43,954 bases of DNA from Chromatiales bacterium (GCA_026982395.1 JALSHD010000175.1:1-43954); one strand, 5' to 3'. Counted from the first letter of the stretch, positions 1 through 43,954 are shown. Translations and numbers: made by a program. The notes: generated from the letters alone by a model not told the origin.

Positions 1-123
1 CTCTATGCCGGTATACTGAAGGCCTCCGAACGTTGGACCCATCCGGTGCAGAACTGGAACCTGACCCTCTCGCAACTGGCAATCCATTTCGAGGGGAGAT
101 TGGATGAGCATCTTGCTCTGTGA
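1..123 (+). CDS. IS256-family (mutator-type) transposase, C-terminal fragment
   Basis: This is the last 40 residues of an open frame that enters from the left edge. The stretch W-T-H-P-V-Q-N-W-N-L-T-L-S-Q-L and then H-F-E-G-R-L is the standard C-terminus of IS256-family DDE transposases (typically W..PI.NW...L.QF.I.F..RL). The catalytic residues lie upstream of the window. Intact or not cannot be judged. The stop TGA is followed at once by the element's terminal repeat, as expected of a complete right end. Confidence 0.7.
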   Translation, partial: LYAGILKASERWTHPVQNWNLTLSQLAIHFEGRLDEHLAL

Positions 124-156
124 TAACTGCTGACACAGAATTTTGAACACTCTCCA
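1..156 (+). mobile_element. Right end of an IS256-family insertion sequence
   Basis: The window opens inside an insertion sequence. The last 40 codons of a transposase (1-123) are followed by a short tail, about 127-156, ending in TTTTGAACACTCTCC, which has the look of an IS256-family terminal inverted repeat. The left end lies outside the window, so neither the inverted-repeat pair nor the target duplication can be checked. Directly beyond it sits a broken IS91-type transposase on the other strand, so this element probably inserted into that older one. Confidence 0.65.
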
Positions 157-374
157 AGAATGAGATGCAGCAACCGTATCAGGCGTTTACTGTTGGGGTG
201 CAGGTAACCGTAGTTCCTTGTTCGCCTAAACCCTTTTGGCAATACATGTTGAATGACCAGCCATAAGAACTCTGCGCCAGAAACGGTTCTGAACTCCATC
301 TTCTCTGTTTTGCTGTTTTTGGTTTTCCAGCCATTGCTGAGACTCATGGTGTTGGCAATGGGGGCAGTTTTCAA
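157..374 (-). pseudogene. IS91-family (Y2) transposase remnant
   Basis: On the minus strand about 70 codons read K-N-S-K-T-E-K-M-E-F-R-T-V-S-G, then E-F-L-W-L-V-I-Q-H-V-L-P-K-G-F-R-R and Y-G-Y-L-H-P-N-S-K-R-L. This is the conserved region near the C-terminus of IS91/IS801-type rolling-circle transposases (Y2_Tnp family). The catalytic tyrosines and N-terminus are missing, and the 3' side runs straight into the IS256-type end at about position 156. It is therefore a dead fragment, probably truncated by the later insertion. No start codon or ribosome-binding site supports expression. Confidence 0.65.
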
Positions 375-422
375 CCAGATCAGCTTTTTCTTCGCGCCCT
401 TCGTGAGCTTCGTGGTGAGTAG

Positions 423-1229
423 TTACTGTCTGTCAGCAATAATCCCCAACCACTCCACCCACTCGTCGAACAGTGCTTTATTAAGCGCGGCGGCGACAGA
501 GCGCGGCTCGAGAGTGATTGACAATACCTGTTCACCCTCGAGGGTTATGGAGTGACCGCCCGCCTCGTGCAACACTAGTCCCGCCGCACCATAATCCCAA
601 ATCCGCTGGCCTCCATGCAGATATACATGACATCGTCCGGCTGCAATCCAGCACCACTCCAGCGCTACGGTGCCGATGTTGCGTTGCGAGCTGAAAGGTT
701 TTTCGTCGATCAGCCGAAACGCCAGATCGCGAGGCAGTCTTTTCAGATCAATCAACGCTATCCCTTTTGCAAGTGGCGGCTCCGGCATGCGCTTGCCGAG
801 CGGTTCTCCATTGAGCCAGGCACCCTTGCCTTTAATCGCGCTGAAGCACTCTTCGCGCATTGGATCATAGACGATGCCCATCGCTACCTCGCCCTCCTTG
901 AGCAATGACAGTGACACCGCGCAAAGTGGCACCCCACTCGCGAAATTGCTGGTTCCGTCAACCGGGTCGAGACACCAGACCGCTTGCTCTGTTGTATTAA
1001 GCAACGCAACCTGCTCCGACGCCAACATCTCTTCACCAAGGAAAAGACAGTCCGGCCATTGCGCTTTCAACGCACTTTGGATTGATTTCTGCACAGCATG
1101 ATCCGCTTCGGTGACGATACTGCCATCGGCCTTGTATTGGCGCGCACTGTGGTTGAAACGCGGCATCAGTTCCTGTTTTGCAGCGTCAATAACTATCTCC
1201 TGAACCGCGTTCAGATCAGGCAATGACAT
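423..1229 (-). CDS. Inositol monophosphatase family phosphatase (SuhB/CysQ-like)
   Basis: A 268-residue cytoplasmic enzyme of the Li+-sensitive, Mg2+-dependent phosphatase family. The metal-binding motifs are in the right order: L-G-E-E (about residue 65), D-P-V-D-G-T-S-N-F (about 87), and W-D-Y-G-A-A-G-L-V-L-H-E-A-G-G (about 210). The ATG at 1229 is chosen over a start seven codons upstream because AGGAG lies 6 bases before it. Members act on inositol phosphates (SuhB), 3'-phosphoadenosine phosphates (CysQ) or histidinol phosphate (HisN); the sequence alone does not say which. It stands alone, between insertion-sequence debris and a divergent regulatory region. Confidence 0.85.
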   Translation of the reverse strand: MSLPDLNAVQEIVIDAAKQELMPRFNHSARQYKADGSIVTEADHAVQKSIQSALKAQWPDCLFLGEEMLASEQVALLNTTEQAVWCLDPVDGTSNFASGVPLCAVSLSLLKEGEVAMGIVYDPMREECFSAIKGKGAWLNGEPLGKRMPEPPLAKGIALIDLKRLPRDLAFRLIDEKPFSSQRNIGTVALEWCWIAAGRCHVYLHGGQRIWDYGAAGLVLHEAGGHSITLEGEQVLSITLEPRSVAAALNKALFDEWVEWLGIIADRQ

Positions 1230-1402
1230 GAGTCGCTCCTTTTTTTGCATTCAGCGCCATCCGGCGTATATGGAAATGCCACATTATACACTGCCGGATC
1301 CCGGCAACTGCGCCATGCATTGCCCTACCTCCCGGGTCCATGCAGTCGTATGCGCAGAGCTTCCCTGCTCTCGCGAAACAATTACTGTTTTTGGAGGTGT
1401 CC

Positions 1403-1464
1403 TAAAGTTTCTCTTCATACGGTCGATATTTAATAAAGTTTCTCTTCATACGGTCGATATTTAA
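1403..1464 (+). promoter_or_regulatory. Two tandem sigma-28 (FliA)-type promoters on an exact 31-bp duplication
   Basis: The 31-bp unit at 1403-1433 is repeated exactly and directly at 1434-1464. Each copy carries TAAAGTTT, an 11-base spacer and GTCGATAT (1403-1410/1422-1429 and 1434-1441/1453-1460). This matches the flagellar sigma-28 consensus TAAAGTTT-N11-GCCGATAA at all eight -35 positions and six of eight -10 positions. Predicted starts are near 1437 and 1468, reading toward the DUF5666 lipoprotein at 1745. Sigma-28 normally drives late flagellar and chemotaxis genes, so this suggests the lipoprotein belongs to the motility regulon. Confidence 0.75.
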
Positions 1465-1482
1465 TCAAATGGGAAGTAGCGC

Positions 1483-1626
1483 CACCGGGTAAAAGGTGAA
1501 ACAGGTGGGAGTCGTCGGTAAAGCCCGGGCTGTGAACAATATCTCCAATCGGAGGTCACAGATCGCTGCTACCACGGCGCCTTGTTCAAGTGGCGCTGGC
1601 CAACTGAATTTCGTTTACCCGTGGTG
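1483..1626 (+). ncRNA. Candidate structured leader RNA upstream of the DUF5666 lipoprotein
   Basis: The about 275-base transcript leader between the predicted sigma-28 starts and the lipoprotein gene can close into a domain. GGGTAAA (1487-1493) pairs with TTTACCC (1614-1620), extended by CACC (1483-1486) with GGTG (1623-1626) across a 2-base bulge. Inside are a hairpin CTGTGA...TCACAG (1530-1561) with inner CTCC-AATC-GGAG, and GCGCC...GGCGC (1577-1596). Downstream, CCGC...GCGG (1680-1693) and TCATGC...GCATGA (1686-1706) are mutually exclusive. This resembles a riboswitch or small-RNA layout, but I recognise no known class, and folding was done by eye. Confidence 0.35.
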
Positions 1627-1744
1627 TGGTATGTCGGGCACCGATAAATCACCGCGCATTGTTCCGAATCCCGAGTGTTCCGCTGTCATGCGGCTGCATG
1701 GCATGATTGGTTGAATTTGACAGAGTTAACAATTCAGGAGTGAC

Positions 1745-3172
1745 ATGATGAATCGCTATGGTCTTTATATTTCGTTAATTGCGCTGACAGCCGGTCTCGC
1801 TGCATGTATTGATGACAGTTCCACAACTTCTGGAGACAGTACCGCCGTTGTGGCAAAAGGCACGATAACCGGTTTCGGCAGTATCTACGTCAATGGCGTC
1901 AGATTTGAAACTGATACGGCCAGTTTTGATGTGGATGATGCCGCTGGCACCCAGAGCAATCTGGCTGTCGGCATGGTGGTCACTGTCCAGGGCACGGTGG
2001 ATGCCAACGGCACTACCGGTAAGGCAACCAGTGTGGTTTTTGATGACGAGGTTGAAGGTCCCGTTGCTGCTCTGAGCACTGCCACCGATGGTCTGAGCAA
2101 AAGCTTTACCGTGCTTGGCAAGAGTGTCGTTGTGGATAGTGTTTCAACGGTATTTAAAAATACGGACTTCACCTCGCTGGCTGATGGCGATATCGTAGAG
2201 ATAAGCGGTTACTTTGGCGCTGGCGGCCTGCTCCAGGCCACTTATGTGGAGAAAACAACCACACTCTCCTACGGCACTTCAGAAGTTGAACTGAAGGGTA
2301 CCGTGAGTAACCTTGCAGCAGACACCTTTACCCTGAATGGCATAACTGTCAGCTTCGATCCGACTGGTTCAGCAACTGACCTCAGTGAGATAGACGGCGG
2401 CACCGTTGCCAATGGAGCCTACGTTGAGGTACAAGGCGTGATCGACTCAGCCAGCAGCATGACCGCCACACGCATCGAGAGTGAGAGTGAGGGCGTGGGT
2501 GATGATGGCGATGAGGTCAGTCTCGAGGGTGTGATTACCGACTATGTCGATAACAGCAACTTCAAGGTTTCCGGCCAGCGGGTCGATGCATCTCGTGCTG
2601 AACTCAAACCTGCCGACCTGACACTGGCTGATGGTATGCAGATAGAGGTTGAAGGCAGCATCAGCGGCACTACCCTGATTGCCGAAGATATTGAGACACG
2701 TGATGATGAGATCGAGATTGCAGCAACCGTGTCAGGTATCGATACCGTAAACCGCACCGTAACCCTGCAGCTCTTCGGTGACACCGTTACCGTCGGCACA
2801 GACAACCGTACCCTGATGGATGATGAAACAAATGCTGTCTCTCGCCTCACCTTCAATGACCTGACCGTTGGCGACTATGTTGAGATTGAAGGGCACATGG
2901 ATGGCAGCAACGTGGTCGCAACCCATATCCAGCGTGACGATGTGGATGATCAGGTTCTGAAGGGGCCGGTGGACAACTTTGTGCCTGGCACCTCCATCAC
3001 CATCCTGGGTATTACTGTTGATACGAGTTTGTCGACCCAATTCGAAGGTCACAACGATGCATCGATGACCAGCAATAGCTTCTACACAGGCCTGTCAACC
3101 GGCGATATCGTCGAAATGGAGGATAACCATCCTGCCGATGGTACAGCCGACAAGGTTAAGTTGGACGACTGA
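1745..3172 (+). CDS. Lipoprotein made of six DUF5666-like repeats
   Basis: A 475-residue protein with a lipoprotein signal peptide: short basic start, hydrophobic stretch, lipobox L-A-A-C with Cys21. The rest is six tandem units of about 65-75 residues, each starting like G-T-I-T-G-F/G-x-V, holding a (S/A)x-L-x-x-G-D/M-x-V-E-I/V-x-G core and ending in a short T-x-I/V-E-x-x-D stretch. These match DUF5666, a beta-rich repeat of unknown function in surface and periplasmic proteins. The composition is strongly acidic (many Asp/Glu), so calcium binding or secretion is possible but unproven. AGGAG at 1736-1740 suits either the ATG at 1745 or the one at 1748. Likely driven by the sigma-28 promoters upstream; no operon partner follows. 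Confidence 0.75.
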   Translation: MMNRYGLYISLIALTAGLAACIDDSSTTSGDSTAVVAKGTITGFGSIYVNGVRFETDTASFDVDDAAGTQSNLAVGMVVTVQGTVDANGTTGKATSVVFDDEVEGPVAALSTATDGLSKSFTVLGKSVVVDSVSTVFKNTDFTSLADGDIVEISGYFGAGGLLQATYVEKTTTLSYGTSEVELKGTVSNLAADTFTLNGITVSFDPTGSATDLSEIDGGTVANGAYVEVQGVIDSASSMTATRIESESEGVGDDGDEVSLEGVITDYVDNSNFKVSGQRVDASRAELKPADLTLADGMQIEVEGSISGTTLIAEDIETRDDEIEIAATVSGIDTVNRTVTLQLFGDTVTVGTDNRTLMDDETNAVSRLTFNDLTVGDYVEIEGHMDGSNVVATHIQRDDVDDQVLKGPVDNFVPGTSITILGITVDTSLSTQFEGHNDASMTSNSFYTGLSTGDIVEMEDNHPADGTADKVKLDD

Positions 3173-3916
3173 GCAGTCGTGTGATCCGTTTCCCGTTGGT
3201 TAGGGAAAGCGTGGCGGTTGGTGTTCTCATCAGCCACCATTTTTTTGGATTGCTGGAAACAGGGTTGATTGTGATTGAGGGAGTGTTAGTGAAAGGGACG
3301 TCAATGCGTGCAGGTTGGAGCGAGGTACAAAACGCGACCTGTCACCACCCACCAAAGCCATAAATTTTCCTGTATTGTGTGTCATGATAAAAAGGATAAA
3401 TGTAACCACTCAGCGAGTAGTAAATATGTTTTGTAGCTGCCCGGCTTGCTTCTGAAACGGGCCAGATCAAGGCGGAGAAAGGGGGTTTATGCCGAACAGG
3501 AGATTCAAATGCCGTATAGTACATGGATGTGCGGGGGCGGCCAGGGGTAAATAACCATTTTCCAACGCAGAGATAGTACATTCCAGGAGTAAGCCGGATA
3601 GTTACGGATAAACATGGTAACTCCGGAGACACCACTTTGGAAAACACCTTCTATTTACCCTGGTTCATCACGCTATCACTCCATATTTTCTGTCTGGCAA
3701 AGAAACATAACCAGCCATATCAGAAATATATTTCACCAGCCTCGGGCGTGCAAACAACCGTTAGGTTCGCTAACTTGTGGGCTATCGGATCGCCAGGTTC
3801 TAATCGAGTGTAAACCCGGTAAATGTGTTATTTTATCCACCAAACCGTAAACATATCTGAAATAAAAGCCCGTAATCCAGCAAAAGAGCGAAAGGCAAAG
3901 TAGTGAGCATGCAACA
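3173..3916. other. Gene-poor spacer with a MITE-like repeat
   Basis: No open frame here has a plausible ribosome-binding site or a recognisable protein. The only structure I can support is the repeat element at 3401-3605. The remainder shows no clear promoter, terminator or RNA gene. Confidence 0.6.
3401..3605. repeat. MITE-like element, copy 1 (205 bp) with 7-bp target duplication
   Basis: The element begins TGTAACCACTCAGC and ends GCCGGATAGTTAC, imperfect terminal inverted repeats of about 13-14 bases. It is flanked on both sides by GGATAAA (3394-3400 and 3606-3612), a perfect 7-bp target-site duplication. It has no coding capacity. The ends and several internal blocks (CGAGTAGT, TTGCTTCTGAAACG, CCATTTTCC) recur at 34979-35134. 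Copy 1 holds about 50 extra internal bases (about 3485-3540). Size, lack of genes, inverted ends and target duplication fit a miniature element mobilised in trans by an unknown transposase. Confidence 0.75.
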
Positions 3917-4912
3917 TTGAATGGATCATCCAGAACGGCAGCCTTTGGCAGCCTGCTCCCCGATGAGATGCTTGATGCTGTGGAAACCACCGGCATCCGT
4001 TGCGATGGACGATTTCTTGCGTTGAATAGCTACGAAAACCGTGTCTATCAAGTGTGGCTGGAAGACGAGAGTCAGGTGGTAGCAAAATTCTATCGGCCCG
4101 GGCGCTGGAGTGATGCAGCCATTCTTGAAGAACACAACTTCACCATGGCGCTGTCAGAGCAGGAAATTCCCGTCATTCCACCCCTCCGGAACAGTAACGG
4201 GAAAACACTTCACAAGCACGGCCCATACAGATTTGCTCTCTACCCCTGCCGCGGGGGGCGCACGCCGGAATTTGACAGCCCGGAACATATGAAACAGCTT
4301 GGCCGTCTTGTCGGACGCATCCATGCAACAGGAGCAGTTCAGGATTATCAACATCGGCTTACAGTGGATATCGACAGCTTTGCGATCAGGCCGCAGGCCT
4401 TTTTGCTGGACAACCATTTTATTCCGGATCATCTGATACCCGCATACCAGACATTGACCGATGACCTGATCAAGCAGATCCGGTTGTGCTTCAGACGTGC
4501 CGGCAAGATAAAATACCTGCGCCTGCATGGAGACTGTCACCCCGGCAATATTTTGTGGACAGATAATGGACCACATATTGTAGATTTTGATGATGCCCGC
4601 ATGGGGCCGGCAATTCAGGATCTGTGGATGTTTCTCTCCGGTGACAGGACGTACATGACTGCCAGGCTCGGGGATCTGCTGGAGGGCTATACCCGGTTTT
4701 TTGATTTTGATCCCGATGAGCTATATCTGGTAGAGGCGCTGCGAACCTTACGGATGATTCACTACGCTGCCTGGCTGGGCTCCCGGTGGAACGATCCCGC
4801 CTTTCCTATGGCATTTCCCTGGTTCAATACGACCCGTTACTGGGAAGAGCACATTCTGTCTCTGAGAGAACAGGCAGCCTTGCTGGACGAACCATCCCTG
4901 ATCTGGAGCTGA
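3917..4912 (+). CDS. srkA: Stress response kinase A (YihE/RdoA family)
   Basis: A 331-residue Ser/Thr protein kinase of the SrkA/YihE family, with an aminoglycoside-phosphotransferase-like fold; in E. coli it protects stressed cells from death and counters MazEF. It aligns throughout with E. coli SrkA: L-N-S-Y-E-N-R-V-Y-Q (36-45), V-V-A-K-F-Y-R-P (ATP-binding Lys57), catalytic H-G-D-C-H-P-G-N-I-L (Asp206) and metal-binding D-F-D-D-A-R (Asp223). The TTG at 3917 is chosen because M-N-x-S then aligns with the E. coli N-terminus and no in-frame ATG fits; the ribosome-binding site is weak. It is a single gene convergent with nsrR. Confidence 0.93.
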   Translation: MNGSSRTAAFGSLLPDEMLDAVETTGIRCDGRFLALNSYENRVYQVWLEDESQVVAKFYRPGRWSDAAILEEHNFTMALSEQEIPVIPPLRNSNGKTLHKHGPYRFALYPCRGGRTPEFDSPEHMKQLGRLVGRIHATGAVQDYQHRLTVDIDSFAIRPQAFLLDNHFIPDHLIPAYQTLTDDLIKQIRLCFRRAGKIKYLRLHGDCHPGNILWTDNGPHIVDFDDARMGPAIQDLWMFLSGDRTYMTARLGDLLEGYTRFFDFDPDELYLVEALRTLRMIHYAAWLGSRWNDPAFPMAFPWFNTTRYWEEHILSLREQAALLDEPSLIWS

Positions 4913-4956
4913 TTCATACGGCAAGAAACCAGAAGTCTCCCAACCTGTCGATTCAC

Positions 4957-4977
4957 AAACAGTTACTCCCTCTGTTT
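4957..4977 (+). terminator. Weak intrinsic terminator after srkA
   Basis: AAACAG (4957-4962) pairs with CTGTTT (4972-4977) around a 9-base loop, and T residues run on to 4980. A six-pair stem is marginal, but its place between the convergent srkA and nsrR genes suits a terminator. Confidence 0.35.
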
Positions 4978-4978
4978 T

Positions 4979-5413
4979 TTATTGGGGTATTAATTGCTTG
5001 ACCTGATTCAAGGCGGCCTTCTCCGAGATCAAATCAGCTAGCGTATACTTGTCAAGCGTCTTGATATATTCCGTAACAGCCTGATTCAATACAGTATAAA
5101 GTCGGCAACTCGGCAGTAAAGGGCACTCCATTCCCTCGCAATTAACCGGGTTCAGGGTGTTTTCCACTTCCCGAACCACCAATCCAAGATTTATCTTGTC
5201 CGGCGACTTGCTCAAACGAATGCCGCCACCCCGACCCTGTTGAGTAAAAACATATCCCAACCGACCCAGATTATGCACAACCTTGACGACATGGTTTCGT
5301 GAAATTCCGTAGCCTTTGGCTATATCGGTAACACGGGCCAGCTTCATGGGTGGCATCGCCGACAAGTAGATCAGTACTCTGAGCGAGTAGTCAGTATAGC
5401 GCGTTATCTGCAT
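4979..5413 (-). CDS. nsrR: Nitric-oxide-sensing Rrf2 repressor NsrR
   Basis: A 144-residue Rrf2-family regulator. It starts M-Q-I-T-R-Y-T-D-Y-S-L-R, has a winged helix with S-R-N-H-V-V-K-V-V (38-46) and G-R-G-G-G-I-R-L, and three cluster cysteines C92, C97 and C103 in NSR-type spacing (E. coli C91, C96, C102). Asp8, the fourth ligand shown in Streptomyces NsrR, is present. The ATG at 5413 is preceded by GGAGG; a longer frame upstream lacks support. NsrR holds a [4Fe-4S] cluster that reacts with NO and lifts repression. It is divergent from the nor operon, which it very likely controls. Confidence 0.9.
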   Translation of the reverse strand: MQITRYTDYSLRVLIYLSAMPPMKLARVTDIAKGYGISRNHVVKVVHNLGRLGYVFTQQGRGGGIRLSKSPDKINLGLVVREVENTLNPVNCEGMECPLLPSCRLYTVLNQAVTEYIKTLDKYTLADLISEKAALNQVKQLIPQ

Positions 5414-5800
5414 TTCAGCCTCCACTCCACAGATGAGAGCGCGTTGCCAATCAACCAATAATATCCGCCGTATCCTGTTTTCATCCCGGCAAGGCAGGAT
5501 AAGCGGTATATGAACTTGCTACGCATGCGAATAACGGTACTGCCAGCAGGAAGACGGGAATCGGCCTTTCGCTCCGGCCCTGAGAAAACACCATGCCACC
5601 GCGCAATTTGTCGCTCTTCTGGAATCATCAAATATCACTCCTCAAATTTTCCCGGCGTATTTTTCAGAGCCAACAGTAACCACTGTCTGATTGTCGGCAC
5701 ACACAGCTGCACCAACTCCGACAATACACAAACAATTATCCAGCCGATACCCGGCAGCAACGTTCCTGAATCCGGCCCGAAAAATCGGGCCTCCAATGCG

Positions 5801-5835
5801 TTGACATCAAGTTAACTTGCATCTAGCATACAAGT
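5801..5835 (+). promoter_or_regulatory. norC promoter overlapped by a candidate NsrR operator
   Basis: TTGACA (5801-5806), a 17-base spacer and TAGCAT (5824-5829) form a good sigma-70 promoter about 150 bases before norC. An imperfect inverted repeat ACTTGCAT-CTA-GCATACAAGT-like sequence (5815-5835, seven of ten pairs) covers the -10 box; its half-site resembles NsrR operators, which carry two similar TTGCAT/ATGCAA-type arms 11 bases apart. A perfect palindrome CAAGTTAACTTG (5808-5819) lies in the spacer and may be a second site. Binding would block RNA polymerase until NO inactivates NsrR. The rest of 5414-5984 shows only a GGCCCGA/TCGGGCC hairpin (5773-5790). Confidence 0.55.
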
Positions 5836-5984
5836 ATTGACCAAGGCATTCCATTTTCTGGTAGCATCTGCATTTTAAACAGAATGGCTTGGCAATGTCT
5901 AAGTCATTTGCGGCATTTCACCCGCTGTTTGTGGCTTTCCACACCAAAACATGCATGTGAAATATAGCTATCAAGGAGGCAGCA

Positions 5985-6431
5985 ATGTCTGAACGCATAA
6001 CCAAAAGCATGGCTCGAAATATCTATTTCGGCGGCAGCCTGTTTTTCTTCCTGTTTCTGGTCGGCCTGACCGTTGACACCATGAGCCAACTTCCTGAAAG
6101 GGATAACCGCGATCAAATTACCGAAAGCGTCGCCCTGGGAAAGGAGGTATGGGAGCACAACAACTGTATCGGATGCCACTCCCTCATGGGTGAAGGCGCC
6201 TACTATGCTCCAGAGCTGGCAAACGTGTTTAACCGCCGTGGCAACAGCGATGAAAAAACTTTCAAACAGTATCTCAGTATCTGGATGTCCATCCAGCCAC
6301 TGCAAAATCCCGGCAGAAGAAAAATGCCCCAATTCAATCTGACAGAGGAGGAGGTGAACGGACTGGCCGATTTTCTTATCTGGACATCACGTATCGATGA
6401 CAACGACTGGCCACCCAACATCGAAGGTTGA
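5985..6431 (+). CDS. norC: Nitric oxide reductase subunit C (cytochrome c)
   Basis: The 148-residue membrane-anchored cytochrome c subunit of cNOR. It takes electrons from periplasmic carriers and passes them to NorB. There is one N-terminal membrane helix (about 13-31), a single haem c site C61-I-G-C64-H65, and a distal ligand M114 in R-K-M-P-Q-F, as in other NorC proteins. AGGAGG lies 7 bases before the ATG. norB starts 30 bases after the stop. Likely repressed by NsrR through the site at 5801-5835. Confidence 0.96.
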   Translation: MSERITKSMARNIYFGGSLFFFLFLVGLTVDTMSQLPERDNRDQITESVALGKEVWEHNNCIGCHSLMGEGAYYAPELANVFNRRGNSDEKTFKQYLSIWMSIQPLQNPGRRKMPQFNLTEEEVNGLADFLIWTSRIDDNDWPPNIEG

Positions 6432-7847
<1,416 letters not shown>

Positions 7848-7866
7848 CACACACTGGCGGGACAGA

Positions 7867-7886
7867 GCCCCGTGCATGCACGGGGC
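7867..7886 (+). other. Perfect 20-bp palindrome between norB and norD
   Basis: GCCCCGTGCATGCACGGGGC can form a strong GC-rich hairpin in the mRNA. No T run follows, so a simple intrinsic terminator is unlikely. It may stabilise the 3' end of norCB mRNA or reduce read-through, giving more reductase than assembly factors. Confidence 0.6.
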
Positions 7887-7911
7887 CTGAACTGCCGACG
7901 GAGGAGAAACC

Positions 7912-9729
7912 TTGGAAGAACAGGTCGGCAAGCTCTGGCACAGTTTTATTACCGGACGGACAACAACCGGCTACCCTCAGGCGGCCATATCTTTTTCGCA
8001 ATTGTCCCGTGGGCTAAGTATCTTCTATCGTGCAGCGGGGGGCGACCCCGCAAAAACCATGAGCTGCACAGATAAAAGACGACTGCGCACCCGGCGTGCC
8101 TGGCTGGTTCGTGTTGCGGGTACACAGCAACGTTTTTCAATGGCTTGGCAGGACGAGAAGGGAGTCTATTTTCCCGAGCAGATTGATCTGTTTTCCCAGA
8201 CAGAGCTCAACAAGACACTCTATTTCTGGCTTGCGGCAATGGCTGCACAGCTACCCCTTCATTTCGACTGGTTCCGGGACAACCAGATTGCAACCCGGAC
8301 ACTGCTGGACAGATATCCCGGATTCAGGGAACACTACAGAATGATGGCAGCTACTCTCGTTACGCAGCGGAAAAATCTGATATGTAAAACGGAGGCTGAG
8401 AAACGCAGGGAAAAAGTCATAATCCATGCGCTCAATCATCCGGTTGATTGCATAGAGTTTCCGGTAGCGGACAGAGACAGCCACCCGGTACCATTGTGGC
8501 TCTACCCGGCACTGTCAACTCAACATGTGACAGAAGAAAACGAGCAACCACTGCCAAATCAGAACACCGAAAAACAACAAACAGAAACTGTAACCGTACG
8601 CAAGCAGGCCAAACGGACAGACGACAGAAAAAAGACCGATGGACTACTGATATTCATCCCAGACAGCCTGTTCAGCTGGACCGAACATATCAATATGGAT
8701 CGCTCAGAGGACGATACCTTCGACGAAAACGCCGCATTCATCGCTCAGGATCTGGATGACCTGACTCTGGGAAACCGGGAAAATGGCATCGCATCACGAC
8801 TGAAAATCGATCTGGATCTGCCCTCCTCCGATGCGGATGATTTTCCCGTCGGCCCGGGCATCCGCCTGCCAGAATGGCACTACAAACGCCACAGTTATAT
8901 CACTCACTACTGCCAGCTCCAACCCCTGATCAGTGCGGATGCAGAACCGACCGAACTGCCAGTACATCTAAAACCGGTAGCAAGGCGGCTGAAAAGCCAG
9001 CTGGAGAGCTTCCGGCTGGGCAAGAACAGACTGAGACGACAGCTGTTTGGTGACGAGATCAATCTGGACTCCTGGCTGGAACACACTACCAGCGCCACAC
9101 AACAAGTGACAGGACAGAACTTTTTCAACCGCATCGACCAGCACCAACGGGATCTCTCAACCTTGATCCTTGCCGATTTGTCACTCTCCACCGAGGCTGC
9201 CATCGATAACGATACCCGGATTATCGATGTCATTCGTGACTCCCTGCTACAGTTTGGAGAGGCCATCCACACTCTGGACGACAATTTTGCCATGTACGGA
9301 TTCTCATCGGTGCGTAACAAAATGATCCGCTACCATATCCTGAAAAACTTTAACGAAAGCTATGACGATACAATCCGTGGCCGAATCCTGTCTGTCAAAC
9401 CCGGGTTCTATACCCGGCTCGGTGCTGCAATCCGGCAGTCAACCAGAATATTGGCCCGGCAGCCTTCAGAACATAAACTGCTACTCATCATCAGCGATGG
9501 CAAACCCAACGATATCGATCGTTACGAAGGACGCTACGGTATAGAGGACACCCGCAAGGCAGTGCAGGAGGCAAAAAGTGAAGGCCTCGCACCGTTCTGT
9601 ATTACGGTGGACAGTGATGCCAACAACTACCTGCCCTACCTGTTTGGCAACCGTGGCTACAGCGTGCTCCACAACAGCCTGAAACTGCCGCAGGTACTAC
9701 CCGAAATCTATCTTGGCCTCACCCAATAA
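7912..9729 (+). CDS. norD: Nitric oxide reductase activation protein NorD
   Basis: A 605-residue soluble protein needed to assemble active NOR together with the ATPase NorQ. The C-terminal third is a von Willebrand A domain with a metal-ion-dependent adhesion site: D-L-S-L-S-T (about 420), a Thr near 500 and S-D-G-K-P-N-D (about 527). The middle is a charged, poorly conserved linker. TTG at 7912 is used as start because GGAGGA lies 6 bases upstream. norQ follows after 23 bases. The pairing of a VWA protein with a MoxR-type AAA+ ATPase is the usual NorQ-NorD metal-insertion arrangement. Confidence 0.92.
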   Translation: MEEQVGKLWHSFITGRTTTGYPQAAISFSQLSRGLSIFYRAAGGDPAKTMSCTDKRRLRTRRAWLVRVAGTQQRFSMAWQDEKGVYFPEQIDLFSQTELNKTLYFWLAAMAAQLPLHFDWFRDNQIATRTLLDRYPGFREHYRMMAATLVTQRKNLICKTEAEKRREKVIIHALNHPVDCIEFPVADRDSHPVPLWLYPALSTQHVTEENEQPLPNQNTEKQQTETVTVRKQAKRTDDRKKTDGLLIFIPDSLFSWTEHINMDRSEDDTFDENAAFIAQDLDDLTLGNRENGIASRLKIDLDLPSSDADDFPVGPGIRLPEWHYKRHSYITHYCQLQPLISADAEPTELPVHLKPVARRLKSQLESFRLGKNRLRRQLFGDEINLDSWLEHTTSATQQVTGQNFFNRIDQHQRDLSTLILADLSLSTEAAIDNDTRIIDVIRDSLLQFGEAIHTLDDNFAMYGFSSVRNKMIRYHILKNFNESYDDTIRGRILSVKPGFYTRLGAAIRQSTRILARQPSEHKLLLIISDGKPNDIDRYEGRYGIEDTRKAVQEAKSEGLAPFCITVDSDANNYLPYLFGNRGYSVLHNSLKLPQVLPEIYLGLTQ

Positions 9730-9752
9730 ACGATGGCCCAAAGGAGGAAAAC

Positions 9753-10553
9753 ATGACCAGCAGCTGTTACTACCTGCCCCAAAACAACGAAATCGAGTTA
9801 TTTTGCTACGCCGCCGAACTGCAACTCCCGGTGCTGATCAAAGGGCCAACCGGATGCGGAAAAACCCGTTTTGTCGAACACATGGGAGAGAAGCTGAACC
9901 GGCCTGTTTACACCGTCGCCTGTCACGATGACCTTACCGCCGCTGATCTGATCGGACGCCACCTTATCAATTCAGAAGGCACCTACTGGCAGGATGGTCC
10001 GCTGACAAGAGCAGTACGCGAAGGCGGCATCTGCTACCTGGATGAGGTGGTGGAAGCACGCAAGGATACCACAGTAGTACTCCATCCCCTGGCGGACTAC
10101 CGTCGCGTCCTGCCACTGGATCGAACCGGCGAAACCATCCAGGCACACAAAAATTTCATGCTGGTGGTCTCCTATAACCCAGGCTACCAGAACCTGTTAA
10201 AAGGGATGAAACCCAGTACACGACAACGTTTCATCTCACTTCAGTTCAACTACCCTGAAGAGCAGCAAGAGACAGAAATCATCATGGCAGAAACAGGTAT
10301 CGACAGCAAAACCGCCCGGCACCTTGTCAGGCTTGGAAAAGAGATACGGCGCCTGAAAGATCACGATCTGCAGGAGATGGTCTCAACCCGGCTGCTGGTC
10401 TATGCAGCACTGCTAATCGAAAAAGGATTCCCCAAAAGAGACGCCTGCGTTCACTGCCTGGCAGAGTCGCTTACCGATGATGCTGAAACATTCCAAAGCC
10501 TTGTGCAGCTGATCAATCTGCACTTTCTGTCCGGCAAAGAGCAGGCCGCTTGA
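9753..10553 (+). CDS. norQ: MoxR-type AAA+ ATPase NorQ
   Basis: A 266-residue AAA+ ATPase that works with NorD to insert the non-haem iron FeB into NorB. The Walker A motif G-P-T-G-C-G-K-T is at 31-38 and Walker B is I-C-Y-L-D-E (about 92-97), followed by a sensor-1 region V-V-S-Y-N-P-G. An AAAGGAGG ribosome-binding site precedes the ATG. Its TGA overlaps the TTG start of the next gene by four bases (TTGA), so norE is translationally coupled. Confidence 0.94.
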   Translation: MTSSCYYLPQNNEIELFCYAAELQLPVLIKGPTGCGKTRFVEHMGEKLNRPVYTVACHDDLTAADLIGRHLINSEGTYWQDGPLTRAVREGGICYLDEVVEARKDTTVVLHPLADYRRVLPLDRTGETIQAHKNFMLVVSYNPGYQNLLKGMKPSTRQRFISLQFNYPEEQQETEIIMAETGIDSKTARHLVRLGKEIRRLKDHDLQEMVSTRLLVYAALLIEKGFPKRDACVHCLAESLTDDAETFQSLVQLINLHFLSGKEQAA

Positions 10554-11146
10554 GCAAACCGGCTACAATAGGAAAGCAATCAGTATCACCTTCCAGATAC
10601 ACACCTGGAAATCCCGCCGTGTGGGTATTCGTCCTCTCGGAAATGTCCGAGTTCGCCTTCTTCTTCACGGTTTTTCTGGTCGTCAAGCTGCTCCATCCTG
10701 AACTGTTCAGCACAGCTCCGGCACAGCTGAACACAAAAGCCGGGCTTGCCAATACACTACTGTTGATCACCAGCAGCTGGTTTGTCGCCAACGCGGTCAG
10801 GGCAGCCAGGTCCGCAAAACGGAAAAAAAGCATGGGCTGGTTGGCGCTCACAATTACAGCGGGACTGCTCTACTGCGCCATCAAATATCTGGAGTATCTC
10901 TGGAATGTTGAGCACGGAATCAGCACTCGCACCAATATTTTTTTCGCTCTCTACTACTACCTGGCATTCAATCACCTGCTGCATGTGCTGATCGGCATCT
11001 GCGTTATCGGCTGGGCACTGCTGCAAAGCTGGCTCGGATCGTATGACAGCGAAAACCTTGGTGGACTGGAGGGCGCAGCAACCTACTGGCACATGATTGA
11101 TCTGGTATGGATCCTTCTTTTTCCCATGCTCTATATAGTGGGGTGA
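10550..11146 (+). CDS. norE: Cytochrome oxidase subunit III-like protein NorE
   Basis: A 198-residue membrane protein of the haem-copper oxidase subunit III family with about five helices. Typical features are W-V-F-V-L-S-E-M-S-E-F (24-34), the central Y-L-E-Y block and H-x-L-H-V-L-I-G. NorE is not part of purified cNOR but raises its activity in Paracoccus and relatives. The start is TTG inside the norQ stop (TTGA), the only arrangement that keeps the conserved N-terminus. norF follows after 3 bases. Confidence 0.85.
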   Translation: MSKPATIGKQSVSPSRYTPGNPAVWVFVLSEMSEFAFFFTVFLVVKLLHPELFSTAPAQLNTKAGLANTLLLITSSWFVANAVRAARSAKRKKSMGWLALTITAGLLYCAIKYLEYLWNVEHGISTRTNIFFALYYYLAFNHLLHVLIGICVIGWALLQSWLGSYDSENLGGLEGAATYWHMIDLVWILLFPMLYIVG

Positions 11147-11149
11147 AAA

Positions 11150-11413
11150 TTGAACAATCTTACTCGAAACCCGTTAAACAGAGTATGGTTCATTCTGATC
11201 AGTTTAACCCTGCTTACGGCGGCAATTCCGGAAAACGATAGTTTAACAACCGCTTCTGCCGCTTTCATCAGCGTGCTTGTTATCATAAAGGGGCGTTTGA
11301 TAATCCGGGACTATATGGACATGAAAAAGGCACATCCAATACTCTATTGGTCCCTGGTTCTCTACATGGTTCTGTTTTCCATCGCCATGCTGGTGATTCC
11401 AGCAATTACGTAA
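11150..11413 (+). CDS. norF: Small membrane protein NorF (cytochrome oxidase subunit IV-like)
   Basis: An 87-residue protein with three predicted helices (about 11-27, 33-48 and 63-85). Its place after norE, its size, and the motif K-G-R-L-I-I-R-D-Y-M-D-M before a short loop and last helix match the NorF/prokaryotic cytochrome c oxidase subunit IV family. Start TTG at 11150 follows a GGGGTG stretch just after the norE stop. It probably helps NOR maturation or stability; it is not catalytic. Confidence 0.75.
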   Translation: MNNLTRNPLNRVWFILISLTLLTAAIPENDSLTTASAAFISVLVIIKGRLIIRDYMDMKKAHPILYWSLVLYMVLFSIAMLVIPAIT

Positions 11414-11568
11414 ACTAATCGCATGGCCACCAAATTTTCAGAGTGGAACAAAATACCGGCTATTTTTCCATCCGGATCAATAGATTTCAACCCAACAAGA
11501 GCAACCCGAAGTCCGACAAGCGAAATTCCTCACAGCTTCAAATCCTGAGCTACTTTTTTCCGGGAGGA

Positions 11569-12753
11569 TCAGGAATATTTATCCATCAAAATTTTCATTG
11601 ATTTTCTCAAGCGCTCAATGGCAACAGCAAGATCTTTGGTTTCATCATTTGAATTCACCTCTATCTTGCTATTGAGGTTGCCTTTGCTCATATTATGAGT
11701 CGCCATTGTCAAATAAACAATCGGGTTTGCTATAGAGCCAGCCAACACCAACGCAATAATTACTGTAATGACTATAGCAAGTAACGCGATCATGACGAAA
11801 ACATTCTTGAAACTTGTTACAGACTGATAGACGACTGAATTGGGAACCTTGTCAATCAGTGTTCCCAACAACACCTTACGCTCCCGATCTGCAAAAATCG
11901 GTGAGGTAGAGACCATAAAATCACCGATTTCAAGGGTTGCTGCCGAAGGGGAGTTCACTACCTTGGCAGCAAGTTCGGGCTCGTCTTTTACAAGACTATG
12001 ACCGGTATTTAAATCAGCGGGACTTCCCCAGGATTTTTCCGGCTCGATGTGAGCCTGATAAAACCCTTTGCTATCCACCATGGCCATGGTTTCCCCAAAA
12101 GCATTCGATCTGTTGATATCATCAAGGAATTTTGATGCCAGAACATTCAGAATCAACATGCCACGAAGGTTGTTATGATCATCATAAACGGGGGTCGCAT
12201 ATCTTATTGTTGGCCTGACCGGCTGTTCGACGACACCTTTTTCCCGATTAAGGTCAAGAGGAGATATCATGACCCCGCCATTTGTCATCGCGATGGTATC
12301 ATCAAAGTAGTAGCGCCCCTTCTTGTTTTGAAGCCTGTCATCTGCTACCACTTTGCTCATGCCGCGTATGCGGTCGACCCGAACAACCTCCATACCGGTA
12401 GTGTCCAGAAAGCGAATTTGGTGGTATATCTCCCTGTTTGCGGACAGACTCAAAAAATCCTGTGACAGACTCTTCCTGGCACTGGCGACAGCGTCCGGAC
12501 TTCCACTAGCCAACGCGCGGTAAAGATTTGTCACCGCTGACGAGTCACGAAGATAAAACAGATCCACATATACATTGCCAAGGAAACTCTCGATACTCGA
12601 TGCCAACGATTCGACTTTCGCCTTAAGTCTCTCCTCGCTGCTTTTTCCCAAAGCATTCGTTGTCGAGTACAGCCCATATCCACCAATCAACAATGCAGGT
12701 ATAAGCGCCACAATCAGTAACGAAAATATCAGTTTATTTCGGATTTTATCCAC
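11569..12753 (-). CDS. Cache-HAMP membrane receptor without output domain
   Basis: A 394-residue protein with an inner-membrane helix (about 8-28), a large periplasmic region (about 30-315) with features of a double Cache sensor (F-L-D-x-T-G-M-E-V-V-R-V-D near 115, P-V-Y-D-D near 190), a second helix (about 318-338) and a HAMP domain to about 385. It then simply ends: no methyl-accepting, kinase, GGDEF or other output follows. GTG at 12753 with GGGGAG five bases upstream is the likely start. It is the last gene of a three-gene unit with two Roadblock proteins, one fused to a small GTPase, so the HAMP may signal to those partners. The ligand is unknown. Confidence 0.75.
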   Translation of the reverse strand: MDKIRNKLIFSLLIVALIPALLIGGYGLYSTTNALGKSSEERLKAKVESLASSIESFLGNVYVDLFYLRDSSAVTNLYRALASGSPDAVASARKSLSQDFLSLSANREIYHQIRFLDTTGMEVVRVDRIRGMSKVVADDRLQNKKGRYYFDDTIAMTNGGVMISPLDLNREKGVVEQPVRPTIRYATPVYDDHNNLRGMLILNVLASKFLDDINRSNAFGETMAMVDSKGFYQAHIEPEKSWGSPADLNTGHSLVKDEPELAAKVVNSPSAATLEIGDFMVSTSPIFADRERKVLLGTLIDKVPNSVVYQSVTSFKNVFVMIALLAIVITVIIALVLAGSIANPIVYLTMATHNMSKGNLNSKIEVNSNDETKDLAVAIERLRKSMKILMDKYS

Positions 12754-12786
12754 TTTTCTCCCCTGTTTTTTCTAAAGTGGCGTGAT

Positions 12787-13428
12787 CTAGATTTTATTGA
12801 GAAGTGTCTCCAGCTCGTCGCGAAACTCCTGCCGGGATGCCTCATCATCAATATCCTCTGCCAGGATATCTACCAACACCGGCAGGTTTTTTCTGCTAGG
12901 TTCAAAAGAGCTTCTCCAGGTTTTTAGCGCTTCACCCATGGTAATTCTCGCTACCGGACCGATCTGTAACGTAAGAGACTCCAGTATTTCATTGAGGTAA
13001 GGCTTCAAACCGTGATCTATTTTCTGGTTTGTGGGACGCTGCATAGCCGGGGAAGCGGAAGGGGGAGGAGGCACAGGATCTTTCGGAGATTGGGAAGCGA
13101 GCTCTTCGCTTATTTGCGGAGCAGCTGATTTCACGGTCATGTGGATAAGCGCAAAATTGACATCTTTACCCGTCAACAGCAGGACAACAATACCCCCGTC
13201 AACGGGATACCCGAGGAGATAATTCTCCTCCATCTCGAAATAGATCTCATCATATGAACGCTTGACACTGGAAGCTCCCTTGAAGATCCGATCAGTGATT
13301 TTTCCAATTGAGGTAAGGTTCTCATTTAACAGAGAAGGGAAAGTGGTGGCCAGAACATCACCCTCTTTGACAATGCAGCCATGATACACGCCCCCAAGCG
13401 AACCAAGCTCTTCCAGAATATCTTTCAT
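12787..13428 (-). CDS. Roadblock/LC7-like protein with a C-terminal helical domain
   Basis: A 213-residue cytoplasmic protein. Residues 1-103 look like a diverged Roadblock/LC7 fold (opening M-K-D-I-L-E-E-L, then a G-C-I-V-K-E-G-D-V-L-A strand pair, a long helix, and strands around G-G-I-V-V-L-L-L-T). A proline-rich linker (about 120-132) leads to a helical C-terminal part with I-G-P-V-A-R-I-T-M-G-E-A (about 155-166), a motif also seen at the C-terminus of some bacterial Ser/Thr kinases and cyclases. ATG at 13428 overlaps the TGA of the GTPase gene (ATGA), so the two are translationally coupled; a GTG four codons upstream is possible. Function is inferred only from partners. Confidence 0.65.
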   Translation of the reverse strand: MKDILEELGSLGGVYHGCIVKEGDVLATTFPSLLNENLTSIGKITDRIFKGASSVKRSYDEIYFEMEENYLLGYPVDGGIVVLLLTGKDVNFALIHMTVKSAAPQISEELASQSPKDPVPPPPSASPAMQRPTNQKIDHGLKPYLNEILESLTLQIGPVARITMGEALKTWRSSFEPSRKNLPVLVDILAEDIDDEASRQEFRDELETLLNKI

Positions 13429-14603
13429 TTCCCACCCCACTGAAGCACATTGTCAATCTGCTGGTTCAGCATGCGAATGGAAATTTTTCCGCCCGAGACC
13501 ACACATAATGTCTGTTCATCTTCAAGATATAACGTCAGATTATCTTCTGTGGAACTTTTTAACGTAACACTTTTCAGCCCACCGAGATTGGAGGTTTTCT
13601 CAAAGGCTTTCGAAATTCCGGACAGAAAACTGATGAACTCATTGAGCTCCATCTCTTCGATTGAAGATGCCGTAATATCTCCCATCGAGCTAACCAGGGC
13701 AGCACTTTTTACCCCTTTGATATTTATCACCTCGTCCACAATGGATTCTTTCATAACAACCTTCTCCACATACTCCCCGTTTCCATCAAGGTTGTTATAT
13801 GTGCTGCTCTGCGTCCTTGATGCTGACATCAACCCGTTTTCACTGTCTGTCCGTTCAGCTTCCCTCACCTCTTCCCTTTTCGCGACTGTATCCTTTTTTC
13901 CAGGATTTGCTGTTAACTGAGGAACGATATCATGAACAGTAGGAACGCTCTGTTCATGATCGCGATTCAGACCATGCAATTGTGATGACGATATTTTTTT
14001 TGAAGGCCCCATATCAATTTCCTTTGGCAACTTATTTGCGAAACAGACAACCCGTTGCTCGCTGGAACAACTAACCCCCTGCAACAACACTCCAACAATC
14101 TGTAACACATCCCGCTCTTTTCTGGCATCAATCTGCGTCACAAAAGCGGAAATAGAACGCCTATTTAGCCAGACCCTGTAATCATTCAATGAAGGTGATG
14201 GACGAACATCTGCATGAGTAACGGCGATAACCAGTCTCTTGGTTGCAAGAAGATGCTTAACCTCCCTCAAATAGTGCATCAAATCCCTGAATGGATAGTT
14301 TCGTGCATTGTCGACGAAAATTGCCAAACCGATACAGTCTTTCGCTATATCATTCGCCAGGATATCCAACATAAATCCGAAGCGCCCCTGGCCAGGAGTT
14401 CCATACAAATGTACCTGCTCATCCTTCCCAATCTGAAGCACACCATTATCCATCGCAACGGTGGTTTTGGCTTTTCTCACTCCACTGTCATTTGAAACTT
14501 TTACATCACTGTCCCTGTATATCAGGTTACTGACAGAACGAATTGCGGTTGTTTTTCCGGCACCAACGGGTCCGGTAAATATGAGCTTGAAAGTCTTCAT
14601 CAT
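13425..14603 (-). CDS. Small GTPase fused to a Roadblock/LC7 domain
   Basis: A 392-residue fusion. Residues 1-175 form a small Ras-like GTPase of the SAR1/MglA-like bacterial type (COG2229-like): P-loop G-P-V-G-A-G-K-T-T (11-19), switch T-T-V-A-M-D (47-52), G3 as Y-G-T-P-G-Q-G-R-F (67-75, the family's variant of DxxG), G4 as T-H-A-D (129-132) instead of NKxD, and G5 near 160. A polar linker (about 180-285) leads to a Roadblock/LC7 domain (about 290-385, I-K-G-V-K-S-A-A-L-V-S-S). In Myxococcus and Streptomyces, GTPase and Roadblock regulator are separate proteins; here one chain holds both. Start ATG at 14603 or 14600. Confidence 0.75.
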   Translation of the reverse strand: MMKTFKLIFTGPVGAGKTTAIRSVSNLIYRDSDVKVSNDSGVRKAKTTVAMDNGVLQIGKDEQVHLYGTPGQGRFGFMLDILANDIAKDCIGLAIFVDNARNYPFRDLMHYLREVKHLLATKRLVIAVTHADVRPSPSLNDYRVWLNRRSISAFVTQIDARKERDVLQIVGVLLQGVSCSSEQRVVCFANKLPKEIDMGPSKKISSSQLHGLNRDHEQSVPTVHDIVPQLTANPGKKDTVAKREEVREAERTDSENGLMSASRTQSSTYNNLDGNGEYVEKVVMKESIVDEVINIKGVKSAALVSSMGDITASSIEEMELNEFISFLSGISKAFEKTSNLGGLKSVTLKSSTEDNLTLYLEDEQTLCVVSGGKISIRMLNQQIDNVLQWGGK

Positions 14604-15494
14604 CCTAGCTTTTCAGGATACTGCAACGAAGCCCCGCAGCCGCAAAAAATCTCCATTACGGGCTGTTTTATTCCCTTGAAGATGTATCAGAACAATTTAA
14701 CCGTTCCTGACAGAAAAACGGACGGACATTCAAAACAATAGAGTCAATTACTTGACGAAAATACCCTTTTTTCCATGAATCTCGCCCCGGATTTGAAACA
14801 GTTTAATTCTGATCGAAACCATCATTACCAGTTGAACTCCGGCCCAGACCTGCACGTCACCCCTATATACGGGTCACTGGTTCTGCCTTCAACATATTTT
14901 GCTATCCGCAGGAGAGAGTCTGACCAGCTGACTTTATTTCTCGTTATTTTAGAACCCTTATAAAAACAAAAAACCTGCCTGAAAATATTTACACAAAGCT
15001 AACATGGCATCCTTCCCCCGTCAAATACAACCAAACCATCTTTTATTTTTTAAAAAACATACGCCATACGCCAGTTTATTGATATTGATCAAATTTCCTT
15101 TCTTCCCTGTTCCTCTTGGCAACTCATTAACACCGCAGGGGAATATCATAGAATCGCCGTGTCCGGTACCATTTTCTGAAGCAGCGGGTCTGGCAGGATT
15201 CCGAACCATCAACCATTTGGGCCGTTGTCGGCACATCGCTCTCTGGAAGGGTGGTGAAATATCTTTTTCCATCATAAGGATAGCGTCTCCCGGTATCACC
15301 GTTGTGAATGAAAACCGGCGGCATCAATATCATGATCGTGGCAGCAACCTGCTGCGCATATCACCTGAAACGCTCTACACTTCTTTTCTCTGTTTTTCAG
15401 AAATGTCCGCTCTTGAAAAAACAGGTCACAGACAGAACTATAATTGGTATAGGAGAACACAAAGAGTTTCGCAAGTATCACGGGAGAATAAATC
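14604..15494. other. Long spacer, no gene recognised
   Basis: About 890 bases between divergent genes, AT-richer than its surroundings. It holds several open frames of 60-165 codons on both strands, but none has a convincing ribosome-binding site or recognisable protein motif. It must contain the promoter of the GTPase operon (leftward) and of the DksA-like gene (rightward). A possible -10 TATAAT at 15439-15444 has a -35-like TTGAAA 20 bases upstream, too far for a standard promoter. No tRNA or clear RNA fold was seen. Confidence 0.5.
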
Positions 15495-15884
15495 ATGTTG
15501 AGTTCAGCGCAGATCAACGAATTCAGGACTATTCTGGACAAACAATATCTGGAGCTGCGGAAAGAGATCCGGAAAATACTGCTGGAATCAGACAAGGAGC
15601 AATTTCAAAAACTCGCCGGCGAGGTTCACGACCTGGAGGAGCTTTCGGTTGCTGATTTACTGGTGGACCTGAACTATGCGGAAATCGACCACTTGCTCAA
15701 GGAGCTCCGGGAGGTGGAGGATGCGCTAAGACGGATCCGTGAAGGAAGATACGGTGTCTGCATCGATACCGGCGAACCTATCGAGCTGGAGCGCCTCAAG
15801 GCCTATCCAAGTGCCAAAAGGAGTGCGAGGGCGCAGGCCATCTATGAAAAAACCCATGCTGGAGAAACACACCCAAGCCTGTAG
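15495..15884 (+). CDS. DksA/TraR-family protein lacking zinc-finger cysteines
   Basis: A 129-residue protein with the DksA/TraR layout: a coiled coil (about 5-84) and a C-terminal globular region, G-R-Y-G-V-C-I-D-T-G-E-P-I then R-L-x-A-Y-P-S-A. The four zinc-binding cysteines of DksA are reduced to one (C89); the others are T92, S110 and A113. Cysteine-poor DksA paralogues such as DksA2 of Pseudomonas replace DksA when zinc is scarce, so it may bind RNA polymerase without metal. The acidic coiled-coil tip needed for DksA action is not obvious. ATG with GGGAGA upstream. It may instead be one of the small stress-linked TraR-like proteins. Confidence 0.75.
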   Translation: MLSSAQINEFRTILDKQYLELRKEIRKILLESDKEQFQKLAGEVHDLEELSVADLLVDLNYAEIDHLLKELREVEDALRRIREGRYGVCIDTGEPIELERLKAYPSAKRSARAQAIYEKTHAGETHPSL

Positions 15885-15980
15885 GATTTACGAGCCGCGA
15901 CAGCCTGCCTGAAATGTCGCCACAGATGTAGTGGTGGTTTGTAATCCTCCGGAATTTTTCCTGAAACAGGGCACCCCGTA

Positions 15981-16009
15981 CTTGAATAACTGTCCTCCAG
16001 TCTCCATAT
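15981..16009 (+). promoter_or_regulatory. Sigma-32 (heat-shock) promoter for hsp20
   Basis: CTTGAA (15981-15986) and CTCCATAT (16002-16009), 15 bases apart, match the sigma-32 consensus CTTGAAA-N11..16-CCCCATNT closely. It lies about 60 bases before the Hsp20 start, reading toward it. Confidence 0.7.
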
Positions 16010-16068
16010 AATACTTCCCATCAAGGGCACCATACCGATGGATGTGACTGAGTAAGGAGGATGCAGCC

Positions 16069-16581
16069 ATGACTGAGCAAACGAAACAAGTAGCAACTAC
16101 CGCCAGAAAAGCTAGCGTACCACGCACGGCCCCAGGCCATGTGTTGACTCCATTCGAAGAGATGGAGCGGATGTTCGAATCACTTGTCCCGCGTGGCTGG
16201 CTACGGCCGACACGCTGGGAGTGGCCCGAATGGAGTGAACTGACCGCGCCGTTCGAAGGCCGTATACCCAAAGTAAACGTTGTCGAGCGGGACGAGGATA
16301 TCCTGGTTAAAGCGGAGCTTCCCGGTGTAGACAAGAAAGATCTGGATATCTCCGTAACCGACAACACGCTGACTATCAAGGCCACCACCCATGAAGAGAC
16401 GGAAAAGGAGGAGGGTGAATATTACCGCCAGGAGATTGTTACCGGATCTTTTGCCCGGTCAATCCTGCTCCCCGCCGAGGTAGATGGTGACAAAGCCAAA
16501 GCCAGCTTCAGGGATGGCTTGCTGGAACTCACCATACCCAAAATGAAAAAGGCCAGGAGGCGCAAGATCGACGTAGCATAG
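16069..16581 (+). CDS. Small heat shock protein, Hsp20/alpha-crystallin family
   Basis: A 170-residue ATP-independent holdase chaperone that binds unfolding proteins in the cytoplasm. The alpha-crystallin domain spans about 65-155, with P-K-V-N-V-V-E at its start, A-E-L-P-G-V-D-K-K-D-L and the closing D-G-L-L-E-L-T-I-P-K motif. The N-terminal part carries P-F-E-E-M-E-R-M-F, usual for the group. Good ribosome-binding site (AAGGAGG). A sigma-32-type promoter lies upstream and a strong hairpin downstream, so it is probably a single-gene unit. Confidence 0.93.
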   Translation: MTEQTKQVATTARKASVPRTAPGHVLTPFEEMERMFESLVPRGWLRPTRWEWPEWSELTAPFEGRIPKVNVVERDEDILVKAELPGVDKKDLDISVTDNTLTIKATTHEETEKEEGEYYRQEIVTGSFARSILLPAEVDGDKAKASFRDGLLELTIPKMKKARRRKIDVA

Positions 16582-16601
16582 GTTACTCCAGGTGGAAAAA
16601 A

Positions 16602-16634
16602 GTGGCTGTGGCACGCTCCATGTGCCATAGCCAC
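16602..16634 (+). terminator. Hairpin after hsp20
   Basis: GTGGCTGTGGCAC (16602-16614) pairs with GTGCCATAGCCAC (16622-16634) with one imperfect pair. A long stem just after the hsp20 stop suits an mRNA 3' end, though no T run follows. Confidence 0.5.
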
Positions 16635-16761
16635 ACCTATAAGAGAGTATTCATAATTCTGTCTCATTTCTCCAAAAAGTGAAGAAACAGAGGCCACACA
16701 AAAAACCGGGGAGCAAAGCGACGTGTTTTTAGGTCAGGTTGACTTTCTTGTTAGCAATTTT

Positions 16762-17103
16762 TCAATCCTCTACAACCCACATTGCCCCAGACAAACCTGT
16801 TTCAGTAAATAACATTTTAACTGGATACTCTGATTCACAGCCTTTCACCACCCATAACTCTCTCCAAAGCCGTGAACCTGCTTCCCCTTTTGGCATACTA
16901 AGAACATAAGGCTTAAATGATTCTGGTTTATCACAACCTAACATAGCTACTTTTGAAGCGACTCCTGTCATCGCATCTCGAATTAGTTCTTGGTTACATA
17001 AAGAGCCTTCTCTTATGGCATTACCGGGAAGCTCCTCAGCCACAACAGGACAACTGAACATAAGAACAGGTAACGCAAGTGTTATAAGTAGTTTATTTCC
17101 CAT
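16762..17103 (-). CDS. Small secreted protein of unknown function
   Basis: A 113-residue protein with a clear Sec signal peptide (M-G-N-K-L-L-I-T-L-A-L-P-V-L-M-F, cleavage likely after V-V-A). The mature part of about 90 residues has cysteines that could form a disulfide and no motif I recognise. An AAGGAAAG ribosome-binding site precedes the ATG. It lies 31 bases after the rhodanese gene on the same strand, so it may be the tail of the gltB-gltD-hemE run. Likely periplasmic. Confidence 0.65.
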   Translation of the reverse strand: MGNKLLITLALPVLMFSCPVVAEELPGNAIREGSLCNQELIRDAMTGVASKVAMLGCDKPESFKPYVLSMPKGEAGSRLWRELWVVKGCESEYPVKMLFTETGLSGAMWVVED

Positions 17104-17134
17104 TATCTTTCCTTGATTGCCAACTTCTGGATAG

Positions 17135-17506
17135 CTATCGACTATTTGCCGCCTTCATGGTCTTGTAACCACCGGCATTCAATACATGAGTAAAGCCGGC
17201 CTTGCGCAGGGTCTCCTCGGCGATACCTGCACGCTTGCCACTACGGCAGTAGACGACAATGCTGCGGTTTTTATCTTCGCCAAACTCGGCCAGCCGTTGC
17301 GGAATCTGATCGTAAGGGATCAACAGCGCACCTTCGAGATGTCCCGCGTCATACTCCTTCTGGGTTCTTACATCCACCAGCAGGGCGCCATTGCGGATCT
17401 CTTGCCATGCCTGCTTCTCGATAGAGCCGTCCGAGGACTTGGCGCAGGCGACAGCCGTAAACAGAAACAACACTACCAGCAGAAAATAACCACGTTGCAA
17501 TTTCAT
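17135..17506 (-). CDS. Exported rhodanese-domain protein, probable lipoprotein
   Basis: A 123-residue protein: signal peptide ending in F-T-A-V-A-C-A-K, probably a lipobox although the -3 residue is Ala, then one rhodanese domain. It has L-L-V-D-V-R-T-Q-K-E-Y (CH2A-like), the active-site loop C-R-S-G-K-R-A with catalytic Cys, and the closing G-G-Y-K-T-M-K. Such proteins carry sulfane sulfur; the periplasmic substrate is unknown. ATG at 17506 has AAGGAGAG upstream; a frame reaching further would overlap hemE. It starts 13 bases after the hemE stop, so it is probably co-transcribed. Confidence 0.85.
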   Translation of the reverse strand: MKLQRGYFLLVVLFLFTAVACAKSSDGSIEKQAWQEIRNGALLVDVRTQKEYDAGHLEGALLIPYDQIPQRLAEFGEDKNRSIVVYCRSGKRAGIAEETLRKAGFTHVLNAGGYKTMKAANSR

Positions 17507-17519
17507 AATCCATCTCTCC

Positions 17520-18584
17520 TTATTGATGCCAGGGGGCACTCAGTTCGTGCACCGCCTCGATAAAGACTGCGGCATGCTCCGGATCGACATGTTGGTGGAT
17601 ACCATGTCCAAGGTTGAACACATGCCCGCTGCCCTTTCCATAACTCTCCAGAATAGTGACCACCTCCTGGCGGATTCGTTCCGGTGAGGCGTACAGGACA
17701 GTGGGATCCATATTGCCCTGCAGGGCCACGCGGTCCCCGACGCGGCGGCGTGCGTCGGCAAGGTCCAGCGTCCAGTCCACACCCAGGGCATCACAACCGG
17801 TATCTGCCATTATCTCCAGCCAGCCACCTCCCCCTTTGGTAAACAGGACCACAGGAACCCGGCGTCCGTCCGCTTCACGGGTCAGACCGGCGACTATCTG
17901 TTCCATATAGCGCAGGGAGAACTCCCGGTAGTCTCGGGGGGTGAGAATTCCTCCCCAGGTATCGAAAATCATCACTGCCTGCGCACCCGCGGCAATCTGG
18001 GCATTGAGGTAGCTGGTAACGGACCGGGCCAGTGTGTCGAGCAGCTTGTGCATCAGGTCAGGGCGGTCGAACAGCATCCCCTTGACGTTGGCGTACTCTT
18101 TGCTGGAACTCCCCTCCACCATGTAGGTAGAGAGCGTCCAGGGACTGCCGGAGAAACCAATCAGGGGAACCCGGCCATGCAGGTCACGGCGAATGGTGCG
18201 TACCGCATCAATCACATATTTGAGCTCCTGCTCCGGATCCGGCACGCCCAGCTTGTCGATATCCGCCGCACTGCGCACCGGATGCTCGAAGCGCGGACCT
18301 TCCCCCTCGGCAAAATAGAGCCCCAGCCCCATGGCATCGGGAATGGTCAGAATATCGGAGAACAGAATGGCCGCATCCAGCGGAAAACGTTCCAGGGGCT
18401 GCAGGGTAACCTCGCAGGCCAGCTCGGGCGACTTGCACAGATCCATGAAACTGCCAGCCTTTGCGCGAGTGGCGCGATACTCGGGCAGATAACGGCCCGC
18501 CTGGCGCATCATCCAGACCGGCGTGACATCCACAGGGTCACGCAGCAGGGCGCGCAGAAAACGATCGTTTTTGAGTTCTTCCAT
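17520..18584 (-). CDS. hemE: Uroporphyrinogen decarboxylase
   Basis: A 354-residue cytoplasmic enzyme that removes four carboxyl groups from uroporphyrinogen III to give coproporphyrinogen III in haem synthesis. The substrate motif [14 protein letters not shown] (24-37) and the I-L-F-S-D-I-L (about 74) stretch are exact. Length is typical. The start lies 6 bases after the gltD stop. It provides haem for the cytochromes and nitric oxide reductase in this window. Confidence 0.97.
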
Positions 18585-18590
18585 CAGGAA

Positions 18591-20003
<1,413 letters not shown>

Positions 20004-20025
20004 TCATCCGGCATTCAAATTGTTG

Positions 20026-23000
20026 TTACGCCGCAGCATTCCGCAGATCAGCAATCAGCGCGGCTAGTTTAAGCGCCTTGGGTTTGACCAGCCAGAACCT
20101 GCTCGCCAGATCGGCGAAGTTGTCCAGGATATCCTGACCGTAGCGGCTTTCCGTTTCCTCCACGAAACGCTGGATCATCTCCTGCAGATAGTCTCGGTAG
20201 GCACCCATGTTTTCCGTGGTGATACGGTGGATGTCGATCAGCTCATGATTGTAGTGATCCACAAAGCTGTTGTCCCGATCCAGCACGTAGGCGAATCCGC
20301 CGGTCATCCCGGCACCAAAGTTGAGCCCGGTGCGGCCCAGCACCACCACGACCCCGCCGGTCATATACTCGCAGCAGTGGTCACCAACCCCCTCCACCAC
20401 CGCACAGGCACCGGAGTTGCGCACCGCAAAACGCTCACCGGCCAGACCCGCTGCAAGCAGGTGGCCGCCGGTGGCGCCATACAGGCAGGTGTTGCCGATG
20501 ATGGCGGTCTCATGGCTGGCAAAAATACTGCCCTTGGGCGGATAGATAACCAGCTTGCCACCAGCCATCCCCTTGCCCACGTAGTCGTTGGCGTCTCCTT
20601 CCAGATACATGTGCAGCCCGCCGGCATTCCACACCCCGAAACTCTGCCCTGCGGTCCCCTGCAGGTGGAGCGTAACGGGAGACTCCTCCATCCCGAGGTT
20701 GCCGTGCCGCCGGGCTATCTCGCCGGAGAGGCGCGCACCGATGGAACGATGGATGTTTTTCAGCTGGTAGTGGAAGCTGCCGCCACTGCCGTTCTCGATG
20801 GCGGGCAGTGCGTCACGCACCATCTGTTCCGCCAGTTCGCCCTTGTCGAACGGTTGATTGCGCGGCTCGGTGCAGAAACGTGGCTTGTCCGCCGCCACGC
20901 CACCATCACTCAGAATGGGGGCCAGATCGAGTTTCTGCTGCTTGCCGGTAGCGCCGGGCAGCAGCTCGAGCAGATCGGTACGGCCGATAATCTCGTCCAG
21001 ACGGCGATAGCCCATCTGCGCCAGCAGTTCGCGCACCTCTTCGGCGACGAAACGGATGTAGTTCATCACCATCTCCACCCGGCCGATGTAGTGCTCCTTG
21101 CGCAGTACTGTGTTCTGGGTGGCGATACCGGTCGCGCAGTTGTTCAGGTGGCAGATACGCAGATATTTGCAGCCAATGGCGATCATCGGGGCGGTGCCAA
21201 AACCGAAACTCTCCGCTCCGAGCAGTGCCGCCTTGACCACATCCAGCCCGGTCTTGAGCCCCCCGTCGGTCTGCACCCGCACCTTGTCGCGCAGATCGTT
21301 GGCACGCAGGATCTGGTGGGTTTCGGTGAGACCCAGCTCCCATGGCGAACCGGCATATTTCACCGAGGTCAGCGGACTGGCACCGGTGCCGCCATCGTAA
21401 CCGGAGATGGTAATCAGATCGGCATAGGCCTTGGCGACTCCGGCAGCGATGGTTCCGACGCCCGCCTCGGCCACCAGCTTGACGGAAACCAGCGCCTCGG
21501 GATTGACCTGCTTGAGGTCGAAAATAAGCTGGGCCAGATCCTCGATAGAGTAGATATCGTGATGCGGCGGCGGCGAGATGAGCGAGACACCCGGCTTGCA
21601 GTAGCGCAGTTCGGCAATCAGTTCGTTCACCTTGCCACCGGGCAACTGACCACCCTCGCCAGGTTTGGCGCCCTGGGCGATCTTGATCTGGATTACCTCG
21701 GCACTGGAAAGATAGGCCGGAGTCACCCCGAACCGTCCCGATGCCACCTGTTTGATCTTGGAGCGCTTGACGGTACCGTAGCGGGCCGGGTCTTCCCCCC
21801 CCTCACCGGAGTTGGAGCGTCCGCCCAGACGGTTCATCGCCTCGGCCAGGGTCTCGTGGGCCTCCGGGGAGAGTGCTCCCAGAGACATGGCGGCGGTGTC
21901 GAAGCGCGGGATGATCGCCTCCACCGGCTCCACTTCATCCAGGCTGACAGGCTGTTCCGCTGTGCGCAGTTTCATCATGTCCCGGAAGGCGAGCACCGGC
22001 CGCTCGTTGACCAGCCGGGCAAACTCCCGGTAGTCATTGTAGTCACCGCTCTGCACCGCCCGGCGCAGCGCCTGAACCACGTCGGGATTGTAGGCGTGGT
22101 CCTCCCCGCCATGGATATATTTCAGCAGTCCCCCTTGGCTGATTTCATGGCGCGGGTTCCAGGCATCACGCACCAGGGTACGTTGATCCTGTTCCAGATC
22201 CTCGAAGCGACTGCCCTGCAAACGGTTGGTGGTGCCCCGGAAACAGAGTTCCACCACTTCATCATGCAGCCCCACCGACTCGAACAGCTGGGCGCCGCGG
22301 TAGCTGGCGATGGTGGAGATCCCCATCTTGGAAATGATCTTGTAGAGCCCCTTGTTGATCCCCTTGCGGTAGTTGTGCATCAACTGGCCACAGCCAAGCC
22401 CGCTGATCTCGCCGGTACGCTGCAGATCCAGCAAGCATTCGTAGGCAAGCCAGGGGAACACCGCTGTGGCGCCGTAGCCGATCAGTACCGCAAATTCGTG
22501 GGGATTGCGGGCGGTCGCCGTTTCCACCACGATGTTGGCATCGCAGCGCAGTCCCTCCCGGATCAGGGTGTGGTGCACTGCGCCGGTGGCCAGCAGGGCG
22601 TGTACCGGCACCCGGTCCGGGCCGATCTCGCGATCGGACAGAATCAGCACCACCTTGCCACCCTTGACTGCCGCAAGCGCCTGATCACAGATGCGCTGCA
22701 GCGCCTCCTGCAGATTGCTGTCGGCAGAATAGTTCAGGTCGATGCGCCAGCAGGCATAGTCCGGATCATCCAGCTCCTGCAGCTGCTGGAACTTGCTCAC
22801 CGACAGCACCGGCGAATCCACCAGCAGACGAGCGGCATGATCCTCGGTCTCCTCGAACAGGTTCTTCTCGCGCCCGAAACAGCTCTCCAGGGACATCACA
22901 ATCTGCTCGCGGATCGGATCGATGGGCGGATTGGTCACCTGGGCGAACTGCTGACGAAAGTAGTCATAGAGGGAGCGCACCCGGCGCGACAACACCGCCG

Positions 23001-24495
23001 GCGGCGTATCGTCACCCATCGAGCCGATCGCCTCCTGGCCCGCCTCGGCCAGCACCCGCAGCACCTGGTCCCGCTCCTCGAAGCTGACCTGGAACAGTTT
23101 CTGACACACCTCGAAACGCTCCTGCGCCATCGGCCGGGAGCACTGCTCCTCGTCCTGCAGCTGCGATCTCAGGCGCCGGGTATGTTTGCTCAACCACTGT
23201 TTGTAGGGCTTGCGGCTCTTGAGTTGCTGTTCGATCTGCTCCGGCAGCAACAGCTCACCGGTCTCGGTGTCAACGGCCAGCATCTGACCCGGCCCAAGCC
23301 GCCCCTTGGCCACCACCTCCTCCGGAATATAGTCATAGACACCGATCTCGGACGCCAGGGTAATATGGCGGTCATTGGTAACCACCCAGCGGGCCGGGCG
23401 CAGGCCGTTGCGATCCAGCGCACAACCGGCATAACGGCCATCGGTCAAAACGATACCCGCCGGGCCGTCCCACGGCTCCATGTGCATGGAGTTGTATTCG
23501 TAAAAGGCGCGCAGATCCGGATCCAGCGTCTCCACATTCTGCCAGGCGGGTGGAATCAGCAGACGCATGGCACGGAACAGATCCATACCACCGGCCAGCA
23601 GCGCCTCCAGCATATTGTCCAGGCTGCTGGAGTCGGAGCCGGTCATGGAGACCAGCGGACGCACATCCGGCATGGGGATATGGGGGGTCTTGAACTTGTG
23701 TCCCCGGGCCATGGACCAGTTGCGATTTCCCTGGATGGTGTTGATCTCGCCGTTGTGCGCCAGATAGCGGAACGGCTGCGCCAGGCGCCACTCCGGCCAG
23801 GTGTTGGTGGAGAAACGTTGATGGAACACGCACAGGGCAGACTCCAGCCGCTCGTCTTCCAAATCCCGATAGAACACCGGCAGGTTGGCCGGCATCACCA
23901 GCCCCTTGTAGGAGACCACCCGCGACGACAGACTGGGGATATAGAAGGTCTCGTCCTCGACAGCGACGGCCTTTTCCGTGCGCCGCCGCGCAACATAGAG
24001 ATGGCGCTCGAGGCTGACCTCATCCATCCCGGCGGGGGCATTGACAAAGATCTGTTCAAACAGCGGCAGGCTTTTCAGCGCCTCTTCACCACACGCCGAG
24101 TTGTCGGTCGGAACGGTACGCCAACCCGCCACCTGCAACCCTTCCGCAGCGATCTCCTGCTCCAGCCGGGCACGGGCCTGATCCGCCAGCTCCGCAGTCT
24201 GATTCAGAAACACCATACCGGTGGCAAAACGCTCCGCCAGATGAATCCCCTCCTCCTGCGCAACGGCCCGCATGAACCGTTCCGGAGTTTTCATCAACAG
24301 GCCACAGCCGTCACCGGTCTTGCCATCGGCCGCAACGGCACCCCGATGGGTCAGCCGGGTCAGCGCATTGATTGCGGTCTGCACCAACCAGTGACCGGGG
24401 ACACCATCCATATGAGCGATGAGGCCAAAGCCACAGCTGTCCTTTTCGAAGGAGGGACGATAAAGACCAGGAGTTCCGTTGTTATTTGAATTCAT
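20026..24495 (-). CDS. gltB: Glutamate synthase large subunit
   Basis: A 1489-residue enzyme, full length, converting glutamine and 2-oxoglutarate to two glutamate with GltD. After a 20-residue propeptide comes C21-G-F-G-L-I, the N-terminal nucleophile of the class II glutaminase domain. The FMN-binding synthase domain includes [11 protein letters not shown] and the cluster segment C-x-x-x-x-x-C-x-x-x-x-C (near 1120-1135). The C-terminal beta-helix is present. The ribosome-binding site is weak. Its strong codon bias leaves very long shadow frames on the opposite strand. Confidence 0.98.
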
Positions 24496-24543
24496 CGATA
24501 CTCTATATTTTGTATGTCATCCAAGGGAAAACCGCTCGCAGAA

Positions 24544-24560
24544 GCCCCGCCAAAGCGGGC
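24544..24560 (-). other. Hairpin in the gltB leader
   Basis: CCCGC and GCGGG (24546-24559) around CAAA form a stem, extended by an outer G-C pair across one bulged base. On the minus strand it lies some 50 bases before gltB, in the probable leader. The rest of the 24496-24721 spacer shows no clear promoter boxes. Confidence 0.4.
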
Positions 24561-24721
24561 AAAATAGCTGGAAATTATACTACCGGAAACGCCCTTGTTC
24601 AATGATGTTTGGGTCGCACAGGCCGGGCAATTTCATTGAAATGCTACCAGAAACCCCTTAATATCCTTGATAGATCAATTACTCAAAATGAACAACCCGC
24701 CCAGGGAAGAAAGGGGGTACG

Positions 24722-27391
24722 ATGAAAATTCTTTTTTATTTTTCGCTTCTCGCAGCGCTTATGGCATGCGGAGACGAAGATAGCGGCAACTCAGCCCCCT
24801 TTCCGCCTGTGCCGAATCCGGAAAACCCGGCACCGGATGGAAAATTCAGCATAAGCGGCAAGTTAATTACTCCTGATTACATTCAGAGTGATCGGGATGT
24901 CAATGATCCAAATTCAGAAAACCGCCCGAATAACAGCTTTTCCACGGCGCAGCCACTCCTGAATCCCGTTTCAGTCAGCGGTTATGTCAATAACCCTTTT
25001 CAGGGCAGCCCCGGCAGTTCAGCGATCAGCGGAGACATCAGCGATTTCTATCGCGTCAACCTTCTGGCCGGACAGGCAATCAGCCTGGTAATCCCGCACC
25101 ATGACAGGGGGGACATGGATCTCTATATCTATCCCGCAAGCTGTACGGATTCTACCTGCGGTTCAAACAGATGCCAGCAAAATGGCGATCCGACAGGAAA
25201 TAATGGCAGCTCTTTCCAGTATGCCGGTGCAAATGAAAAAATCACGGTGCCAGCGGATGGTGCCTATTTCATCGAAGTTTGTGTTTACTCCGGCTATGGT
25301 ACCTATACGCTCTCCATTGGCACCAAACCGGGGCAGGCCATATTCAGCGCCGAAGATGATTTTGTTCCCGGCGAAATGATCGCCAGCTTCAAGCCATCAA
25401 TAAAAGCCGCAGACATACAGTCTGGTAACAGCAAGACACGGAACATGAAAAAACGCCCCGTGCTTCTGAAAATGGATAACGGGAGCGGCAGCCTGTCCGT
25501 CATGTCAGGAAGCACACTGGCAAACATGGGCAATATCAGGATTAATAGCCGCCACAGTTCGAAAAGAGAAACAGCTGCGGCGCTGGGGCAGGAGTATCTG
25601 GAAAAATGGGACACATTAAATGCCATTGCCGAACTGAATCTCAGGCGAGATATTCAATATGCGGAGCCCAATTACATCATTCGCTCCTTGCTGGTTCCAA
25701 ATGACGAGTTCTATCCCTATCAGTGGCACTATCCAATCATTGATCTCCCCGGCGCATGGGATATCACAACGGGGTCCAGCGACATTGTCGTGGCGGTTGT
25801 TGATTCTGGAATAGCGCCCGGACTAAAAGACCTGCAGGGACAGTTGGTTGAAGGTTATGACTTTGTTCAGGATATAACCATCAGCGGTGATGGAGATGGA
25901 CTGGATTCAGATCCCACCGATCCGGGTTCGGATCGGCCCGGAAGTGCCGTATATCATGGCACCCACGTAGCTGGAACTATTGCGGCAAAATCAAATAACA
26001 ACAGTGGCATTGCAGGTGTCGCGTGGCAAGCCAGGGTCATGCCAGTACGGGCTCTGGGTACGGATGGCAGTGGCACTGCATATGATCTCATGCAGGCTGT
26101 CCGTTACGCTGCGGGTCTGCCCAATGACAGCAGCACCGTACCGCAGAAAAAGGCGGACATCATAAATATGAGCCTGGGTGGCCCGGGTTACATGCAGGCC
26201 GGGCAGGATCTTGCTACCGAGGTTTACAATGCAGGTGTCGTTATGGTTGCTGCTGCCGGAAATACGGGTCAGGAAGAATCCGGGTACCCGGCCAGTTACA
26301 GACATGTGATTTCTGTAAGCGCAGTTGATATAAACAAGAAGATTGCTCCCTACTCCACTTATGGCGCCGATGTCGATATCGCTGCGCCGGGTGGCAACAT
26401 GCTCGCGGATCAGAATGCCGATGGTTATGCGGATGGTGTCCTGAGTCTTGGCTACGATAAACAGAAAAAAGAATCCTTGTTCCCGTTTTACGAAGGAACC
26501 TCCATGGCAGCTCCCCACGTTGCCGGAGTTTTTGCCCTGATGAAAGCAGTCAATCCGGAATTGAAGCCGGCTGATTTCGATTCCCTGCTCGCATCCGGGA
26601 AGCTGACTGAGGATATTGGTGATGCAGGCAGGGATAACCTGTACGGATTCGGTCTTGTCAATGCACTGAAAGCAGTCCGTTCGGCCAGAAATCCCGGCGA
26701 AATACCCGCCCCCCCGGCAAATCCGAGTCTGACTGTTACCCCGGCGCAACTGAATTTCAAACTGACAGAGAGCATTCTGTTTCTAAATCTCTCGGCTGCC
26801 AGTGGTGGAGTCAGGATTACTTCGGTTACTGCAACCGAACCCTATATTTCAATTGCACCACAAAATGTAAACAGCAACGGATTGGGCGACTACCGGATTT
26901 CTCTCGAACGCAACGGAGTTCCCGCAGGTATCCATTCAACTGATATCACCATCAGCAGCAACACGGGAACTGTCAGTGTACCTGTTATTTTTCAGGCAAC
27001 GAGGGCTGGTGAGGAAGGAATAAAACCGGAGGCCGGATATCTGTATGTCACTCTGTTCGATCCAGAAACGATGCTGGGAAAACACCAGTTACAGCTTGGT
27101 CCGGACAGCGATGGCACCTACGCCTTCAATTTTACCGATATTCCGACCGGAAGCTACCTCCTTATCGCTGGAAGTGACTTCAATAACAATGGTGCAATCT
27201 GCGATTTCAGCGAATCCTGTGGTGTTTATCCAAGAAGAGATGCTGGCAACATGACAATTGATTTGACTCAAGACCTGACGGATATCAACTTCATGGTCGA
27301 TTACGAGATTGGTTTCCGGGAAAACGGCATATCCGCAACCACCGCCGGCACAGGACAGCTGCCCTTCACTCCACACAGGCTGCAGAAATGA
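24722..27391 (+). CDS. Lipoprotein subtilase (S8 serine protease) with N-terminal PPC-type domain
   Basis: An 889-residue exported protease. Lipobox L-M-A-C with Cys16, then a Pro/Asn-rich spacer and a bacterial pre-peptidase-like beta domain (about 95-207: D-F-Y-R-V-N...D-M-D-L-Y-I-Y...Y-F-I-E-V). The S8 domain (about 330-650) has the full triad: D361 in V-V-D-S-G, H412 in H-G-T-H-V-A-G, S594 in G-T-S-M-A-A-P. The C-terminal 220 residues are two beta-sandwich-like parts. The gene overlaps the next by ATGA, so the two are made together, much like the dentilisin protease PrtP and its lipoprotein PrcB. Substrate unknown. Confidence 0.92.
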   Translation: MKILFYFSLLAALMACGDEDSGNSAPFPPVPNPENPAPDGKFSISGKLITPDYIQSDRDVNDPNSENRPNNSFSTAQPLLNPVSVSGYVNNPFQGSPGSSAISGDISDFYRVNLLAGQAISLVIPHHDRGDMDLYIYPASCTDSTCGSNRCQQNGDPTGNNGSSFQYAGANEKITVPADGAYFIEVCVYSGYGTYTLSIGTKPGQAIFSAEDDFVPGEMIASFKPSIKAADIQSGNSKTRNMKKRPVLLKMDNGSGSLSVMSGSTLANMGNIRINSRHSSKRETAAALGQEYLEKWDTLNAIAELNLRRDIQYAEPNYIIRSLLVPNDEFYPYQWHYPIIDLPGAWDITTGSSDIVVAVVDSGIAPGLKDLQGQLVEGYDFVQDITISGDGDGLDSDPTDPGSDRPGSAVYHGTHVAGTIAAKSNNNSGIAGVAWQARVMPVRALGTDGSGTAYDLMQAVRYAAGLPNDSSTVPQKKADIINMSLGGPGYMQAGQDLATEVYNAGVVMVAAAGNTGQEESGYPASYRHVISVSAVDINKKIAPYSTYGADVDIAAPGGNMLADQNADGYADGVLSLGYDKQKKESLFPFYEGTSMAAPHVAGVFALMKAVNPELKPADFDSLLASGKLTEDIGDAGRDNLYGFGLVNALKAVRSARNPGEIPAPPANPSLTVTPAQLNFKLTESILFLNLSAASGGVRITSVTATEPYISIAPQNVNSNGLGDYRISLERNGVPAGIHSTDITISSNTGTVSVPVIFQATRAGEEGIKPEAGYLYVTLFDPETMLGKHQLQLGPDSDGTYAFNFTDIPTGSYLLIAGSDFNNNGAICDFSESCGVYPRRDAGNMTIDLTQDLTDINFMVDYEIGFRENGISATTAGTGQLPFTPHRLQK

Positions 27392-27924
27392 AAAAATCTC
27401 TGTTGATATCCCTGCTTGCTCTTTCCATGCAGGGATGTCTTAACGAAAATAGCACGTTAAAGACGGTGGATCATATATCTGCAAAGGAAGAGAGAACTGT
27501 AATACCTAATCTCAAGAAAATACCGATCCGCTCCTGTCCGGAGTTCAGAACAGAAACAGTCAGATTAATCAAGAGCGCTGATGACTGGAAAAGCCTGCAA
27601 ACATCCAGACAGGTTATTGGCACTCGGATTGCGGGAGACAAAGCGGAGCCTGCTCTTGATTTCAGTGGCTCGGTTGGGCTGTTTGTGTCAATTGGAGGCA
27701 GGCCAACACCTGGCTATGAACTTGCCCTGAACAAAGATATGATCCTGGGTTCCGGTGTGCTGACACTCACACTTACTGTTTTAAAACCCGCTGCAGATGC
27801 AATTTTGGCGCAACTGGTAACTTATCCCTGCGCCCTGTTATCGATACCTGGTTCGGGCTATACCGAAATCAAGCTGTTTCTCAAAGAAGATGGCGAGAAA
27901 AAAATGATTCGGGTTACCCCGTAG
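27388..27924 (+). CDS. PrcB-like lipoprotein, putative protease partner
   Basis: A 178-residue protein with a lipoprotein signal ending S-M-Q-G-C (Cys17). The C-terminal half fits the PrcB_C domain: F-S-G-S-V-G-L-F-V-S-I-G-G-R-P-T-P-G-Y-E (about 90-109), a conserved beta strand pair, then V-T-Y-P-C-A-L-L-S-I-P (about 147-157). In Treponema denticola, PrcB binds and helps stabilise the subtilase PrtP. Here the gene begins within the protease stop codon. It probably aids folding or anchoring of the protease, or inhibits it until mature. Confidence 0.75.
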   Translation: MKKSLLISLLALSMQGCLNENSTLKTVDHISAKEERTVIPNLKKIPIRSCPEFRTETVRLIKSADDWKSLQTSRQVIGTRIAGDKAEPALDFSGSVGLFVSIGGRPTPGYELALNKDMILGSGVLTLTLTVLKPAADAILAQLVTYPCALLSIPGSGYTEIKLFLKEDGEKKMIRVTP

Positions 27925-28010
27925 CCAGAGTCCGCTCAATCCTAGTACCACTCTGTTCATTGGAAAACCATCCTCCTCCACGTCTCCGTGGTGCGTCTGT
28001 ATCTGGTTTA

Positions 28011-28092
28011 CACCACAGAGGCACAGAGGGGTGATGTTCAATCATTTATTGCCCACTGGACAGCTCTGCGTTCTCCGTGTCTCTGTGGTGAA
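28011..28092. repeat. CACAGAG-type dispersed inverted repeat, copy 1
   Basis: CACCACAGAGGCACAGAGG (28011-28029) faces CTCCGTGTCTCTGTGGTG (within 28064-28092), so the segment can fold into a long hairpin. A fainter third arm (ACGTCTCCGTGGTG) is at about 27980. The same words occur at 42060-42124. Similar intergenic repeats are common in many environmental bacterial genomes. It sits in the spacer between the convergent PrcB-like gene and the cytochrome c operon and may help stop transcription. Confidence 0.65.
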
Positions 28093-28106
28093 TCACCGTC
28101 TTTTTC

Positions 28107-28802
28107 CTACCTCCGCAACGTCTTGATATACAGGATAATGGATTTCCTTTCCGTCTCCGAGAACTGTTCACCCCAGGGCGGCATCCGTGGCGAACGGCCC
28201 ATCGCGGCGCCACCCTTGCTGATAATCTGCATCAAATACTCATCCGGTGCACGGCTCAAGGTCAGGTTGAATGGCGGAGGGTTTTTGATAATTTTTGCCA
28301 TCTTTCCATCACCTTCACCATTCTCTCCATGACAGAGAGAGCAGTAGCTTTTGAAAATCGCCCTGCCAACCCGTTCCGTTGGTTTGGTTCCCGCCTGGGT
28401 CTTGTCCACCATGGAGATCGCTTTTTTTGGATCGTCAATAAGCAATTTGGTAAACAGGGTTACAGATTCGACCTGAGTATAGGTCAACTCATCCCCCCAA
28501 GGGGGCATTTCAGCACTCATGGTGCCCAAGCTTCCTCCATAAATCACCGACAATCTGAGCTCATCCAGCTCCTTGCCAAACTTGTTCTCATGAAGATTGG
28601 TATCGGGATAGTCCTTCAGAGACATTGGCAACATTCCATCCCCATACCCTTCCCTGCCATGACAAAGCACACAGCGGGCCTGAAACACCTTGGCGCCGTA
28701 TTCGAGCGTGGGTTTGGCTTCGCTTTTTCCATCCTCGGCGGCTACCACCGCCTGAGTCAGAAGCAGAAGAAAAACCATCCCTCCCGTTTTGATCAAGTTC
28801 AT
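28107..28802 (-). CDS. Di-haem periplasmic cytochrome c
   Basis: A 231-residue protein with a signal peptide (cleavage near V-V-A-A) and two class-I cytochrome c modules: C44-V-L-C-H48 and C154-S-L-C-H158, with M-P-P-W motifs (about 99 and near 214) giving likely axial methionines. GTG at 28814 is possible, but ATG at 28802 has GGTGG upstream. It is the third gene of a minus-strand run with a peroxidase and a cupredoxin. It may carry electrons to the peroxidase or to another terminal reductase. Confidence 0.88.
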   Translation of the reverse strand: MNLIKTGGMVFLLLLTQAVVAAEDGKSEAKPTLEYGAKVFQARCVLCHGREGYGDGMLPMSLKDYPDTNLHENKFGKELDELRLSVIYGGSLGTMSAEMPPWGDELTYTQVESVTLFTKLLIDDPKKAISMVDKTQAGTKPTERVGRAIFKSYCSLCHGENGEGDGKMAKIIKNPPPFNLTLSRAPDEYLMQIISKGGAAMGRSPRMPPWGEQFSETERKSIILYIKTLRR

Positions 28803-28826
28803 ATCGAAAGCCACCTTTGATGAAAA

Positions 28827-29150
28827 TTATTCCACGTTGATGGTCATCAACATGCTGGGATGAATCGCGCACTCGACTTCAACCTTTCCGGCCTTGTCAA
28901 AAGTGATACTTTTGTACTCACCTTTCGGATAAGATCCCAGGTCAAAAGTTTTCAAATCCGACAAACTGAACACGTTATGGAAAAATTCATCCTCATTGGT
29001 AAACTTTACCGTATCCCCTGCCTTGATGGTCAGCTCCTTGACAGAAAAAGTCTTGTTCTTCTGGACTACCTCGTACTCGGCAGCATCTGCTACACCGACA
29101 AATAGCAGGGCACCCGCAGCAGCACTCAACAATGTTCTTGTACAATTCAT
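28827..29150 (-). CDS. Plastocyanin-like cupredoxin
   Basis: A 107-residue exported blue copper protein. After a signal peptide (cleavage near A-D-A-A) comes a single cupredoxin domain with the type-1 copper ligands H58 (F-F-H-N-V-F), C94, H97 and M100 in E-C-A-I-H-P-S-M. GAGGAGAA precedes the ATG. It lies 24 bases upstream of the di-haem cytochrome gene and 89 bases after the peroxidase. Such proteins shuttle single electrons in the periplasm; a second Met (M102) is near the site. Confidence 0.88.
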   Translation of the reverse strand: MNCTRTLLSAAAGALLFVGVADAAEYEVVQKNKTFSVKELTIKAGDTVKFTNEDEFFHNVFSLSDLKTFDLGSYPKGEYKSITFDKAGKVEVECAIHPSMLMTINVE

Positions 29151-29239
29151 CTCTTTCTCCTCATTCCGGACATTTAATTCATAAACTCATATTGTTGATT
29201 GCCGGCCGTATTCTTGCGGCCGGCAACCGAAAACCATGC

Positions 29240-30307
29240 TCAGTCAAGCGGCAGCACTGGTAACACGACAGGCTCATGCTCGGTGGTCAACGCTTCCATG
29301 AAGGCAACCAGGTCCTCCTTGTCCTGCCGGGTAAGATCCAGCTTTCTGATATTGGGCGAAAGATGCTCTTTCACTATCCCGCCCATAGCGTAATGCTCTA
29401 CCACATCCATCAATGTTTTTGCCGATCCATCGTGGAAGTAAGGGGCAGTAAGCGAAACGTCTCGCAGTGTCGGAGTCTTGAATGCGCCCTTCAGGATTTT
29501 AATCGGTTTATGGGCAAAACGACCCGGATCGGCATCCTCACCGGCTGAGGAAGCCAGCCCCAGATTATGAAAACCGTCATCGGTAAAGTTCGGTGCACTG
29601 TGGCAAATTGCGCAATTACCCTTGGCTGGATCCTTGAAGATCTTGAAGCCCCTTACCTGCTGTTCGGTCATTGCCTTTTCGTCACCCTTGATCCAGCGGT
29701 CAAAAGGTGAGTCATTGCTGATAATAGTGCGCTCATAACTGGCTATTGCCCTGGCAATTGACTGCTTGGTAATCCCCTCTCCCGGATAGGCTTTTTCGAA
29801 AGCAGCCTTGTATCCCTTGCTGTTATTCAAAAAGCGAAACATCTGGTTAAAATCGGTGTTCATCTCAACACTGGCTTCCATCGGACCAATGGCTTGGTCT
29901 TCCAGATCCTTTTTCCGCCCGTCCCACATCTGGATGGAGTTATACGCAGTGTTGATAACCGTCGGGGAAGCCCGGCCCAGTAACATGCCGTTGTGCCCTC
30001 TGGCAGTAGGAAGCCCGTCAGACCAGCCAAACATCGGACTGTGGCAGGAAGCACAGGACATATTGCCATTGCGGCTCAAGCGCGGATCAAAGAAAAGCTG
30101 CTTACCCAGGGCAACACGCTCTGCTGTCGGTTTATTGTCCTCCGGGTAGGGCGGAGTATCGGGCAACAACCAGTGTTTCAAATTTGGATCACCCGCTTTG
30201 AGAGCTGTTTTACCCTCGCCACTCTGTACTGTTGTTGCGCATGCCGCCAACGTAACCAATGAGGCCAGCAAAATGCCGCGGGCCAACTTGTTACCACCTT
30301 GTTTCAT
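29240..30307 (-). CDS. Di-haem cytochrome c peroxidase, lipoprotein
   Basis: A 355-residue protein of the CCP/MauG family, reducing H2O2 to water in the periplasm with electrons from small carriers. Lipobox L-A-A-C (Cys23) anchors it. The electron-transfer haem site is C85-A-S-C-H89, the peroxidatic one C232-A-I-C-H236. The MauG-type tryptophan or tyrosine ligand cannot be settled by eye, so a related oxidase role is not ruled out. GGGGAAG precedes the ATG. Neighbouring cupredoxin and cytochrome c are natural donors. Confidence 0.9.
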   Translation of the reverse strand: MKQGGNKLARGILLASLVTLAACATTVQSGEGKTALKAGDPNLKHWLLPDTPPYPEDNKPTAERVALGKQLFFDPRLSRNGNMSCASCHSPMFGWSDGLPTARGHNGMLLGRASPTVINTAYNSIQMWDGRKKDLEDQAIGPMEASVEMNTDFNQMFRFLNNSKGYKAAFEKAYPGEGITKQSIARAIASYERTIISNDSPFDRWIKGDEKAMTEQQVRGFKIFKDPAKGNCAICHSAPNFTDDGFHNLGLASSAGEDADPGRFAHKPIKILKGAFKTPTLRDVSLTAPYFHDGSAKTLMDVVEHYAMGGIVKEHLSPNIRKLDLTRQDKEDLVAFMEALTTEHEPVVLPVLPLD

Positions 30308-30447
30308 CAGATACTTCCCCTATGTTTTGGTTGATACAATTGTCACTGCAGAGCACCTAAAAAAATGGTGATTTTTCGCGAGAGCAAGGAATAACCGGGC
30401 ACAGAGCTGACGCTGCTATCGCGGAGAAGCGCACTTTTAGAGGTACC

Positions 30448-32079
30448 CTACACTCTGAACTGTTTAATCATTCCCTGCATCTTGCTCGCCTCACCACTCA
30501 GCTCCCCGGAGAGCTCATTCAGTTTCACTACCTGTTTGCTGGACTCCTCCGCCATCTCGGAAAGGGAGCAGACAGCCTGCGTTATGCTTTGCATGGCCTC
30601 TTTTTGTGGAGCCATGATGGTTACAACTCTTTTCATCCCTTCGTACATTTGCTGTGCCTGCTCACTGTTTTTTGATATATGCTCCGCAGCCTGCTGCAAA
30701 CGCTCGATATTGGTACGCGAATCGTTCACAGTTTCTTCCAGTGATTCCACTGTTACATTCACACTGCCGGACATTATTTCAATCAATCCGGAGATCTGAT
30801 CCGTAGCCTCACTGGTGCGCTTGGCCAGCTCTCTCACCTCATCGGCCACGACAGCAAACCCCCTGCCCTGTTCACCAGCGCGGGCCGCTTCAATAGCCGC
30901 ATTCAGTGCCAGCAAATTGGTCTGCTCGGAGATGCCGCGAATAGTGTTGGTAATCTGGGTGATTTTTCCTGCCGCATCAGCCAACTCCTGAGTAACGCCG
31001 ACTGTCTGTTCCATATCGCTCTGGAAACGCTGGAAATCATTTACTGCGGATACAATCTCGGTTGCGGAAGCTGTTGCCGTATCCGATGCGCAACGGCACT
31101 CATCTGCCGCTTCATCAAGCTGCTCCATGGCATCATTGGTGGCCGACAATGCAATACCGGACTCCTCCTGGATCTGCTTGACGTTGTCGTGGATATGCAG
31201 AGTTGCGTCGTGAATCAACCCGGCGGCACTGGTAAGGTCCTCACTCTCCTTGGTCAACATGGTCGAGCTGGCCATGATGCCCCGAATAATTCCGTGTAGC
31301 TTGCGGACAGTAGTTGAAATAGCATTGACTGTACGTCCCATTTCATCCTTGCCCCCCGCCTCCAGGGAGATAGTCAGGTCTCCGTTTGCAACAGACGCCA
31401 TACTCTTTTCTATCATTACCAGGGGCCGGGTTATTTTTGCCGCCACGAATAAACTGACCAGTACACCAAGAAGGATGCTCGCCAACACAAAAGCGCCCAG
31501 CATTAAAATAATCCGCTTACCCTGCTGCGTACTTTCAGCCAGATTATCCATCAGTTTTTTTCTTTCCCCGTCAACCAGTTGTTGAGAAACTGCTTCAACC
31601 TCTTTCAACAACGAGTCAATCTCTTTCAACTTGCCCATGCCGGCCTCATCGTTATTCTTTTTCCCGGCGCGAATAATATCGAGTTGCTGTGGCTTCAGTT
31701 TTTCGAGCAGTTCGGCAAGGCGCTTCACATCACGGCTCTCCGGCAACGCTTTGTGCAAATGCTGAATACTCTCATCCAGGTGGGAAGATGCACGAATACT
31801 TGCAATCGCCGCCTTGCGAATATCCAGACGCTCATCAGCCGCCAGCAATGTGCTGATTGCTGTATTCATCTCCAGAATGCCAACCCGGGCGCGGGATGCC
31901 GCTTCAACCTTTGCCTCACTCTCGGCCACAGTGGTTTCAGTGGCCTTGCCTTGGCTGTGAATAAAACCTGCGCCCAGCAGGCCCACACTGACAATACCTA
32001 TAATCAGCAATCCGGATAATGAGAGTATTTTCATTCGTAAGGATGAGTTGTTGAAGTATTCACCCAGACCTGTTGCCAT
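30448..32079 (-). CDS. Methyl-accepting chemotaxis protein
   Basis: A 543-residue chemoreceptor: membrane helix (about 18-38), a mostly helical periplasmic domain (about 40-188, four-helix-bundle type), second helix (about 190-212), HAMP (about 213-266), and a cytoplasmic coiled coil whose hairpin tip [19 protein letters not shown] (about 388-406) binds CheA/CheW. No sigma-28-type promoter is visible upstream. It ends without the C-terminal pentapeptide used for CheR docking. The ligand is unknown. Confidence 0.95.
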
Positions 32080-32359
32080 GTTGAACTCCGCAAGACATTT
32101 GTTTGATGCTTCAACTTAACGGCCAGTTAGCAGATTCCTTTAGCCAAGGGGAGAGACAAGAAATTCATAACTGTTTGCCCGCCCGATTATAAGGTTAGTA
32201 TAATATTTTAATTATATTCTCTCTAAAACTTGTTGTACTGTACAGTCCGCCAGTTTTAATAAAATCGCTCTATTTTTCGCTAACCCGTTAATTCAGCTCT
32301 CTTAAACCAGGCTTGCTCATCTTTATGACTTTTATATAAACGATACACCATATAATTTA

Positions 32360-32373
32360 TTGACATAGATCAA
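32360..32373 (+). promoter_or_regulatory. FNR/ANR box upstream of ubiT
   Basis: TTGACATAGATCAA matches the FNR/ANR consensus TTGAT-N4-ATCAA at nine of ten positions. A -10 region TATATAAC lies at 32399-32406, which puts the box about 41-44 bases before the likely transcription start, the usual class II activating position. The other part of the 32080-32433 spacer is AT-rich with no further site I can name. Confidence 0.75.
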
Positions 32374-32433
32374 TGCATGGTTTGCACAAGTCTGGAACTA
32401 TATAACCGCAATTGTTAGTGGGGATTTACATAA

Positions 32434-32931
32434 ATGAACCAACCTCTGCCAATAGTGGCGGGTTTGAGATTGTTGCCGGACGCATTCCATACAGATGTCA
32501 TAACCTGCATCTCGAATCATCTGATGCGGGGTCAGGATATTGCGGAACGGCTCGACTATCTTGAAGGGAAGCGTATCTGTCTGTCAGTCAGCGATACCGG
32601 TAACAGTTTCTACATTCGCGTTGCCAGGCGGCGGCTGATCAGATGCTCCAGCCATGTCCCATGGGACGTTCGCATCAGTGGCAAGCTGGAAGATTTCTGG
32701 CGGTTGGCAAGCCGCAGCGAGGATCCGGATACCCTGTTCTTCAATCGGGATCTGGAACTGGAAGGTGATACCGATGCCGCGCTGTATCTTAAAAACCTGC
32801 TGGACTCGGTAGAGTTTGATTTTGACAGACACCTGCAAGAGGTGGCGGGATCCTGGCTGGCACCGCATATGCGCAAGATTATTGAACGCAGTACCCTTCT
32901 GCAACGCGCACGAAGGTTGGTACAGGTTTGA
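32434..32931 (+). CDS. ubiT: UbiT, SCP2-domain accessory factor for anaerobic ubiquinone synthesis
   Basis: A 165-residue protein with an SCP2-like lipid-binding domain (about 20-135). UbiT works with UbiU and UbiV, which lie downstream on the opposite strand, in the O2-independent hydroxylation route to ubiquinone; it probably binds the quinone precursor. Size and features (L-P-D at the start, L-E-G-K-R-I, and the D-L-E-L-E-G-D-T-D-A-A motif near 105-117) agree. The FNR box upstream makes sense for an anaerobic pathway. Confidence 0.88.
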   Translation: MNQPLPIVAGLRLLPDAFHTDVITCISNHLMRGQDIAERLDYLEGKRICLSVSDTGNSFYIRVARRRLIRCSSHVPWDVRISGKLEDFWRLASRSEDPDTLFFNRDLELEGDTDAALYLKNLLDSVEFDFDRHLQEVAGSWLAPHMRKIIERSTLLQRARRLVQV

Positions 32932-32940
32932 TTGAGATCC

Positions 32941-32969
32941 CGGATATCAAGCCTTTTATTTGATATCCG
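32941..32969. terminator. Hairpin between convergent ubiT and ubiV
   Basis: CGGATATCAA (32941-32950) pairs perfectly with TTGATATCCG (32960-32969) around a nine-base loop. It stands 9 bases after the ubiT stop. No T run follows on either strand, so termination is plausible but unproven. Confidence 0.45.
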
Positions 32970-33026
32970 AACATAGTTTCCTGGCAGTTCTCCTGCTATT
33001 GCGGCACATGGACGTGCTGCGTTTTT

Positions 33027-33914
33027 TTAACGGACTGCCATTCCCGGCTCACCGAACCAGTAGCCGTTACAATACTCTTCTCCAACAACGGCACTCAGCT
33101 CTTTCTGTGCACTTTCCGGTTCGGCATTCCCCTGTATTACATCATGAAAAGCGGTTATAACCTGCTCCATATGTTGTGACTGGGGGGACAGGCGCACCAC
33201 ATCGACGCCGAGTTTTTCAAGTGCTGACAGCTCAGTTAACAAATTACATACCAGGCCCGACTGTGTCTGGATCCCGTTGAGAGTCAGGAAACCTTCTCCC
33301 TCCTGAGTGCCTAGCGGCAACCCGTCGGCGTAGTCACCACAGCACAAACGGCAGTCATCCTTGGGAAGGTTGCGGTTGCGCGCAGTAAAACAGCGGGCGG
33401 AAAAGGCCAGTGGCATGCGGCCGTAGACAAACACCTCTGTTTGCAACCCATCCGGGCGTTTCTGCTGCATCTGTGCCAGTGTATCGCGCGATAATTCCAT
33501 CGGCATCACCCAGCGCCGGGCACCCAGTTCCGCCAGCAACTCCAGGGTGGCCTGATTATAGGTATTGATGTGCGGCCCGGCTATGAATGCTTCTTCCGCT
33601 TCGGTAACAGCATAAAGCGCCGCCATGTCATTCGCTTCAATCGGATATTGTCCATTGGCAACGATGCGTCGCATGGTGCGCAGCTCAGACTCTGACTCCA
33701 TCAGGGTCAGAGTGGAGAGTATCACCTCTTTCCCGGCCGAAACCAGTCGCTCGGCCAGCATCTGCCAGTCAGCCAGGGTGAGAAAACGCCGTTTGGAACA
33801 TACCGTTTCTCCCAGATATACGATATCTACCGGCGAAGCGGCAACCCGGGCGTAAAAATCTGTCACCGCCTCCCGTGACCACAAATAGAGCAAAGGTCCT
33901 ACTGCAAGTTTCAT
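33027..33914 (-). CDS. ubiV: UbiV, [4Fe-4S] protein for O2-independent ubiquinone hydroxylation
   Basis: A 295-residue U32-peptidase-like protein. The four cluster ligands C39, C175, C188 and C192 have the E. coli UbiV pattern (C39, C180, C193, C197), with C-F-T-A-R-N-R and C-R-L-C-C-G-D. UbiU and UbiV form a complex that hydroxylates the ring without oxygen, using prephenate as oxygen donor. It follows ubiU after 35 bases and faces ubiT. Confidence 0.93.
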   Translation of the reverse strand: MKLAVGPLLYLWSREAVTDFYARVAASPVDIVYLGETVCSKRRFLTLADWQMLAERLVSAGKEVILSTLTLMESESELRTMRRIVANGQYPIEANDMAALYAVTEAEEAFIAGPHINTYNQATLELLAELGARRWVMPMELSRDTLAQMQQKRPDGLQTEVFVYGRMPLAFSARCFTARNRNLPKDDCRLCCGDYADGLPLGTQEGEGFLTLNGIQTQSGLVCNLLTELSALEKLGVDVVRLSPQSQHMEQVITAFHDVIQGNAEPESAQKELSAVVGEEYCNGYWFGEPGMAVR

Positions 33915-33949
33915 GCTGTTCGTTATTCCTGTTGGTTTGTCTTCAACCG

Positions 33950-34954
33950 CTACTGCCAGGCTCTGTCCAGTGCGCCCAACGTATGGGTACTGCCCTCTGC
34001 AACACGATCAAGCTGGGCGACCCAGTCGGGACGAGGCGTGTAGTTTTCCGGATCAGCAAGGCAGGCATCCAGTGCCTGGCGCAACACCCGGGTAACCTGT
34101 TTGACATAGGCAGGGCTACGCTGCCGCCCTTCCACCTTGACGGCCACCACACCGGCTTTCAGCAGATCCGGAAGTCGATCCAGCAGACTGAGACTGGTCG
34201 GCTCTTCAATGGCATAGTCCACCCGCCCGTTAACCTCAAAACGCCCTTTGCATAAAACAGGATAACCGGCACTCTCACCGGGCTTGTATGAGTCAATGAG
34301 TACGCCATTAAGCCGGGAGCGACGCCCACTGGAATCCTCCTCCCAACGTACCGCTTTGGCCGGGGAACAGGCTCCGCAGGTATTGGGAGACTCACCGGTA
34401 ACGTAGGAAGAGAGTGCACAACGCCCCTCGACCATGACACACAGACTGCCAAAACCGAATACTTCGACTTCCACATCGGTATTGGCTATCAGCCGAGTCA
34501 CCTGGGAGAAAGAGAGTACCCGAGGCAAAACCACCCGTTGAATACAAAACTGCCGCTGATAGAAGTTGATTGCTTCGTAACTGGTTGCCGATCCCTGCAC
34601 CGAAAGATGTAACCGCAGCTCGGGATGGGTTGTTGCAGCATAACGCAGCAATCCTGGATCGGCCATGATAATGGCATCAACGCCCAGGGTAGCAGCAAGA
34701 TCCACCGCCCGGGTCCACTGCTCCCAGTTTTCCGGCTGGGGAAAGGTATTGAGCGCCAGCAATACCTTGACGCCATGCTCGTGCGCATACCGGATCCCTT
34801 TGGCTGCACCACCCTCATCAAAATTCAATCCGGGAAAATTGCGTGCATTGGTAGCATCCCGGAACCCCATATATACCGCATCGGCACCGTTGTCCACCGC
34901 CGCCTTCAATGCAGGCAGACTGCCCGCAGGACATACCAGTTCGACTTTTTGCAT
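33950..34954 (-). CDS. ubiU: UbiU, [4Fe-4S] partner of UbiV
   Basis: A 334-residue U32-like protein opening M-Q-K-V-E-L-V-C-P-A-G. Cluster cysteines C172, C179, C196 and C235 sit at exactly the E. coli UbiU spacings (C169, C176, C193, C232). ATG at 34954 is preferred over one seven codons upstream because AAAAGGG sits just before it. The UbiU-UbiV-UbiT trio would keep ubiquinone available during denitrification. No FNR box is visible upstream; a MITE-like element lies there instead. Confidence 0.93.
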   Translation of the reverse strand: MQKVELVCPAGSLPALKAAVDNGADAVYMGFRDATNARNFPGLNFDEGGAAKGIRYAHEHGVKVLLALNTFPQPENWEQWTRAVDLAATLGVDAIIMADPGLLRYAATTHPELRLHLSVQGSATSYEAINFYQRQFCIQRVVLPRVLSFSQVTRLIANTDVEVEVFGFGSLCVMVEGRCALSSYVTGESPNTCGACSPAKAVRWEEDSSGRRSRLNGVLIDSYKPGESAGYPVLCKGRFEVNGRVDYAIEEPTSLSLLDRLPDLLKAGVVAVKVEGRQRSPAYVKQVTRVLRQALDACLADPENYTPRPDWVAQLDRVAEGSTHTLGALDRAWQ

Positions 34955-34978
34955 GTTGCCCTTTTCACCTACCATTAA

Positions 34979-35134
34979 TGTAACTACCCGGCGAGTAGTG
35001 AATATGCCGTATAACTGCCTGGATTGCTTCTGAAACGAGCCGGTTCAGGCCGGAAAACGGGATGTTTGCAGGGGTAGATATCCATTTTCCCATCGCAGAA
35101 GATGGTACGTTTCAGCAGCAAACCGGGTAGTTAC
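34979..35134. repeat. MITE-like element, copy 2 (156 bp)
   Basis: Starts TGTAACTACCCGG and ends CCGGGTAGTTAC, near-perfect inverted ends of 12 bases. Internal blocks match the element at 3401-3605, which is longer by about 50 bases. The flanks CCATTAA and CCATCAG agree at five of seven positions, as a worn target duplication. It fills the spacer between ubiU and the YhcC-like gene, ending four bases before that gene's stop codon, so it may affect ubiU expression. Confidence 0.7.
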
Positions 35135-35137
35135 CCA

Positions 35138-36073
35138 TCAGTTACCAACTTTTTTCTGCCTGTTCGTTACGCCCTGCCGGGTTCCACGACGCGCCAGTTC
35201 ATCTTCAATTCCGTTCAACACCCGCCATTTCCAAGAACACCAGTACGGAGCCAGCAGCAGCGGCACCCTGGCGGTACCGGTAAGGCGGTGGTATACAACT
35301 TCTGGTGGAGTCATCTCCACCAGATCCGCCGCCAACGTAATATACTCTTCAAAACACAACGGCAAATACTCCCGCCGCCGCCACTCAGCTGCCAGCCGGG
35401 TCCCCTTCACTACATGCAGCGGGTGCAGTTTCAGACCATCTACACCCTCATCCAGTACACGCTGCAATGTTGTTAGCACATGAAACGGCTTTTCGCCCGG
35501 CAGTCCGGCAATAAGGTGGGTGCAAACCGGCAGACCGCGATCCCGTGCCGCATGGAGTGTCTGGCGATATTCGGCAAAACCATGGCCCCGGTTAACCCGC
35601 CGCAATGTTTCATCGAAACTTGACTGCAAACCAAGTTCCAGCCACACCTCATGCCCGCTGTCACGATACACCGCCAGCAAATCCAGCACCGCTTCGGGAA
35701 CGCAGTCGGGCCGTGTACCGACCGAAAGGCCAATAACCCCGGGTTCAGCCAGCGCTGTATCATAATGACCCTTCAACCGCTCAATATCAGCATAGGTGTT
35801 GGTGTATGCCTGAAAGTAGGCGAGAAAACACCGCGCCCCGGTACGCTTTGCTATAACATCGCGTCCGGCAGCTATCTGCTGCGGCACCGAAGCAATGGCA
35901 CGGTTGTTGGGGCTGAAGGAGCTGTTATTGCAAAAACTGCACCCTCCACGGCCTACTGTTCCGTCGCGGTTCGGGCAGGTAAAACCGGCGTCAATTGATA
36001 TCTTGTGCACCCGCTCTCCATACCGGGAAAGCAGCACCTGGCCCAAGGTATTAACGTAGTCTGAAAGCGCCAT
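35138..36073 (-). CDS. Radical SAM protein, YhcC family
   Basis: A 311-residue enzyme. The N-terminal part has the radical SAM cysteines in the long spacing of YhcC proteins (TIGR01212): C-P-N-R-D-G-T-V-G-R-G-G-C-S-F-C (33-48). Further family features are L-S-V-G-T-R-P-D-C (about 116), L-E-L-G-L-Q-S (about 146), and H-L-I-A-G-L-P-G-E (about 185). The reaction is unknown. It starts 9 bases after the other radical SAM gene; both form an operon. Confidence 0.85.
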   Translation of the reverse strand: MALSDYVNTLGQVLLSRYGERVHKISIDAGFTCPNRDGTVGRGGCSFCNNSSFSPNNRAIASVPQQIAAGRDVIAKRTGARCFLAYFQAYTNTYADIERLKGHYDTALAEPGVIGLSVGTRPDCVPEAVLDLLAVYRDSGHEVWLELGLQSSFDETLRRVNRGHGFAEYRQTLHAARDRGLPVCTHLIAGLPGEKPFHVLTTLQRVLDEGVDGLKLHPLHVVKGTRLAAEWRRREYLPLCFEEYITLAADLVEMTPPEVVYHRLTGTARVPLLLAPYWCSWKWRVLNGIEDELARRGTRQGVTNRQKKVGN

Positions 36074-36082
36074 GACGGAGTT

Positions 36083-36703
36083 CTATCCCACCACATCCAG
36101 CAGCCGGCGGCGGAATGTAACGCCAATCTCGTCGGCAATATCCCGGCAAGCCGTGATATCCACACCAGGAAGACCATCGATAGCTGTCATCACCACCTCG
36201 GGAACATGCCCCTGCACAAGCTGGCAAAACTCCAGCATGGCAAAAAAAGCCTGTGGATGCCGTGGCCGGCAATGGCGATTGTAGGTTGATTCATCATGTG
36301 CATTCATTGAAACAGATACAGTATCCACCAACCCGGCAAACTCCGGAGTAACATCCCGATCATGGATCAGGTTCGCCAAACCATCCGTATTCACACGGAC
36401 AGATGCGCCCTCTTTTCGCAACCACCCTGCCACCTCCAGCAGAACATCAAGCCGCCGGGTCGGCTCCCCCAGTCCACAAAAAACAATTTCACTGTAACGT
36501 GATGGATCACCGGCAGCGGCAACGATGTCAGCTACGGAAGGCTCGTCATGCAACCGCAGCTCATACTGCCTGACCTCCCAGCTGCCTTTGAATTTGGGAC
36601 AAAAAGCGCACCGCAGGGTGCACCGGCTGGTAATATTCAGATAACGGTTTCCATGCAGTGTGTAGGCTATAGTAGAGACTCGTGATTCAATCTGCCCTGC
36701 CAT
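36083..36703 (-). CDS. Radical SAM protein, TatD-linked type
   Basis: A 206-residue radical SAM enzyme with the cluster motif C-T-L-R-C-A-F-C (about 28-35). The shape fits the TatD-associated radical SAM family (TIGR04038), including L-N-I-T-S-R-C, C-G-L-G-E-P-T-R-R and V-S-M-N-A-H-D. ATG at 36703 with GGTGAGG upstream is preferred; GTG at 36712 is possible. No TatD gene is in the window. Substrate unknown. Confidence 0.82.
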   Translation of the reverse strand: MAGQIESRVSTIAYTLHGNRYLNITSRCTLRCAFCPKFKGSWEVRQYELRLHDEPSVADIVAAAGDPSRYSEIVFCGLGEPTRRLDVLLEVAGWLRKEGASVRVNTDGLANLIHDRDVTPEFAGLVDTVSVSMNAHDESTYNRHCRPRHPQAFFAMLEFCQLVQGHVPEVVMTAIDGLPGVDITACRDIADEIGVTFRRRLLDVVG

Positions 36704-36773
36704 CTGCCTCACCCTGCCAAAAGCGTAACAGGATTCTATATGTCAGACAGTTTTTTTCATTGATTTCGATCAG

Positions 36774-36790
36774 CCGTTGCCAAACAACGG
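36774..36790. other. Hairpin in the divergent radical-SAM/kinase spacer
   Basis: CCGTTG and CAACGG flank CCAAA, a perfect six-pair stem-loop between the divergent radical SAM operon and the kinase gene. No T run follows. It may be an operator or an mRNA leader element. Confidence 0.35.
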
Positions 36791-36829
36791 AACATTATGG
36801 TTTAATAATCAAATGATGTGGGAGCCGAT

Positions 36830-37756
36830 GTGTTTGCCCGTATATTCATCTCGTTCATCGCCATTCTGACCACCTCCACAGTAATCACCTCTGTAGCTGT
36901 ATCCTGTTCTGAAAGCGAAACTCTTGTCCCCCGTCTCCTTGCACTAATCGCTGTTCTTGGCAGCGCCTCGGGGCTGTTTTATTTTATTCTCGCCAGGACG
37001 CTCCGGCACACCGAACAAAAACAGAATACGAATAAAAACCCTACGGAATCTCCGGAACAGCCCGGGCTATCCCTTCTCAGCGCCTCGATTTCTCACGAAC
37101 TTCGTACACCACTGAATGCAATCATTGGTTTTACGGGGATAATACTTCAGGGAATGTCGGGCGAAATAAACAGGCGTCAACGGGATCAGCTTGAAAGAGT
37201 GCTTGATTCAGCAAAAAAGCTGCTCTCCATGATTACAGACATTATCAGTATTGCAAAAATTGACTCCGGTAGCATCAGGATGTTCCCGGCTACTTTTTCT
37301 ATTGATGAGGCCATCAACGAAGCCATTCGCGAACTCCCAAAGGATAATCATCCGGATTTCAACAAGATATACTTCGAAGTTAACGCACCGCACAAGATAG
37401 AAATATATACCGACCAAAAAAAACTGGTACAATGCATTACCAATATACTGTTCTGTATAGTAGAATGCGCGGGCATAAAAAATATAAGCATCACTGCTGA
37501 AGAAACAGATAATCACCTGAATATAATCATCGGAACATCGCTATCAGGGCCGAACCAGGAACAGCTGAACCGTCTTGTCAGCTTTCTGGAGACAGGAGAA
37601 CCGGTGCCTGAGAATTCCGCTGGTCATAATATAAGGCTACATTTAACAAAAAAAATAATTTCAGGACTGCTTGGAGGAAGCATGTCTGTCAACACCGAAT
37701 CAGGAAATAACGAGCTTTTGCGGCTTACTTTCAGCTCATTGATCGAAAGCAGGTAA
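36830..37756 (+). CDS. Membrane histidine kinase with a degenerate ATPase domain
   Basis: A 308-residue protein with two membrane helices (about 1-28 and 37-55), no periplasmic sensor of size, and a HisKA dimer domain with an intact H-box, S-H-E-L-R-T-P-L-N-A-I-I-G-F (His89). The ATPase domain is decayed: the N-box reads N-I-L-F-C-I-V-E-C-A-G, the DxGxG box is absent (G-T-S-L-S-G-P), and a late G-box-like stretch remains near the end. It may be a scaffold or a phosphatase rather than a kinase. GTG at 36830 has GGGAG upstream. Its REC-domain partner is the next gene. Confidence 0.78.
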   Translation: MFARIFISFIAILTTSTVITSVAVSCSESETLVPRLLALIAVLGSASGLFYFILARTLRHTEQKQNTNKNPTESPEQPGLSLLSASISHELRTPLNAIIGFTGIILQGMSGEINRRQRDQLERVLDSAKKLLSMITDIISIAKIDSGSIRMFPATFSIDEAINEAIRELPKDNHPDFNKIYFEVNAPHKIEIYTDQKKLVQCITNILFCIVECAGIKNISITAEETDNHLNIIIGTSLSGPNQEQLNRLVSFLETGEPVPENSAGHNIRLHLTKKIISGLLGGSMSVNTESGNNELLRLTFSSLIESR

Positions 37757-37847
37757 CAATAACTGTCTGGCGCCAGCCAGAGAAATACGCAAAAACCGTT
37801 TTTTCTGTAATAACGTTTTTTAGTCAAAACCAGGGAAAGAAGCACTA

Positions 37848-40463
37848 ATGAAGATCTTGATTGTCGAGGATGACGAAAACTCCAGTCTGTTACTGACCGC
37901 TGCACTGGAAGCGCTGGGTTACGAGGCAGAAAGCGCAGAAAATGGAGAATCCGCCCTCCAGAAGATAAAGCAATCTCCCCCGGATCTTGTCATCTCAGAC
38001 ATCCTGATGTCGGGAATGGATGGTTTTGAACTCTGTCGTCTGATTAAGTCCGACCCGCAGCTGAACCATATCCCCTTGGTATTCTATACCGCAACCTACA
38101 CCGATCCGGAGGATCGCGAACTTGCACTAGGCCTGGGCGCATCCCGGTTTATCGTAAAACCAATGGAAATAACCGAGTTTCTGGATATTATCATCGGAAT
38201 ACTTGACGAACACAAAAAACACAAATTGCCCGTGCAAAACTCCTCCCCGAAGAAGTTTTCCGAACTGCACAAACTACACAAACTGCGTCTGGCCCACAAA
38301 CTTGACAAGAAGGTTCGACAGCTCGAGCAAGAACAAAAAATGCTTCGTGAAAGTGAAGCGCGCTATCGCTCACTGATAAATGATGTACTGGACAACGCCG
38401 CTGTCGCAATCATCATTCTGGACAGTGATTTTACTGCCGTCTGGGCCAACCGCTCGTTCGAGCACTTTTTTTGTATCAAGAGAGAGGAGATCCTCGGCGA
38501 GGATTTTCGCCATACCATCAACACAATATTCCCCGACACCCTCCAGGAGAGCTGCAACTTCAAATCCGGGCTACTCGCGGCATACCGTGCCAATAATACC
38601 ACCAGGCGCATGACATGCTGCCTGGAGAAAACCAGCGGCAAAGCCAAACAGTGGCTCGAATATCACGGCCAACCAATTCGTACAGGATTATACAAAGGGG
38701 GAAGAGTTGAGCATTTTACCGATGTAACAGAGATCAAACTGGCGGAAGAGAAGCTGCACATACTGTCCCAGGCCGTAGAACAGAGCCCGGCATCGGTAAT
38801 TATTTCTGACACAGAGGGAAATATAGAGTATGTCAACCCGCGATTCAGCAGAATTACCGGCTACAATATTGATGAAGCCGTTCAGCAGGATTTGGACTGG
38901 ATAATCGCCAGACATGCTGAATCTGACATCCAGAAAGAAATCCGGGCTGCTCTGAGAAATGGTACGGAGTGGCGGGGCGAGCTTCCCAATCAAAGAAGAA
39001 ATGGCGAGGATTTCTGGGAATATCTGGCCATATCCCCTATCAAGTCGGATGATGGTACCATCACTCATTATCTTGCTATCAGTGAAGATATTACCGTACG
39101 CAAGGTTTATGAAGAACGGCTGTTCAACCAGGCCAATTTTGACTCACTTACCCGGCTACCGAACAGAGTATTGGCATTCGACCGCCTGACCCAGGCCCTT
39201 GCCAGGGCTCACCGCAATGAACGGATTGTTGCTGTTATTTTTATCGATCTGGATCACTTTAAAAACATCAATGACACCCTGGGACATGCTGCTGGCGACC
39301 AGCTTCTTGTTGAAGCGGCAAAACGGCTGCGCGGCGCCACCCGTGAGGATGATACCGTTGCCCGGATAAGTGGTGATGAATTCCTCGTCATTCTGCCCGA
39401 CCTGGCCACAGTCTACGACTCCAAAGTGGTAGCGCATAAAATTCTGAACGCCTTTTCCAGCCCTTTCACCCTGGAGGGAAGAGAGCTGTTTTTCACTGTC
39501 AGCATCGGCCTCTCTACCTATCCGGATGACAGCGATAATCCTCACGCACTACTGCAACATGCCGATGCTGCAATGTATCGCGCCAAAGCCAGCGGAAGAA
39601 ACACCTACCGCTATTTCACGCCGGACATCAACAAACAGGCCGTTCACCGGCTGGAGCTGGAATCCCATCTCCGCCAGGCACTGGAGCACAATGAATTCAC
39701 AATTCATTATCAACCGATAATTGATATTGCCAAAAAAAGGATGGTTGGTGCGGAAGCTCTGCTATCCTGGTATAACCCTTCACTGGGCCAGGTCTCACCC
39801 GACCGGTTTATCCCCGTTGCAGAGGAAACCGGCCTGATCGTTCCTGTTGGCGAATGGCTCCTTGAAACGGCATGTATGCAGGCAAAAGCATGGCAGCAAC
39901 AGCTCCAGTCTCCCTTTCGCATCTCCATCAACGTATCTTCCCGCCAGTTCCGGGAAAAGAATTTTATCAAAACGGTTACCAAAGCCTTGGAAAAAAGCTG
40001 TTTGACAGCCAGTGATCTGGAGCTGGAGATAACAGAAAACCTGCTGTTGCATGAAGCGGGAGAAGCATCAGATATACTGAACGAATTAAGCCTAATGCAG
40101 GTTCATCTGGCGGTGGATGATTTTGGCACCGGATACTCTGCGTTAAGCTATCTGAAACACTTCCCTTTCAACGCATTGAAAATAGATCGTACCTTTGTGC
40201 GGGATATAATAACTGACAAGGAAGATGCCGCACTGACCCGGGCAATCATCGTCATGGCACAAACCCTTGGTCTGAGAGTCACCGGGGAAGGTGTAGAGAC
40301 TGAACAACAGTTAAACTTCCTGCATAACGAAGGGTGTAATCAGGTTCAGGGATACTACTTCTGCAAACCGGTGCCATCAAAAAAGTTCAGTGACATGCTG
40401 AAAGATCATGAAAATATTGAGTGGATTTCCAGCCATCTCACACCTGATGCGACAATGCACTAG
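37848..40463 (+). CDS. REC-PAS-PAS-GGDEF-EAL cyclic-di-GMP protein
   Basis: An 871-residue response regulator. REC domain (1-120) with phospho-acceptor D51 and K-P; coiled coil (about 140-170); two PAS domains (about 180-300 and 300-425, the second with a PAC motif); GGDEF domain with S508-G-D-E-F, a tolerated form of GGDEF, and the inhibitory RxxD site R499-E-D-D502; EAL domain with E636-A-L and intact D-D-F-G-T-G-Y-S and G-V-E-T-E loops. Both making and breaking of cyclic-di-GMP are possible. The kinase upstream is the obvious phosphodonor partner. Confidence 0.93.
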   Translation: MKILIVEDDENSSLLLTAALEALGYEAESAENGESALQKIKQSPPDLVISDILMSGMDGFELCRLIKSDPQLNHIPLVFYTATYTDPEDRELALGLGASRFIVKPMEITEFLDIIIGILDEHKKHKLPVQNSSPKKFSELHKLHKLRLAHKLDKKVRQLEQEQKMLRESEARYRSLINDVLDNAAVAIIILDSDFTAVWANRSFEHFFCIKREEILGEDFRHTINTIFPDTLQESCNFKSGLLAAYRANNTTRRMTCCLEKTSGKAKQWLEYHGQPIRTGLYKGGRVEHFTDVTEIKLAEEKLHILSQAVEQSPASVIISDTEGNIEYVNPRFSRITGYNIDEAVQQDLDWIIARHAESDIQKEIRAALRNGTEWRGELPNQRRNGEDFWEYLAISPIKSDDGTITHYLAISEDITVRKVYEERLFNQANFDSLTRLPNRVLAFDRLTQALARAHRNERIVAVIFIDLDHFKNINDTLGHAAGDQLLVEAAKRLRGATREDDTVARISGDEFLVILPDLATVYDSKVVAHKILNAFSSPFTLEGRELFFTVSIGLSTYPDDSDNPHALLQHADAAMYRAKASGRNTYRYFTPDINKQAVHRLELESHLRQALEHNEFTIHYQPIIDIAKKRMVGAEALLSWYNPSLGQVSPDRFIPVAEETGLIVPVGEWLLETACMQAKAWQQQLQSPFRISINVSSRQFREKNFIKTVTKALEKSCLTASDLELEITENLLLHEAGEASDILNELSLMQVHLAVDDFGTGYSALSYLKHFPFNALKIDRTFVRDIITDKEDAALTRAIIVMAQTLGLRVTGEGVETEQQLNFLHNEGCNQVQGYYFCKPVPSKKFSDMLKDHENIEWISSHLTPDATMH

Positions 40464-40529
40464 CAAAAGCAACCCGGTGAGAACAAAATAGTAAAAACAC
40501 CTGCTAACCAGGTTAATCAGGGACTATCC

Positions 40530-41453
40530 ATGTGGTTCAGAAACCTCTGCCTCTATCGTCTTACCAAAACATTTGAGCTGTCGCCGGAACAACTGCATGA
40601 ACAGCTGATACAAAAATCATTTCAACCCTGCGCTGCAATAGCACCATTCAGTTATGGTTGGATATCACCTCTGGGTCGTAACGGCAAACAACTTACCCAT
40701 GTAGCCAACAGCAACATCATGGTGTGCGCCCGCAAGGAAGAGAAAGTTCTTCCCCCCGCTGTAATACGTGAATTTGTTGCTGAAAAGGTAGAGGCTATTG
40801 AACAGGATCAGGGCCGTTCCCTGCGCCGCAAGGAGCGGAAAGAGATTCGCAACGAGGTGTTACTGGATCTTCTGCCACGCGCCTTTACCCATTCCAGTTA
40901 CACCTACGCTTATCTTTCTCCCCATGAAAACATGCTGGTAGTGGATGCCACTTCGGCCACCAGGGCCGAAGATCTTATAAGGCACCTGCGGGAAACGCTC
41001 GGCAGTTTTCCCGTTATCCCACTAACGACAAACACCGCTCCATCAAATGTGTTGACCGGATGGCTTAGCGGACAAAATGTAGCGCCAGATTTTATTATCT
41101 CCGATCAATGTGAACTTCGTGATCCGAAAAAAGAGGGGGGAGTAGTGCGCTGTTCCCGGCAGGATCTGTTTGCCGATGAGATTCAATCACACCTCAAAGC
41201 AGGTAAACAGGTAACCAGACTGGCCACCGAGTGGCGGGAACGTCTCAGCTGTATCCTGTCAGAAGATCTGACCATAAAACGGCTGAAGTTTCTTGATGTC
41301 GTGCTGGACGCAGCACAGGAGCAGGAAGCCGAAGACGAGGCGGCGCGGTTCGATGCAGATTTTGCCTTGATGACCCTGGAGCTGTCCCGTTTTATTCCGG
41401 CACTAATAGAGGTTTTTGGCGGCGAAAACGATACTGCCTCCCCCTGCGGCTAA
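40530..41453 (+). CDS. rdgC: Recombination-associated protein RdgC
   Basis: A 307-residue DNA-binding ring protein. It aligns with E. coli RdgC over its full length: M-W-F-R-N-L start, L-T-H-V-A-N-S-N-I-M-V-C-A-R-K-E-E-K (about 55-72), L-L-P-R-A-F (about 113), and F-D-A-D-F-A-L-M-T-x-E-L. RdgC binds duplex DNA and limits RecA. Its stop codon shares two bases with that of the next, convergent gene. Confidence 0.95.
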   Translation: MWFRNLCLYRLTKTFELSPEQLHEQLIQKSFQPCAAIAPFSYGWISPLGRNGKQLTHVANSNIMVCARKEEKVLPPAVIREFVAEKVEAIEQDQGRSLRRKERKEIRNEVLLDLLPRAFTHSSYTYAYLSPHENMLVVDATSATRAEDLIRHLRETLGSFPVIPLTTNTAPSNVLTGWLSGQNVAPDFIISDQCELRDPKKEGGVVRCSRQDLFADEIQSHLKAGKQVTRLATEWRERLSCILSEDLTIKRLKFLDVVLDAAQEQEAEDEAARFDADFALMTLELSRFIPALIEVFGGENDTASPCG

Positions 41454-41986
41454 AACCCCACACTGACTCCAAACCGGACAACCCACGGATCGCCGTACGG
41501 GCTGTCATCTTCATCATAGCTGAAATTGTAGAGCACCGACATATACATCGCTGCATTACTGCTGATGGGAGTACTCATCCCGCCTCCAGCGAGAAAGCTG
41601 TGATACTGTCGCCGCTCCGTATTTGAACTTCCGCGATAATATTCATGATCGAGATATTCGTATTCCGCTTCGACATAAAATGAAGGGATGATTCGGTAGC
41701 GGGCAAACAGGGAGGCTCCATAATCGTTGGTCGTTACCGTCCTGTTATTGCGATCATCATTACGGTAGCGATAAAGAACAGATACCCCCACGGAGGTTCG
41801 GGAGTCCAGGTGCATTCCGATCATAGGTGACAATTCGACATAATCGACAGTGCCAAAACTCGCACTGATTCCTCCACCATAAAAAATATTTGAACGGGAA
41901 GAGACAACACTTACACCGGCCATTGACTGAGCCGGAATCGCCCACAGAAATACTGTAACAACAGCAACAGGGAGAATTTTTTTCAT
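41450..41986 (-). CDS. Small outer-membrane beta-barrel protein
   Basis: A 178-residue protein with a Sec signal peptide (cleavage near S-M-A-G) and alternating strands rich in Tyr/Ser/Gly, ending V-R-F-G-V-S-V-G-F with the terminal Phe used for Bam-dependent assembly. Size and pattern fit an eight-stranded OmpA/OmpX-like barrel. GAGGAAAA lies upstream of the ATG. Substrate or binding role is unknown. Its gene ends tail to tail with rdgC, the two stops overlapping as CTAA. Confidence 0.75.
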   Translation of the reverse strand: MKKILPVAVVTVFLWAIPAQSMAGVSVVSSRSNIFYGGGISASFGTVDYVELSPMIGMHLDSRTSVGVSVLYRYRNDDRNNRTVTTNDYGASLFARYRIIPSFYVEAEYEYLDHEYYRGSSNTERRQYHSFLAGGGMSTPISSNAAMYMSVLYNFSYDEDDSPYGDPWVVRFGVSVGF

Positions 41987-42059
41987 CCCGTTTTCCTCCA
42001 GAATAAATATCTCTTAGTTACCCAACGGTACCAATGCCGGGAATTTATTTGCCGGATAC

Positions 42060-42124
42060 CTCTGTGTTCTCCGCGTCTCTGTGGTTTTCCGGTTTGCACC
42101 ACAGAGACACAGAGGGCACGGAGG
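42060..42124. repeat. CACAGAG-type dispersed inverted repeat, copy 2
   Basis: CTCTGTGTTCTCCGCGTCTC (starting 42060, ending TGTGGT) faces CACCACAGAGACACAGAGGG (42097 on). The arms form a long stem, like the copy at 28011-28092 with the arm order reversed. It lies 35 bases before the der stop codon, between der and the barrel gene. Confidence 0.65.
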
Positions 42125-42158
42125 AGTGGTATTCAGTCATTATTTAGTGCCATTCCTC

Positions 42159-43550
42159 CTATTTGCCCTTTTTAATATGACGCACAAGGCGCCGCCGTTT
42201 TTCCTTCTGCCGTTTGGTCAATACGTTTCTGCGCCCGGCAAAGGGATTATCTCCCCCCTTGAACTCGATCCGCAGTGGAGTCCCCTCCAGCCGTAACTGC
42301 TTGCGAAAAATGTTGCTCAGGTAACGCCGGTAGGCGTCGGGCACTGCGTTGGTCTGATTGCCATGAATAATAATCACAGGCGGATTTTTCCCACCCTGGT
42401 GGGCATAACGCAACTTGATACGGCGGCCCCGAACCAGCGGCGGTGAGTGTGCCATTACTGCATCTTCCAGCAGACGGGTCAATTTTGGCGTGGCGAGCTG
42501 AATCATTGCGGATCGATAAGCCCGCTGTACTGATTCGAAAAGCTCCCCCACTCCGGTTCCATGCAGCGCCGAGATGAAATGAATACGGGCAAAGTCCAGA
42601 AACGGCAGTTTCAGATCCAGCTCCCGGCGAACCTTGTCCCGTTGCTCCTGCGACAGGTGGTCCCACTTGTTGACAGCAATCACGATAGCACGGCCGGAAT
42701 CCAGCACATAACCGAGCAGATGGGCATCCTGGTCGCTGATCCCCTCCTGCGCATCCAGTACCATAATAACAACCTGCGAGGCATCAATGGCCTGGAGTGT
42801 CTTTATGATGCTGAATTTCTCAACCGCCTGTTTTACCCGGCTGCGCCGCCGCACACCGGCGGTATCGATAAAAATATACTCCTGTCCATCGCGCTCGAAG
42901 GGCACAAAGATGCTATCGCGTGTGGTTCCCGGCAGATCAAAAACCACTACCCGCTCTTCACCAAGAATACGATTCAACAGGGTGGATTTACCCACATTGG
43001 GACGACCAACGAGAGCAATGCGAATCCCCTTTTCCGGTACCTTGTCACCAGATTCTGATGGCTCTTCCGGTGCAAAGATCTCTTCAACAAGCTGTTTGAC
43101 GCCCTGTCCGTGGACAGCGGCAATAGCCAGAGGCTCACCCAGACCAAGGGAGTGAAACTCCACCGCAGCCATGGCCGGCTCCAGACCCTCAGCCTTGTTC
43201 ACCACAACAAATACCTTTTTGCCGGACTGGCGCAGACGTTGTGCAATGTTCTCATCCGCCGGGGTCAGGCCGGCCCTGGCATCAACCAGAAACAGTACCG
43301 CACTGGCCTCCTCCACCGCCAGCCAGGACTGTTGCGCCATGTGTTGGTCAATCCCTTCCGATTCACCACTCAGGCCGCCGGTATCGATAACGATATAGCT
43401 GCGCTGACCGAGCCGGCCCTCACCATACTTCCGGTCGCGGGTCAGGCCGGGCTGATCGGCAACCAGTGCATCTCGGGATTTGGTCAGTCGGTTGAACAGG
43501 GTTGACTTGCCCACATTGGGGCGGCCCACCAGGGCCAGGACGGGTTTCAT
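42159..43550 (-). CDS. der: Ribosome-associated GTPase Der (EngA)
   Basis: A 463-residue GTPase needed for 50S ribosome assembly. Two G domains in tandem each carry G-R-P-N-V-G-K-S-T (about 7-15 and 180-188); G3 boxes are D-T-G-G and D-T-A-G. The first G4 box reads N-K-A-E-G rather than N-K-x-D, the second N-K-W-D. The C-terminal KH-like domain and basic tail [10 protein letters not shown] are present. ATG at 43550 is preferred; the longer frame upstream is only overlap with bamB. Confidence 0.96.
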
Positions 43551-43554
43551 AAAC

Positions 43555-43954
43555 TCATCTGCGCGGTGAAGCTTCCAGGCAAAACAGTTTGCCATCATTG
43601 CCATAAACATACAGCCGATCACCGGCAACGACCGGTGCTACGCGCACCCCGCTTGAAACCGGGAAACGGGCCATAAAATGACCATCGCTGCGCGCCATCC
43701 AGTGTAGGTAACCCTCCATGTCGCCAACGACCACGCTCTGTTTGTAAACCGCGGGAGCGGTCAGGGAGCGGCGCTTCAGTGCCTCTTGCTGCCACAGGGA
43801 TGCTCCATTGGTTCGATCCAGCGCCCAGACACGATCATTGTCATCACTCACATAAAGCGTCCTGTCATCCGCTGCCAGACCGGTCGATGATGACATGGCG
43901 CGACTCCACAATACACGCCCGGACTGCAGATCGATAGCAGCAATTCGTCCCTGG
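43555..43954 (-). CDS. bamB: Outer membrane assembly protein BamB, C-terminal part
   Basis: The 3' 133 codons of a beta-propeller lipoprotein; the start lies beyond the right edge. Visible repeats are [28 protein letters not shown] and [11 protein letters not shown], typical PQQ-like blades, then Y-V-Y-G-N-D-G-K-L. BamB helps fold outer-membrane proteins. Its position 4 bases upstream of der is the usual bamB-der order in gammaproteobacteria. Confidence 0.9.

Follow-up and report, generated by a model that had tools for sequence, protein, structure and literature searches.

Gene content, organisation and distribution of the operon

The window (the whole stretch of DNA analysed: 43,954 nucleotides, Chromatiales bacterium, GCA_026982395.1 JALSHD010000175.1:1-43954) carries three adjoining genes on its minus strand, transcribed in the order p1 (14603-13425), p2 (13428-12787) and p3 (12753-11569). 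p1 (13425..14603, minus strand, 392 aa; identified by ORF, Pfam, family conservation and dN/dS) encodes a GTPase fused to a Roadblock domain. p2 (12787..13428, minus strand) encodes a putative adapter protein with a Roadblock and a STAC-like domain, of 213 aa if the ATG at 13428 is taken as start; the ORF as listed has 217 aa and starts 12 bp upstream of this ATG. p3 (11569..12753, minus strand, 394 aa; ORF and Pfam) encodes a Cache-HAMP receptor with no output domain, termed output-less below. The stop of p1 and the start of p2 overlap in an ATGA (13425..13428, minus strand; translational coupling), and p2 and p3 are spaced by 33 bp. The three genes form one operon. The identical p1/p2 overlap was found at three other loci (L025, L028 and L029). 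A sequence-only reading of this DNA had described the three minus-strand genes and their ATGA coupling, and all three ORFs were recovered at the coordinates given above.

The trio was present in four of the eight sampled genomes of the genus (G000, the window's own, and G001, G002 and G004), with identities of 53-86% among relatives. In G004 (L027), all three genes stand beside the same norDQ-type genes as in the window. G001 (L028) carries all three in a different context; in G002, p2 and p3 share one contig (L057) and p1 is split across two contig ends (L030, L057). The p1-p2 pair is present in G007 (L029; genome 91% complete), where no receptor was detected anywhere in the genome, and a receptor remnant is kept in G005 (L058). 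G003 yielded neither a p1 fusion nor p2 nor a close relative of p3. In comparison with G004, dN/dS was ~0.22 for p1, ~0.09 for p2 and ~0.06 for p3, and the variable parts of the proteins were the linkers; the trio is under purifying selection. Because of its conservation in these four genomes and its low dN/dS, the trio is more than a chance assembly. The gene order is thus kept within the genus; the proposed spread across the gammaproteobacteria was not recovered, as no trio was found outside the genus in samples of 56, 114 and 369 genomes (queries: p1, p2 and the p2 profile). The placement of these genomes in the gammaproteobacteria draws on the sequence-only reading and on a HemE with 74-76% identity to enterobacterial copies. 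Plasmid records gave no match to the trio (DNA search) or to p2 (protein search).

Other arrangements were recorded around these genes. Next to the trio, NorD/NorQ-like genes are found with COX3- and COX4-like genes (window 7912-11413); this link is absent in G001. On contig C4 of the same genome (L025, 1028-2220), p2 and the Roadblock part of p1 occur in a further copy that has no GTPase domain and no receptor, and a GTPase remnant sought upstream was not found. In G006 (L054, 4967-9849), a histidine kinase, a receiver-DUF4388 protein, a p2-like protein (~20% identity to p2), a Cache-like protein and an output-less HAMP receptor are encoded in one row, which suggests that p2-type adapters can also serve other outputs.

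The GTPase domain of p1

The N-terminus of p1 is a P-loop GTPase (PF03029, E=4e-7). Residues 1-185 (14049..14603, minus strand) were designated an MglA-type GTPase from the sequence, the motif classes of PMC4316618 and the identity to the GTPase of contig C161. The G motifs are as follows: G1 GPVGAGKT (11-18), G2 TT (47-48), G3 GTPGQ (68-72), G4 THAD (129-132, no Lys) and G5 DAR (159-161). GTPGQ and DAR are common to MglA Groups 2 and 3 (PMC4316618), and the full p1 pattern (these two plus Thr in place of Arg in G2 and a Lys-free G4) is that of Group 3, shared with Group 2. The domain is 40% identical to the standalone GTPase of C161 and 40-43% identical to standalone GTPases of the genus; these Group-3-type proteins were the nearest relatives found. 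The p1 GTPase is therefore best read as a Group-3 MglA-type GTPase, with motifs that, taken by themselves, fit Group 2 equally.

The C161 set (L026, same genome as the window) consists of a 429-aa protein without Pfam domain, a 181-aa GTPase, a 212-aa Roadblock-like protein and a 120-aa Roadblock protein, and its gene order agrees with that published for Group 3 (PMC4316618). When genome contigs were scanned with p1, three weak, distant matches were obtained, in the Roadblock region only. In another genome (G019; L031, 1596-3089), a Ser/Thr kinase is fused to an MglA-type GTPase in a single 497-aa chain.

The window GTPase carries nine changes at positions that are constant in four relatives; its nearest relative carries three. 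The changes include E73G, R76G and W79L, just after GTPGQ. As these unusual changes fall in a conserved region, activity may be reduced, and catalysis by the window GTPase is possibly weakened.

The Roadblock domains of p1 and p2

Roadblock domains were detected with family profiles; taken singly, the sequences all fall short of the Pfam cut-off. For p1, the C-terminal domain (residues 278-392; 13428..13772, minus strand) was matched by Robl_LC7 below its cut-off in all six family members (best E=0.01), and the top PDB matches of the C-terminal profile (A10) were all Roadblock structures (7yh1, E=0.0077; 7f8m, E=0.012; 9jq8, E=0.26). For p2 (residues 1-110; 13099..13428, minus strand), the single sequence gave no Pfam match, and the family profile (A6) matched over residues 3-106 the Roadblock structure 7f8m (E=0.0014), then Streptomyces CvnB5 (3leq, E=0.35). 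On the basis of these PDB matches, a Roadblock domain is taken to be present in both proteins even though plain domain scans stay below cut-off. The two Roadblock proteins announced by the sequence-only reading, namely the GTPase-Roadblock fusion and a second protein with a helical tail, were thus both recovered, by way of family profiles only. Single-sequence AlphaFold2 models had low confidence (pLDDT 40 for p2 and 42 for the p1 C-terminus) and were not used for fold searches; hhalign comparisons rested on shallow alignments and had no power.

The C-terminal domain of p2

The tail of p2 (residues 134-213; 12790..13029, minus strand) is a predicted helical domain with the motif LTLQIGPVARI, delimited with the A7 and A11 profiles and the PDB match to Af1502. 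It belongs to a module of 65-80 residues with an (L/I)GPxA motif. In a search of the class with the p2 profile, matches outside the genus covered only residues ~115-206 and fell in kinases, cyclases and a DUF4388 protein; the module recurs at the C-terminus, often in tandem, of Ser/Thr kinases, cyclases and DUF4388 proteins. Pfam and NCBIfam searches returned no family for the p2 tail.

The common motif of the STAC family is LGPx(x)A (PMC4834066), and its fold is a four-helix bundle made of two hairpins. In p2 it reads IGPVARI; among 64 members, G is invariant and P occurs in at least 90%. With a profile of 13 domain sequences (A7), the top PDB match was Af1502 (E=0.029, over the motif region). 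A deeper profile of 64 sequences (A11) did not strengthen this match, and Af1502 came only third (E=0.44). This protein is the prototype of STAC and was described by its authors as a singleton in sequence searches; output-less archaeal receptors resembling Af1503 are often coupled to Af1502-type proteins (PMC4834066). SLC5-STAC transceptors were sought among the SSF matches fetched, and none was found. The p2 tail resembles STAC in motif, size and gene partner, and the sequence match is weak; the domain is for this reason called STAC-like.

Pairing of STAC-like domains with output-less HAMP receptors

The domain-alone profile (A7) matched 35 of 369 genomes of the class. Forty loci were fetched, and the neighbours of 42 genes with the domain were assessed. 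For 37 of the 42, a same-strand output-less HAMP receptor was present within 600 bp, mostly at less than 50 bp. Complete partner-receptor genes encode two predicted membrane helices (a few were counted as one or three), and the receptor chains end 3-15 residues past the HAMP. The five genes without receptor are two at contig ends (L100, L119), a probable false match (L137, a DUF2063 protein), one in which the GP motif is lost (L138) and one genuine exception, a clear kinase with the domain (L117). This test of adjacency was set up once four loci, all included in the 40, had shown the pairing; the work on control kinases, the converse search and the HAMP ranking of the window's own genome came later.

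In the control, an output-less HAMP neighbour was found for 20 of 21 Ser/Thr kinases with the domain vs none of 34 kinases of similar size without it. Fisher tests (p=4e-14 for kinases, 1e-16 overall) are indicative and overstate independence, because the genomes sampled differ in how closely related they are. In the converse search of 114 genomes, all ten Tll0287-type sensors with an output-less HAMP were loci already found via the domain, and six other Tll0287-type sensors of intermediate size had no HAMP. All 33 partner receptors scanned matched Pfam HAMP, with Tll0287 in 23 and dCache_1 in six. Effectors and sensors were combined as follows: kinase with Tll0287 (17), cyclase with Tll0287 (5), DUF4388-like protein with dCache (9) and DUF4388-like protein with Tll0287 (1). 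Effectors and sensors are shuffled, and the constants are the HAMP and the STAC-like domain.

Three more loci from a scan of the phylum also carry the receptor-domain pair. A kinase adjoins a receptor in named plasmid records of Caballeronia (three), Paraburkholderia, Skermanella and Rhodovulum. Two of these plasmid pairs were examined; both were confirmed to have the tandem domains and the HAMP, and both adjoin type VI secretion genes. At L215, L217 and possibly L140, a Tll0287-HAMP receptor and a STAC-like kinase lie beside the type VI genes TagF, TssM and TssH, and such a pair is a candidate sensor for secretion control. At L108 and L111, a single output-less receptor has a kinase on one side and a cyclase on the other, each carrying tandem STAC-like domains: possibly one sensor with two outputs. 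A cyanobacterial output-less DUF3365-HAMP receptor is found on a plasmid of Rippkaea orientalis (L214, 3986-4894), with no STAC-like gene beside it. One control Ser/Thr kinase (L180, 3416-5113) has a HAMP-like stretch at its own C-terminus.

The receptor p3

p3 consists of a periplasmic sensor region (residues 34-281; 11911..12654, minus strand; Pfam PF21623 and dCache_1) and a HAMP domain (residues 336-385; 11599..11748, minus strand; Pfam E=1.7e-8). Nine residues remain after the Pfam HAMP end, which bears out its earlier description as an output-less Cache-HAMP receptor. Among the 17 HAMP proteins of its own genome, p3 is the sole output-less one, with 2 residues past the profile end vs at least 218 in the others. 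Its HAMP ranked first of the 17 against a profile of partner-receptor HAMPs (49.5 vs 38.0 bits), which had been built from other genera with the window's genus excluded, and only ninth with the Pfam HAMP model. p3 is the most conserved protein of the trio (86% identity; 88% for HAMP and tail). Like Af1503-type receptors, it has a HAMP as sole cytosolic part and is coupled to a STAC-like gene, the match to STAC itself being weak. p3 had been taken for a receptor that lost its kinase; it is better seen as a member of a class of partner-dependent receptors.

Proposed mechanism and alternative explanations

The trio is read as a split transmembrane receptor with a Ras-like GTPase as output, to which a probability of about 0.6 is given. 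Signals reaching the Cache domain of p3 in the periplasm would alter the HAMP dimer, the sole cytoplasmic part of the receptor; the STAC-like C-terminal domain of p2 would read this HAMP in trans; the Roadblock domain of p2 would pair with that of p1; and the nucleotide state of the GTPase (GTP loading or hydrolysis) would be shifted in cis on p1. The starting points observed directly are the domain content, the operon, the conservation within the genus and the genomic pairing rule. From these we infer the docking of the p3 HAMP on the p2 STAC-like domain, the p1-p2 Roadblock heterodimer and, likewise, the direction of GTPase control and a downstream target. The sequence-only reading had the HAMP signalling to the Roadblock protein; this part is supported together with the module and its domains, with the p2 tail as candidate route and strong genomic support for such a route elsewhere. 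Membership of the conservons is not supported, the gammaproteobacterial spread was not recovered in the samples searched, and nothing here supports a pilus, polarity or motility role. Counting against the split receptor are the p1-p2 pair of G007 and the L025 copy, both without detectable receptor, the L117 kinase without receptor, the cyanobacterial receptor without STAC-like gene, the changes in the window GTPase and the low pLDDT of the models.

The strongest competitor is a p3 that is independent or decaying and merely shares the operon with p1 and p2, which would then be a self-contained GTPase-regulator pair. The missing receptor in G007 and beside the L025 copy of p2, and the remnant in G005, speak for such a p3, but the receptor is the best conserved of the three proteins (86% identity, dN/dS ~0.06; HAMP and tail 88%) and an output-less HAMP adjoins the domain in 37 of 42 genes elsewhere, so this explanation is unlikely. 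A role of the STAC-like domain in regulating or sensing solute transport, as proposed for SLC5-kinase STAC, would make the HAMP pairing a matter of shared regulation and not of docking. It draws on that published proposal, on the transport-rich neighbourhoods of Af1503-like receptors (PMC4834066) and on CbrA, in which STAC sits packed below the transporter, whose motions it is proposed to pass on (PMC13022988); the loci found here are, against this, mostly two-gene pairs with signalling proteins, and among the part of the neighbourhoods inspected by eye no transporter stood out as recurrent. We hold little expectation for it.

Least probable, with only a slim chance, is a diverged actinobacterial-type conservon whose histidine kinase was lost and whose CvnA survives as p3. 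One operon does hold a Roadblock protein, a small GTPase and a membrane sensor, CvnB5 is the second PDB match of p2, and the GTPGQ and DAR motifs are those common to MglA Groups 2 and 3. Against this origin, neither a kinase nor CvnC/DUF742 was found on scanning the trio and six genes that flank it, p3 is output-less in four genomes with a HAMP of the partner-receptor type, and the similarity of the GTPase to the standalone proteins of the genus (40-43%) disfavours it.

A wider proposal reaches beyond the window and is given slightly more than an even chance: STAC-like domains would act as a general plug by which output-less HAMP receptors control effectors encoded apart from them, namely kinases, nucleotide cyclases and DUF4388 proteins, and in this genus the plug would carry a Roadblock domain, passing a periplasmic signal to a Ras-like GTPase without kinase or phosphorylation. 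The occurrence of the same plug beside tail-less sensors in many other bacteria suggests a general wiring of sensors to outputs. The pairing rule names a likely partner surface that is testable in simple two-gene systems, and the trio offers a candidate route from a periplasmic signal to a bacterial Ras-like GTPase without histidine kinase. Candidate effectors are also provided for c-type-haem Cache-HAMP proteins, such as the NO-binding protein of Pseudomonas azotoformans (PMC12889525).

Comparison with known systems

As in MglA/MglB of Myxococcus and Thermus (Group 1), a small GTPase would here be controlled by Roadblock proteins; Group 1 MglA is marked by TVPGQ in G3 and by an intrinsic Arg finger (PMC4316618), neither of which p1 has. 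With MglA Group 3 of beta- and gammaproteobacteria (Wuichet and Sogaard-Andersen, PMC4316618), the trio shares GTPGQ, DAR, a G4 without Lys and one GTPase with two Roadblock units. Unlike Group 3, it adds a receptor and joins the GTPase and one Roadblock in a single chain. The receiver/winged-helix-like partner of Group 3 was found neither in the trio nor in the scanned neighbours; a candidate is encoded at C161 in the same genome.

Conservons (CvnA-D) likewise combine a membrane sensor, a Roadblock protein and an MglA-type GTPase in one operon, and the MglB-type Roadblock protein has its counterpart in p2. No CvnA sensor histidine kinase was found in p3 or the genes scanned around it, and CvnC (DUF742) gave no match at E<=1 in p1-p3 or six flanking genes. 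For lack of both the kinase and CvnC, the trio is not a conservon; it differs further by the fusion of the GTPase to its own Roadblock and by the STAC-like tail on the Roadblock protein.

Af1503 is the source of the prototype HAMP structure, and the signalling target of such an output-less receptor has been an open question. The Af1502-Af1503 pair of Archaeoglobus fulgidus (Korycinski et al. 2015, cited in PMC5715377; PMC4834066) resembles the system described here in two respects: the receptor is output-less, its only cytosolic part being the HAMP, and the small helical protein coupled to it has 60-90 residues and the LGPx(x)A motif. The function of STAC has been described as unknown (PMC5715377), and in published bacterial receptors STAC links SLC5 to kinase or GGDEF domains. 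The archaeal STAC stands alone, whereas the STAC-like domain is found here at the C-terminus of soluble effectors and in the window belongs to a Roadblock protein beside a GTPase. The trio is best read as a GTPase-output version of this split-receptor architecture.
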